Shown piece after piece: positions 1 to 64,000 of a DNA stretch of 64,000 nt. The DNA is from Sialis fuliginosa. Lineage: Eukaryota; Arthropoda; Insecta; Megaloptera; Sialidae. Location of the stretch: NCBI GenBank assembly GCA_961205875.1, contig OY540810.1, positions 20,770,001-20,834,000 on the forward strand, written 5' to 3'. The notes below the pieces were generated by a model that saw nothing but the letters and a program-made list of their open reading frames with translations, was not told where the DNA came from and made no database searches. Numbering within the stretch: the stretch's first letter is position 1; the number at the start of each line of letters is the position of its first letter. The position numbers and the translations under genes are program-made.

Positions 1-239
1 ATTAATAATCTTTTTGGTTTTTTTCATTCAGACAATTTTTTTAGGTATCATTTTGCAGTGGTATTAGATAAAAAATAAAAGTAAAACATTTGAAAATATT
101 CATTTGAATAATAAAAATCAGCAATTTTCATGCCCATCATAGTGGAATGGCCCCTTAATGATAAGAACATATGAGGGAATATCATAAACAATAATGTTCA
201 TTATTTTTTCAAGTAATTTTTCATTTAAACTACATTAAT

Positions 240-475
240 TTAACAGGTTCCTGTAATGGATATGTACACTCACACAGCTTTACCCTGGATTCAACACTAT
301 AATGAAAATATCACCCTCATAGGTAAAATGAAGTCGATACTTATGGTGGTTGTCTTTTTGACAATTTTTTTTAATGAACCTATATAATTTGCAATGTTTA
401 AAAATATATTCAATATATTGATCGACCTTTAGGGCATTAGCCCGGATTCCCACCCGCGCTGGTCATATTCGGGCC
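240..475 (+). repeat. hAT-like element, 3' fragment
   Basis: This stretch matches the right half of the hAT-like element at 32080-32861. Shared landmarks are a block containing ATGAAAATNTCACCC followed by CATAGGTAAAAT (about 300-330), a run TTTAAAAATATATT (about 398), and a terminal block rich in GGGCATT, CCCGG and CGGGCCT that ends near 475. It looks like the 3' terminus of a copy whose 5' half is missing or too diverged to see. No coding capacity is visible. The family match is read by eye; identity was not computed. Confidence 0.5.
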
Positions 476-1700
476 TTAATATAGATAATAAAATACACAT
501 TGAAAATAATACGTTTTCAATAATGTTAAACGTAATATTTTTTTATGTCTTTCAACAAGTAATATAAATAATTTATTGCACACACATATGTATACTTTCA
601 TAAAAAAAACGATTTTATGTGTTTCTGAAAATAAACATCTAATATAAAATAAACTTCTTCTTGAAATGGAAACTCGGTGAAACAATAAAAAATAAACGAA
701 TAAATAAGTTTTTTTAACTAGCATCATGCATAATGTATTTCAAACTAGAAATATATTCTTTACAAATTTTATTTCAAAGTTCAGATAAGAATATATCATT
801 TCTATCTTCTTTTATCCAGAGATCCTTTATGTAAGCCCATAACTGAGGTCGGTAGGATTTGAGTTCGCTAGAACCGCAAACATTAAAGTTATCTTTGTGT
901 TGAGAATTCTAAATTGAATTGTTTTGGTTCGTGTAGTATTTGGACTTTTCGTTCAATCCAAATACAAAGTTATAAAATTTAAATTGTAAAATTTCAAATT
1001 CGATAAGTTATGTACTTCCGAAGAATACTTTACTAAAAGTATATTCCTTTGAAATAATAATTTATTCAACAAGAATAACATAAATATTTATATTATATTT
1101 TTTAAATAAATAATTACGAAAATATTTCATAAAATAGTATTTCATTTCTTTATAAGATCAATATTATTTACGCATATTTTCTGCAATAATATTTTAAAAA
1201 GAAAAAACAGAATTTTAGCTACAATAACCTGAGATCAATTAGTTGTTTAATAGGTACCTACCTATATAACTTTTATTAATTCGTATTTATGAATGAAAGT
1301 TATTTTTGTTGTTCTATATAATATATCGAAAAATTGTATTAATATATTTTATGTGAATTAAACCGGAAAAGTAAAAAACTAATTTACTGTTGATCATTTT
1401 TCAATTTGCTGTTTTTACCAAGTCTCTTTTGATTTTCTATTAGCAGCAAACTTTAATTTTCTTTTCCTGAAATATTTGATAAAGTGGCATACTCGTACAT
1501 ATCTGTTATTGTCATAGAACTATAGATTTAAAATTTAAATTTTTAAATAAAGATTTAATAACAATTTACAATTATTTCGATAAAGTCAAACTATATTATA
1601 TTATTTTTCTTTTAAGCTCGGTCAAAGTAATTAATGTCTAATTAATACAGTTTTCTACAGCCTTAGTGAAATTTAAATTCAAATGATATTATAGTTTTAT
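476..1700. other. AT-rich spacer, no gene seen
   Basis: Very AT-rich DNA with short homopolymer runs. Reading frames here are short and of low-complexity composition (for example a Phe/Leu/Tyr-rich frame on the minus strand near 476-727) and look like chance. A slightly GC-richer patch at 835-890 has no recognisable identity. Confidence 0.5.
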
Positions 1701-1973
1701 AATAACACTAGTCGCGGCTTCGTACTGAAGTTAATATTTCACTCCCTGTCACGTATGGAGGTTTGTAGTTGTTGTTTTAGCTGACCCGGTAAACTTTGTT
1801 CTGTCAAAAAAATTAGACCATTAATATACATTTTCGTAAATATTTCAACTCCAGTGCCACCTACCGGATCCAAAAAAAGATTAACCTAACGGAGCACAAA
1901 CGAACATATGGTGTGAATATGGCTTCGATACGTCCAGTGATTTAGGTGTGATTATCTTACGTATATATATGTG

Positions 1974-2747
1974 TGTTACCGGCAATGTATGTAATTCATA
2001 CTTTGCCTGAAATCGTCAGGCATTCTATAGAATTCCTAGGAATTCTATAGAATGCCTGACGATTTCAGGCAAAGTATGAAATATTTGTTTAATAGAAATT
2101 TATTATATACTTTGCCTAGGCATTCTATAGAATCCCTAGGAATTATATAGAATGCCAAGATAATATTAGGAAATGTATGAAATAAAAGACAAAATGATAT
2201 TAATAAAGCAGATAGGTATTATTTAATTAATTTTAAAAAGTCCAAATTCATATTATGTAAGATTTAGGTCTTTCATTGTTAAAATAACAAAACCACATAA
2301 ATAATAGTATAACATTTGATATTTATTATAATAAATAAAATAAAATATTAGTTCAGACGCATATTAAGTATGATATAAAATTATTAAAATAAAAAATAAA
2401 AACCTTAGATATTATTTAAACATTCAATAACATATTAGTTCAGACGTCTATTAAGTAAGATTTAAGGCCCTTACTGTTAAAATAACAAATTCACAGAAAC
2501 AATATTGGAACCTTAAATATTATATATAATCAATTCAGTCAAATATTTGTCCGGGTACGTATTAAGTGAGATCACCCTATTTATGTTTATATTTCATACA
2601 TTGCCGGCTATCAATTAGGTATTCTATAGAATGCCTAGGAAATGTATATAATTAAATTCATTTTATACATTGCCTGGTGAATTTAGGCATTCTATAGAAT
2701 ACCTAGGAGTTCTATAGAATGCCGTATTTCATACATTGCCGGTAACA
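1974..2747. mobile_element. Palindrome-rich TIR element
   Basis: An insertion of about 774 bp bounded by inverted ends GTTACCGGCAATGTATG (left, from 1975) and its reverse complement (right, to 2746). Inside, the core ATTCTATAGAAT with flanking GGC and CCTAGG recurs about seven times (near 2022, 2042, 2110, 2140, 2620, 2690, 2710, some decayed), and the terminal word CATACNTTGCC recurs at 1997, 2091, 2597, 2664 and 2733 in mixed orientation. The middle (2240-2575) holds three or four degenerate direct repeats around TTCAGACG..TATTAAGTA. It has no coding capacity. It sits within a Helitron-like element; the target duplication is short and unclear (TATG-like). The superfamily is not recognised. 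Confidence 0.6.
1995..2080. repeat. 86-bp perfect palindrome
   Basis: Two 43-base arms are exact reverse complements with no spacer, centred on CCTAGG at 2035-2040. I checked base pairing across the whole length; it first fails at 1994/2081. Such spacer-free palindromes are unstable in cells, so persistence suggests either recency or selection for the structure. It forms part of the palindrome-rich insertion. Confidence 0.9.
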
Positions 2748-2789
2748 TATGCACCAAAACCTAGATTTTTATATGTATGTATGTGTGGT

Positions 2790-3470
2790 ATAACATATTA
2801 TTTGGTTTTAATATAATCAACAGAAGTATTTAATAGTACAGAGAAGTAAGTATATTTGTTATTGTTCCTTTCATATAACTAAAGTATGAGTAATAGCAAA
2901 AATATGAGTAATTAATATAATTGGTTTATTATTAACAATGAAAAATTTTACAGAGCAAACATAATTTCATAACAATTAAAATATTTTTTGTATTAAGCAC
3001 GGATATGATATTAATAAAATATTAATTATTGCATGGTTAAATCTATTTATGTTTATGTCCATAGATAAAGGATTAAAGTAAATTGTTTAAGCATTATAGA
3101 AAACAAACTTGATTTAATTGCGTCATTAAAACATGGATTTGTTTCATGATAAAATGCTCATAAAATATTAAATATATAATTTAAATTAAACCATGTATTG
3201 TATCGATTCTATGCACTAAAATCATTAGTTTTATAAATACGACACTAATTTATTTATTGTATGTATTCTTATTTTTTCACACATAATAAAATTGTGATGC
3301 AAAAAATATCAGTCACAAATGTGGAATGCATTCTTCGTTTATGTCATTGATTATATATTTATAATTTAATCGTTTAAATACAATAGCAGGAAATTGTTTA
3401 TTAATCACTGTGTACATATATAAATATCAGTATGCAGTTATATATGTTCTTACACGATGTAATTTTCAAA
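2790..3470. other. AT-rich spacer, no gene seen
   Basis: Low-complexity AT-rich sequence without inverted ends, recognised repeats or coding-like composition. Confidence 0.5.
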
Positions 3471-3548
3471 ATGGCGGAAGATAAAATACTAGACCCATCC
3501 ACTCATCATGGACTATACGCATCTGATTCGAAAACAGAGTCCTCGTAA
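3471..3548 (+). CDS. Small ORF or first coding exon (candidate)
   Basis: A 25-codon frame starts at an ATG in good context (AAAATGGCGG) and begins MAEDKILDPSTHHG; it ends at TAA 3546-3548. Its codons are clearly richer in G and C than the surroundings and the peptide is hydrophilic and acidic at the start, as in many cytosolic protein N-termini. The stop overlaps a plausible splice donor, GTAAAG at 3545, so it could equally be a first coding exon (3471-3544) of a gene whose other exons lie outside the window or in other AT-rich parts. No family is recognised. The AAAATGGCGG word also resembles a YY1/Pho binding site, which offers a non-coding explanation. Frames this short are common by chance. 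Confidence 0.2.
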   Translation: MAEDKILDPSTHHGLYASDSKTESS

Positions 3549-3792
3549 AGAAAGAAATAGAGCATAATTAGGATCTATGTTTGTCTTACGATAGAACCTC
3601 GATAATAGTAATTCTCACTTTTGCGAACTAAATTTTACTCATTATATTAGTACATAGAAAATTACTGGAGAGATAGCTCTAATAAGAGAATCGGGCTGAT
3701 ACTATGTATTCTCCGAGCTAAAAATGTTTCAGGAGTTTCCATAGTTACCACCATATCGTGCTAATTCAATGTTTTTAGTAGTTATGACTTTA

Positions 3793-4005
3793 GACAAGGA
3801 AAGATAATGGACACTAACACATTACCTAGTGTTGTTACCATATTGCTCCACGAAAAATCGCTCCACAAGTTATTGGCGTATCATTCAGATTTTAAATAAA
3901 TATCAATTGTTTTGAATTATAAAATTAATTAATAATAAATGTTTTATATTGTCTTTAAAAGTATTTCAGCGATACTTGTTTAATAGAGGAACGTCTATTT
4001 GGAAC
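3793..4005 (+). repeat. Dispersed repeat R3, copy 1
   Basis: Matches 58200-58408 in reverse orientation: shared words include TTAGACAAGGAAAGA, GTTACCATAT.GCTCCAC, AAAATCGCTC, AAATAAATATCAATT and ACGTCTATTTGGAACT. Both copies begin just beside CTTGTCTAA. Non-coding; the class of element is not recognised and no terminal inverted repeats were found. Confidence 0.6.
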
Positions 4006-4009
4006 TGTC

Positions 4010-5915
4010 ATCTCTCATTCATACTAAATGCAATTGTAATTTAAAGCATATTTGTATATTATAAATTTTCAACTGCCGCTTTTGAGATAATATGCATGGA
4101 AATGCCGATTGTTACATTTAAGAAAATATGGCTGTCATAAAATTTTGGTAACAGTTTCATATACGGACTAGCATTGGTTGTTATGTATTCATAGCCTTTC
4201 CTAATCTAAGGTTATGACTGTCAATTCACGCTGTCAGCCAATCAGAGCTTATTAGACAAAGAGGTTAAGTCACGTTGTCCTAGCTATTTCGCGGGACAGG
4301 TTTTTAACATTGAGTTATCACTCATTCTAACTCTATGGTTAATACAAAGTGAGCAGTATATGTTTTATGTCTATATGGCTAGACTTCATATTTCTGCAAA
4401 TATTGCTGCAACTTGGCTAAGATGTTTTATTCTATTCACCTAATTCATTTGACCTTGGACCATTATACCTAATAATAATAATTCATTTATTATTTATTTC
4501 TCACCTTCTCTTAAAGATAATAACTATTATCAACTCATTATAATATAACAAGAAGACATTGCAGTAGAGTTTAAAAAAATAGAAAGACCGTCAAATAAAG
4601 GTAAATATAAATAATAATAAATGTGTTATATAATAATTAACCTTTCAAATCTATACGAACTCTTAAAGTAACACATTGTTAATGAATTTATTTTTCTGAT
4701 ATAATTTTTCAAATATTTGCACTAAGATATGTTTTCGGCTTTCAGTATATTTTATTGAACGAAGACCCTTGTTAATTCCCAGCAAAGAAATATTATTATA
4801 CATTATATAATGTACTTACATACTACATTATGTACATAACACTCAATTTTGTATTCGAACTAAATTTCTGCCACCGATACTTTAAGTACGATTAAATGGA
4901 GTGACAATTATTATATCAGGAATTGTTAACGGAAGTCAACATTTCAGTTTACATGACATTTGTACCCACTTAAATGTACATACATAATATTCTCTGTGTA
5001 TATTCGGTAACACTTTATTAATTAAAGTTCACTTAACTCAATGCTTGTTATGAAACACGATGATATATGATTCGCAAATTTGAGATATATAATATTATTT
5101 TGTGATATCTGTTCTATGAATATTGTTTTATTTGAATAATTTTCAATCTTGCGTGTTTAATTCTGTTGATATTGTATAGGTTTACTCGTTACATAACAAT
5201 ATTTAAAACAAATGGTTAGTAATTTTTTTTTCTGTTTAGTACACTAAAAGGAGAGTTTTGTAACGATATATCTCATTTATGACATTTATTAAATTTGTTA
5301 ATAATTAACAAATATTTTCGAAAACATGTCAACTATGTAAATATCTTTATTTTCTACAACTAAACTCTTTTCTCAGTGAATTATAAAATAAAATGTAAGA
5401 AATGAGGTACAGATTCCTGTATAAAATAAAATAGTTTATTGTTATGCTGTTCGTATAATTCCATATTTTCTAACTACACACAGCTGTTCACAAGTACAAA
5501 AAATGTACCTATATATTATATTAGTACAAGTTTTATAATTAAATACAAGAATTATATTTACATAAGTAAAATACAAATAACTTTTCCAAATATGTACGGT
5601 ATGTAAAGATGATTTTCAAAATTTTCCACCCCCTCTCCTTATAAATATTCGTAAGATATAAGATATGATAATAGAAAAGTACAATATACTCAAATTAAAT
5701 TTTTGAAATACATAATATTAAAAAAAAAACAATTTCAATGTGAGAATTCCAATAGTTTTACAGACCCACCTTTTCCCCCAAAACCTCAGGTTATTAATGG
5801 ACGCTGCCTATATGAACTTTTACAAAAGTTTATAATTAAATACAATTAACAATTATTTACGTGTATTTTTCTAAGTACAAAGTATTTTTCGAAAGAGCAT
5901 TTTAAGTGCGAGTAC
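4010..5915. other. AT-rich spacer, no gene seen
   Basis: No coding-like frame or complete mobile element was seen. A GC-richer patch at 4215-4310 contains the CCAAT-box word AGCCAATCAGAGC, alone and not interpretable. Polypyrimidine/poly-A patches occur near 5620-5800. Confidence 0.45.
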
Positions 5916-5919
5916 ACGT

Positions 5920-6350
5920 ATAGTCGCATGCAGAAGTGATAGATCAGTTTTCTTTAAAATTCGCTTATCACAAACTTAGTAGGCTCCTTCCATTTGATTA
6001 TTATAATACATATTTAAATCATTTCTCCATGTACCAAACAAAGACAGATTTTATAAACTCATTTGCTAGATGAAGAAGTACTCTTCGTTTATAGTACTCA
6101 TATATTTGTGTGATTATGCAATCTATTGAAAATCGTATTTGTAAATTTTGTGGCAATAAATATTTAATATTTCGAATTTAAGAATTTAAATATGTTAAAC
6201 TTGATATAAAATTAATTAATGAAATGGACGTATATTTGTGTCTTAATTTGAAATGATAATATAACTATAAAAGATAACCGTTTATGTTTGTCTTAATATT
6301 TTTGAATCTGTTGTAAGCGATTCTGATATTTATGGTGGCAGACGACTCTT
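5920..6350 (+). repeat. Dispersed repeat R1, copy 1
   Basis: A region of about 430 bp repeated in the same orientation at 29922-30325. Shared landmarks: AGTCGCAT.CAGAAGTG at the left edge, TTAGTAGGCTCCT.CCATTTG, CATGTACCAAACAAAGA, TTTTGTGGCAATAAATATTT, a long near-identical block ATATGTTAAACTTGATAT followed by AATGAAATGGACGTATATTT, and GGTGGCA.ACGACT at the right edge. Copy 1 carries a short extra segment (about 6055-6095) absent from copy 2. Non-coding; class unknown, no terminal repeats seen. Confidence 0.7.
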
Positions 6351-7018
6351 GAAGCCCGTAGTATTTGTTTTTATTCAAGTACATAATTACAAGTACAATT
6401 ATCCCAAAAAGTACTTAAGTAGGTACATGCATAGCTCTGCACTTACATCAAAAAAAGAAAGTAAAAATGAATGTGAAGATTGATTTGTTGGTGTTACAAT
6501 CAAGGTACGTATTTACTTTTGTGCAATTAACACAAAACAATTTTTCATTTATAATTAAGCAAACAAGTGAAATGATGGACAAACAATTTCAACCCCTTTA
6601 AAAAAGCTCTGTATACATGTATGGAGGTATACATATATGCACATGTGTATTTTCAATTTTCTCTTATAAACGCACTAATCTGCATAGTCATTGTATTATT
6701 ATGACATAATCTCGATTTTCAAAAACGTTCTGAATTAAACAATAACAAACACAATTGTCCCACACATTTTTCCGGGAACAAAATCCACTGCAGTTTTGCA
6801 AAAAAATAAAAAAAAACATAAATGAGGTAAACATCGTCCTGAAAGTGGTTGACAAATGAATGATGAGATAATTGGATGACGTATCCGTTCCAGTTTTTTC
6901 CCCGACAGTTTTCAATAGAAACTTTGTTATTACCATAAAATACCTGTCATAAACAATGAGTGAATGTGTGTGTGTGTAATATGTGTGCATTAGTTTTACG
7001 TAGGTGAGCAGGATTAAA
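6351..7018. other. AT-rich spacer with a short GT microsatellite
   Basis: Contains a (GT)n run near 6965-6977. A 100-codon minus-strand frame (6688-6990) is rich in Phe/Ile/Ser, derives partly from the GT run, and shows no domain; I treat it as chance. No element boundaries are visible. Confidence 0.45.
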
Positions 7019-8135
7019 CAGTGGCGGGTTATCTCTAGGAGCGGGAAAATATGTAATAGAAATTAATATTTTATTGCAAGTTCCAGTTGATGTCAAACAG
7101 GGGTTATTTTAAGAAAATTTTTCAACTGCAAATACCTTTTTTTTTTCAACTACACAAATTAGCTTTTACTTTTTAAACAAATTATAGTGTCCTTTTTTTT
7201 GCTCTACACTTGCACTTTTTTATATATTTTTTTCTATTTGCAATTTTCAACTACAAAAAACATACATTAATTTTGGATATTATTATATGTAAAATATTTA
7301 ATTTATAATTTGACACAACTATCGTATTTATATTTTGTACTTTGGACTCTAACGAGCCGCACGCGTGTCTGACACAAGATATATGTAAGATAGCTTATGT
7401 AATTCCATTTATAATAAAACCACCCAGCCATCAACCCTTAAATAAAGAAGCATTAAAAGTGACAATATGTATACATATTACATACCTAGTTTAATGTTAT
7501 TAGTTGTGGGCGTTGTGGCACAGTTACTGCTATACCCTTAGTCTTTTTTAAGATTAAAACTAGATTGCATACAAATTAACTAATGTTTCGTTTTGTTCAA
7601 AATGCACTTTATCAATATTGTAAGCTCTCAGATATATTGGTAAAGTGAGTGCAATGTATACACAATCACATGAGAAACATGAAACAATTATCATTTATTT
7701 TTAGATATATTTGTAGGATTTATTCCACTATTCGTTATGATATATCTTGATGACATTCCATCCAATTAGAGAACTGATTCTCAATCGGTGATACATGCCC
7801 TTTCTAAATTTTAAATACTGTTTGGAAATTTGAGAAAAATTATTTTCTAACTAAAATTCATTATCCAAGAAGAATTTTTAGAACTAAAATTTGAATTAGT
7901 TGCCATAAAGAAGTTCCAAAAAATTCTTTAGATTTTTTTAAGATAAATAATATATCTCAGTTTACCCAAAAATATTACGTATTGAGAATTAAGGTTAAGA
8001 TAGATTGAGTTATGGCGTTATTTTCTCTGTTTTTCATTTCGTTATAAATTTCCAAACTCTTCAATACAAACTGTTACATGTACATAGTACATAATTTAAT
8101 AGTCCCCCACACTATGTCTTGACGGGGCGCCACTG
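7019..8135. mobile_element. Possible hAT-like element (termini only)
   Basis: CAGTGGCGGGTTATC at 7019 and the reverse complement of CAGTGGCGCCCCGTC ending at 8135 resemble the CAGTGGCG ends of hAT transposons in opposite orientation. However, the flanking 8-mers (GGATTAAA and GTTACAAC) do not match, so these may be the ends of two different insertions. Between them lie T-rich tracts (7135-7260) and no transposase-like frame. Confidence 0.3.
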
Positions 8136-8520
8136 GTTACAACTGCGTGCGATGTTGGTTGGCCGTAGTATAGTTGATTCAAATAAACAAACGAGCGCAT
8201 TAATTCTAGACGTGCTTGATTTTTAATATATCCTCGCTATCTGCTACTGTGCATGTTGCACAATTTATGGACCAATAAAAGTATATTACGGTGGTAATGC
8301 ATAAATGCCACTGGGTACTGTGTATGTGCGTACATATCATTTAATATTATGTATGTATAGCACTCTTAATAAACGTAGAGTCGAGCTTATCTGCGAGCGT
8401 GGACATTAATAATGTCAACCTGCCGTTATTGGCTAATTTAAAATAATATCCGTGCAGTTTTCAAACAAATATCTTCTTGGGAGAAGTGCTGAATTATTAT
8501 TTCATTTTCTGTTGTTATGA

Positions 8521-9042
8521 GGTTTTAGCACCAGTCTTGAACAATACTCCAGTGTTGAACATTGTTAAATAAAATGTACTGAATTTGTCTTGATATTTGA
8601 TTACTGCCATTACTTGATATTAATCTATATACATATAACCGTCTTGATCATTTTGTTTAAAAACAGTGGACTACGAATTATCGCGGTTCAGCACACTATC
8701 AAGAAAAATGCATTTTTTATGTAAATGCTTTACATTATTTAAAAATTTACGACTCTTTGTGTAGTACATAGTACTAATCATTTTGTAATCTTTAGCATGT
8801 GTTCATCGCTGGGTATTCACAACTAATTATACGTTGTTCATTACTGGAGAAAAAACATATACAAATTAAAAGGCTATAATTAGAAAAAAATGCGGATTTT
8901 GGTAATTAAACTGATTTAATAAAAAGGTACCTAATTGTTTTAATAGTAATAATGAGTTCATGAAAATGACAAAAAAGTAGGACATCAATCCCAAAAAATA
9001 ATATACTTTGCTCTTAAAGCATTCAAGACTGGTGCCAATACC
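8521..9042 (+). mobile_element. GGTACTGG-family TIR element, copy A
   Basis: Ends are inverted: left GGTTTTAGCACCAGTCTTGA and right the reverse complement of GGTATTGGCACCAGTCTTGA. Five related copies occur in the window (A 8521, B 18404, C 44169, D 58000, E 59701). Shared interior landmarks are TGTACTGAATT, GATATTTGATTAC, TTTACTTTATCCATTACTGG-like, AAAGGCTATAATT and CTTTGCTCTTAAAG. About 520 bp and non-coding, so a non-autonomous DNA element; no convincing target duplication could be assigned. The superfamily is unknown. Confidence 0.7.
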
Positions 9043-9049
9043 TCATCTT

Positions 9050-10000
9050 TATATATTGATATTGCATTTTTTATTATACACTATCGTTCGTTAATTTGTT
9101 TCAATAAATGGTAAAAAATATAAAAAATTTGTCAAGTGCGAGTCGACTTTCGAGTAAAAGTGCACTGTACTGGAGATTTAAACTTTTAATTAAGTTAGGA
9201 ACTAGTTTAGATTCGTTTAAGTAAAAAATAAAGAGGATAAAAAATATTATTTAAATAAATATAAATAAAAAAAGTTAAACATTTAAGTATGTTTTTAGTT
9301 TTTATATTTACAATATACGTAGTGTAACATGAATAAAAATTTTAATTTAAAAAACTTGTAATAATAAAAATACCCTCAAGTAAAATTGATTTCGATATGT
9401 ATAAAAAAGCAATCAAATTCCATCAAAAATATTGTAAATTTTTCGGAAAGAACGCCAAAAATAAACGTAATTTAAAATGCGAGGGAAATAATAACACCGG
9501 TAAGGATTGTTTTTATAACGACTTAAAATAAATAAAAAATTAAAATACAAAGATATTTTTAGAATCAAATAAACGGATTCAACGAAATAAATCATATAAA
9601 ATAAACAGCCACTTGAAAATAATACATCTGTTGAGCTTGTAAAACTGCTGCAGGGTGAATATTTGGCCATAACTGACAATGAGAACAGATAAAAAATGTA
9701 TTTAAATATTTCCAAAAAATCGCATACCACTAATAAATATTTATTTGATTCTGACCCCACTAAACGAATGCTAAGAAAACCTACTCACTGCAATATTAAA
9801 CTTACATTACCATTTTATTTGCTCAATCTACGATTGACTGGATTACAAATCCGTATAAAAAGATGGTGGATATTAGTACTTACGCCTATAGAAAGAACTT
9901 GTATTAAAATTTGCAAGTAGACTTTTAAAGAATCTCTCATTCATCTTGAATGGAGAAGTCCGTCTAGACGCAGTGCAAACGTTTGTCGGAACTACCGCAA
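9050..10000. other. AT-rich spacer with overlapping chance frames
   Basis: Opposing frames of 115 codons (minus, 9413-9760) and 74 codons (plus, 9696-9920) overlap here. The plus frame contains IKRWW, faintly like the tryptophan motif of piggyBac transposases, but nothing else supports it. I do not call a gene. Confidence 0.4.
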
Positions 10001-10002
10001 GG

Positions 10003-10075
10003 TGGTGGGCCGCACTGTAGCGTACATCCGCCAATGTAGAGGTCATGAGTTCATGACTTATTACGCTCTTCTTGC
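10003..10075 (+). repeat. tRNA-like SINE head (candidate)
   Basis: An A-box-like word TAGCGTACATCCG (10018-10030) is followed by a B-box-like word GAGTTCATGAC (10047-10057), preceded by AGAGGTC, in the spacing seen in tRNA-derived SINE heads and tRNA pseudogenes. The local GC content rises sharply. A cloverleaf is not convincing: the anticodon arm is unclear and the acceptor stem is not paired, so it is not a functional tRNA gene. A frame open from 9921 to 10199 crosses the region but has no recognisable domain. Confidence 0.25.
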
Positions 10076-10230
10076 TCTATACTCTTATGCACTCACTCAG
10101 ACATGTCAAGTACTATTATGTCTGTACTTCTCAAATAGGTATTTCGTTCAAAGAGGATATACGTCTATATCATGTGAGAACATAACCGAATGTGAGTGAA
10201 TTTTCTTTTGTGTAGAAAAATGAAGTAGGT

Positions 10231-10265
10231 ACATGTTAAGTCCTTCAAGGACTTACATGTATAAG
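10231..10265. repeat. Short perfect hairpin
   Basis: Arms ACATGTTAAGTCCTT / AAGGACTTACATGT are near-perfect inverted repeats with a two-to-three-base centre. It lies downstream of the tRNA-like sequence. Function unknown. Confidence 0.5.
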
Positions 10266-10499
10266 TCTATTAAAGGGGAATTGTTCTAGAATAGGATCAA
10301 GCAAGACATTATAGTTTATTTTATAATTGGAAATTCCCGCGACTATATCCGTGAGTGAATGAGAACAAGTTTCTTGGAACATTTTTTTACTCTTATTAGG
10401 TTGTGTATTGAAATACCGTGATACACGTGTATTTTTATTAGAAAATATTTTGACTTGAAATTCACCTTTACAAAATCAAAAGATGCAGATAAATTTTAT

Positions 10500-10745
10500 T
10501 TTAAATAAATAAAAGTTTTACTCTCCCTGTCCTCTTAAAGGTTGAAAAAGGTTCGAAAAAGCCTTTTTTAATGAGATTTTTTTTACTCATATAAATCTTT
10601 ACACCTCCTTTACCTCCATAGGGATTGAATTTCGAAAAATCCTTTCTTTCAGATCATACTCACGTCAAGATTGGCATCCCAAAGAAGCCAATAGCATTTT
10701 TATTTGCGAGATATCGTGCAGGAAAAGAATGACACGCACGTATGT
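10500..10745 (-). repeat. Helitron-like fragment
   Basis: Read on the minus strand, it carries the block order seen in the other Helitron-like copies here: a GGGATTGAATTTCGAAAAATCC-type segment (its plus-strand form is near 10620) and, on the far side, ACTCTCCCTGTCCTCTTAAAG (10520). The termini are lost. Non-coding. Confidence 0.4.
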
Positions 10746-10759
10746 ATGTATGAACATAT

Positions 10760-11820
10760 GTGCGTACACACACATACACATATATACATAAATCTTTCTG
10801 AAAATAGTGTCAAAATACTATAACGACAGTGAAGCATAAAAATATGTTGAAATTTTTGTTTTCAATTTTCGGACCGATTACAATAACTTCGTGTTGGAAA
10901 GTTAAAAAAATGTGCATGAACATTTAAAATAAGTTCCAAAATTATCATAATCAATATTCATGAAGCTCAAAATTATATTTAAAAATAATTTTTAAAATAT
11001 AATTTATAATTCTGGGCAAATAGTTTTATATTGTATTTATTTCAAATGTTTTTTACGCAAGAGCTTTTCAATGTAAATCTCTGCATTAAACATAATTCTA
11101 CCCTTACCCTCCACCCCACCATTGCCACGCACTGTAAAGCACTGCGAAGCCATTATTGTGTCCACGACAACCCTTCTAATAATCCTCATTGTCTTTGCAT
11201 CCCTCGTTCTTAGTTAATTAGTGCGAAAAGACAATAGAATTGCATGTAGATAAAAATAAAAACGAAAGCCCATTGGATGATTTTGTTCATACGTAAGCAA
11301 CGTGTGCAGCCAATAAGAGGCGAGCTTTTGTTTCCACATTGTTGTTACTATTTTCAACAAATATTTGTACAGCTTCATTCAGGCGACTGAAGGAAATTAT
11401 TGCTTAACTTATTTTTTAACCTCCTTCTCTATTGTTATACACGTTTTCCTACCTTGATTATATTATGATTTTAATATTTTTCGTTTGTTTGCCTTGAATT
11501 AGGTACTATTTTTGTTTTAATATTTTTGTTTCACGGATACCTAATTTTGAGAATTGTATACACACAATAAAATCAAATTACCATAAATAATCAACAAAGT
11601 ACATTTTTATAAATTTCATTGGTATATTTACAGGTATTGATTTGAAAAAAAAATTAATTTGATAATAAGCAATAGGGTATTTGACAGTATTAAAATAAAA
11701 ATTAAACAATAGTGTATTATATATTACTGTAATACACAAAAGTGTTTTTTACGTGAAATAAGTGAGTGTTTTAATAATAATCCTAATTTAAAATTGTAAT
11801 TTATAGTCTGTTTGTCTCGT
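10760..11820. other. AT-rich spacer, no gene seen
   Basis: Contains a CA/TA-rich microsatellite-like tract (10740-10790) and a pyrimidine-rich patch (11098-11215) within a 60-codon frame whose His/Asn/Cys/Ser-rich composition does not suggest a protein family. A CCAAT word sits at 11310. Nothing further is supported. Confidence 0.4.
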
Positions 11821-11849
11821 GATCTCAAACGCTTCTATCAGAACTGTCA

Positions 11850-11975
11850 TTGATATGACGTCAGAAAATATTTTAAACGTGAAAATACTCGATTCCTATT
11901 GGTTGGTTTCAGTTTGTTAAGTAGATGCTGACGTCACGCATACCACGTGGTACTCTGATTGCGCGTTTTAGCGGG
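11850..11975. promoter_or_regulatory. Cluster of CRE, CCAAT and E-box motifs (candidate)
   Basis: Two perfect CRE palindromes TGACGTCA (11856-11863 and 11929-11936), an inverted CCAAT box (CTATTGGTTGG near 11897) and the E-box palindrome ACCACGTGGT (11942-11951) lie within about 100 bp, followed by GCGGGAATTTTTTC. Such clustering in AT-rich DNA is unlike the surroundings and resembles an enhancer or a promoter, possibly one carried in by a mobile element. No start site or downstream coding exon could be tied to it. Confidence 0.3.
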
Positions 11976-12398
11976 AATTTTTTCATTTGAATAGAAAAAG
12001 ATTATTTTCAGTGTTTTTTAGGCATTTTTTTGGAAAAAGATACTAAAGAAGTATCTATTATATACCTACATACATACGCACAATTTACAATATATTTTAA
12101 AATTTAGTTAATACCCTATTATAATGAAATTATCCAATGAAGCATTTTTAATATTACAACTTACTTTAAAAGTTAAATCTTAGATTATTAAGAAATAAGG
12201 ATTTAATGTCAAAATGGAAAAATAAAGTTCCAAAACAATCCAAGGATTTTTATTTTCTGCATTTTAAAATAATTTTGATATTTATGATCAAACTCAAGAA
12301 ATAAAATTAAAACTGATTTTTTGTAATACAACATAAGCAAATAAATATTTTCATATATCTATGTTCCATACATAAATTATACACCCTGTATTTAAACA

Positions 12399-12765
12399 CT
12401 AGCGGCTTTGCACGCGTTATTTTTATTTTTATGAATGTTTATATATAATTTATAAAATCTAATACATTTTTACTGTTAATGTGAAACAAAGTTTTATCAC
12501 TATTAGGTATGAATTTTTTTAAATAGTGATACGCATGTAGGTATTTTATTTTAATAGAAGAGACATTTTTCTTGTTTACTTTTATAAAAATAGGTTTAAG
12601 TAGTTATTTAGATAAACGCATAACAATAAAAAAGTTAACATCTTTTTCCTTCCTTTAGGAAATATTCACGTTTCTAGATCCATGGGTTTGGGTTGGGTGT
12701 TGATGAGTTGGTCACTCAAGACTTCTATCTTTATATATATTTATATAAAATAAGTTATTAAGTAC
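12399..12765 (-). mobile_element. Helitron-like non-autonomous element
   Basis: On the minus strand it runs from a TATATATAAAGATAGAAG-type 5' end (near 12745) through ACTCATCAACACCCAACCC and a TAGAAACGTGAATATTTCC segment to a GC-rich 3' end GCGTGCAAAGCCGCTAG at 12399-12415. This order (AT-rich start, CAACxCCCAACCC block, TAGAAACNTGAAATTT block, hairpin-like GC-rich CTAG end) is the standard layout of short insect Helitron derivatives. About 365 bp, non-coding. Confidence 0.6.
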
Positions 12766-12769
12766 ATTG

Positions 12770-15425
12770 TTTTTACTTTAACATAAAGACAAAAAATAAT
12801 TATTTAAAATCCCTGAAGATTATATATAACTTATATGTTTAGCATGTTACCAAATTAATTATTGTCATTTACATACATATTTCACACAGAAACAACAAAC
12901 ATGTCCCTGTCAATAAATACAACCATAAATGTTATAAACAATACGGGAATTTCCCGTTTTGTTCAGCGGAACATCAAAAATAATTAATAAAATATAAAAT
13001 TTATACCCGGCGAACAAAAATCACGCATACAATATATTTATTTTATATTAGTCATATACCAAAAAAAGACATGATATTATACTGTTGTATATTTGTAAAA
13101 TCGCTGCCATAGATTTCAATCTCGTTGAATGTGTCAGTTTCGGTGGATATTTATAGTTATTTGTTTATTTTACCGAATCTCTTTTTTCATGTCTGTGTCA
13201 TCTTATCATTTGTAGTATCGCTAGTTTATTGGCAGTTTTGTCAAACATGCAAGATACATGATTTATTGTTCTGTATCATAAATACCGTGATTGATAATGT
13301 ATTTGCATGTAAAGCAAATGTTTCGCGAAATGTTTGTATGCTTTCAATACTTTTATACGTGTTCTGTTATAATACTAAAATCCAATTGCTTGAAAATGAT
13401 GTATATGTAAAAGCTGATATATTATAGTGATTCATGGTTTATTAAGAATGCATTAAATAGCTTAGTAAAAGTATTTATGTTAGTTTTATAGTTTTGAAGC
13501 ACACAAAATATCTACAATGCTGTAAGGATAATTTTCAAAACTCTCCCCCTCATCCTTACCTGTAATGATCTGTAAATATTAAGTGACTCCTACGCATTTC
13601 CTTACGTAAGGTTGTTTTTTAAATCAATCTATGTATAGTTGTATATATAGTAAATTATACGAAAAACAATAACATAAACCGAAACTAGTTTTAATTAACG
13701 TTTTTTAAAATAATTAATTAGAAAAAAACCTTACGTATAACTCGCATTTTACACCCCACCCCTCCACACACATACGGATTTACGAACATTACGCCCTTCC
13801 TCGTAAGAGCAGCTATCACGCTGGTTTTGGGCCCAAGTTATAGATCTCGATTAGATCTACGAGGTACAAGTGTAAATCAAAACATTTAACTAGTTTTAGT
13901 ACGTGAAAAACTTTATATAATACAATAAAATTCAGAATGTCGGCTAAAACATGCGCAAAGCCAGCATGAAATATTAAAGACGCATAGCATTAGAAAGAGT
14001 GTCTCAGTAGCTATCGGAAAATATAACATTACCAGTAGCTGAGAGGGCCAGGGCGTTCAGGGCACGCAAGCATGCACATCATGAGTCTGAGTTTTATTTA
14101 ACCCCACTGCCAAAACGATGCGACCTTAGATTTGGAATGTATTGACATTAATCCCTAGACTCTGCAATCCCGACACATTCACACCCATATTTTTATTTGA
14201 ATTAGAATTTAAACTAATATAAAAATGTGGTAAACACGACCGACTTTACCCCAAAGTTATAGTTTGTGCTGTATATTTGAGTTATGTAACCCTCACCGAC
14301 CGCAACTAAAATACACAACTTGTGGACTGATGTAGTTAATTAAACCAGTACAAATAAACTCGGATCTTATTTACTAATTAAATAAGAAAAGGTAAACAAG
14401 AACTAAACGCAATTCTGATGGAATATTTTCATGTGTATAATATTATGAGTTCAACAACTTTACAAATATTAATTAATTTGATGTTGTTATGAGATAGTTA
14501 CGGAATCGTGTTTTAGATTTATTTGTATTATTAAATACTTATAGATCCGTACGGTTGGTGTTTTGATTTAATTAGTTAATATAATCTGTGTGGAATTAGT
14601 TGACGTTATTATTATAATAACCTATTGTTATCGCTTAAGATTTTACTATATCGTTGTTATACGTATAACATTATAGATTTTTTAATTAACTGATATATAA
14701 TATATATCATGTTTATATAATAATATAATGTTCATATCATCGAGATAAAATTTTATATAAAATATTTCAATACAGATATAATCAAGTAATAATATAATAA
14801 ATTTATACAATGAGAATTTGTAAGAAACATTACATACCCGGGAAAAAAATTTAGATCTAAAGTGATCAAATCAGATCTGAGATAGATCTGCATTTTGAGA
14901 CAAAATCATATTTTTTCACTGGTTTTTGATCATGTGGAGACATGCAAAGATCTACTATGACCTACAAGATCTACAATGATCTCTAAAGATTGTTTTAGAT
15001 CGTGATAGAGATTCAAACGTTGAAAATTCGTCAAAACTACTTAAGTATTTTGAATATTTTTTTTTAAATACTTAAGTAATACGGTAAGTGCTGATAATTT
15101 GATATTAGATTTTTCTCACTATTACTTTCGAAGATATTATTTTTACAAAACAGATAATTTTTTTAGTTATACCTACATATTTCTTTCTGTTCTCGTGTCT
15201 GAATGATTAAAATCAAAAGTTCCAAGAATATTTTTTGTTGTTTTTTAGGATACCTATCTAAAGATGGAGTAAGTGAAAACTATTTTTTATTACATTTTTC
15301 AGTCTATGGGAGGGGAGTACAAATTTTTTCAAAAAGCTCATAATTTCTGTTTTTGAGTCATCAATCTATGTCCATATACCAAATTTCACCTTTATAAGTA
15401 TATAAATGATAGAATTAAGTTACCC
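12770..15425. other. AT-rich spacer, no gene seen
   Basis: No supported gene. A 100-codon plus frame (13125-13427) is rich in Ile, Leu, Cys and Val with no domain. Notable only for a run of AGATCT/GATC words between 14855 and 15005 and a GC-richer patch at 13940-14110 with no coding signal. A small hairpin ACGGGAATTTCCCGT lies at 12943-12957. Confidence 0.4.
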
Positions 15426-15427
15426 GC

Positions 15428-15600
15428 GGGTACTTGCAATAAATCTTAAAAATATACATAATAAGTACATTATTATACATTTATTACCACTGCTATAAGA
15501 TCGTAAGAAAATTCATAACGATTTGACACCTTGCAGATAGCGTTAGCTTAACTTTTGGTCTAGAACAAATGTTTTATAATATATACCCGACATAAACTGT
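15428..15600 (+). repeat. Dispersed repeat R2, partial copy
   Basis: Matches 29310-29470 and 63035-63170: shared words are TTATACATTTATTACCACTG, AAATTCATAACGATTTGA.ACCT.GCAGATAG and AAAT.TTTTATAATAT. Only the right part of the family is present. Non-coding. Confidence 0.55.
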
Positions 15601-16467
15601 CCAGTTTTCTTAACAGCCTCTATGTGTATAATGTATTCATAGAGATTACTTTGTAAGTGCGATGATTTCAAAATTCTAATCGTTATAATATTTTACTTAT
15701 TAAAATATATTTTTAAATATACACATATTTTGTGTACCAATATCAAATTCCATAATTCAAATAAAAATTAAACAACAACCTCAAGATGTATTTTAAGTTA
15801 CGCCCTCATGCAGGTATTTTAATGGCTGGTTCATTTAATATATGATATCGATTTTGATATTGATTACAATCTGAAATTCGATACGAAATAAGAGTGATAA
15901 AGTTTCACGGGGGATTCTCCACACTGTTTTATGTGGTTAAACATCCAATGATTGGTGGATTGCGTGACCAATGTACGCTAATATTGAATCAAAGCACACT
16001 ATGTTATCTTTTATGTACCGCATGCAGTGCTTTTATGCATTTTTGAATTATTTTATGTGTGGTATGCTTCACACGCTTACTTTTCATGTTCTTTCTTATT
16101 TACTATTATTATTTTTTTATTAGATTCAAAGAAAATTATATTATTTATTTACAGTGTTTTAATAGTTGGGATTTAGTAATAAATAAATATTTTTACTTCA
16201 TAAAATAGAACTTCTATAAGTCGAAGATCCAAAGTTTCAAGCATTGCAAACTATAACCTAACATATTCAGGTTCTTTTAAACCCATTTGGCTAGACCTTT
16301 TTGATCTTTCCATATGTTTTTTTGTAAGAAATATTTATGTATCTTTATAAAATTCCTTGAATTCCTTAATCGACATCTTTTCTATGATTTAGAGAAAAAA
16401 CAAAAAAAAAATTAAGTGTGAAAAAAAAATTTCTCTTGTCTACCTTATAGGTCTGGCCAGACCTTCA

Positions 16468-16530
16468 TCCATACTAATATTATAAATGCGAAAGTTGTGT
16501 CTGTTTTTCTGTTGATAGAATGGATCAAAT
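16468..16530 (+). repeat. Helitron-like 5' terminus
   Basis: CATCCATACTAATATTATAA followed by ATGCGAAAGTTGTGTCTGTT is the very common start of an insect Helitron-type repeat. Only the first 60 or so bases are recognisable; the rest has been lost or replaced by the piggyBac remnant that follows. Confidence 0.6.
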
Positions 16531-16600
16531 GCTTGGAGAATATAGTTGCAAATGCCAAACAAAACGTTAGCAATTAGCATTTTTTTTTATAATAAATATA

Positions 16601-16875
16601 TTAGATATCGCCGGATTAGCATCACATATTATTTACAAAATCGTCAATGATAAGATTGGAAGAACGGATGCACGTCGAAAATTTCTTCATATTTTGGTCG
16701 AGCAATTGGTGACCTCTCAGATAGAGGAAAGAATTAATAATCTGAGAACAATCGAGAAATTTCAAGTACAAAATGGCATAGAATCTTTCTTTGGGGAACC
16801 ATTACAACATAAAATTTCACAACCAAACAGCGGCAAACCAGATGAAATCCTGCAAGATTTATCGAATAAATGGTA
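16601..16875 (+). pseudogene. piggyBac-like transposase fragment
   Basis: An open frame from 16601 to TAA 16873-16875 encodes about 90 residues beginning LDIAGLASHIIYKIV. It resembles the region of piggyBac transposases (DDE_Tnp_1_7 family) just after the last catalytic aspartate: an asparagine/serine-rich helix with IIYKIV, then ARRKFLHILVEQLV, corresponding to the usual R.FL..L...LV..QI motif, and a linker leading to the C-terminal zinc ribbon. Catalytic residues upstream and the zinc ribbon downstream are missing. The internal start at 16694 is only a TTG, so this is the tail of a longer protein. A Penelope-like arm begins about 12 bp after the stop. Confidence 0.6.
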
Positions 16876-16885
16876 AATTTATATA

Positions 16886-17003
16886 TACAAGTCTTGAGGA
16901 TTCCGGGGTGATCTTGATATGAATCTTGGCTTCTGGGTGTAAACTACGTCGATTTGGTCGTGTTGTCCAATGTTTCGTTACACATTGCAGTGGACATCTG
17001 GAG
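16886..17003 (-). mobile_element. Penelope-like arm, single unit
   Basis: Begins ACAAGTCTTGAGG and contains GGCTTCTGGGTGTAAAC, GTCGATTTGGTCGTGTT and CACATTGCAGTGGACATCT, the same order as in the fold-back copies at 33600-33850 and 34523-34772. Read on the minus strand, the GAAAC half of the hammerhead-like core is present (16972-16976) but the CTGAAGA half has decayed. It is a solo arm, placed directly after the piggyBac fragment, suggesting insertion into that element. Confidence 0.6.
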
Positions 17004-17550
17004 ATGTCTATATGTCAATTAATTTAGACTAAACTTTATACGAGCCGGTCCATTATTTTTGTTCTGGCCACCGCCTTAGGATTAAAACATTAATATAAAT
17101 AATAAGTTTTGTATAAATATATTAAAAGCCAACCCTGCATTATATGTAGATAAAAAAAAGAAGAAAAGCAAACAGTTGTTAATGGATGTTATCGAACATG
17201 TTATTTAAAGACACATAACTTATTTCGAGACATCGGTATAGTAAGTATTTCTATAATATAATATATTATTGTTTACGTACGCTTTGTTTCCGTCCTTACA
17301 CTTATTTTATGTCAATAAACAAAACCGTATTTCACACAATTATAAATGAATTGTATTCCAGTATATAAGCAATAACCTACTACTACATTCAATAGCAACT
17401 TTTACCTACGTGGAAATTGGAAAATGTCGGTATAATGTAAAGTTAATGAGATTTCCATAACTACAAATTTAATGCACAATTTTCATATCAACAGAGAAAA
17501 CGTGTAAAACGGAAATAGCGAGTCCGAAACGAAATATTGAATATTCAAAT
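17004..17550. other. AT-rich spacer, no gene seen
   Basis: No repeat partner or coding-like frame was recognised. The first 80 bases may be the continuation of the piggyBac element beyond the Penelope-like insertion. Confidence 0.35.
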
Positions 17551-17554
17551 TAGT

Positions 17555-17665
17555 GTAATGGCGAGTGTTCGGCGCATTAGACAACCTCCGGTAATTACCC
17601 TTTAATTGCTCTGGCGGCTGCGGCCCCCGGAAACTCCGGTTGTGTGCTGGACGGAACGAGTCGAT
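17555..17665. other. GC-rich island, possible conserved element
   Basis: About 110 bp of high GC inside very AT-rich DNA: ATGGCGAGTGTTCGGCGC, TCCGGTAATTACC, CTTTAATTGC, GGCGGCTGCGGCCCCCGG. A 62-codon minus frame (17483-17671) runs through it, Arg/Pro/Asn-rich, with no domain. The mix of homeodomain-like words (TAATTA, TTTAATTG) with GC-rich words resembles conserved non-coding regulatory elements of developmental genes more than coding sequence. Exon on either strand remains possible. Confidence 0.3.
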
Positions 17666-18056
17666 GTTCAATAGAAATTATGCATGCTAATTTTTTTTAT
17701 CAACGACTAATTTTCTCACTGTTAACATCGCGTCTTAATATTTATATATTCAGATGTTGAGAAATTAACATTTTGTTCGTGTTAAGTGATTAGTTTCATA
17801 AAAAAACGGAATATTGAATATGCTTCTAATTTTCTTCGATATTAGCACCTAGGAAGATTTTTCTATTTTCGAAATGAAAGTCATTAGACTACATGCTACA
17901 TTTATATTTTCTTGACATTTCTGATTTCTTGATACAAGAAATATAATTAAAATGAAAATTTCCATTTTTTTTTTTTATTATTTTTTAAATTTGTTTTGAT
18001 AAAATTAAAAAATATATACTACATATATGTAACAAATAAATACATATACATATTAG

Positions 18057-18345
18057 TTTAATGTCTGGTATTATGAAGAAACTGACAAAATTTTGTTAGC
18101 TAACAAGTTCTTTGAACAGGGTATTAATTCTTTGCTGTTCTTTATGGATTTGTTTTGGAATTTAGAAAAGTAGTACTTAAATTTACAAAAACACAATTGG
18201 TTACTATATCTTTAACTCTGTATTTTACTTACCGCGCATATGATAAAATGTCAATAAACGTATACAAACTCCAAGGGATTTGTCACATAAGTGATACCCC
18301 GTTTCGAAGTGCTTGTTAGTTAACAAATTTAGTATTTTTTAGTGT
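18057..18345. mobile_element. TGTCCGG-family MITE, decayed copy
   Basis: Left arm TGTCTGGTATTATGAAGAAA then GTTAGCTAACAAGTTCTTTG (18062-18120) and right arm near 18295-18345 (CCCCGTTTCGAAGTGCTTG, GTTAGTTAACAAATTTAGTA) are inverted relatives of the arms of the element at 22139-22461. The outermost right end is lost. Non-coding. Confidence 0.55.
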
Positions 18346-18403
18346 ACGTAGTACATCTTCCAATGTGATAGAATTAGGGACTCGCATTTATTATGTATGT
18401 AAA

Positions 18404-18960
18404 GTACTGGCACAAGTCTTGGCTGCTTTAAGAGTAAAGTATACTGTTTTTTGGGATTGATGAGCTTCTTTTTTGTAATTATCTTGAACTCATGCTACTA
18501 ATAATACAAGTACCTTTTTATTAAATCAATTTAATTACCAAAGTCCGCAAATATAGATTGTTTATTAAATTATAGCTTTTTATTTAGTTTATATTTTTTC
18601 TCCAGTAATGGATAAAGTAAAACCACTGCGCACCCAGTGATGGAAACGTGCTAATAATTACAAAATGATAAGTACTACGACACAAATTATATAAAATAAA
18701 GAATCGTAAAATTTGAAACAATGTAAAGTAGATGCTATGATAATATAATAATTAACAAATTGATTACACTAATAATTAGTTTAAATGTTCAGCATTTTCA
18801 CATACCCATTGACCGATTGTCATAAAATTAAGTTGTTTCACAGTTAAGTGTCTATAGATTATGATTCAGTAATGGCAGTAGGTAATCAAATATCAATAAA
18901 TATTTGTAATTAGTACATTTAATTAAACACTGGGGTGTTATCCAAGACTGGTGTCAGTAT
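18404..18960 (-). mobile_element. GGTACTGG-family TIR element, copy B
   Basis: Left end GTACTGGCACAAGTCTTGG and right end CCAAGACTGGTGTCAGTAT are inverted. Interior order is reversed with respect to copies A and C: CTTTAAGAGTAAAGTATAC at the left, ATAGCTTTTTATTTAG and TTTTCTCCAGTAATGGATAA in the middle, AATCAAATATCAATA at the right. About 557 bp, non-coding, no clear target duplication. Confidence 0.7.
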
Positions 18961-18969
18961 ATATGACAA

Positions 18970-20130
18970 TATAATAATAATAACAATAATAATAATTTTA
19001 TTATTTTTTAACTGTTTTACATAAAATTCAGAAATAATTTTTTTTCCAATTTTTCAAGATTTAATATAATAACTCGAAAAATGAGAAATATAAAATTTAA
19101 CTTTTTCTCGAGAACTAAGAAATATGTGGATGTTTCAATAATCATTTATAATATGAGTATTTATTAAAATGGGTTTGTTTGTTGGTTTGCATTAAGTAGT
19201 GAAAAAATAGGTACGGAATTTCGTAGAAAAATATAAAAGATATTAAATATAAAAACGTATCCAAGATTAAAACTGTATTGACGAAACAAAAAATATTACG
19301 GTTGATAAATTAAAAAAAATCTGTTTCAATTATTAGTAAATCACTGGAGTGCAAAACAGTTTTCTAAAAAAAATCACTCACGATCATTAAAATTCAATTT
19401 CGTAGATTAAATGAGATATCTTCATACGAAAACAACTAAGAAAAATTAATTTCACTGTAACTGTTTCTATACAAAATAAACTTTGCGAATAATTAAGATT
19501 TGAAAGTTTAAACAGTTGTAACTGTTTATCACAAATATTTAGATAGGTTTTAATTCTATTTTGAACAAAGCTTCTTCAATGAAGTTAATCTTATTTTAGT
19601 GATTTTTAATCTCGGTTGGTTACGCTATACCATTCACTGCTTTACGGTCAATGCATTTTAATTAAAGTAGAAGAATTTTGCCCCTTACAAAGCAAGTACT
19701 CCAACCTGCGGTATTTATAAGATCTCTTTGAGACGATACATAAGATAACGGATTTTGCTATAACAAACTACAGTGTGCTAGTTTGTCTAATTAAAATAGC
19801 GGACCCAGTACGTTTATTCGTATATAAAGCAGCCAAAATGATTATACTATAATCAGATTATTTGTTTTTAATGTTGCTCCATTATGAATTGATGTGTTCC
19901 GTCTTTGACTATTGTTATTAATTAATTGCAGACTTCCAAACGGGCATTGCTTATTAATGTGCTCTTCTTTTAGTCTAAACATTTGTTTGCATACGAACGT
20001 TAATCAAATAAGCATTCTTTCATAAATTTCTTCAACAACCGACTTAAAAGCTTAGATTTTCTAAAAAGGTCTCCTTTTACATAGTTTAGTAACGATTGAT
20101 TTTCATTTTCTCTTATAAAAATATCAACAA
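18970..20130. other. AT-rich spacer, no gene seen
   Basis: Starts with an (ATA/ATT)n-like tract at 18968-19010. No inverted ends, repeat partners or coding-like frames recognised. Confidence 0.45.
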
Positions 20131-20159
20131 AGGTCATTATGTTGAATTTTGAGAGTTCT

Positions 20160-20338
20160 TAGGCCGGTGAAATACGCTTGTCCTCTTCGAAAGGGGTGTG
20201 TAACTTTGTAGGGGCTCTTAGGGGGTGGTCGGCTCCGTTATTTTTTATGCGAGGAACCGAAAAAAAGATTTAAAATATTGCATAGAGAGGGTGGCATTAC
20301 TATTAATTTGACCCGGGTCCCAATATTATTTAGTTCGC
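20160..20338. repeat. Orphan hAT-like 3' terminus
   Basis: A GC-richer block (GGCCGGTGAAATACGC, AGGGGCTCTTAGGGGG, GACCCGGGTCCC) ends with TTCGCCACTG at 20328-20337, the reverse complement of a CAGTGGCG-type hAT end. No matching left end or 8-bp duplication was found, so only a terminus is claimed. Confidence 0.35.
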
Positions 20339-20344
20339 CACTGA

Positions 20345-21060
20345 TACTAAGAGCATATTTACTTACATACATATATACTATACTTAATTCTTCTCATTTT
20401 CAGTACAATTAATTTATTTTGATAAAATGAAATAATATTTGACATTGATATTTTTATCATTTTAAATGTCAGATTTTTACAGTTTTATTCGTCGTATTTG
20501 TTATAGTAATAGTTTTCTTTAATTAGTCAATTGTGTGTAAAAAGTATATCAAGAAATTAAAAAAAACTATAAATCCATAATTAATACGCGAAAATTAAAT
20601 TAAACTGTGTTTCGGAACTAATAGACCCAAAACATAATATCAAGAATAAGTATTATTGCGTGGGTTATATCTTGGAGGCGTACCTCAACGTGGGTAGCCA
20701 GCATAATAGAATAATTAATACAAATGTTAGATTGTTATTTGAGTTTATCTTACCTTGTAGGTATATAATATGGTCTAATGTCAATGTTAATATTTAACTA
20801 TTCCCAATCATGTGTTAATCAGGCCCTAATTAATTCGTATTGAAGATGATTAAATTATATATACCTATGACTAGAAACTAATTAATTACCCTACATAATT
20901 GTACATAAACAGGGGGGAAGGAAAATAGTTTAAATATAGCATATAGATTATAGTGAAATTATAATTTGAAAAATATAAAAATAATATACGTATTAAAACG
21001 GATTTATTTATTTATGAAAGAAATCGTAAAAGCTTTGATAATATTATTTAGCTATAGAAT
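20345..21060. other. AT-rich spacer, no gene seen
   Basis: Nothing recognised apart from short AT-rich runs. Confidence 0.45.
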
Positions 21061-21062
21061 AT

Positions 21063-21330
21063 TACGTGGCAGCGAACTTTCTCAAGTAAAAATCAGGATG
21101 TCTGCGTATTTATGAGTTTTTTATTAACATTTATATATCTTATAGAATCTAATACCATTTGTACTGTAAGTCTGGAACAATTTTATACTAATAGATGAGT
21201 ATTTTGCCTGAATTTATGCAGATAAACGTAAAACTCATCTGGTGCTGAATTTCGGGAAACCCCTTCTTACATTATAAAAAGAAGACCTCTAAAATATCAC
21301 GTTAAAATTTCTTTCTTTAAAAAAATAAAT
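21063..21330 (-). repeat. Helitron-like fragment
   Basis: Parallel in layout to 12399-12765 and 26506-26760: a GC-richer end (ACGTGGCAGCGAAC) at the left, then TTATAGAATCTAATACCATT and, on the right, TGAATTTCGGGAAACCCCTTC and GACCTCTAAAATATCACGTT. Ends are decayed. Non-coding. Confidence 0.45.
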
Positions 21331-21334
21331 TATA

Positions 21335-22130
21335 ATATAGATTTTACTAAGTGTGTATGATTACTTGTAGATAAATGAAATATATATTTTTAAAATAACT
21401 AAACTATATAGTCTATAGGATTGATAGAAAATAAACGATTATTAAATTTATTTGCATATTTTAATAATTAAATACTTATTAAACGGAAATCATAAAGATA
21501 TATATTTTATAAATATGTAATAATTATTTAAGATGACTGCTACTTAAGTCATGCAACATGAATAATGTTGAACGTTTAGAGAGCAAATTAAAAATAAAAC
21601 TGAACTAATTCTACATTAGTTCCCCTGCAGAGAGATGTCTGGTGTATAGCGTTTGGCCGGGTTATGACAAATACGTTTTAATTTTTCATTCTCGCGTGTT
21701 TTAATGTTTATCAGACAACGTTATTATTTTTACTGATTAAACCTCATACTTTCGGTTGACAAATTCCACTACGTGAGTCGAAAGCATAAGTTAATGTAGT
21801 TGGAAAAGCATTCTCTCATATAATCTTTAAAAATGACATGTCTTCTCTTGGACAAAATGGCGGCGTGTATGATAAATGACAGGATTAGAGTCAAACAACC
21901 ACACTAAATGAATAATAAATATGGAAATTCAGATTTTATAAGCTGTGAGATATTGTTGTGACAAGTACTATGAAAGGCAGAATGAGTTGAGAAATCGTAG
22001 ATCATTTTAATGGTAGCTTAATGAACGGGAAATAAAATGTGCATATAATCAAGTATGTAGGTACTTATCATAATTGTATCGATAAATAATAATTTATTAC
22101 TTTTCATTTTCTCTCATAAATGGTTTTTGT
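21335..22130. other. AT-rich spacer with a YY1/Pho-like site
   Basis: No gene seen. At 21854-21864 the word AAAATGGCGGC matches the Pho/YY1 consensus; it is followed by CGTGTATGATAAATGACAGG. A GC-richer patch at 21625-21660 has no identity. Confidence 0.35.
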
Positions 22131-22138
22131 TTTGTTTA

Positions 22139-22461
22139 TGTCCGGTAATATAAAAGAGCTAACAGATTTGCTAACTAGCAAGCACTTTCAAATGGGATAT
22201 TAATTCTGTTATAGTATCTATGGATTAGTTATGGAATTTAAAGCAGTAATACTTCAAATTATTGTAACACAGTTGGCGAATCTGACCGTACAAAATGTTT
22301 TTTTCGTAATATCGCCACTACCGTTGCCGTTTACATACCACGCTTGCGCGAAAATTGTCAAACACTTCAAGAAAAAAGATAACTGTCAGATATGTTTGAA
22401 ACCTCATTTGAAAGTGCTTGATAGCTTGCAAATTTTGTTAGCTCGTTTTTAATACCGGACA
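22139..22461. mobile_element. TA-flanked MITE (TGTCCGG family)
   Basis: Terminal inverted repeats of about 60 bp: left TGTCCGGTAATATAAAAGAG (22139), right the reverse complement of TGTCCGGTATTAAAAACGAG (to 22461); both continue through GCTAAC, TTTGC and CAAGCACTTTCAAATG. The element is flanked by TA on both sides (22137-22138, 22462-22463), as for Tc1/mariner-type insertions. About 323 bp. A 73-codon frame inside (22231-22452) is partly made of the right arm and is a by-product. A decayed relative lies at 18057-18345. Confidence 0.8.
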
Positions 22462-22469
22462 TAAGATTA

Positions 22470-24320
22470 ATATTTTTTGTAAGAATTTACAAGCTTATAA
22501 GTTTCAATCAAGTTTTATTTCGATTTCCGTATGAAATGGATAAATGACAATATAAACCACGTTGTTGTCTATTATTATTGTGAATAGTTAAAACATAATT
22601 TTTTGTTAGTTCAGTTATAATAATATGCATGGGTGGGTAGTGAATGAACACCTATTTGGGGATATAGTCGTATGTATAATCAATTACAATTGTAACATCA
22701 GCGAGTTCAAACCTAACGACTTATTACATCAAATCGTCGCATAAAGAAAAAGAAGATAGGTGCATTTATTTGCAAATATAAACGCCGACATTTAATTCTA
22801 GCCATAGGAGCGAGATTTTCATAACCAGTGAAGCGAATGTATTTATTAAAAAGATCTGTTTAAAAATGTGATTTAAATGAAAAATAGATTATTAAATTAC
22901 TACAATACTACTAACAATAAAAAAACATACTACAATTTTTTTTAGGAAATAAAAATTTCAAACTAGAAAGTGTAAATTAGATTGAAAGTTCAATAAAAGT
23001 CGTTATTTTTGAACGCTTTTCAGTATCTATGAATTTATTTAAATAAATATATCATCCTTAATCCATAATCTCTAAATAAAAAAACATACCAGATGACGGA
23101 AATTATTTTATAAAAATTTGATGATGTAACTTTATATCTCTCCATTTATTTATATCTTTTATTTATTTAAAAAAATTTAAGTTATGTATTTTTAATGAAA
23201 CTTACGAATCATACAAAAAAATATTTGGATATTTGCATAAAAACATTTTGCTCAGGGATTTTACGAAACATGGAATAAGTTATTTTTAACTTTTATGTTG
23301 TTTTTTAACAGTCATTAAAAAGTTATAAAATTTGAAGTACTTAATTTGCATATATGTTAAAGACAATGTATACATACTAAAATTTATATTTAAAAATATC
23401 TTTAAGAAGCATCACGTCAAATAGATAAAAAATAAAGATATTGTGCTACTTTTAAAGATACAAATATTGTCAAAGGCAAATGACAAATTAATTTAGGTTT
23501 CTTTTAAATACTACATAATATGTATATTCTTGTATTACTTTGTTGCTTCCAGTCCTAAACGTATCATGAAGTGACGAAAATTTAGAGAAATGAAGAACAA
23601 AAAAGATCTTTCAATTTAATCTGGTATTTTTTTAAACTGAAAAAGGTATTTTGAAAACAATTGGTAAAATAAGTTATATTCCCCCCCTCCCCCCAAATTC
23701 TGGTTACGACAGGTAGAAGATGGTCCGCCGCGAAAAGTTGTGGGAACCATGCCTATAACCATAATACATATAACAAATAATAAATATGTATTTAAAATTA
23801 ATAAAAATAAATTATTTAAAAAAATTGTTATGGGAATATTTAAGATAATCGTGGACTCACTATAAGATATTCTAGCAATTGTTGATTAACATTCAATTAA
23901 TTATTTATAGTATAAAAGAATTAATTATTAAGTAAACAAAAAAGAACCGGAAATACAGTGAAACTGAAATAAAACAATTTAAAAATGAAAATAGATAGAT
24001 GTGATATGAGACTATGTAGTTGCATGTGTACTGAAGGCACGGAAAACGTCATTATATAGAGTATTAATCATATCTTCTTATTTCCTCAAAACACAAGACA
24101 CAGAGAAAATAATTTATCATTCTTATTTCCGAATGAATCATGCGATTCCCTACCGTATCACTAAAAAGTTGAAGATACGTGACTACTTGTTTGTTCATGA
24201 GTGTGTGTGTGTGAGAGAGTTTCAGGGGCGCAATGTTATTTATTTTACAAATTTTCTATACAGTAATGACATGGACCGTTAGAAATAATCCTCTTAGCAG
24301 TTAAGATATTTTGCTAATTC
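22470..24320. other. AT-rich spacer, no gene seen
   Basis: A short C-rich and GC-rich patch at 23679-23745 (CCCCCCCTCCCCCC, GGTCCGCCGCGAAAAG) may be the worn end of a DNA transposon. A GT/GA microsatellite lies at 24203-24222. No gene is supported. Confidence 0.4.
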
Positions 24321-24324
24321 TTTT

Positions 24325-24612
24325 TACTTCCATGTTCTGAAAGAAATGGAAGTATTGTAATACCGTCAAAAAATCGTGACCGAGATAAGAGCAGATTCTG
24401 ATCGTACTACCTTCAAAACGTAAAGAAAAGTGCGTGTGTGTTTCTATGTGTCTGGATGTAGAATTTTCTTTCGTTCACGATAACTTCTGTAAAAATGTAC
24501 CGATCTGAATTATTTTTGGTAAAAATATTTGTCTCGGTGAATACTCTAGACCTATTGATTTATTATTTGTACGTGCCTAAAAAGTTATTAGAGGGGTGAA
24601 AACCACCCTCAA
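24325..24612 (+). repeat. Mobile-element fragment, class uncertain
   Basis: Starts with the hairpin CTTCCAT..ATGGAAG (24329-24354), continues with AATCGTGACCGAGATAAG, GTGCGTGTGTGTTTCTATGT, TTCACGATAACTTCTG and ends with GAGGGGTGAAAACCACCCTC, itself a small inverted repeat (24591-24612). The block order (GTGTG-rich word, ACGATAACT, ACCGATCT, TGAAAACCACCC) resembles repeat families common in insect genomes, but no second copy is in the window. Non-coding. Confidence 0.4.
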
Positions 24613-24614
24613 AA

Positions 24615-25770
24615 TTGTAATTTTAAATACTAATTAATACGTCACTAATTCATGTTGCCTTGGAAAATAATGTAACTATATAAATTCAAATTGTCAAATT
24701 AGTTATTCTACAAATATCTGATTCGATTTTTTTAATTTCCAAAACGGTATATAATTCACAAAAAATACTTAAGTTGTATAGGAGTTTGTCCTTTGTAGAC
24801 TTTATAGTAGGTATATTTTATTACAATATTTAATTTTACCTTTCATCACATTTTTTAATTCGAACCTCTTTGAAACATACCTATATTTACTAATTTTGAA
24901 ATTCAATTAGCCCGCTATACCATAATATTTTTCTACTTTAGTCTAAAGTATTTTTAGGTAATTAAAATGATTCTACTAAAAAAATAGATATCGATCTCTA
25001 AGTATAATACACAGTGGCGCGATATGAAATTCGAGTGATGTAAGCAAAATAAATATTCAGAGGCCCCATTTAAAATAGTATTTTTTATATGGTCAAACAC
25101 AAAATATTTTACTTTATTTATATAAATAGTTGCCTACTGTGTAAGTGATACATTAAAAAATCTTATTGATTATTTTTTACCAAAATTTGGAAGGCGTGTA
25201 GTAACTTCACTCATTACAATATGACTTATTACCTTCATCTTGAATTCACCTTAGATCATAGTAGGTACTTGTATGCCATTACCAATAATTATAAACATTG
25301 GAAATCGTTTAACACGAAATCATTGGGACAGAAATATTTTTTAGTGATATTCATGTTAAAAGATTTATACAAAAAAAAAAAAACATTGGGCACACAAATT
25401 ATTAACACTTAACATGTTATATTACATCAATGAATAAAAATTCACGACTTTAGATATGTCACTCACTTATGTACTTCAAGGCTAGATTGTAAAATGAAAA
25501 ATTTTATGTTTTGACTAATGACATATTATATTTCCTGCGGAATAACACATTTGTATAATATTTGTGTAAAATGGTGTATACCTAACGTTTATGGCCCAAC
25601 AATGTCATAAACAGTTTAAAAAAATTGGTGACAGGTGGCGGCCGGTATATTTGTACTTCCGAGATGCAAAATGTTTTCGTGTTAAGGAATGTAATTACAT
25701 AGCATTTTGTCGATTAACCGATTTTTCATGTTAAGCTTTAAATTGTTAAATTAACGAACGACCATAAATA
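24615..25770. other. AT-rich spacer with one hAT-like start
   Basis: CACAGTGGCGCGATATG at 25012 resembles a hAT 5' end followed by a GAGGCCCC block, without a matching right end. The 63-codon frame at 25221-25412 ends in a poly-A/Lys tract and is not credible as a gene. Confidence 0.4.
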
Positions 25771-25779
25771 ATTGTCTTG

Positions 25780-26090
25780 TTGTTACGGCTCTGCGAGACT
25801 GTGTATGAAGGCTGCTGACACGGGTGCACGAGAGGTGCATCGTCCGTGTATCAAATAAACCGCATCATCTGACCATGTGCGGCTCCGCGAGATATTGATC
25901 TGGGGATCAGACAAGTCTGTCCGCGTAACGACTCACGACGAACTACAGTACGGGTCACGCGATGTTTGGAGACTCGCGATGATATCTGCCGAGTTACTGC
26001 CCCCTGCCGCGAGCGCCGCCACCGAGCCAAAAAACAGCGTGGCGACATCTGTCAGCCTCATACACAACCATCTGGCGATGTAGAATCGCA
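25780..26090. other. GC-rich island, candidate promoter or exon
   Basis: About 300 bp of GC-rich, CpG-containing DNA: GTTACGGCTCTGCGAGACTG, GAGGTGCATCGTCCGTG, GTGCGGCTCCGCGAG, CTGCCGCGAGCGCCGCCACC, GTGGCGACATCTGTCAG. Frames of 65-69 codons occur on both strands, Arg/Ser/Ala-rich and without domains, as expected of any GC-rich island. Read on the minus strand, the run CTGACAGATGTCGCCACG followed by a GC-rich leader looks like an insect promoter or 5' untranslated exon. No TATA or coding continuation could be fixed. A Helitron-like copy follows directly at 26165. A worn mobile-element end is the alternative. Confidence 0.3.
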
Positions 26091-26164
26091 CAAAAAACGC
26101 ATCGAGATGTTTATTTTAATAATCTTATTACTTGTATCACTTATAAATGAAATTGTTTTTTATC

Positions 26165-26460
26165 TTAATATATAAAAACGTTGGTGCGTATGTATGTAAT
26201 CTCATCAGGCCTAAACCACTGGACGTATCGAAGCCATATTCACATCTTATGTTCGTTTAGTGCTCCGTTAGGTTTATAATTATTTTGGATTTGGTAGATC
26301 GCGTTGGAATCGAGATATTTACAAAAATGTGTATTTATGGTTTGATTTTTAAATAAACTATTTTTGGGCAGAACAACGTTAGCCGGGTCAGATAAAACAA
26401 CAATTACAATCCACCATACTTGATAGGGGGTGAAATATTAACTACCGTGCGAAGCATAAT
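26165..26460 (+). mobile_element. Helitron-like non-autonomous element
   Basis: Runs from TTAATATATAAAAACGTTGG (26164) through TAAACCACTGGACGTATCG, GTGCTCCGTTAGG, GTTAGCCGGGTCAGATAAAA to CCGTGCGAAGC near 26445. It is the reverse-orientation partner of 1708-2790 and supplies the uninterrupted version of that element. No CTAG end is left. Non-coding. Confidence 0.6.
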
Positions 26461-26505
26461 TTTTATAAATCCATTATGAATGTTTTTAAAATTATTTTAT
26501 ATGGG

Positions 26506-26760
26506 CTAGTTTATTACTCCCTCTTTATCGCAATACATGTGTATTTTTTTATTTCAATATTTATTATATTTTTTATACATAGAACAATATTTTGCTCTAA
26601 ACTCACATTTATAAAATAGTATCAAAATAAAAAAAGTAATACTCTTCTCCCATCTCCCTAAGAGTTGTGAATTTCGGGAAGTCCTTATGTCTTAAAAGGA
26701 AGACATCTCTAAGATTTCACGTTTCTAGGTTCAGGAGGCTGTCTGGGAGAAATAATGCAG
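26506..26760 (-). repeat. Helitron-like fragment
   Basis: CTAG at 26506 followed on the plus strand by TTTATTACTCCCTCTTTATC, TGTGAATTTCGGGAAGTCC and TTCACGTTTCTAGGTTCAGG; on the minus strand this is the usual order of a short Helitron derivative. It lies only 45 bp from an opposite-orientation relative (26165-26460), making a loose inverted pair. Confidence 0.5.
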
Positions 26761-26781
26761 ATTATGTATAAAAATGAAAAA

Positions 26782-26931
26782 CAGGAATCCCTCCATTTAT
26801 GCGATTCCATGAAAACAGCGCGTGAAAAACCGTGTGAATGCTTCATTATGTTGTGTTAAAGTCTTTCCACCATTTTTTCCAAAATTTTTCAACTGCGTAA
26901 AAGTGAATCCGCGTAAATGGAGGGATTGCTG
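26782..26931. mobile_element. Pogo/mariner-like MITE, 150 bp
   Basis: Inverted ends CAGGAATCCCTCCATTTATG (26782) and the reverse complement of CAGCAATCCCTCCATTTACG (to 26931). The right flank is TA; the left flank is AA, presumably mutated. The wording resembles pogo/Tigger-type termini, which carry CAGxxxxxCCTCxxTTTA ends. Non-coding. Confidence 0.65.
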
Positions 26932-27142
26932 TATATACAAAAGTCTCAGTTAATCAGCTTCTTCAATCCTATGAATTTATCTTGCGATGATCGACTCATC
27001 GACAACATCTACACCATGAAATACACTTAACATCAAAAGGCCTCGATGTGTCTGTATATGAATATGTGAAAACTCAAAAAGTGTCGTACGTTTTTTTTTT
27101 GGTATTTATTATAAAAGGAGGTGAATGAATCATTCGAAAAGT

Positions 27143-27493
27143 ACTGTACCATAGATGTGCACAAAAAATATGTGTGTATGTTTCCGTTAAGGTAGGTAAA
27201 ATAAAGTTAACTCACATGATTCCCTTCTCGCTCTTTGTTTATTTCCCCTCGTATTGTTTAACAGCATAGCAATACGCCAAGCACCATAAAGCGGCAAAAA
27301 TAAACAGTTTTGGGTTTATGTCAAACGTAGAGAATGCGTACAGAGATTTCAATTCGCGTTCAATTGCAATGTTTTTATTTAGAATTTTTTTTTGTAAAAA
27401 CACGTTAGGTTAGCTTAGGTTAGGTACTGTGTCATAGATGTGCACAAACAAAATTATGTGTGTATGTTGCCGTTAAGGCAAGTAAAATATAGG
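27143..27493 (+). repeat. Pair of direct repeats about 280 bp apart
   Basis: AGTACTGTACCATAGATGTG at 27139 and GGTACTGTGTCATAGATGTG at 27423 are followed by matching CACAAA, ATGTGTGTATGTT, CCGTTAAGG and AGTAAAATA segments over about 65 bp. Between them lie GTTAGGTTAGC-type words. It may be a solo terminal repeat pair or a local duplication. Class unknown. Confidence 0.45.
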
Positions 27494-27499
27494 TCGAAT

Positions 27500-28530
27500 T
27501 TCGATCATAGGCGATACTAGTATTAATTATTAGTTTGCTTATTCCAAAGTTTGTACTAATAGAAAACTTTTTTTTATAAACACATCTGCACCATTAGGAT
27601 GATTGTTAATCTTAAATATGTATATATGTGTATATATATTTTTATGAGCAATATAAATAGTTAGTTATTATTGGCATTTTTTTTGGTTGACCTTATATCC
27701 TAAAAACAAAAAAAATATTGTATATATAAATACATAACACTTATACAGACATTGTGTGTGTTATATAATTAAATGTTTTATATACGTAGTTATGTTCATA
27801 TATGTTTTCATATGTTATTTCATAGCCTATTTACAAGAAAACTAGAGTACAAGCATTTTACTTTGAGAGTAAACTGACCAATGTTGTTCTTTTGATGTTG
27901 AAGTCGGAAAGTCATCCGTAATTTTAATTTAATATAAAATACACATATTTATGAAATTCTTCTTTCATAAAACATAAATAAAAATCTACAAGCGTAACAT
28001 GAAAAGTTGAAACATTAAAAATGAAGTACTTTGCTAACATAAAGTTGAACAAAATTATTACCTCTGCAACAAACAGATTCGCCGACTATATTTATAAAAG
28101 TTTATAAAAGGCGAATACATAATTTCATAAAACTAAGTGGTGTATGTCTGCGAAGCATAGAAACGCGCTTTGCTCTGTTTTACACTCGAAAAAATGAAAG
28201 ACGAAAAATGACAAACTATGTTCCATCTTCTCACATATTTACATTTGCTCTATAAATATACGTTTTTTAAATAAGTAATTTTTTATTTAATTGCTGAAAT
28301 TAATTGTATTTTGTTTGGATTGAGTCTCTTTCTAACTACCTGATAAGTACAATTTTGATTAGATAACCTAAAAAGTTCCAATACGATTCCAAAAGTCAAA
28401 CGTAGAGTTATAAAATAAATGTAAATACTAATGTATGTAACAATATATAAACTAACACATAAGATGGCTCTGTAGTTCCCAGAATTAGAAAAATAATAAG
28501 CTAATTAGCTATTTTGCTTTTGGTTAACGC
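27500..28530. other. AT-rich spacer, no gene seen
   Basis: No inverted ends, repeat partner or coding-like frame recognised. Confidence 0.45.
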
Positions 28531-28539
28531 TATCTGCTA

Positions 28540-28833
28540 GGTAATGTACACACTCGTGCCAGACACGAGCACATCTTACTGTTGAGGAAATGCATGTTTG
28601 GCAGACCTAGTATTCAACCTAGTCCACTGCGTCTAGCCGAGAGGCACTTTCCTGAATATGTTCCACCAACTGAGAAAAAGGCTAATCCATGTAGGTATTG
28701 CGCTGTATGTTGCACAAACGAGATGAAAAAGGAAAGAAAAAACACAGAGACAAGATATTTTTGCAAAAATTGCAATGTGGCATTATGTGCCGTGTCATAT
28801 TTAATGGTGTATCATACACAATTGAATTTTTAG
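28540..28833 (+). pseudogene. piggyBac-like transposase C-terminus (zinc ribbon)
   Basis: The frame ends at TAG 28831-28833 and its last 84 codons match the C-terminal cysteine-rich domain of piggyBac transposases: RLAERHFPEYVPPTEKK, then CRYCAVC, a TRYFC..C.VALC segment and a terminal YHT. Six Cys and one His in C-x2-C..C-x2-C..C/H order are visible, as expected of a zinc-binding ribbon that contacts the transposon ends. Everything upstream (DDD catalytic core) is missing, the first ATG (28591) is internal, and no TTAA-flanked termini were found, so it is a remnant. It differs from the 16601 remnant, which covers the part just upstream of this domain. Confidence 0.75.
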
Positions 28834-29210
28834 TTTAATTTTTTTTTGAGATGTGCACATATTTTGAACTACTCTTTTCTTCAATATAAACTACAATAAA
28901 TACCTACACCTATGGTAATTTTTAATTCTTAACTATTTTGCAAAGAAAAAAATTATTGAGTACGCCACTGATATTTAAGATAAAGTATAATTTATAAGGT
29001 CCTTAAATATATTTAACGAATAAACAACATTTTATTTGAGAAAATACAATTTATGTATACGCCTCGCGCCCCCAGATAAAGTACAGTTACTACGCCACTG
29101 AAATTTTTTTCTTTCAATTTAATTAGGTAAAAACACTAAATTTTCACTTTAAAAAAATCCGAACATTTTTTGACCGAAAAATCAAAATTAATGTGACAAC
29201 CAAATAAGTA
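28834..29210. other. Spacer with two hAT-like CGCCACTG ends
   Basis: TACGCCACTG occurs at 28962-28971 and 29090-29100, both reading as the right end of CAGTGGCG-type hAT elements. No left partners were found. The second follows CGCCTCGCGCCCCCAG, the GC-rich wording usual near such ends. Confidence 0.35.
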
Positions 29211-29213
29211 CAG

Positions 29214-29470
29214 TTAATTAAGTCGTATATGCGATGATCTTAACGCATACACGTTAAATAGAAATCATCGACTTCAAATAAGTGCTGACAAATATACCTC
29301 ATAAAATGTATGGCATTTATATTACTATACATTTATTACCACTGGTCTACAATCCGAGCAAATTCATAACGATTTGATACCTCGCAGATAGAGTACTATG
29401 TAGATAAAAGTTAATTCGCTTTGCTCTCGAGCAAATTCTTTATAATATCGAGCATACATAAATTAATCTT
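29214..29470 (+). repeat. Dispersed repeat R2, longest copy
   Basis: Matches 62955-63170 throughout and 15428-15600 in its right part. Landmarks: GATGATCTTAACGCATACAC, GTTAAATAGAAATCATCGAC, ACATTTATTACCACTG, AAATTCATAACGATTTGA and GCAGATAGAGTA. About 255 bp, non-coding, class unknown. Confidence 0.65.
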
Positions 29471-29474
29471 ATTT

Positions 29475-29920
29475 TCAGTTTGCTGAATTTATAGTATTAT
29501 TTTCATTTTAATATAAAAAAATACATCTGCCAAGTAAAGGCACAGTGATGATTTAACTTACAATTTTTATCAAACTATTTTTTACGTAAATCAGCTGTTA
29601 TGGAAATATTTACGGTAAAAAATCGTGTGAGATTGATTTTTCGCTGCGCTCTTTACTTTGAGCATTGATTGCGAGAATATACTGGGGATAAACCAAATGA
29701 TGCAACAGACATTTTTTTACGCAGAATTTCATGAAGAATATTTTATTTTTTCCTACAAATGACGGTTCGAAAGAAAAATTAGAAACACTGAAATCAAATC
29801 CGCTCCAGGGGTAGTTTTTTGTATGAATGGGGATATTTCATCCACGAGTAAGGTGCCCTAATTCCTAACTGTACTGAAAATTCGTGGAAAACATTATAAA
29901 TTTGTTTTTTTACAATTTTG
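29475..29920. other. AT-rich spacer, no gene seen
   Basis: Lies between copies of R2 and R1; nothing recognised. Confidence 0.4.
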
Positions 29921-29921
29921 A

Positions 29922-30325
29922 CATGTAGAGTCGCATACAGAAGTGGTCGACCAGTTTTCATTCAAATTTGCTTATTACATACTTAGTAGGCTCCTCCCAT
30001 TTGATTTTTATAATATTTAAATCATTTCTACATGTACCAAACAAAGATAGTACCTACTCATATATATTACATCATCTATTGAAAAGTGTATAAGTAAATT
30101 TTGTGGCAATAAATATTTGATTTTACGAATTTTAGTATTTAAATATGTTAAACTTGATATAAAATTAATTAATGAAATGGACGTATATTTGTGTTTTTAT
30201 TTAAAATGATGAAATATATAGCTCCATCCTAGAAAAAGATAACCGATGATATTTTTTTAAATATTTTTGATTCTGTTGTAAGGGATTTTGACTTTTAAGG
30301 TGGCAAACGACTTCTGAAGCTCATA
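29922..30325 (+). repeat. Dispersed repeat R1, copy 2
   Basis: Same-orientation relative of 5920-6350, starting AGTCGCATACAGAAGTGG and ending GGTGGCAAACGACTTCTGAA. It lacks the copy-1 segment with AGATGAAGAAGTACTC and carries a 13-base extra segment near 30222 (GCTCCATCC). Non-coding. Confidence 0.7.
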
Positions 30326-30329
30326 GCAC

Positions 30330-31755
30330 CACTTATTTAAACGTTTTTTTCCAGTGTAAAGAAGCGCTTTCGAACACAAAAATAAATATTTGTATGTGTA
30401 TATATATGGATGCATTAATTCAAAGCGAGTATAGTAGTTGGCAAATAAATGTTGAATGTATTTCGGTGATAATTTGCGTCAGTGAACAACAGAGCTTACT
30501 GTTACAGAATTACGACAATTGCAGCTGATACTCATTTGTGCATTCAATGTTGATGGAATTTATGCAGGAAGTTAAGCGCCTCGTATTGTTTTGCATAAAT
30601 TTTCAATGCTGTTAGTTGTTGTAGAAATTGAGAATCGTTTGCATATAATTATACAAATTGTCACTATTTTAGCTTATTTTCGAATTACTTTATTAAGTTA
30701 TGATAAACGTATGTTAATGTATATAATTTATTATGGAATTCGCTTCTCTCTTGTTGGGATTTATTATTATGGAAATATATTTTAAACTTGCAAAACTAAT
30801 ATAATGTTAAATATATCTTGGTTTCTAGACAGAAGCCTGAAAAATGTTTTATACTATTGGTACTCGTAATAGATTGGCAATAAATATTTTTTAATTTTTT
30901 TTTTTTTTGACAGGACGTTTTCTATTTATTTTTGATTAAACCAATTTTCGAAATTGGTTTAAACTCCAATATACACTCGCTGCCAAAACCAAAACTAATA
31001 TTTTGTATAAAATGTGGCGGATACAATTAACAAATTTTATTCAGTTTCTTTATAATTCCGGATATTATAATTATATTTTGTATTTCATCTATCAATATTT
31101 CTAGCGATGCAAACACACAAAGAAAATGTAAATTGAAGTACATTAACCATGTGGCTAGTAAAAAGTATAGGTATGGTTTTCCTTATTTTACTTTAATGCA
31201 TATTACATTTCATAATTGTTTTTGTATTCTACATTCCATATGTAGAATATTTTCTTTTGTAGAGCAAAGCTTATTTAATATTTTATGAAACAAAAATTTC
31301 TATTTGCCATATGCTTTTTTAATCTGAAGATAATAATTTTCTACCTCAACATGTTACTGGGCGATTGTTTTAAACTATAGTACCTAATTATTTTTTGTTT
31401 GTTTTGAAATTGCAAAAATTTTATCTTCTGATATTTTTATGTTATTATTTGGTTATGAAATAAGTATACATATGAGAACAAAATATTTATTTTATTTCAA
31501 CCTTTTAAAATTTTAATTTAAAAATATTATTTACTTAATCCACTGACAACAAAGTTTCTATGTAAAATATTTTATTCTGAGAAGTTGTTTTCATTTATTT
31601 TTTCATATACAAGAATAAAAATAAACATTTAAATGAAAACTAAGGAAAAGGAAAATCATAAACATTTCATAAGTTTTTAAAAGTCTTTTATACTTTGATA
31701 TTTATTTCATACCGTAACATTTTTGTATAATACATACAGAAAGACTTTATTGAAA
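30330..31755. other. AT-rich spacer, no gene seen
   Basis: The 64-codon frame at 30591-30785 is Ile/Leu/Tyr-rich, membrane-like by composition only, and is expected from AT-rich DNA. Nothing else recognised. Confidence 0.4.
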
Positions 31756-31759
31756 AATT

Positions 31760-32060
31760 TTACGCTACATGGATTTCTTTCGTAAACGTTTTTACATTTC
31801 CTATATTGTTTATCTGTGTAAATAAAGACTGAATGTTATTTGAAGTATTTGAATACGCCACGGACATAATTTGCATATTTACTATTTCTTTATTATAATC
31901 GTGTTCAGCATTTTTGTGTATACCTCGAGTTTTAATATCAACAAACCCGCCGCACTGGGGGTATTCTTTCATGTTTCAGAACACAGTTTTGAGACGTTCC
32001 TGTGTACTGAACCAGAAACTTTAGAATATTGCCTCTGTGTATACATATTTGATGAGTTAT
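31760..32060 (-). pseudogene. Possible decayed coding segment, unknown family
   Basis: On the minus strand a frame of 70 codons (31972 to 31760) begins MKEYPQCGGFVDIKTRG. Just upstream another frame, offset by a frameshift, reads SVHRNVSKLCSET before a stop, giving two adjoining stretches of balanced composition (Cys, Arg, Ser, Glu) unlike the usual AT-rich chance frames. This pattern would fit a frameshifted mobile-element or gene remnant. No domain is recognised, so it may still be chance. Confidence 0.2.
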
Positions 32061-32079
32061 AGGTAAGTGTATGTATGTG

Positions 32080-32861
32080 CAGGGCCGGATACGAGCTTTA
32101 ACACTGGCTTGGGAAAAATAATAGACATCTAAATAATGTTTAGTCTGAATTAATAGCTATGCCCCGATTCCAGGAGGAAGGGATGGAGGCGATCGCCCAC
32201 CTTAGTTAGCTATGATTTTCATTCTTATTTTATTATCTTTAAGTTGATATTTCTATGAGAAAAAAATTCCAATTACCGGTTCAAAAATTACGGCCAAAAA
32301 TTTTGATACGTCATATCTAGACAACGGTTTGAGATATTGACCTGCGGTTTAAAAATTTACTTTTCACTTTTTTTAAATTTATAATAAACTTTAATTTGTC
32401 ATAGATATATTAACTTATAGATCAGAAAATAATAAAGAACATCATATGTTACTTTATTAACAATAACGGTAATTATTTTTCATGTTAAATAACACTTATT
32501 TAACAGATCACTTTGATAGATACATATCAAATATCCAATCACGCATTTTAAGAACCATGAAAATCTCCTACACTCACGTCGAGTTGCCGCCGTGATTTGA
32601 ATAATTAACTGATTAATGAAAATCTCACCCCCATAGGTAAAATAATGTTGGTCCATATGGTTACGCCTAGCGAAAAATATTTTATTTATTTTTTTTTAAT
32701 ATATTTTATTATTATTTATTTATTTAGTTATTTTTTTGAACTTTTCTAAATAATTATGTTAGGCTGTTATTTCTAATGTTTTAAAAATATATTTTTTATT
32801 TTTGTCGGCCCACTGGGCATTTTCCCGGTTGCCCACTGGTTGTACCCACTACCCGGGCCTG
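32080..32861 (+). mobile_element. hAT-like non-autonomous element, 782 bp
   Basis: Starts CAGGGCCGGATACGAGC at 32080 and ends TACCCGGGCCTG at 32861; the outer nine or so bases are inverted. It is flanked by 8-bp duplications TGTATGTG (32072-32079) and TGTTTGTG (32862-32869), 7 of 8 identical, which is the hAT signature. GC-rich subterminal blocks (GCGATCGCCCACC near 32190; GGCCCACTGGGCATT near 32810) enclose an AT-rich centre. No transposase frame. A 3' fragment of the family lies at 240-475 and part of it may occur in reverse near 48490-48600. Confidence 0.75.
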
Positions 32862-32869
32862 TGTTTGTG

Positions 32870-33178
32870 TACCATTAACTCAAGACCGTTACATATTTTA
32901 CTATAGAAAAATTTCATATTTTTATTTCTTCAGAATTATTAATATATATGCAGATTTATTTCTCATGTTACTTTATAACAGTAAGATGGCCACCGTTACT
33001 ATCATTTTTGTTACTGAAGATAGAGGTTGGTTAAATGAGAGAAGGTTTACTATTTTTATTGATTATTTTACATACATATAAAGACTTTTTTTTATTTAAT
33101 AATTAAACAAATATATTTTAAAATACTATTGCCCGGTATTATCAACAATTTAAAGCCCCTTTAGCACTAAATGCTCTT
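32870..33178. other. AT-rich spacer, no gene seen
   Basis: Separates the hAT-like and piggyBac-like insertions. Nothing recognised. Confidence 0.45.
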
Positions 33179-33599
33179 TTAACCCATTAACGCCCAAGAG
33201 TGCGTGAACGCAACATTTTTTTTAGTGATATAAAATTTTTGTTTTCTTTTATTATTATATGAGTTTGTTAGAAGAAGAGACTCTCTTTCATTCTGCCAAA
33301 ATAGAATAGTTATATTATTTTTGTCACAATTATTATTCATATTTAAAAACACATAAAAAAGAGAATTTACGCACATGTTTACAATTTCAGTACATTTAAA
33401 TAACCTGTGATATTTATCAGTATTTGTTTACTCTTACTGTATCGTTAATGGGTTTATCTTACGAATAGACATATTAAAAAAATTAATTGTTTATGTTTAG
33501 TTGAAAATAAACAAACGAAATATCTAGTGTGCGTTGACGCACTCTTGGGCATTACAATGAACTCAAGTGGCGATACAGATATTATTGTAAAAACCTCAG

Positions 33600-33850
33600 C
33601 AGTTCAGTGCATCATCTGTATCTTTATGGATTTTGGCTTCTGGTTGTAAACCGCGTCAATATGGTCGTGTTATCGACCAACGTTTCATCACACATTGCAG
33701 TGGACTTCTTCAGGGCTCTTCTAAAAGTTAATGTTAGTAGAGCCTTGAAGATGTCCACTGTAATGTGTGACCTAACACGACCAAATTGACGCGGCTTACA
33801 CCCAGAAGCTAAAATCTATATCCAGCTCACTGCGGAAGCCTCAAATCTTT
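33600..33850. mobile_element. Penelope-like fold-back insertion 1
   Basis: Two copies of one unit in head-to-head inverted orientation. Left arm: GGCTTCTGGTTGTAAACCGC, GGTCGTGTTATCGACCAACG, CACATTGCAGTGGACTTCTT; right arm is the reverse complement ending CCCAGAAGC and GGAAGCCTCAAATCTT. The centre pairs GGCTCTTCTAAAAG with TAGTAGAGCC. Read on the minus strand, the left arm has CTGAAGA (33707-33713), a hairpin GTCCAC..GTGTGA and GAAAC (33682-33686), like the conserved core of Penelope hammerhead motifs; the right arm has lost GAAA. A probable duplication of about 15 bp (TTATTGTAAAAACCT at 33582, TTATTGTGAAATCTT at 33849) brackets it inside the piggyBac start region. Confidence 0.6.
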
Positions 33851-34522
33851 ATTGTGAAATCTTAAAAGAATATACAAAGTTAGTAATGTTAGTATATGTA
33901 TAATGTATATACATACTATATAAATAATATTTATTAAAAATAGTTTACGTAACAATGGTTATTAGTTATTCTTATAATAATACAAACTATGTAAATTTTA
34001 ATTACTTTTATTTTTTTAACGAAACTTATTTCTATATAGATGTCATATGAAATGAGATAAACTCTAACAGAGCAAAAACTCGAACAACTAATTTTTATTA
34101 GTTGCTCTTCTGAAATGAGTGATTATGAAATAGATGCAGTTTATGGTATATTACTCTCTAAGTAGATGAATTGACTAATGAAGAGGGAATTGACTGTGAA
34201 TCATAGTATAAATACGTGGGAAAAAATTGTGGTGGCCACTATTTAGCAATATGATATAGATATTATAACAGTAATTGCGTGGAAAATTCACAATATTGCA
34301 AATAATACAAAAATTTCCCAACTTGATTTTCCATCCTATGTTGCTGATGCCCTAATAAAGCACGAGGGAGTAGCAGATGAGACACAAGAACCTGTGGCCA
34401 CAATCCACAAATCCTAATCTCGGCCGTCCTTCAATACATTTTTTATGAAAAGATGTGTAATATGAAAATATAGGCCATATTATCAGAGTACATGATACAA
34501 ATGCACGAACGAGATGTAAACA

Positions 34523-34772
34523 TTCTACAAGTCTTGAGGCTTCCGTGGTGATCTTGATATAAATCGACACGGCTTATACCCAGAAGTCAAATCACTTCTG
34601 GGTATAAGCCGTGTCGATTTGTTTATGTTATCGGCCAACGTTTAGTCACACATTGCAGTGTACATCTTTAGGGCTCTTCTATACTTTTAGAAGAGCCCTG
34701 AAGATATACACTGCAATATGTAACGAAACGTTAACATGATCAATCGCCGCGGTTTACACCCAGAAGCCAAGA
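34523..34772. mobile_element. Penelope-like fold-back insertion 2
   Basis: A 250-bp inverted pair of the same unit, starting CTACAAGTCTTGAGGCTTCC and ending CCCAGAAGCCAAGATCC. It is bracketed by AGATGTAAACATT (34510-34522) and AGATGTAAATATT (34773-34785), 12 of 13 identical, a clear target duplication inside the piggyBac pseudogene. The left arm has an extra inverted copy of the CGACACGGCTTATACCCAGA segment (34564-34612), giving a second small hairpin. The right arm, plus strand, keeps CTGAAGA (34698-34704) and GAAA (34725-34728) around a hairpin; the left arm has lost both. Confidence 0.75.
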
Positions 34773-35161
34773 TCCAGATGTAAATATTGTAAAAATCAAA
34801 GAATTTTTGTGTTGTATTTTTAGATTCACTTATTTATATATTTTTACTATACATAGTTATATTATACCTTATACGCCCAAGAGTGCGTCAACGCAACATT
34901 AAATATTGGGGAACTTGGACCCCCCAAAAAATTTTTTTTTGTAAAATAAGCTTATTTTTTAAATAAATAAACATATTAACAAAACATTTCTTATAATTTT
35001 TGAAAACTTAACCCTTTGGGCATTAATGGGTTAATATATAAATCTATACAAATTTTAAAACACGTGTTGCTTACATAATCTATGTTGTAAAAACATAGCG
35101 CAGAAAATTAAAAATACATTTAATTTAATGTATTTTGATTGGTTTTGTTAATAATATGACA

Positions 35162-37169
35162 GAGTCATTCCATGTCAAATCAACACAATTTTAATGAAAA
35201 ATTTACCTCACCATCTCAGATTTTAATGAAATTTAGCACAATTGTACTATTCATTTAGACTTAAAAAAATATCAAATTTTATTGAGATATGTCTACTGGT
35301 TTTGATATTACAGCTATGTAAAGTTTTCAAAAATTGATCAAAAAACCGTGATGGAAATTTTTTGAAATGCTCTGGAAGCTGATCTAATTGACTTAGAGAA
35401 CTGGGCGGGGTGTCATTTTACAGCATATTTCACACCGATTCCAATGATATACAACACAATATGGGTTAAGAAAAAAAATTTTTTCAAAATCAAAGTCAAA
35501 ATTTTGATTTTTAATTTCACAACAAGTACGGTTTCAAAAATTTTCAAATTAATACCAAACATAATCATTATAGTTGTGAATCACCTGGCAAAATATAAAT
35601 GTGGGATGACAATGGATTCTATGTTAAAATAATTTAAGACTGAAGCTCGAATTTAAAAATCGCTCTGTATTTCGACTGTGAAAAATTCAACAATGCTAAA
35701 ATGTATACTTGCATGAACATGAACACTAATATGAAGTAACAATACATTACTAAATTCAAAATGTGCTATTTTTTGCCACAGAAGCATGGCCCTCGCATTA
35801 CCACGGGCCCCCCAACTGGAATTGTTGCGAGCCCCTTAAGAATTTTTTTTTCGACCATACAGGTTTATTTGAACGACCTTTTTTAAGGTCTTTAAATAGA
35901 AAAAATAAATAATATCAAAGTTTATTTTTTAGGCCTTTCAATTCAAAATTTTAATTCATAAATTCATAATTCATTTTCAAGAATAACATTAATTCTCCCA
36001 GTCGGGGTCACAGGATTTACTTTTGTATATATTTTTAATTATAACTAAAGATATTTTGTAGTATTGTTGATTTATTTGCAACAAGCTTACTTACTTCAAA
36101 AATGATGAAAGCTAATAGTTTTATTTATTTATTTTTAATTCAAACTATCCCATAAGGTTACCACATACATACAGCTACATGTCATTGTATGCGTGAATAG
36201 TTTGACATTAACAAATTGGTATTTTGAAACTTGGATTACTGGTACTTAAAATATAACAATACAGCTTTTTATTACATTGAACTAACTACTATGTCATGTG
36301 TAAAATTTACCAATTTAGGCCTAACATTTTTTTAATAGCATAAATATTTCCTGTATACACAGTGATTTTTAAATTCGAGCTTCAGTCTTAAATTATTTTA
36401 TCATTGAACCCATTATCATCCCACATTTATATTTTGCCAGGTGATTCACAACTATAATGACTATTCTTGGTATTAATTTGAAAAGTTTTGAAAACGTAAA
36501 AAAAATTTTTCGTAACAATTCCAGTTGGGGGGCCCGTGGTAATGCAAGGGCCATGCTTCTGTGGAAAAAAATAGCCCATTTTGAATTTAGTAATGTATTG
36601 TTACTTCATATTAGTGTTCATGTTCATGCAAGTATACATTTTAGCATTGTTGAATTTTTCACAGTCGAAATACAGAGCGATTTTTAAATTCGAGCTTCAG
36701 TCTTAAATTATTTTAACATAGAATCCATTGTCATCCCACATTTATATTTTGCCAGGTGATTCACAACTATAATGACTATGTTTGGTATTAATTTGAAAAT
36801 TTTTGAAACCGTACTTGTTGTGAAATTAAAAATCAAAATTTTGACTTTGATTTTGAAAACATTTTTTTTCTTAACCCATATTGTGTTGTATATCATTGGA
36901 ATCGGTGTGAAATATGCTGTAAAATGACACCCCGCCCAGTTCTCTAAGTCAATTAGATCAGCTTCCAGAGCATTTCAAAAAATTTCCATCACGGTTTTTT
37001 GATCAATTTTTGAAAACTTTACATAGCTGTAATTTCAAAACCAGTAGACATATCTCAATAAAATTTGATATTTTTCTAAGTCTAAATGAATAGTACAATT
37101 GTGCTAAATTTCATTAAAATCTGAGGTGGTGAGGTTTATACCCTGTGTTGATTTGACATGGAATGACTC
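35162..37169. mobile_element. 2-kb fold-back element with long inverted arms
   Basis: Ends GAGTCATTCCATGTCAAATC at 35162 and its exact reverse complement to 37169, flanked by GACA on both sides (35158-35161, 37170-37173), so a 4-bp target duplication. The arms extend inward about 670 bp (35162-35835 against 36515-37169), closely similar but not identical. The middle carries a further copy of part of the right arm (36360-36500 repeats 36680-36805), so the element has an internal rearrangement. Matching 62-codon frames in both arms (35444-35632 plus; 36708-36896 minus), Ile/Lys/Val-rich, are nearly identical because they are the same DNA; no domain is recognised. Superfamily uncertain. Confidence 0.85.
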
Positions 37170-37319
37170 GACAGTTAGTTAAAGGAGCATTTAGTTAGAA
37201 CGAGTCTTACATATTTGACATTAATTATTTATTGATTAAATTAAAATCTTATTATCAAATAGTTCATTTTTACTAGTTATTGATAATCTTATATTCCGAG
37301 GCTCTCAAGGAAACTTACA

Positions 37320-37440
37320 TATAAATAAAGTTGATAACGTCTCGGTCTCGTCTCGTCAAAATTTAAAACAGTCTCGTATCGGTCTTGTATCGTACGAATT
37401 TAAGATAATCTCTTCTCGGTCGTGTATCATATGAAAACAT
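37320..37440 (-). repeat. CTCGGTCTCGTCTCG repeat fragment
   Basis: Contains GTCTCGGTCTCGTCTCGTC, GTCTCGTATCGGTCTTG and TCTTCTCGGTCGTG; the reverse complement appears at 60705-60785 (ACCGAGACAAGAC, CGAGATAAGACCGAGATG). It is a short dispersed repeat or transposon end. The same word recurs three times locally, so it is partly iterated. Confidence 0.5.
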
Positions 37441-37449
37441 TAATTTGTA

Positions 37450-38580
37450 TTTTATACAAGAACGAAATCTTATTTTTCTGACTGTTTTTCACGATCTTAC
37501 CAAGACTATATCAGAGCAGATCAAATGCAAGTACATCACGCCGACACCATCTTGGGCTGGAATCTCTTGAGGCGCCATATCACACTACACACACACACAC
37601 ACAAACTTCGTTGAAATAAGTCCTCCATGTTGTCAGACCACCAGTGACATCAGATATGGGCGTAAAGTCGAATAAAAATCTCACTTCACTTTGCCAGGAA
37701 TTACGATATGTAGTACGCAGATCGTGTTTACCTAGACACACGCATATACCTGTCGAAGTTGTGCAGTGACGCCGTTTATCACGGGGTTTACAATAATAGG
37801 GTTTTTTGTGTTATTGTTTATAAAATAAAATTCAATGTAATATTTTATTAATGACATTAATATGATCGCTATGACGCATTATTCTATGGACAAAAAGGGC
37901 AATTGCTTAGGGTCTCCACCAGCAAAGAGCCCCTAAGCCTATTCTTTCAAGAGATTTTACCTAAAATTCTTCCTTAGATTTTTTAGGCGGGTAGTGTGGA
38001 ATCTAAGAGATTACTAAGGAGGGGGGGTGGTTATCTCAGAGGAAATTCAAATTTGCCTGGTGTTCCATCAAGCTATAATGCGTCATTTATTTATTTATTC
38101 TGGAAAATTCGGATCTATATGACAGTTAAAGTTAAAACTAGACAAAAATTGGATTTATCCGGTTTTTACTATAGTATGATTTTATTTTAATTTTAATTTG
38201 TAACAAACAAACAAAGGATATAATTTATATAAAGTGATTTTAAATTTTGTTCATTATAATAAATAAACAGTTAACATTTTCTCCCATTTGGATAAGCAGG
38301 TGCCACCACTGGTGATTGGTAACTCTATACCTACACACTAGACAGTGTCGGTGTGTTAGTGTGTTCGCCATCGTTAGGTTAGTTTATGGCTATTTACTTT
38401 ATTGGATGTAAAATGTTAATTACCCTTGGTGGTGGTCTCAAGACGATACGTATCAGATTCTCTGTGAATTTCTTCATGCTATATTTGATGAAATCTTATA
38501 TCGGATTTATTTTATCACGTCGTTGATTGGATCTACGAGACTAGCGTTAACATGTTACATGTTATCTAGATACCTCATTA
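37450..38580. other. Mixed spacer with a CA microsatellite
   Basis: A (CA)n tract lies at 37586-37603. GC-richer patches at 37540-37580, 37730-37790 and 38300-38380 carry no coding-like frame; the 64-codon frame at 37996-38190 passes through a G-run and has no domain. Nothing can be assigned. Confidence 0.4.
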
Positions 38581-40970
38581 GTTGATTTTTATGTTTTAAT
38601 TTTTAATTTGATTTGTTTTTTTTTCATCAATACGTCCTGTAACGGTTGAAATAGCTCGTGAATAATCAGTCGAGGAGAATTTGTGTTATTATTATTTATG
38701 AAAATCAGTTGACAAGAAAATAATAAAAAATTAAATAAAAGTGACGTATAATTTTCTGAACAGTTAATGTTGAAAAAAAAATTTTCACAAAAAAATAAAA
38801 TAATAAAAGGACTTTTATTGTAGAGCGTAATTTTCATTAAAATTAGATCAATGTCGTTAAGATCGGCAAGAAAAAATAATTGTTTGCATTTTTTTTTTCA
38901 ATTTTATTTGACTCGATGCTATATCGAAAATTTTATAAAGAATCTTTATCAAATATCATAAATTTGTGCATATAATAAAACCAATAACATCAAGATTAAT
39001 AAAATAGTAACGGAATATTTTTAACCTCCACAATAGTGTGTAACAAGATATATTCCTGCAGAATTGTTTTAAAATGTTAAATTTATAATTGGTTATTGAA
39101 AAAATAGTAATATTAATTAGACTATAATATGTACTATATATTTGATTAATTTAATTTTCATTTGTAATTATATTCAAAAGAATTATTTTTCTGACAATAT
39201 ATTTAAAAATAAATCTCATAAGCATGTGAACAAGGAAATATATATTATAATCTAATAAATTTCAGATATGATAATGCGTAGGTATAAACTAATTGACTTT
39301 TATTGTGGTTCTTATTGTATAAAATTTGTGATATTGTTAGATAAAATTACGATGAAATAAAAACATGCAATAATATCTAATCAGCTTTAGTATCAGTACA
39401 TGTTAAAACATCTTAATTATTTATCGGAACGACTTAATATTTTTTGAACAGGATACATTAATTGTGTGTAAATAATATGTGTTTTTTGTTTAAGATTGCT
39501 ATTTCTCACGCTACTACAAATTAGATTTTTATATTAATATTCCCCTACACCATAGTAATTTCTCGTGCTTAAAATCAATTTACAAATTTTATACAAAAGA
39601 AATTTTATCTGTGCAGTGGTATTTTATTTAAACGAAATTTTTTAAATTGGAACACATATTTTTCGCTGTTGTTTCGTGTCTAAAGACAATTTTAATGAGA
39701 TTTATAATTATACCCATATATATTTATGCGAACACAAATGTCGTGGTTTTTTTTAAATACAATAAATTTATGTCTTCAAAAAAATATTTAAATTATTTTA
39801 ATGTTTAACATACCTACATGTATTTTTAAATTTATTTTTTATCTGATAGAAATCAATTTGTAATAATTTCATTTTTATTGCCGATTCTTCATGTTAAAGT
39901 TATATAAAATATATAATCTATATAAATTATGTCGTGCAAATACCATAAAAAATAAATACTATTTATTATATAAGTATAAGCAAATCATTGGATTTGAATC
40001 GACGTTATATATGTATATTTTTCAGAAAAGAGCAGTAAATATTCAAAAATATACAAAATAAACAAAATAGATTTCTTCAGCAACGAAAATTGCTTGCTAC
40101 ATATTATGAAGTTTTATACCTACACATTAACCCAATCGTGCCCAGCGTTACATACATACATATATGATATATATGTATATACGTGTCTAGTAGCATTGTT
40201 TTATTGTGGTTAGGTGTATATTTTTAGTTTATGTGACTAAGAAACCACAGTTTCTCCATTTTTCCAATAGTACATATATGTATGTAACAGAGCGCTTTTG
40301 TTAAAATTTTGCGTTTGATGTAAGATTATTTTAATTAGAATGAGTTTGAAATCATACTTATTTTCGAGGATCCGACTGAATACATCAACAATGCAATTAC
40401 CAACGTTCTGGAGTTTTAGTATACATAGATAGGTAACTAGGTATGAATTGATGACAGAAAAATTAGTAATATCGGTAACAAAAAAAAACCTCGGGAACGA
40501 TTGAGTTAAGAAATCGATGAGCGTAGTCGACCAAGGGGTGCAAGGGTAGTTTGGTAAGAGGTAAAAAAGATGATAAAGTGTTTTTTCTTGACTAATATCA
40601 AAACAAAAAAATTTATTGGAAATGTTTCAATTATTTTTTTATCCCCTTTATAGATCTTTAATTTGTTTTTTTATTTTATTTTAATACAATAAGAATTAAC
40701 AGATATACGACTGTTAAAAACTAACCTGTTTATGCACGAAGTGTGATAACTATCATTTTATCACGACGCCCGTTTAATTGGCGCTTCTATTGACTGATGC
40801 ATCAATTTTAAAGGATTTTTATATAAGCATCTAAATTAAATGTTCTTTACGTTAATATTACTCAAATTATAATAACTTGAAAATTGTAAATGTTATTATG
40901 AAATGCAGTTGGTTCTTTACAAGATTCTTTGATGAAGGAATTATTATTTAAAAAAATCTATTTTTATTGT
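38581..40970. other. AT-rich spacer, no gene seen
   Basis: Very AT-rich. A purine/TA-rich microsatellite-like tract with ATACATATATG words lies at 40150-40190 and again at 40270-40290. The 82-codon minus frame (38589-38837) is Phe/Asn/Lys-rich and not credible. Confidence 0.45.
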
Positions 40971-40980
40971 ATGTACTATG

Positions 40981-41759
40981 CAGGGTATAATACGTAAACA
41001 TACCGACACACTTTCAAGAGTTGTCGAGGAAATTAAAACAATCGCTTTTTGTTAATAAACCTATGTCTGCAAACGAACCGTTTAAGCAGTAGAGCAAAAG
41101 AAAAGACCCTGCACATAAGCAATGAATTTTGCCTTTTGGTTGAATTTTTTTGTAATTTGCGGAAATGATACTTCAAAGTATGTTGATCAAAAGTTGTAAT
41201 GGGTGCAACCAACGAAAAGCCATAATTTCTGCTTCATTTTACGTTTATGTTTATTTAAAGTATTAACTTTTAAAAAATTTTGCTAAGAATGAAAAGTTCT
41301 TAGAATTAGATAAAAATTGTTTTATAACATTTATTAATTTTATAGTGTCCAACCAAAAAACTAAAAAAATATCACCAAATGTTCTAAAAAAAATGTCTTT
41401 GTATTTATTGACTAACAACAAGTCGCAGCACTTTTTATTATTTGTAAATTTTTCTAAAAGTTGACTCTTTAGGAGATAAAAATAAAAATTAATATATGCA
41501 TAAAATCATGTATTAAACAATTAAAATATTTGGATGCCCCCTGGTGCAGAATTTATGGATTTTCGTAGGCTACGCCCATTACAACTTTTGATCAATTTAC
41601 AAAATTTTTAACTAAAAGGCCCATTGATTTTATACGGGTTTCTTTTTTGCTCTACTGCTAAAACAGCTCTTTTGTGGATATGAGTTTATTGACAAAAAGC
41701 GATTGTTTATGTCCTCAACAATTCCTGAAAGTTTGTCGATATATTTACGGGACAGCCTG
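40981..41759. mobile_element. Mariner-like element with long inverted arms
   Basis: Ends CAGGGTATAATACGTAAACA (40981) and the reverse complement of CAGGCTGTCCCGTAAATATA (to 41759), with TA on the right flank and TG on the left, probably a mutated TA. The inverted arms run about 230 bp inward: ACAATCGCTTTTTGTTAATA, GCAGTAGAGCAAAAGAAA and TGATCAAAAGTTGTAATGGG all have reversed partners at 41580-41710. 779 bp; no transposase frame. The CAGGxTGTCCCGTAAAT wording is common at mariner-type MITE ends in insects. Confidence 0.75.
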
Positions 41760-41764
41760 TATAT

Positions 41765-42195
41765 ATAGTCAGATATAAAAAAGAAAAAAAGTAACATTAC
41801 AAATAGGGAATGTATAAATTACTCAACTAAATTACATCACTATTCAAAAAAGAAATCTCTACAGCTATTGAATATCCACCGATAATAAAATATTTTACTT
41901 GAAACCCCACAATTGTTTTCTTGCCAACTTAAAAATCCACAGGAAAAAGTCTATTTGGACGATTGAACAACAGCTCCTATAAATATTTATAAATGGCCAT
42001 TACTTTAAATCTTCCTTTCCTCCATTGAGGGATTCCCTTTATTACGTTTCCTTGTGTGGCTTTGCAAATTCCGACATTAATCTTGGTTAAGAATGGAGAT
42101 GAGCAGCAAGATACCTCTCACACTCACAATACATCTTCGTTTAAGTTACTTACCCAACTCTTCATACAATCACCTGTATCGGAATAAGTGACATT
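41765..42195. other. Spacer, no gene seen
   Basis: Base composition becomes less AT-rich toward 42050. No reading frame or repeat partner stands out. Confidence 0.4.
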
Positions 42196-42310
42196 TTTTG
42201 CATGCGTGCTTCGCCTTATTGGCGTCACGTCGTTATAAACATTGCAATGCGCATGCGCTGCCGCCTTCACATCAGATTGCAGTACTGATAGCAACTGATT
42301 CCATCAAGGA
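42196..42310. promoter_or_regulatory. NRF1-type palindrome with CRE-like site (candidate promoter)
   Basis: TGCGCATGCGC at 42248-42258 is a perfect match to the NRF1 (erect wing in insects) palindrome. It lies 20 bp downstream of GGCGTCACGTC (42221-42231), a CRE-like word next to an inverted CCAAT-like TTATTGG, with a TATAAA at 42234. A second half-palindrome GCATGCGTGC is at 42200. The arrangement resembles promoters of ubiquitously expressed genes. No convincing coding exon follows on either strand within 1 kb. Confidence 0.3.
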
Positions 42311-42612
42311 AAAGCTATTGTGTGCTCACAACTACTGTCACTGTTCTGTCAAATAGTAAACAGTTGCATGCAACATAAAATAGAATGCATATGTGTTTTG
42401 TTCTGCTTCTGGAATATTAAAATTGTTAATAGGAAACTACAGTTAGTAACGGTAATTAATTATGTGTAGGTACTTAGTAATTTTGATTTTGATAAGTAAG
42501 TATAGTTAAAATTTTTGTTTAAGTTTATTTAAATTAATTGTTTTAATTTTATTTTACTAAATAATTTATAATCGATGCGTCAAACTTAAAATTAATTTGC
42601 ATTCATCTAGAT

Positions 42613-42835
42613 CAGTGACTGCTAAACTGTGTGCCGCGGCACAGTAGCGCGCCGTGAATAATTTAAAAGTATAGTTTTATATTAAATGTATTAATTTATG
42701 ATAATAATAATTCATGTATTTTTGTTTATACTAGTAAAATATATTTAAATTTTGTTGAAATTTTTATTTGGTGTGCCGCATAATAAATCCTCCTTGCCTA
42801 GTATATCGTAAGATAAAGAAGTTTAGCAGACACTG
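42613..42835. mobile_element. hAT MITE, 223 bp
   Basis: Inverted ends CAGTGACTGCTAAACT (42613) and the reverse complement of CAGTGTCTGCTAAACT (to 42835), bracketed by ATCTAGAT (42605-42612) and AGCTAGAT (42836-42843), 7 of 8 identical. Subterminal GTGTGCCGCGGCAC and GTGTGCCGCA recall the GC-rich subterminal blocks of hAT MITEs of the CAGTGGTTCTCAA type. Non-coding. Confidence 0.8.
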
Positions 42836-42849
42836 AGCTAGATAAAAGT

Positions 42850-44165
42850 TGGGCTATTACTTTAAACAAAGATACGGATTAAATATTATTACTTATTCGC
42901 GGACCAGTAGTTTTATTTTACATAGTTTTTCTTTCGTAATTTTCACTGAAAACTATAAAATTTATAAATTTTTTTAGTTAAAATCAGTTTAAAGCTGCTA
43001 AATTCTCGATCAAATAAAAATACTTAAAGAAAACAACTACTTATAACATTTGTATTACTTATTTACGTAAAATTACGTTTTCCCGACACTAAGAAGTAAC
43101 TTAAGAAGCATATATAATAAATAAAACACCTGTTGATATCTTATAAAGTGCCATTTATAATAAAACGATTTTTAACCCTCCATCTCTCAACACTTAAATA
43201 CAACAGTTAATAAAAATGAAAAAAAAGTATATCTGGCAACCTTGTGAAAGGCACGTATCATTACATAAAAAGTTATTTTATGTATATGTACTTTTATACA
43301 GTTGTACTATAGTAATACCTCATTAACTTTATGGGAATATGTTCACTGTATTCGTGTGTCTTTGGTATGTTTCTTTTGCATACCCATATTATGAATTTTT
43401 CCATATTACATGTATCAAAAATTATTGTTCACATTCAAACTTCTTTATATATGTATACATTTCATTTTGAAATATGTTTCAAGTTATGTGTGTCAGATTT
43501 TTCTCTTTATATTAAAAATGTTTTCAAACTAAACATATAAAATGTTGGACAATATTTGGTTTGTTTTTAAAGAAAGTACATTTTTTGTAACAGTTTTTGT
43601 TGAGGTCCTTGTAAAAGAATACGTACTTAGAATAATATTAACCAATCACGTATTATAAGCTACATGTAGCACTTTTTTTAGTTTGTCTACGTGATGTATA
43701 AGTTTCATTGGAAGAAGTTTCATTCAGTGTTTATAAAAAGTGTTAAACATTACAAATTAAATTTTAGATCACTATTTTTACTTTATGTACGTGTGTTATA
43801 TAAAAACTTATTTATATAACAAGTATGTATAAATTAATAAGGCACAAGACTTCTCTTTATGAGTAAACAATCTCTTCTTCGACGATTTATTAGGATAAAT
43901 GGACTGTGTTATGCACTAATATATAAATCCATAAAAACATAATTTTTGAGTTAGTAATGCAGTTTTGTTCAAAATAAAGTTTATATTATCGAAAATAACT
44001 CATAGTTATAAAAATTTTATTTAAATTATAATTTAACTGCAAAATATTATTTGCGATTGGTTTGAAAAGTAAATATATATGTATAATAATGTTTTCAGAT
44101 AATATTGAAAGATGTATCCAATTAACCAACCAAACGCCTAATTACTATTTTCTAGTAAAAATAAC
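42850..44165. other. AT-rich spacer, no gene seen
   Basis: The 69-codon plus frame at 43331-43540 (Phe/Ile/His/Cys-rich) is typical of AT-rich chance frames. Nothing else recognised. Confidence 0.4.
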
Positions 44166-44168
44166 TAA

Positions 44169-44718
44169 GGTACTGGCACTAGTCTTAGATATGACCCCAG
44201 TAATGACTATTTTTTAATTAAATGTACTGAATTGTGTTGATATTTGATTACAACTATTTCTGAATATTAATCTATATACATATATTTAACTGTCTTACAG
44301 CGTGGTTTAACGACAATCGGCCAATAGGTGTCAAAATGGTGGACATTTAAACTAATTATTAGTATAATTTATTTATTAATTATTATAGTATAATAACAAC
44401 TGCTTTACATTATTTTAAATTTGACGATTCTTTTTTTTATATATTTTGTGTCGTAGTAATTATCATTTTGTAATCATTAGAAACCACTACGTGCTCATTA
44501 CTGGTTTTACTTTATCCATTACTCGAGAAAAACAAACAAAATAAAAGGCTATAATTAAAAAAAAAACTATATTTGCGAACTTTGGTGATAAAATTGATTA
44601 AAAAAGAGTTACTTGTTTTATTAGTAACATGAGTTCATGAGAATTACAAGAAAGAAGCCCGTCAATCACAAAAACAGTAAACCGTGCCATTATAGCGGCC
44701 ATAACTGGTGCCAGAATC
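44169..44718 (+). mobile_element. GGTACTGG-family TIR element, copy C
   Basis: Left end GGTACTGGCACTAGTCTTAG, right end the reverse complement of GATTCTGGCACCAGTTATGG. Flanking ATAACTAA and TTATATAA agree at five of eight positions and could be a worn duplication. Interior order as in copy A: ATGACCCCAGTAATGAC, AATGTACTGAATT, TGACATTTTGACACCTATTG in reverse wording (CAATAGGTGTCAAAATGG), CATTACTGGTTTTACTTTAT, AAAGGCTATAATT. 550 bp. Its right end lies inside a tandem duplication. Confidence 0.75.
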
Positions 44719-44852
44719 TTATATAAGTATAACAAAATCACAAATGTTTTAATTAAAGAAGCCCGTCAATCACAAAAACAGTAAACCGTGCCATTATAGC
44801 GGCCATAACTGGTGCCAGAATCTTATATAAGTATAACAAAATCACAAATGTT
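44651..44852 (+). repeat. Recent 104-bp tandem duplication
   Basis: 44651-44754 and 44755 onward are identical over about 98-100 bases, both starting AAAGAAGCCCGTCAATCAC and running through the right end of the GGTACTGG copy into flank ATATAAGTATAACAAAATC. Because it spans the element boundary, the duplication is younger than the insertion, and the perfect identity makes it the youngest event visible in the window (or an assembly artefact). Confidence 0.9.
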
Positions 44853-45196
44853 TTTATTTTTTATTTTCGCGCTTCGAAAACGTTGATATCTCGAAAAGAT
44901 AGCTTTGTGTAGGATGATGGTTGATACATCAGTGAAAACCACAGTCCAAATATAAAAGTAAAATATGGCTTGCATTTTGAGAAATGCTACACTTAACAAA
45001 ACAGTCGACTAACAAGGTCAACTGCGTTTGACTTTAAAATACCCTAATGCATACAATATTTATAACTTCCATCTATTGTACCATTTGTACCCTGAGCGAT
45101 TCGTCTAGCCTTATTAACAACGGAGACGCTATTAATTTATATACATATATGTAGTTTAACAAAATCACGACGACAAACAAATAATTGTTGTCCATT

Positions 45197-45355
45197 ATGT
45201 GTGAACGCCAGCTGCGGTACTTACTCTGGTATCGAGAATCGTTCGGAACACATGCCCCTATTGTCCAAGCAGCTATGATGTATGACAGCTTAACTTATTT
45301 GTCAGAAAAGGATTTACTTATGAAAGGCATTGTTAAAGTTTACTTAATCAGTTGA
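45197..45355 (+). CDS. Small ORF or exon (candidate)
   Basis: A 52-codon frame from ATG 45197 to TGA 45353-45355, starting MCERQLRYLLWYRESFGTHA and continuing with helical, charged sequence (AAMMYDSLTYLSEKDLLMKG). Its GC content and codon choice stand out from the surrounding AT-rich DNA, and rare-in-noise residues (Trp, Met, Gln, Glu, His, Ala) are well represented. The upstream in-frame stop is at 45182. It could be a terminal or single small exon, or a fragment of a decayed gene. I recognise no family, and 50-codon frames are expected by chance in a window this size, so only base composition argues for it. Confidence 0.22.
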   Translation: MCERQLRYLLWYRESFGTHAPIVQAAMMYDSLTYLSEKDLLMKGIVKVYLIS

Positions 45356-45782
45356 GGGTTCGTGCCTGTAAATTATCTCTTGTCAAATGCAAACTATTAA
45401 TTCTGTTTGAGGTTTTTCTTCTTTAATCTCTGAGTTTGCTGTTTTTCAAGTGGTTGTGTGTGACAAAGAATTAGCTGGTTATTTTTAAAAAGGTGGATAA
45501 TCTATAAACAGATTTTTATCTTTAAATATTGGAGTGCTGTACAGTTACAGTGTACGATAGATGAATCTCTATACTTTTCAGATATTTTTTCCAAATTAAA
45601 TTGTACTTTTTTCGGGTTTCGGGTTTGGGTTCATGTTCAGGTCCCTAGTCTCAGGATAGATATAACAAGAGGTGTAATGAACAAAAAATTTCGAATTTTG
45701 GAATAACATTTGGGGATCGAGTCTTGTTTGTTGTAAAACTAAGGTATATACCAATAATCAGTCCATTCGATCCTCTAGTCTA

Positions 45783-46121
45783 CAGGATGTTTTATAAGCA
45801 AAGTTGTAAAAATAACCAAGAACAAACTACGTATATTTTTTTTGTTATTGACTTTCTGTCATTCTCATCATCTCTAATTTGTCATCAATGTTGAATGAGC
45901 GCAAAACCAAAGTATTAAAAAAATAAGAGAAAATGTTGTTTTTATTATATCGTTCAAAATAAAATGCAATTTATTTAATTTGTATCATTTCTATTTGTTT
46001 AAAAGTTATTTATGAAATTGGGTATGAGGTACCAAAATTATATTTTAAACAACTTTTCTTAGTATTTTTTTTTTCAAATTTTTCTTGGTAATGTTTTCAA
46101 CTTTGCTTATAAAACACCCTG
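45783..46121. mobile_element. TA-flanked mariner-like MITE, 339 bp
   Basis: Ends CAGGATGTTTTATAAGCAAA (45783) and the reverse complement of CAGGGTGTTTTATAAGCAAA (to 46121) continue inverted through GTTGTAAAAATAACCAAG / GTTGAAAACATTACCAAG. TA flanks both sides (45781-45782, 46122-46123). The CAGGGTGTTT wording is typical of mariner-type MITEs. Non-coding. Confidence 0.8.
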
Positions 46122-46129
46122 TAGAAGAC

Positions 46130-46755
46130 CAAATCAAATAATATTTGGTGTACGTTAGTTTTACATCAAGCAGGACTCTAAATGTCATTCTGAAATTCGA
46201 TTCTTTTTATTTTTTTTACACTTCTTGTTACATCTATCCTGGGACCACTTTATATCTCACCGACGGCGATGCGACGTATAGGTATAACATAATATTTTCT
46301 TTACAAAAATCTATACATCTTATTAATTTAATAATAGCAGATACAATACTTAGACAAAAATTTCTACTCGGACGAAAAGTATTAAAATACATATTGTAGG
46401 TATATAGTAGTGTGATTAAACTTTGGGGCATTATTTATTTCCGGAGTTCAATTATAAAAACTATTTTGGAACATAAAATCAATAACATTTATACAAGGCG
46501 ATAGAGTCTTACTCGCCAAGTCGCATTATATACATAAGCGCAGACTTTTCATTTCTCTGAAATTTTCATAATTAGTGTTGAACTCAAGTTTGAGCTGGAC
46601 GCAGGCCGTAAGCGTAAACGATTAAAACATGTAATAAATATGATTTGAAAGAAAAATGAATGTTTATATAGTAATAATTATTTAACTTATTATCTCTTAT
46701 CTTTAAGTTGATAATATTTCAATGAAAAGTTGAAAGAACCATTGATTTTGTTTAA
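46130..46755. other. AT-rich spacer, no gene seen
   Basis: Overlapping opposite-strand frames (46145-46399 plus, 46234-46431 minus) cancel one another as evidence; neither has a domain. Nothing else recognised. Confidence 0.35.
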
Positions 46756-47393
46756 AATTAGGGATGTACCGGAACTGGAATTTTCAATTCCGGCCGGAAT
46801 CGGAATCGCCGGAATTCACAAAAAAAATCCGGCCGGAATTCCGGCCGGAACCGGATTTTTTTTAAAACGTTCTATTTTAATTAATAATAATAATTAAAAC
46901 AATATATGTATGGTTTTTTACATAGATTATCTTAAATTAATATTTTATATGGTATTTCTTAAATAGTATGTAGAGGTGTAGAGTCCTACATTAGGTATTA
47001 ATTTTTACAAATCTTGTAATTTTTACAGCTTTGCAAGATCGATGGTTTTTAATTGTTTGCATATAATACGTTGTTCTTGATCGAATCTAATTACATTTCT
47101 AGTGTCAAATTATAAATGTGATAAATCACAAACAGCATTTAGACATATTCACAATATATGTAGAAGATTGTATAAATTTTTACAGATAAAAGAATGCCTA
47201 CTACTTGAAATTAAAGCACCAATACATTACTATTATAGTGCATGTATCATAAGCAATACTGCATTATCTTAATACTATAATTCAGATATTTTTTGAAGAA
47301 AACATATTAAGGCCTATAGTATTATTAAAAAATTCAGAACAAGTCTTATTTTTATACCATAACAATTGGAAATTTAAAAAAATCTTTGATATA

Positions 47394-48328
47394 CAGGCAG
47401 AGTCATATCAGGTGGAACAAACTTGAACGCTTATTAAGAAAAAAATTCATATAAACATGTGTCCGGAAACTCTTCGTGAGGGAGCTACAGACTCTCAAAG
47501 ATTTTGTCTCAAATTAGTTTTTATTTAATATTTTGAGAACCCATTGTGATACAGTACTTAAATTTGACATCCAGTTTAATATTATACGTGTTATCGATTT
47601 CCAGTTCAAACAATGATTATTTAGACCAGGGATATATCGGGCCAGTCCGACCAGTGGGCCTATTGAGTTAAATCTAGTTTATTTTGTTCTTAATTTTTTT
47701 CCTAAAAAAAAAACAGTTTTTCTCCATGTGGTCGTCCGCCGCCCCTTCTGAACTGGAACCCAGAGCAGTCGCCCAGCCTCCCTCCCTAAACTCAACATTG
47801 CTGTTATAAATTAACAAACTAAGCAAAGAATTTTAATAAATATAAAAATTTTAAACATCAAGTATTCTTTTTTCCAAAGCTTACTTGACTTTTTAATATT
47901 GCACTCGATTGTTGTAGTTTTGGTTGACGCCTAACAAAAATATTTAAATTTTCCATGACAATTGTGATTTTTATTCAATAATGAATAAAATGCGTTGTAT
48001 CTTTGTTATGAGTTGTTTTATTATCGAAAATACGAAAACTTTTGTGATCATTTAAAAAAAAATTGTTCTACGATTTCAAAATTTTCACTCGATCTTTCTT
48101 TTTATAATCGGTTTAGTATTAATACGTGTTTAATACTAAACCGATTATAAAATTTCATAACTATTTCACAATGGGTTCTCAAAATATTATATAAAAACTA
48201 ATTTTAGATAAAAAAAAAAGTCTGTAGCTCTCTCGCGAAAAATTTCCGGACACATGTTTATGAACTTTTTTTCTTGAAATATTTTTCTCGATCAACTGTT
48301 CAAATTTATTCCACCTGATATGACCCTG
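47394..48328. mobile_element. TA-flanked element nested in hAT copy 1
   Basis: Ends CAGGCAGAGTCATATCAGG (47394) and the reverse complement of CAGGGTCATATCAGGTGG (to 48328), with TA on both sides. Arms of about 150 bp pair through ATAAACATGTGTCCGGAAA, GAGAGAGCTACAGACT-like and TTTTGAGAACCCATTGTGA. In the centre is a GC-rich block (GTCCGCCGCCCCTTCTG, AGTCGCCCAGCCTCCCTCC). The same interior occurs in copy 2 at 60809, with its left end deleted, so nesting predates the spread of the composite. 935 bp, Tc1/mariner-type by target site; non-coding. Confidence 0.75.
48102..48150. repeat. Perfect 20-bp-arm hairpin
   Basis: TTATAATCGGTTTAGTATTA and its reverse complement flank the six-base centre ATACGT-like spacer. 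It is kept in the second composite copy (62071-62119) with one mismatch, so it is an inherent part of the nested element. Confidence 0.75.
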
Positions 48329-48474
48329 TATAATTAAACAGTTAAATGTCCGTAATATAATGACATTTTTGTTAATGGAAAATTCGGCCGGAATTTACCA
48401 ATTCCGGCCGGAACCGGAACCGGAATAAAATCGTGAATTCCGGTCGGAATTCCGGTACACCCCTATTTATAATA

Positions 48475-51150
48475 TATTTATTATATAGAAAATTAGGTTA
48501 AAAGTTGAAATTTTTAAACTGTAGATCTGTATCTAAAACCGTTCTTGAGATAAAGTCATTCAAAATTTTAGATTTTTTGAAGTAAAATAACCGGAATTCA
48601 TTTGATATTAGCGTGCCAAAAAATATATAATGATATGTATAATACTTCAAAATTTGGAAAAAAATGGTTCATAAATCGACATAATTACGTGAGAAAAACT
48701 ACAATTCATGAGTTTGCATGATCGAAAAATATAAAAATATAGTTGTTTAAACTATAAAATCATAATCTACTTATAATGTATATAAATTAAAATCAACATA
48801 CACCTATAGCTTCATATACTACCAACTTACAAATACTGAAATCTCACTTGATTTCGCGTACCTATACTGATAATATAAAACATAAATTGTATCAGTCATC
48901 ACATGACTGCAAAAATACTAAACACAGCACATTGCCAACATGTAGCAACAAAAACAAGTAACTATTATTTATTGAACTGATCTAAGCACACGAGTGTACA
49001 TAAAACTATCTACCCCTTATAAAAAATACCGTATTAATAATTACCATAAGATTTCCATGTTGCCGTATTTACGACTACACACAAAATGTCGGATTGAGTC
49101 GTAATTCTTTACTTTACACAACTTCGCGCTAGTAATGTTGGTAATTATTTCAAGAATAATTAATATTTAATGTTGCACGCCTGTATTGTACCGTGGCAAT
49201 GTGAGACTTGGGAGAACGTTTATTATATATATGTGCCATGCCAGTATGTTGTGTGTGCGCGCTCTATGTAATGTGCTAGGAAACAGTGGTACCGAAAATG
49301 TGTAGTGGTAAAGTTTTCAAGTTGAGAACATGTTTTATCATGTTGTTGCTCACTAATTTGTTTTTATTAACATAAATCATGGTTCTTCATAATTATGAGT
49401 ATAATATGTTGAAAAATTCTAGAAATGAAATTTAAACGAAGGTCTCTTTCGCACTTGCGTGCTTCGTCGCATTCACATAGACCAACTTTTTCCATTTTTC
49501 TGGATGTATGAACTGACATATTCCTATGCATTTTAACAATTACGTACTATTTAAATATCAATAAGAACCTACTGGATAAATGGTAAAGTTCTAAATTGCT
49601 TGTGAGACGGTTTGCATCAGCCAAACCATCTATCAATTTTTAAAGCTTCCTTAGGTATGAAAAAAATGTGTCAAAATTGCAAGCGGTAGAAATTGCTTTA
49701 TGCTCCTTATTTTAGCAAGAATTAAAAAAAAATGGTTGGAGTTACTTTGCAACATGGTTGCCTTGACAGACTGTTCATTCCATTTGTGGACAAATTCAAC
49801 CTACCTTTTAAAAAAAATTAATGCTCTGAGCAAAACGACCACTAGCTCTCCGACTAAAAGTTATAATACCAATCAAGGGTTTTTTGCTGTACAGTTCTAG
49901 CTTGTTTGTGCAGTGTACTAAGGAAAAAAATGTATGCCAAGTAAATGTACAGTGCTTCCTCGTATTTAATTCACCAAAGGTAGTTAATTATCAAATAATT
50001 TTAATAAACACCGATAAAGTATTCAGATTATATTAAAAAATATTTATTCGAAATTTTTCTTTTAATACGCGCATGATTATTTATTCATATATTTTAATTT
50101 TTTGACAATTGCAATCTAAATCTACTTTTTTCTGTTATGCAAACGTCAAAATAAAATTTAATATGTAAAGTAACTAGCTATTAAAAAAAAATAAACAAAT
50201 GATGATTTTTTAAAGCAAATTGAGATAAATCTTTGTAAGGGAATATTTTACAACAAACGTTTGGTGTAGTAACCTATATTATAGGAAATTGAATTCTCAA
50301 CAAAAAAAAATCTATTTAATTTTCATGTAATACATATGTGTCGTTTTTAAGATATCTTGAAAAAAGAAATATTTTGGGATGTCATACCTCCCCGTTACAC
50401 ACGATTTTAAAATAGGATTGTCCTTTAAAATGATCACAAAGCTTCTCGTATCTTTGATATTGCTAGGAAGCAATAAAAGGCGAGTTTATTGATTATTTTA
50501 TTTAGGTATTTATAAATATAGATAAAACAATTTTCCTATTTTCTTACAACCTACAAAAATATTAATAGGGAATTTTTATTCAGAAATTTTACAAAAATCA
50601 TTAACATACCCCTGAAATATAACATACTTATAATGTATAAAACAATTTCTTTTATCCTAGTAACATTCTTAATTTTAAAATTACCAAACCATTAAACACA
50701 GAAATAGCCGAGTAAAACATTGCAATTAAAATTACATTAGAAACCCTGATGTTAATGTCTGTATAATATTCGTCTTGGGTAACGTAATCACACGTATGTC
50801 ATATGAATGTTTTCTGGGACAATGCATTGACGAGGTCCCGCACAGGTAGTTATGTCTAGGGTTGTCAAATTTATAATTTGAAAACTAACTTTAAAACTAT
50901 TATTGTAAAGTCTATTAGAATTTGTACGTACCTACATTTCATGTGCATGTATTATTCAATTATATATATTATCAGTGACGTATTATGATATTCGGGGGTC
51001 TCAAGCGGCAAAAAATGTAGTGGCCTCTTATTGTATTGACAAAGCCTAGTTTTTTTATATTAGTTCCAGATTGATAATTCATATATGCTATTTTAAATTT
51101 GAAATCACAATCTACTGACTAACTAATGTTGTCTTGCAGTTCTAATTCAG
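48475..51150. other. AT-rich spacer, no gene seen
   Basis: 48490-48600 may contain a worn reverse fragment of the hAT family at 32080. The 66-codon frame at 49700-49900 has no domain. CAGTGACGTATTATG at 50975 with GGGGGTCTCAAGCGGC resembles a hAT start without a partner. Confidence 0.35.
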
Positions 51151-51154
51151 TTTA

Positions 51155-51292
51155 ATGCCATGTTTACACAAGAGAGACAAAACGGCAACACTGTTTTTTG
51201 ATAAAATAGCAAGAAACCCTATACATTTTTAAATACGAAGTGTTTTAAAAACATCGCGTTGCTGTTTTGTCTTTTTGGTCTAAACACGGCAT
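51155..51292. mobile_element. TA-flanked MITE, 138 bp
   Basis: Ends ATGCCATGTTTACACAAGAG (51155) and the reverse complement of ATGCCGTGTTTAGACCAAAA (to 51292). The inverted similarity continues through GACAAAACRGCAAC, giving arms of about 40 bp. TA on both flanks. Non-coding; superfamily uncertain though the target site fits Tc1/mariner. Confidence 0.75.
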
Positions 51293-51299
51293 TATATGT

Positions 51300-53510
51300 A
51301 TATATGTATATGTACATATAACTATTATTTTTATGTAATTGAATATTTAAAGTATTTTTTTGATAAATTGATTTGATGATACTAGGTCGGTAACTGTCAA
51401 TCCAACAACTAAAACAGTTCCAAAATTACTCAATTACTTTAATACATATTGAATTCTATACAAAAATAAGTTAATTACTTTAATACAAATTTCAGTAAAA
51501 TATCCTTTAAAGGCAAGAATGGTTATTTGATTAGTATATTTATAAATTTATAATTTAAAAAAATAACTATGAATGTAAATAAATCTTTATATTCCGCCAC
51601 CAACAATAAATCATTTCTATCTGTAGCCATGAATTCGTCATTCACTTCCTGTATCAAGTTACAGATGACCATCACAGACAGTCGCAAATGTGAACATGCT
51701 CTCTTCGGGATTCACTCTCATTTATTTAAAGGAAACGTTGAAATATTTGCGATCGTCGAAGGATATGAGACATATCTGGAATTTTTCTACGAGCAGGAAC
51801 TATTTTTAAAAATTCTCTGGGGTTTATAAATGATTTGGGAATATTTCTTTCTTCATTATAATATAATGAAAATAAAACATACTTATGAAAAACTTATAAA
51901 ATCTTATATGTATTTTTTTCATGAATAGTTATTATTATAACATAGTGATTTAGCTATAAGTATAATATATACATTATTATACATACTGTACGTACATTTT
52001 GTTATTAAAAAAAACAATTTTCTCAATTTCTTCAAATTTTAAATGATGTGGTTGACTTTTGATCATTAATAATATCATAAAAGCCCTGCTACCAAGATTT
52101 TCAGATTTTTTCAGCCAGTACCTTATTAATTAATGCCTACATATTGATATCCCAGTCTTAATGTCTAAATAGATATAAAAAATATTAATGTCAGTTAAAA
52201 ATTAATACAATTGAATTTGGTATGTAAGATAGATGCTGGTATTAGTGGACATAGAAGGTAGAAAAGCTTAAAAAGGGTAATTCAGTTGTACCTACGAAAT
52301 TTGTAATTGTAAATAAATAAAATAAAATTTTTTTCTACGCTTTTAAAATAATTTGTTTTTAAAAAATGTGTAGTGATGAATGAATAACTAATATTCCGCC
52401 CCTGGTACCAACCGTCCTTAGTTAATTAATTAACATTAAAATGCTATTAAAAGAAATATCAAACATTTGTTAAATTTGATACGATGATATTTCGGTGCGC
52501 ATTTTTTACGGTGTGTTCTGTTTTCAATGTTAAGTAGCGTGTTATGATTCCTATATCTTTACTTATCTATGGATTATCATCTATTGGTCTCTGAGGATAC
52601 TAGTAATTATATTTATAATGATATTTACGTGAAAAACATACAATACAAAAACTAAGCTTTGAAACATATCATTTTAATTAGTTTTCGATATCCATCAAAG
52701 CCATCATCTCTTATCAAATCAATACCCGTGTAGATACACATCCTTATAATTATGATTTTAATATATTCATACATTTGTCAAACCATTTTGTCAGAGGTAA
52801 GCGGCAAGTACTACTGCCAACAAAGATGGCGATAAAAACAAAAAGACAACTAGTTTATAAAAACTAAACTGATTTGACAATTCAGCGATTCCCGCAACGT
52901 TGAGTGTTTTAATTTTTATGACGTTTTTGAATAATGTCACCGACTCGCAGCCCGTCAACTGAGATTTGGTCAATTTACGTGCAACAGACTGTGAAGGCAC
53001 ATGTTGTTGAGTGCAATGTAGTGTGTTGGGAATTGTGTGGTGGATGTATTATCTACGTACACACGCGGATCTGTTTCTCTGTATCGTTTTACTGCATTGT
53101 TATTATGTATGATTAAAATTGTATTAACGTGTTTAAAAACCATTCATTATATACAAGTTTTTATTGTTTTAATGTTATGTTTACTGCAGAATGATTTCGG
53201 TAAATATAGTGGTGATGGTTTCGGATTATAAAAGGGCATTGTACTGCCTTGAAAAATATTTATTGAAAAATTGGAAAATATATACGCATTTGTACTTTTT
53301 CTCTCACCAGTTTTGGTGAGGATGCTATCCAATGAATAGAGTAATCCGGAAATTTTTGATATACCTTTTTTATTACTTAATTGCAAAGTTTAGGCTAAAA
53401 AAATAATAATAGTATTGAAAAAAATGTTTTTTTATTGCTCAATTTTAAATTATTCAATATTAAAAGTCGTAAAAATGGGCTTGCATTTAAAACGCAACGT
53501 GATTGATTAA
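51300..53510. other. AT-rich spacer with unconvincing frames
   Basis: An 86-codon plus frame (51569-51829) and a 69-codon minus frame (52791-53000; hydrophobic C-terminus FYKLVVFLFLSPSLLAVVLA) have somewhat better composition than background. I recognise no family, they lack promoter or splice context, and I do not call genes. Confidence 0.3.
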
Positions 53511-56500
53511 AGGGTTTGTGACGTCATACATCGTATTCTGTCAACTATATAGAATAACCTTACTTTTAATTTTTTCTTTAAATTCCATTTTCTTTTCCAC
53601 AGTTATAATATTTTTCCAGGAGTTTTGTAAGTTGAATTATTACAACAAGGTATGAAACAATATTTAAAACTTATTATTTTTCATGCGATTTCCATGATTA
53701 TCGTTGACACTTGGATATTTAAACATGGCGCACAATTGGGAGCGTTTGAAAAGTACCTTTTTTAAATTTGATATTTTGGGGTCGGGATAAACTTTTGGAG
53801 TATGAAAAAATGTTCTACAATGTTTTTTTTATCTTTTTCACTAGTTGCTTGAATTAATATATTCCGCAATGTTTCAATTAAAATATCTCGAGAAATAGTT
53901 TTCACCACCATTGATAACTGACTGTACATGTTTTTCAATAATTTCTTTATTTAGTGTTTTTTCCGGGTGGATATCACATCATCGATGTCAAAATCGGTTC
54001 AAGTACAATTAGGATCACCGGAAAAGAGAGTACCAAAATAATAAAGCACCTACATGTTTTTTTTAACTCTTCAATACATAAATAATTATGGTACTTTTGT
54101 CAACATATTGTATTATAATAGGTTACATATTATGTAACCTCAACAAAATTTTACTTGTTTAACTTAGCATCTTATATTAGTCGGAATATCATACGAATAA
54201 AGTTGTTGACATTTTCATCATAGTCAGTTTAGTACTTTTTGAGATAAGCGTTAAAAAACAAACTCACGATTTTTTTTATTATTATTTATAACTGGGTTAC
54301 CCAGCTTATATAGCGCTGCAATATTATAGCTAAAAAATGCTTGGGCTCATCTCAATTATTATCTTTGCGGTCTCTGCTATCTTAATACAAAAGGATACAT
54401 TAATTAAATTAGTAGTTTTTGCGTGATTGAGACACAAACAAAACAAACAAATGGAATTCACTCTAATACTTGCTTCGTTTATGTTCTCCTGTTTGTGTTG
54501 AGGTTTTTCAAAAGTACATATATCAAAAACAATGGATTATTTGTTAAAAATTAATGACATATAAAAAACAGATAAAATCCCATAGATCTATTTGAAGTAT
54601 CGATCATCATTCATTCATTTGAATATTTTTTCAATATTGTTTTAGTTAATTTATACATAACCTTAACGTTTAATATATTATATTATAGTAATTATTATTA
54701 TGAACTACCATTTAATCAAACATTTATAATCATTCTTTGAATATAATATCTTGTATTAATAAAACTATTATGATTATCTATAACAAAGGTTATACGCTTG
54801 ACAAGTTTTTGCATAAAATCAAAATCGATTGTTCGAAGAAATCGTCCTTTCCAAACCAAACCTACTGGATCAACCAGTCGGCGAATGGAGGTACACATAA
54901 CGCTATCTGTCGTTTCAATCTCGGATCAATTAAAAGTATGACAAGTTTGAAACATTGTGTAATAATACTTTAACATCGTTATAATTGACCAAAAGAAAGA
55001 CCGACTGTCCGGATCCGCGATGCTGATCTCAGGGCGTAATTATTTAAATCAATATATGTATTTACTTTATTGATTTACGTTTACTTGTATGCGTGTATAT
55101 AACAATGGCATGTGAAATTTTGATTTATGTTACATGATGCTTACAATTAGATATATTTTTTTTGTATAGATATTTTTTCCAACATATTGTCAAATCTCGA
55201 TCCAAAAACGTATCTGACTTTCGTCTCGTGTACAGCTCTATATTTAAGATAGTACAAAATTCTTATTGTATAAATCTAATTAAAATAAATGCAAACATTA
55301 AGGAAATAACCCGTTAATATTTCTGTTGGTTAACATTTAAATAATTTATTATTTACCTACAATCAAAACTTCTTTAAAATATTTTTTAAAGATTCCTACA
55401 TTAACTCTCTAGACATTCGTTAGTTTTTTATAACAAAAAAATTGTACAAGGGTTGTTATTGAAACTTCTTTATTTAGAACGATGAGGACGCTTGTTTGCA
55501 TTAATAGCTGTTTTATAATTAATTCAGAATTTGTACTGGGATGCCGGAAGACGTTGCCTTAAATAATTAATTTGCAGCACACTGTTTATTTGTGTAAAAA
55601 TAACTCGTAAAACGGTTTCACTATAAATGTTGTCGAAACGAGAAAATTATTATTTTGTAAAAAGTAAATAAAAAAGGATTAATTTTTAATTTAAATTTCT
55701 GCGAAATCGCTATTCCATCAGAATTTTATCAAAAACCCTAAATTGCAACCATTTTTCCTTTTTAATTATTCATAATGATAAAAACAATAAATATTATTAT
55801 TTCTAAAATTATTTCTATATATGTAAAATGGTATCAATTTCTTGAGAAAATAATATTATGTCTAAATATCTTTTTGATTACAAATAACTAACAAAAATTT
55901 GCTTTTGTATTTATCTAATAAAGGTATTTTTGTAATATACATAACGTAAATATATATTTTTACTTATTAGGACTTTCCTTAGACATACAACAAATTAACC
56001 GTTTTAGAGCAAAAGAAAATAACCCCATTTTCTATTTTGAAAAACTCCACTTATATTAGATTTCTGAACCTCACCGATTCTTCACACAATTCCTATAATC
56101 CCGGCTACCATGTTGATATCTAACTTACACAACACTTTCTCCAGATAGTAAACAACCATGAAGGAACTATACATGAAGTGTCTAATCCGGCAAACTATGA
56201 AGAAGATTTTTGGAAAGAGTCGTTTTTATCTAAACAACTTTGAGTACTTAGTATTTTTTTCATCTTATTTTCTCTCAAAGTTTCATAAAATAGTTAGTAA
56301 TAGGTATTCAAATGCTATCGTTTTATCGCTTGCTATTTTTGTCCAGAATCCCGCACATCTGGACCACTTTGCACACGTACAAGTGTTCTATTTGTAAATC
56401 GATTGTTCGCAAGAAGTTTTAAGAAACTCGTACCAACACGACATATATCTTGAGCACCGTATGGGCTCAAGGAGCGTAAACATATGTTCACATTTCCTAC

Positions 56501-56515
56501 GTTGATGCTTTTACA
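53511..56515. other. AT-rich spacer, single CRE site
   Basis: TGACGTCA at 53519-53526 stands alone. Opposed overlapping frames near 54716-54973 and a plus frame at 56158-56397 show no domains. Nothing else recognised. Confidence 0.4.
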
Positions 56516-56519
56516 TATT

Positions 56520-56680
56520 AATTCCGAGAGACGGAAGTGAGGGTCACCGGTGATGCTCCAGGGACGTTCCCTAACACCCCCAGGAACGTACCGCGGGGGC
56601 AGGACAGGGAGGGGTCGACTAATGACTGCGGCATTGCCCAGATGTTTCCATATCGAGTGCGTGTGTATGTGTGTGAGTGT
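56520..56680. other. GC-rich patch, identity unknown
   Basis: GAAGTGAGGGTCACCGGTGA, CCAGGGACGTTCCCTAAC, CCCAGGAACGTACCGCGGG and CAGGGAGGGGTCGACTAATG give about 120 bp of high GC, followed by a GT-rich tract. It includes the inverted words GGGACGTTCCC. Frames of about 70 codons exist on both strands (56518-56730 minus; 56537-56746 plus), a sign of base composition more than coding. Could be an exon, a worn LTR or a transposon end. Confidence 0.25.
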
Positions 56681-57124
56681 CTGTTTTCCAATTTACGGTT
56701 TCGAATGAAGACGTTTGTAATAATTCTCATACGTTCACTGATATAGATACAGATCAGTATACGTTAACCCAGGTATAGGCGCGAATAAACCTCAGTAATT
56801 TTAGCATATATTTATATGCTTGTACCAGAGTAATATAAGCCATAAGAAGCTAAAATTGATATTTTTAAGTAAACTTATACGTTCTCTGAAATACGCTCGA
56901 CAAATCAAGTATTTACGAATAAATTAATCAACATTTAAAAAAATAATAAATACAAAAAAGTGTTTTAACTCATCTGTTTTCAAACTATAATGCTTGGTAG
57001 CCAATTAATGTGACATGTGTTCCTATTTTGTCGAAATGCATCTTGTATTACTTTCCAGAAAATTATAAAAAAAAATCATTGAAAAAATAAAAGAAAATAA
57101 TTTTTACCTTTTCTATAACTAATT

Positions 57125-57460
57125 CATACTGATATAAACGCAAAATTTTCTGTTTGGTACCTTTTAACGGCTAAACCGTTACACCGATTTTGATGAAACT
57201 TGGTAGAGAGATAGCTTGCATCCTAAGAAAGGACATAAGCTATATACTTTGTATGCTAAAAAATTGTATCCCAAAAAATTATTAGATAAAAAATGAGGTG
57301 TAAAAGATATTTGTACGCGCGACCTGTTTTATTGACTATTATAAAAATAAATCTGTATTATCTAACTTTCCTAACCTAAATTCCACGCTAAACATATACA
57401 TGGTATACATCATATTATTTATGTGACGCGAAATAAGTTGCGGGTAACAGCTAGTATGAA
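57125..57460 (+). mobile_element. Helitron-like non-autonomous element
   Basis: Contains AACGGCTAAACCGTTACACC, GATTTTGATGAAACTTGGTA, GAGATAGCTTGCATCC, AAGGACATAAGCTATA and ends GTTGCGGGTAACAGCTAGT with CTAG at 57451-57454. This block order (ACCGATTTTGATGAAATTTGG, AGGACATAGGATA, GCGGGxAACAGCTAG) is the standard layout of abundant insect Helitron derivatives. The 5' end is not sharply visible. Non-coding. Confidence 0.65.
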
Positions 57461-57464
57461 ATAA

Positions 57465-57995
57465 TAAGATTCAGAAATTCTGATATTTTCGTTAAAATCT
57501 CAATTTCGAAAATGTTCATGATCTTCGTACACAAAAGTACAATCTTTAAATTGTAAGGGGAAGCTATAAATAATCTGTTATTGGTACCAGCCATGTAAAT
57601 CTCCAAATAGACCAATCAGAGCACAGCATTTTCTATTTAACAGATGTGTACCAAGCTGTCATCACAAACATACTGATATATGTATAGATAGAAGATATCA
57701 GGCATTATCCTGTGTAACTATTAACATCCTCGAATACAGCGCGCCTACTCTTGGGTTAATGTGTATGTAGGGTGTGGCTGAACGTGAGATTGTATAAGTA
57801 ATTATGTGATAAACAAAATAACATTGATATATTTAATGGGTCCAGTGTTTCTGATTTATTTGTGTATTTTAGATTGTAGAACAAGTTGTTGCCATAGGAT
57901 AAACGTAGAATTTTATGTTTCATGTAGATATGACTTTATGGGATTAAAATTAACATCTTAATATTTAAGCCTACTAATTTGAATTAAATAAATTT
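57465..57995. other. Spacer, no gene seen
   Basis: Contains a CCAAT-box word (ACCAATCAGAGC at 57612) and a short GC-rich word (CAGCGCGCCTACTC) near 57738. No coding signal. Confidence 0.4.
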
Positions 57996-57999
57996 ATAA

Positions 58000-58200
58000 G
58001 GTACTGGCACCAGTCTAGTCCCCTTTAAGAGCAAAGTATACTGTTTTTGGGATTGATGAGCTTCTTTTTTGTAATTCTCATGAACTTAAGTTACTAATAA
58101 AACAAATACCTCTTTATTATCATTATAAATTACCAAAGTATACAAATATAATTTTTTTTTTTAATTATAGCCTTTCATTTTGTTTATGTTTTTTCTCCAG
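58000..58200 (-). mobile_element. GGTACTGG-family element, copy D (truncated)
   Basis: Begins GGTACTGGCACCAGTCTAGT and follows copies B and E up to TTTTTTCTCCAG at 58200, where the match stops and the R3 repeat begins. Only one inverted end is present. The abrupt join with R3 suggests deletion or insertion at 58200. Confidence 0.7.
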
Positions 58201-58408
58201 ATAATTTTAGTTCCAAATAGACGTTTCTCTTGTCACTTAAATAGTTTTAAAAGCATTATAAAGCATTTATTATTAATTAATTTTATACTTCAAAAGAATT
58301 GATATTTATTTTTAAATCCGAATGAGAGCGATTTTTGTGGAGCGATATGGTAACAATGCTAGATAATGAATGTGTTATTAGTCCTTTCTTCGTCTTTCCT
58401 TGTCTAAG
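58200..58408 (-). repeat. Dispersed repeat R3, copy 2
   Basis: Reverse complement of 3793-4005, joined directly to the broken edge of GGTACTGG copy D. Words GAACTAAAATTATCTGG-adjacent ACGTTTCTC, AATTGATATTTATTT and GCGATATGGTAACAATGC show the match. Confidence 0.6.
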
Positions 58409-58409
58409 G

Positions 58410-59695
58410 TACAATCAATCAGAAATCGATTCGGGTTGCCAGAACTCTCACTATAACTACATATAACTTAACTGACAATGAGTCAAAGCTGTACACACTA
58501 TTCAAGTATATTTTCTATTATTTCTTTTTGTATATTGTACACATAAAGTAGATAACAATCGATTTTCAGATTGATACAATTGTGCTGATTTAATCAAGGC
58601 AACATTATTGTTTTATTTTCAAACCTGTAATGACAGTTTGCTTTCAAGATCTGTGCGATAAATGTTATTTTTTTTATGCAAGAACTTCTTGAGACGACAT
58701 ATCCAAAGTTGAGCACGTATAGAAACTATACAAGCCTGTACAGGTTGCACTGGCTGTGATATCTGAAAATAAAATAAACCAAATGTGTCGTTCAGTGATT
58801 GTGTTACGCGTTCCTTAATTGATTGAATTTATATCTGTTGTGCGTTCTTGAAATACTCTTTTAATGACAAAGTTTGTAAGAGCTGAAATACAAGATTGTT
58901 AATTCAATTTTAGTTTTCTCATGTAGGTTCAGATTTACTCTTTAGACGTTAATGGTTGTGGTATAATAAATAAGATTTATTTATTTTGTTGAATATTATT
59001 TTTATTCAAAAATACTTTTAATTAGATACATCGTAAAAAATAATGTGTTTTGGCATTTGATATGATAAAAATAAATATGATATTATTTAAATTTATCAAC
59101 TGGTGTTTGAATTTTAATTTATGTAAAAATAGATTATGGTTTTGTAAAATCGGATAATCAATGGGGGAAAATTCAATCTTACAAAAACTATTTTAAAAGT
59201 TACATGCATATTGTTTAACAAATAAAAATTTTGAATTGATTCTTGGTTTTGTTCAAATTATTAATGATCCAGCTAGAATAAAATGAAAAGATACTAAAAT
59301 ATAAAACGTTTTTTTATTTTCATATTGTTGTTACATAGTATAAAGGTCATTGTCGAGGAAGATAGGGCAAAGTGCCTTAGCTCCGATTTTCTTTATATTT
59401 TATTTTATCTATGCATTTTTTTAAGCAGAAATAGTTTTTAATTAATTCGAAACGAGAAAAAAGGTCTTCAATTTTCATATTTATAATATAGTGTACGAAG
59501 GAAGGGTGACAAATTTGCCATCTGCCCCAAGTGGCAAAAACCTACGGTACGCCACTGACATTATAAGGGTGTTTCAAAACACGATGAATGCATCTTTTAG
59601 AAGACCCTTTGCGAAAAATTCTAGAGAAATAAATATATTGAACAATATTGTTATACAGTTAACATAAACCATAATAAATGAAATTAATATGTACG
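58410..59695. other. AT-rich spacer with a hAT-like end
   Basis: GTACGCCACTGAC at 59545-59557, preceded by CATCTGCCCCAAGTGGC, reads as the right end of a CAGTGGCG-type hAT element; a left end could not be placed. No gene seen. Confidence 0.4.
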
Positions 59696-59700
59696 TATAC

Positions 59701-60268
59701 GGTACTGGCACCAGTTAGGGCCGCTATAAGAGCAAGGTTTACTGTTTTTTGTGATTGACAGGATTATATTTGTATGTAATTCTCATGAACTCATGGTACT
59801 AATAAAACAAGTAACTCTTTATTTACTCAATTTAATTACCCAAGTCCGCAAATATAGTTTTTTTTAAATTATAGCCTATTATTTTGTTTATGTTTTTTCT
59901 CCAGTAATGGATAAAGTAAAATCAGTAATGAGCATGCAATGATGGACACTTGCTAATGATAATAATTATTAAATTATAAGTACTACCACACATAATATAT
60001 AAAAGAAAGAATCGTCAAATTAGAAATAATGTAAAGTAGTTGTTATGATACTATAATAAATAATAAATTAATTATATTAATAATTAGTTTAAATGTCCAC
60101 CATTTTGACACCTATTGGCCGATTGTCATCAAATCACGCTGTAAGACAGTTAAATGTATGTATATAGATTAATATTCAGAAATGGTAGTAAACAAATATT
60201 TCTAATTCAGTACATTTAATTTAAAAATAGTCATTACTGGGGTCATATACAAGACTGGTGCCAGTACC
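59701..60268 (-). mobile_element. GGTACTGG-family TIR element, copy E
   Basis: The best-preserved copy: left GGTACTGGCACCAGT, right ACTGGTGCCAGTACC, exact inverted 15-mers. 568 bp. Interior order matches copy B: GCTATAAGAGCAAGGTTTAC, ATTATTTTGTTTATG, TTTTCTCCAGTAATGGATAA, CACCTATTGGCCGATTG, AGTCATTACTGGGGTCATAT. No flanking duplication could be assigned (ATAC / TGATG flanks). Non-coding. Confidence 0.8.
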
Positions 60269-60429
60269 TGATGTACATATATGTATGTACTATATTGACA
60301 CAAAAACATGCGTATAAATATAGATGAAATTTTATATTAAACAATAAATCACTTTATTTTATATTCGTAACCATTACGATTAACTATAATTCGCAGTTAA
60401 ATATAATTTATTACTTATTGTTCAAGCAA

Positions 60430-60600
60430 ACAAGGAGTGTGATGAAAAAATTAGTGATCCTGTAATTTCACAATTCACATCACTCAAATTATGAATAATA
60501 AACAATTGTTGAAATGGATACCAATCGATACCATGTTATTTTTATATTTGACATGATTTTCAATTTTCATATCTGACATGCGAAAATATCTACATAACTG
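60430..60600 (+). repeat. Dispersed repeat R4, copy 1
   Basis: Similar to 63320-63490: shared GATGAAAAATTAG, CAATTT.ACAATYCACAT, GAAATGGATA, TTTGACATG.TTTTCAATTT and TCTGA.ATGCGAAAA.TATC. This copy lacks an open frame, which argues the frame in copy 2 is incidental or that copy 1 is a broken version. Confidence 0.5.
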
Positions 60601-60704
60601 TCAATTTTATATATTTATTCCATTTGATTGTTTAAATTATATAAAATAGTTGGTTTTTATTGTTGGCCATTGATTTTAATTTAAAATATATAGGGCTACA
60701 CACC

Positions 60705-60790
60705 GAGACAAGACTTTTCTCGAGATCGTTTGATATTTTGACGAGATAAGACCGAGATGATATCTTTATTTGTGTTTCATCGAGATTTCT
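60705..60790 (+). repeat. CTCGGTCTCGTCTCG repeat fragment, second copy
   Basis: Reverse-orientation relative of 37320-37440, with ACCGAGACAAGACTTTTC, GACGAGATAAGACCGAGATG and CATCGAGATTTC. It ends close to the hAT-like insertion at 60809. Confidence 0.45.
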
Positions 60791-60808
60791 ATATAAGTGT
60801 GACTGGGC

Positions 60809-62663
60809 TAGGGGTGTAGCGGAACTGGAATTTTCAATTCCGGCCGAAACCGGAATCGCTGGAGTTCACAAAAAAAATCTGCCGTAATTCCGGCCGGAAC
60901 CGGAATTTTTTTAAAAACGTTCTATTTTAATTAATAATAATAATTAAAACAATATATGTATGGTTATCTTAAATTAATATTTTATATGGTATTTCTTAAA
61001 TAATAGAGACGTAGAGTCCTACATTAGGTAGGTATATTATAAAAAAATATTAATTTTTACAAATCTTGTAATTTTTACAGCTTCGCAAGATCGATGTTTT
61101 TAAATTGTTTACATATAATACGTTCTTCTTGATCGAATCTAATTACATTTCTAGTGTCAAATTATAAATGTGTTAAATCACAAACTGCATTTAGACATAT
61201 TCACAATAGAGAAGATTGTATAAATTTTTACAGATAAAAGAATGCCTACTACTTGAAATTAAAGCACCAATACAATACTATTATAGTGCATGTATCATAA
61301 ACAATACTGCATTATCTTAATACTATAGTTCAGATATTTTTTAAAGAAAACATATTAAGGCCTATAGTATAATAAATATTATTAAAAAATTCAGAACAAG
61401 TCTTATTTTATAAACATGTGTCCGGAAACTCTTCGTGAGGGAGCTACAGACTCTCAAAGATTTTGTCTCAAATTAGTTTTTATTTAATATTTTGAGAACC
61501 CATTGTGATACAGTACTTAAATTTGACATCCAATTTAATATTATACGAGTTATCGATTTCCAGTATCAACCAATGATTATTTAGACCAGGGATATATGGG
61601 GCTAGTCCGCCCAGTGGGCCCATTGAGTTATATCTAGTTTTTTTTTGTTCTTAATTTTTTTCCTAAAAAAACAGTTTTTCTCCATGTGGCCGTCCGCCGC
61701 CCCTTCTGAACTGGAACCCAGAGCAGTCGCCCAGCCTCTCTCCCTAAACTCAACATTGCTGTTATACATTAACAAACTAAGTAACGAATTTTAATAAATA
61801 TAAAAATTTTAAACATCAAGTATTCTTTTTTCCAAAGCTTACTTGACTTTTTAATATTGCATTCGATTGTTATAGTTTTGGCTGACGCCTCGACTAACAA
61901 AAATATTTTAATTTTTAATGGCAATTGTGATTTTTATTCAATAATAAATAAAATGCGTTGTATCTTTGTTATGAGTTGTTTTATTATCGAAAATACGAAA
62001 ACTTTTATGATCATTTAAAAAAAAATTGTTCTACGATTTCAAAATTTTCACTCAATCTTTCTTTTTATAATCGGTTTAGTATTAATACGTGTTTAATACT
62101 AAACCAATTATAAAATTTCATAACTATTTCACAATGGGTTCTCAAAATTTTATATAAAAACTAATTTAAGACAAAATATTTGAGAGTCTGTAGCTCTCTC
62201 GCGAAGAATTTCCGGACACATGTTTATGAACTTTTTTTCTTGAAATATTTTTCTCGATCAACTGTTCAAATTTGTTCCACCTGATATGACCCTATATAAA
62301 TAAACAAACAGTTCAATATCTGTAATATAATGACATTTTTGTTAATATATCATTATAATTTTATTTTTTTAAGGTCAATTAATGTTATAATTACAATTAT
62401 ACTTTTGCTGCCCAAAATATTAAAAACGGCATTTGTGTTATGAAATGATTGTTTCCATTAACATTTTTGCTTATAAAATGTTGTTATATCATAATTATTA
62501 TATTTATGTTTGATTTTTTAAACAAATACAACATATATTATTTATTAATTTCTTAGTAGAAAGCACTAATAAAATTTAAAAATTCCGAAAAATCCGGCCG
62601 GAATTTACCAGTTCCGGCCGGAACCGAAACCGGAATAAAATCGTGAATTTCGGTACACCCCTA
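60809..62663 (+). mobile_element. hAT-like element, copy 2 (nested composite)
   Basis: Ends TAGGGGTGTAGCGGAACTGG (60809) and the reverse complement of TAGGGGTGTACCGAAATTCA (to 62663). Flanked by GACTGGGC (60801-60808) and GACTGGAC (62664-62671), 7 of 8 identical. It matches copy 1 (46759-48465) almost throughout, including the nested TA element, but has lost about 90 bp spanning the left end of the nested element (junction near 61408) and has about 250 bp of extra AT-rich sequence near 62340-62580 before the CCGGCCGGAA-rich right end. Non-coding. Confidence 0.85.
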
Positions 62664-62864
62664 GACTGGACCTTAATATATTTTGTAAGAGAATGAAGTA
62701 AAATAAAGAGAAAAACTTAATAAAGCTATGTTTTTTAGATTATTTTGAATATAAAATATATATTTTCTTTTATTTTAATAAATTTTTAATAACTTTAAAT
62801 TTGGAATAGTTATTGACCCCTAGAAATTAAAGGCCGTAGCCGGGTAAGCATGCAAAACATGCCT

Positions 62865-62920
62865 TTACATCAGCGTTTCTCAACCTTTTAGTATTTGCAA
62901 CCCAATTTTCATATAATTAT
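62865..62920 (+). repeat. hAT-like terminus (CAGxGTTTCTCAACC type)
   Basis: CAGCGTTTCTCAACCTTTTA followed by GTATTTGCAACCCAATTTT is the familiar start of a hAT group with CAGTGGTTCTCAACCT ends. The right end was not found; R2 follows within 40 bp. Confidence 0.5.
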
Positions 62921-62954
62921 AAAACATAAATGACAATCTATTGACAGTTGTAAT

Positions 62955-63170
62955 TAAAGGTATGGTTTATATGAATGACCTTGATGCATACGCGTTAAGT
63001 AAAAATCAACGAACTTAAATTATTGGTGACATGCGGACCTTTAAAAATGCATAACATTCATATTATTATATATTTATTATCACTGCTATAAAATTCCGAG
63101 AAAATTAATAACGATGGGACATTTCACAGATAGCATTTAGCTTTTACTTTAGAGCTTTTTCATAACAAAT
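62955..63170 (+). repeat. Dispersed repeat R2, third copy
   Basis: Matches 29214-29470: GACCTTGATGCATACGCGTTAAG, AAAATCAACGAACTTAAAT, ATATTTATTATCACTGC, AAAATTAATAACGATGGGAC and CAGATAGCATTTAGC. The 3' part also matches 15428-15600. Confidence 0.6.
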
Positions 63171-63319
63171 TAATCTGTTTTGCTTATTATCTGACGTATG
63201 TATAGTTTTTAATTGTTTTTTTGATTGCATGGTTTTGTAAACACAACATAAATGTATTTACTTTTATAAATTCAGAGTAAACATATTTATAAATTATTGT
63301 CTGCATAATCGATTATGAT

Positions 63320-63600
63320 CTTGATGAAAAATTAGCATTCGTGCAATTTTACAATCCACATGAGTTGAATTACGTTAAAAAAGCAATTACCGAAATGGAT
63401 ATGAATCAACAACAACCTGTTATTTCACATTTGACATGTTTTTCAATTTTCAATTCTGATATGCGAAAAAATATCCAAGAGCGCATTGCCATCTCGTGTC
63501 AAACAAATCATATTGAAAATGCGCATTCAAATTGGTTATCAAAAGTACCCATCCAATGCGCGTTCATGTCAAGATATGTCCTCTGTATCTGTAACTGATA
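63320..63600 (+). repeat. Dispersed repeat R4, copy 2 with an open frame
   Basis: An 85-codon frame (63341-63598) covers the repeat and reads MQFYNPHELNYVKKAITEMD at its start, with SNWLSKVPIQCAFMSRYV near its end. Its composition is better than most chance frames here, and a related but interrupted sequence lies at 60430-60600, so this may be a fragment of a mobile-element protein. No domain is recognised. A GT-rich tract follows at 63630-63675. Confidence 0.35.
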
Positions 63601-63764
63601 TGGAAATTAGTTTTTAGAGAACCAGTTACCGCGTGTATGTGTGTGTTGCTTTTTGGTAACAGCTGTGTGTGTGTTTTAGAGTTGAGAGCGTTTTGTTTGA
63701 CAGAGCTAGATGCTGTGAGGATAATGAAATTCGCTAATGCATCTTCGACATGTAATGTATGCAG

Positions 63765-64000
63765 AAGCGGACTGGCCCATTAACTAGGAATAAATTCTTG
63801 CCCTAGTCCTCGGATCTATATGAATTTACCTGAAATTTGGAGTACGTTAAAACTAGAACAAACATTTCCAAAAATTGATTGGGTGTGGTAAGAAAGTATA
63901 ATCCATAATAGGAACTTTTAATTTTAATTGTAAATATGAATAATCTACGGGGCCTTTTTTCTTCATTTATTGTAGGGGGTCTTGAACTGTAATAATTATA
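63765..64000. repeat. Possible hAT-like start running off the window
   Basis: GCAGAAGCGGACTGGCCCAT at 63770 followed by a GC-richer block resembles hAT ends with GCGGACTGGCCC wording, and a GGGGCCTTTTTTC block lies at 63950. The right end is beyond the window. Confidence 0.3.

Follow-up and report, generated by a model that had tools for sequence, protein, structure and literature searches.

MITEs and internally deleted copies of piggyBac are class II elements that insert specifically at TTAA. Nested and composite transposons can spread as a unit. One study describes Penelope-like insertions as an inverted pair of pseudo-LTRs, one of which may carry a tail of ~31 bases, flanked by a duplication of 8-10 bp (PMC3846280), and minimal type I hammerheads are reported in Penelope-like elements in another (PMC7229834).

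The window, a stretch of 64,000 bases on contig C2 (20770001-20834000) of a 392-Mb assembly in 20 contigs (14 of them large), is AT-rich (G+C 28%), and its list of open reading frames holds none of at least 120 aa. Within it, positions 33179-35034 (+) run from TTAA to TTAA and very probably represent a non-autonomous composite of piggyBac type, a copy of an element that spread as a dispersed family while carrying two fold-back units inside it. This annotation draws on end analysis, a genome search and an empty site. The composite begins TTAACCCATTAACGCCCAAG and finishes GGGCATTAATGGGTTAA. Its 5' end, TTAA plus terminal inverted repeat, was placed at 33179-33197 (+) by repeat analysis and an exact-match count for CCCATTAACGCCCAAGAGTGCGT, and the corresponding 3' end at 35016-35034 (-) by inverted-repeat analysis. 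The outer 19 bases of the two ends, TTAA included, are 95% complementary; both the TTAA flanks and the inverted ends are as readable as a preliminary description of the locus had reported. An inverted copy of the composite end lies sub-terminally at 33530-33554 (-, repeat analysis), and a direct copy is found at 34875-34895, within a 3' segment (34866-35034, +) discussed below for its likeness to a MITE. Elsewhere in the window a 104-base unit stands twice head-to-tail at 44651-44858 with a 99% match, a recent duplication.

At first sight the locus looked like a one-off. In a whole-genome search with the 1856-base composite as query, 40 of 2931 first-look candidates were scored, yielding 117 matching pieces. 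Rows spanning 1-1856 were obtained for 12 of the 40 scored loci, the window itself (100%) and 11 others at 84-95% identity, and the composite is therefore a repeat family with end-to-end copies elsewhere. We examined 28 composite loci, and 13 fetched copies align in one piece over 1-1856. All 13 full-length copies start with TTAACCC and have TTAA, the target of the piggyBac superfamily, at both ends; 12 of them end in GGGTTAA, the exception (L004) reading GTGTTAA. The right flank of L003 contains AATTCACTGT-TTAA-CTAGATACTATAGG, the empty form of the arrangement at L006, which reads AATTCACTGT-TTAA-element-TTAA-CTAGATACTATAGG. Taken together, this empty site and the end-to-end copies indicate that the whole composite moves as a single piggyBac-type unit. 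The composite has spread, and it has inserted at TTAA. The empty site for L006 belongs to a related repeat beside L003, with its single TTAA at about bases 313-316 past the element. Among the 26 flanks (900 bases) of the 13 full copies, five pairs have sequence in common at E 1e-10 or better, a degree of sharing that is expected for other repeats.

Ten composite copies diverge by 1.0-1.9% from their majority. A second, older group (L017-L022) has ~84-87% identity to the window copy and contains both units wherever both flanks are visible. Across the 28 loci examined, the first unit, A, is found in 26 of the 26 copies showing both flanks of its site, and the second, B, in 25 of 25; the spacing at site A is odd at L016 and L028. 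Because both units occur in both groups of copies, the insertions predate the spread of both groups. The repeat had been thought to have chosen the same host element twice, but the units are common to the copies by descent. Their co-occurrence with the host in many copies is a matter of inheritance, and a retroelement that seeks piggyBac is not required.

Judged by its ends, its TTAA and one short coding scrap, the composite appears to have piggyBac affinity. The inverted ends begin with CCC, as they do in the piggyBac superfamily, and similar ends are present in L039 and L040, two copies, identical over 2539 bp, of a piggyBac with a 616-aa frame and ends TTAACCCATTAC...GGGTTAA. L041 retains the frame and 3' end of that element. 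A probable relict of the C-terminal region of the transposase lies at 34211-34414 (+), where a WWPLF scrap is followed by an open stretch at 34247-34414, and in the family majority the scrap, IRGKKWWWPLF, aligns with the 616-aa frame at E 1.3e-4. That match may point to a DDE_Tnp_1_7 transposase (PF13843), but the core is deleted and Pfam gives no match; searches of Pfam and PDB returned no piggyBac match for the coding scraps of the window, 34247-34414 included. From the presumed ATG (34040) to WWPLF there are ~180 bases in the window vs ~1490 in the open-frame relative, and thus ~1.3 kb of the transposase core is missing. The deletion of the catalytic core is as first described. Both termini of the transposase had also been called readable; the C-terminal scrap bears this out for one of them, whereas the N-terminus, with neither a Pfam nor a PDB match to the scraps, is at most putative.

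The exact end CCCATTAACGCCCAAGAGTGCGT has 67 matches in the genome vs 0 for the reversed control, and 29 of the 67 are no more than 2.5 kb away from a composite row in the genome search. Ten of the other 38 loci were fetched: seven hold a MITE of 138-139 bp that has both ends, another holds the same MITE, one end of it decayed, and the remaining two have the 5' end only. These eight MITEs (L098-L101, L103 and L105-L107) form a family of ~138 bp with the ends of the composite, and the composite resembles it at 68-73% over the final 170 bases. L102 and L104 have only the 5' end in common with the composite, and the insertion sites of the units fall outside them. At L102 (bases 437-660), the 5' end of the composite gives way after base 436 to TGCAGGTG-type repeats. 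The end core GCCCAAGAGTGCG is absent from all 30 transposase loci fetched out of 117 PF13843 matches. Of those 117 matches, 37 are located on contig C14, mostly at 2.7-8.8 Mb; C14, with ~4% of the assembly, is smaller than the other 13 large contigs.

Unit A (33628-33844, -) is a Penelope-type fold-back with its short arm at 33628-33728 and its long arm and partial tail at 33734-33844, the tail lying to the right. Its target duplication, ATCTTTAT, occupies 33620-33627 (+) on the left and 33845-33852 (+) on the right. Unit B (34525-34775, +) is built in the other direction, long arm and tail on the left and short arm on the right, between the two copies of its target duplication, AGATGTAAACATT, at 34512-34524 (+) and 34776-34788 (+). 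Two Penelope-like fold-back insertions in a core-deleted piggyBac, each with its own duplication, had been claimed, and this much is upheld. The lengths given for the duplications were 15 and 13 bp. Thirteen is right for unit B, with one mismatch in the window copy and none in the majority; for unit A, 15 bp was ruled out once the unit ends were taken from other copies, and the duplication is 8 bp.

The pre-insertion sites of both units can presumably be reconstructed from these duplications. When the joined flanks of site B were used as a genome query, none of the best 40 of 59 candidates, which were scored, was continuous across the junction. Relatives of two kinds were to be looked for at the insertion sites according to the preliminary description: an uninterrupted relative spanning either site was not seen among the searched loci, and one with the units as native sequence is contradicted by free copies of the unit. 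The window copy of unit B contains an inverted piece of 26 bases at 34566-34591 (-, approximate ends) without a counterpart in nine other compared copies. This piece creates a perfect inverted repeat of 27 bases, and the unit B gap of the window copy, 264, is the largest among 25 measured copies. Another arm of this Penelope-type family stands apart at 16887-16999 (+) and, in agreement with what had been observed for a third arm, adjoins a piggyBac remnant. The remnant, at 16604-16873 (+), is an old transposase relict of another piggyBac family and matches an open-frame piggyBac of the genome at tblastn values of 7e-8 and 7e-13.

Free copies were collected with the arm at 16886 as query. The best 40 of 1124 first-look candidates were scored and 39 were fetched with flanks of 350 bases, the fortieth being the window; the sample is of the copies likest the query and is not random. 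Most of the 39 fetched units start at TACAAGTCTTGAGGCTTCCGCGG or a few bases inside it. Most also have an inverted second arm, usually ending GATCC(A), while some, by eye, are without one, and the central junction, again by eye, varies between copies. The first arm is ~30 bases longer, with a tail of about 30-32 bases, and the target duplications measure 8-17 bases. At least 8 exact common bases were found around 21 of 41 unit loci vs a mean of 1.3 and a maximum of 5 in 500 shuffles with mispaired flanks, and 21 may be an undercount, as the automatic right end is wrong for some loci, L035 included. Inverted pseudo-LTRs with an optional tail of ~31 bases are seen in most of the 39 copies and in units A and B.

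The units are non-coding and contain neither a reverse transcriptase nor a GIY-YIG domain, and no reverse-transcriptase element with their pseudo-LTR was found in the genome loci examined. We therefore file them as Penelope-type non-autonomous inserts and not as Penelope elements proper. A Penelope-like element of the same genome, L108, does encode RVT_1 (E 1.1e-10) and GIY-YIG (E 1.9e-6). Of the 41 left arms, 24 contain a CUGANGA...GAAAC core, vs 0.015 per 41 in shuffled arms, and L108 has it too, on the 3' side of its endonuclease. The typed arm consensus is predicted to fold with stems around this core, and the putative self-cleavage point of the arm would fall after GAAACGUU. Rfam reported no hammerhead for the units and gave 0 matches at gathering score for the whole window; the Rfam matches that the units did produce, mostly to microRNA hairpin models and below cut-offs, were attributed to the inverted repeat. 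Patterns for the unit core and the piggyBac end had 0 matches in viral contigs.

Two units in one host element may also reflect a habit of the units themselves. It is possible, if not the reading we would choose, that they cluster with their own kind whatever the host, and that the double hit comes from such clustering or from shared open chromatin. A second unit lies within 350 bp at 4 of the 39 loci (L076, L086, L079 and, weakly, L075); two of these matches are strong (E 2e-35 and 5e-22), one is diverged (6e-7) and one is weak (0.002). By comparison, 30 piggyBac loci of ~4 kb each gave three matches, of which that at L035 is strong and the others are weak, and the 28 composite loci showed no unit outside the element. 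However, the 39 are the best of 1124 candidates, which may favour young or clustered copies. Such clustering may account for the pair of units in the composite.

Much less credible is the new insertion preference originally put forward, in which the Penelope unit prefers piggyBac remnants and the two units and the 16886 arm are the outcome of target choice. Three abutting or nested cases speak for it, namely the composite, the 16886 arm with its piggyBac relict, and L035 (C6:10252709 region), where at bases 430-640 a unit adjoins an open-frame piggyBac that is without its first TTAACCC. Three sister copies of that piggyBac keep TTAACCC and are otherwise identical to L035 over 364 bases. However, the pair in the composite is inherited, since both units are common to all scoreable copies, and represents at most two ancient events; L035 is 1 of 30 loci that were picked because they contain piggyBac; and the 16886 arm is the query itself. 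Among the 39 units not chosen for piggyBac, none has piggyBac protein (30 reference loci) in its flanks within 350 bp, a result that, as a small form of the check which the preliminary description itself proposed, tells against the preference. At the DNA level the flanks were set against the composite, the MITE and 12 piggyBac elements delimited by their own ends. In this comparison 2 of the 39 units (L065 and L081) gave short AT-rich matches to piggyBac sequence, vs 1 of 84 control window chunks; the second units in L075, L076, L079 and L086 match the composite's own units, with one L076 piece passing unit A at 65%. None of 40 units lies within 10 kb of the 117 transposase matches, where 0.24 would be expected, which makes this a test of low power, and none lies within 10 kb of the 40 composite loci (0.08 expected). 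By simple arithmetic, 0 of 39 is compatible with a piggyBac share of up to about 7%, and there may be a mild excess.

The arms themselves bear on the age and independence of the two units. The comparison used 83 arm columns and 49 free arms, which, except for that of L035, were picked by likeness to one query. The free arms are a median of 3.6% from their majority (n=49), a majority from which all four arms in the composite consensus diverge by 8.6-9.8%. Arm-to-arm divergence is 10% within A and 10.8% within B, but 15.9-16.0% between A and B. From these distances, A and B seem to have arisen by separate insertions, each predating the spread of the composite. Given that the units are present in all scoreable copies and that the copies have diverged little compared with the older units, each unit appears to have been inserted once, in an ancestor. 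The alternative that one unit was inserted and later duplicated within the element would account for A and B belonging to one family, but it is highly improbable in view of the larger distance between A and B than within either, their different flanking duplications (8 vs 13 bp) and their opposite orientation. Least tenable of all is the idea that the inverted units are palindromic sub-terminal DNA native to piggyBac; it agrees with the presence of a unit in every composite showing both flanks of the site, but the same unit occurs free elsewhere with its own target duplications and is missing from L039-L041 and from ten loci with the composite end, loci that do not span the sites.

We thus return to a composite whose copies inherited both units. 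In all likelihood a piggyBac element lost ~1.3 kb of its transposase core, as reckoned from the open-frame relative and the presumed start codon, and a Penelope-type retroelement inserted twice in this host, presumably by reverse transcription, each time leaving a short inverted pair of pseudo-LTRs and its own duplication. Either order of core loss and unit insertions is compatible with the data. An unambiguous order of events had been proposed; insertion of the units into piggyBac can indeed be read from the locus. The damaged element retained its inverted ends and would have been moved in trans, probably by a related transposase, so that its passengers spread along with it. The window copy has the additional inverted piece of 26 bases in unit B.

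Elsewhere the genome has Penelope-type genes in tandem arrays that are mostly divergent. The best 120 of 489 candidates were scored in a search for Penelope-type reverse transcriptase, and arrays may run longer than these matches indicate. The 120 fall into 43 clusters, of which 26 hold two or more copies, and steps of ~3.56 kb recur; 59 of the 120 matches, by eye, lie in 896-aa open frames. Examples of arrays include C10:984944-1019606, C7:62157-89811, C11:54318-76190, C3:36752227-36771979 and L110, among others. Strand changes in the scored clusters are divergent in 23 cases vs convergent in 6, and 6 of the 43 clusters lie within 200 kb of a contig end vs 0.6 expected. The divergent arrays could yet be an assembly artefact. 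The array element at L110 seems not to be the source of the units, having no significant arm similarity and no hammerhead-like core; its 860 aa within the fetched piece gave no Pfam match to RVT_1 or GIY-YIG at E 1.

We consider it doubtful, though worth stating, that Penelope-type integration here, whatever its scale, usually results in divergent (head-to-head) order. The usual GATCC end of the second arm, the variable centre and the divergent 3.56-kb arrays would follow if priming took place on both sides of the target break, with multimeric or circular RNA and a fixed second start on the template. If this were true, two events of this sort would be fossilized in the composite piggyBac. A literature search on twin priming by Penelope, nested insertion in piggyBac MITEs and head-to-head arrays of Penelope-like elements returned nothing to the point.

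What looked like repeated targeting becomes a case of hitch-hiking. Where repeats are nested in a mobile element, any claim of an insertion preference should first reduce them to one event for each ancestral insertion. The case is ordinary but neat, passengers in a non-autonomous piggyBac, and the more interesting matter is the Penelope-type arrays outside 33179-35034. The free copies display a clear Penelope-type fold-back anatomy, with fixed outer ends and a variable centre, and a genome with divergent Penelope-type arrays is a good place for studying Penelope-like integration.

How, then, does the locus compare with the systems described? The putative ribozyme of the units differs from minimal type I hammerheads in that base 10.1 of its core, which we take to be so placed by the hammerhead numbering, is not normally paired. 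It resembles those hammerheads in the CUGANGA...GAAAC core (PMC7229834). The units are like Penelope-like retroelements in the pair of pseudo-LTRs, the tail, the short duplications and the head-to-head order, but unlike them in having no open reading frame between the arms (PMC3846280). The host is similar to piggyBac MITEs and internally deleted piggyBac in its TTAA with a clean empty site, its CCC..GGG inverted ends and its core-deleted transposase, and it shares the genome with a 138-bp MITE whose ends are the same. Unlike those elements, the composite contains two retroelement inserts, and its end core is not found at the 30 transposase loci. With nested and composite transposons that spread as a unit it shares amplification after insertion, and from these it differs in nothing of principle.
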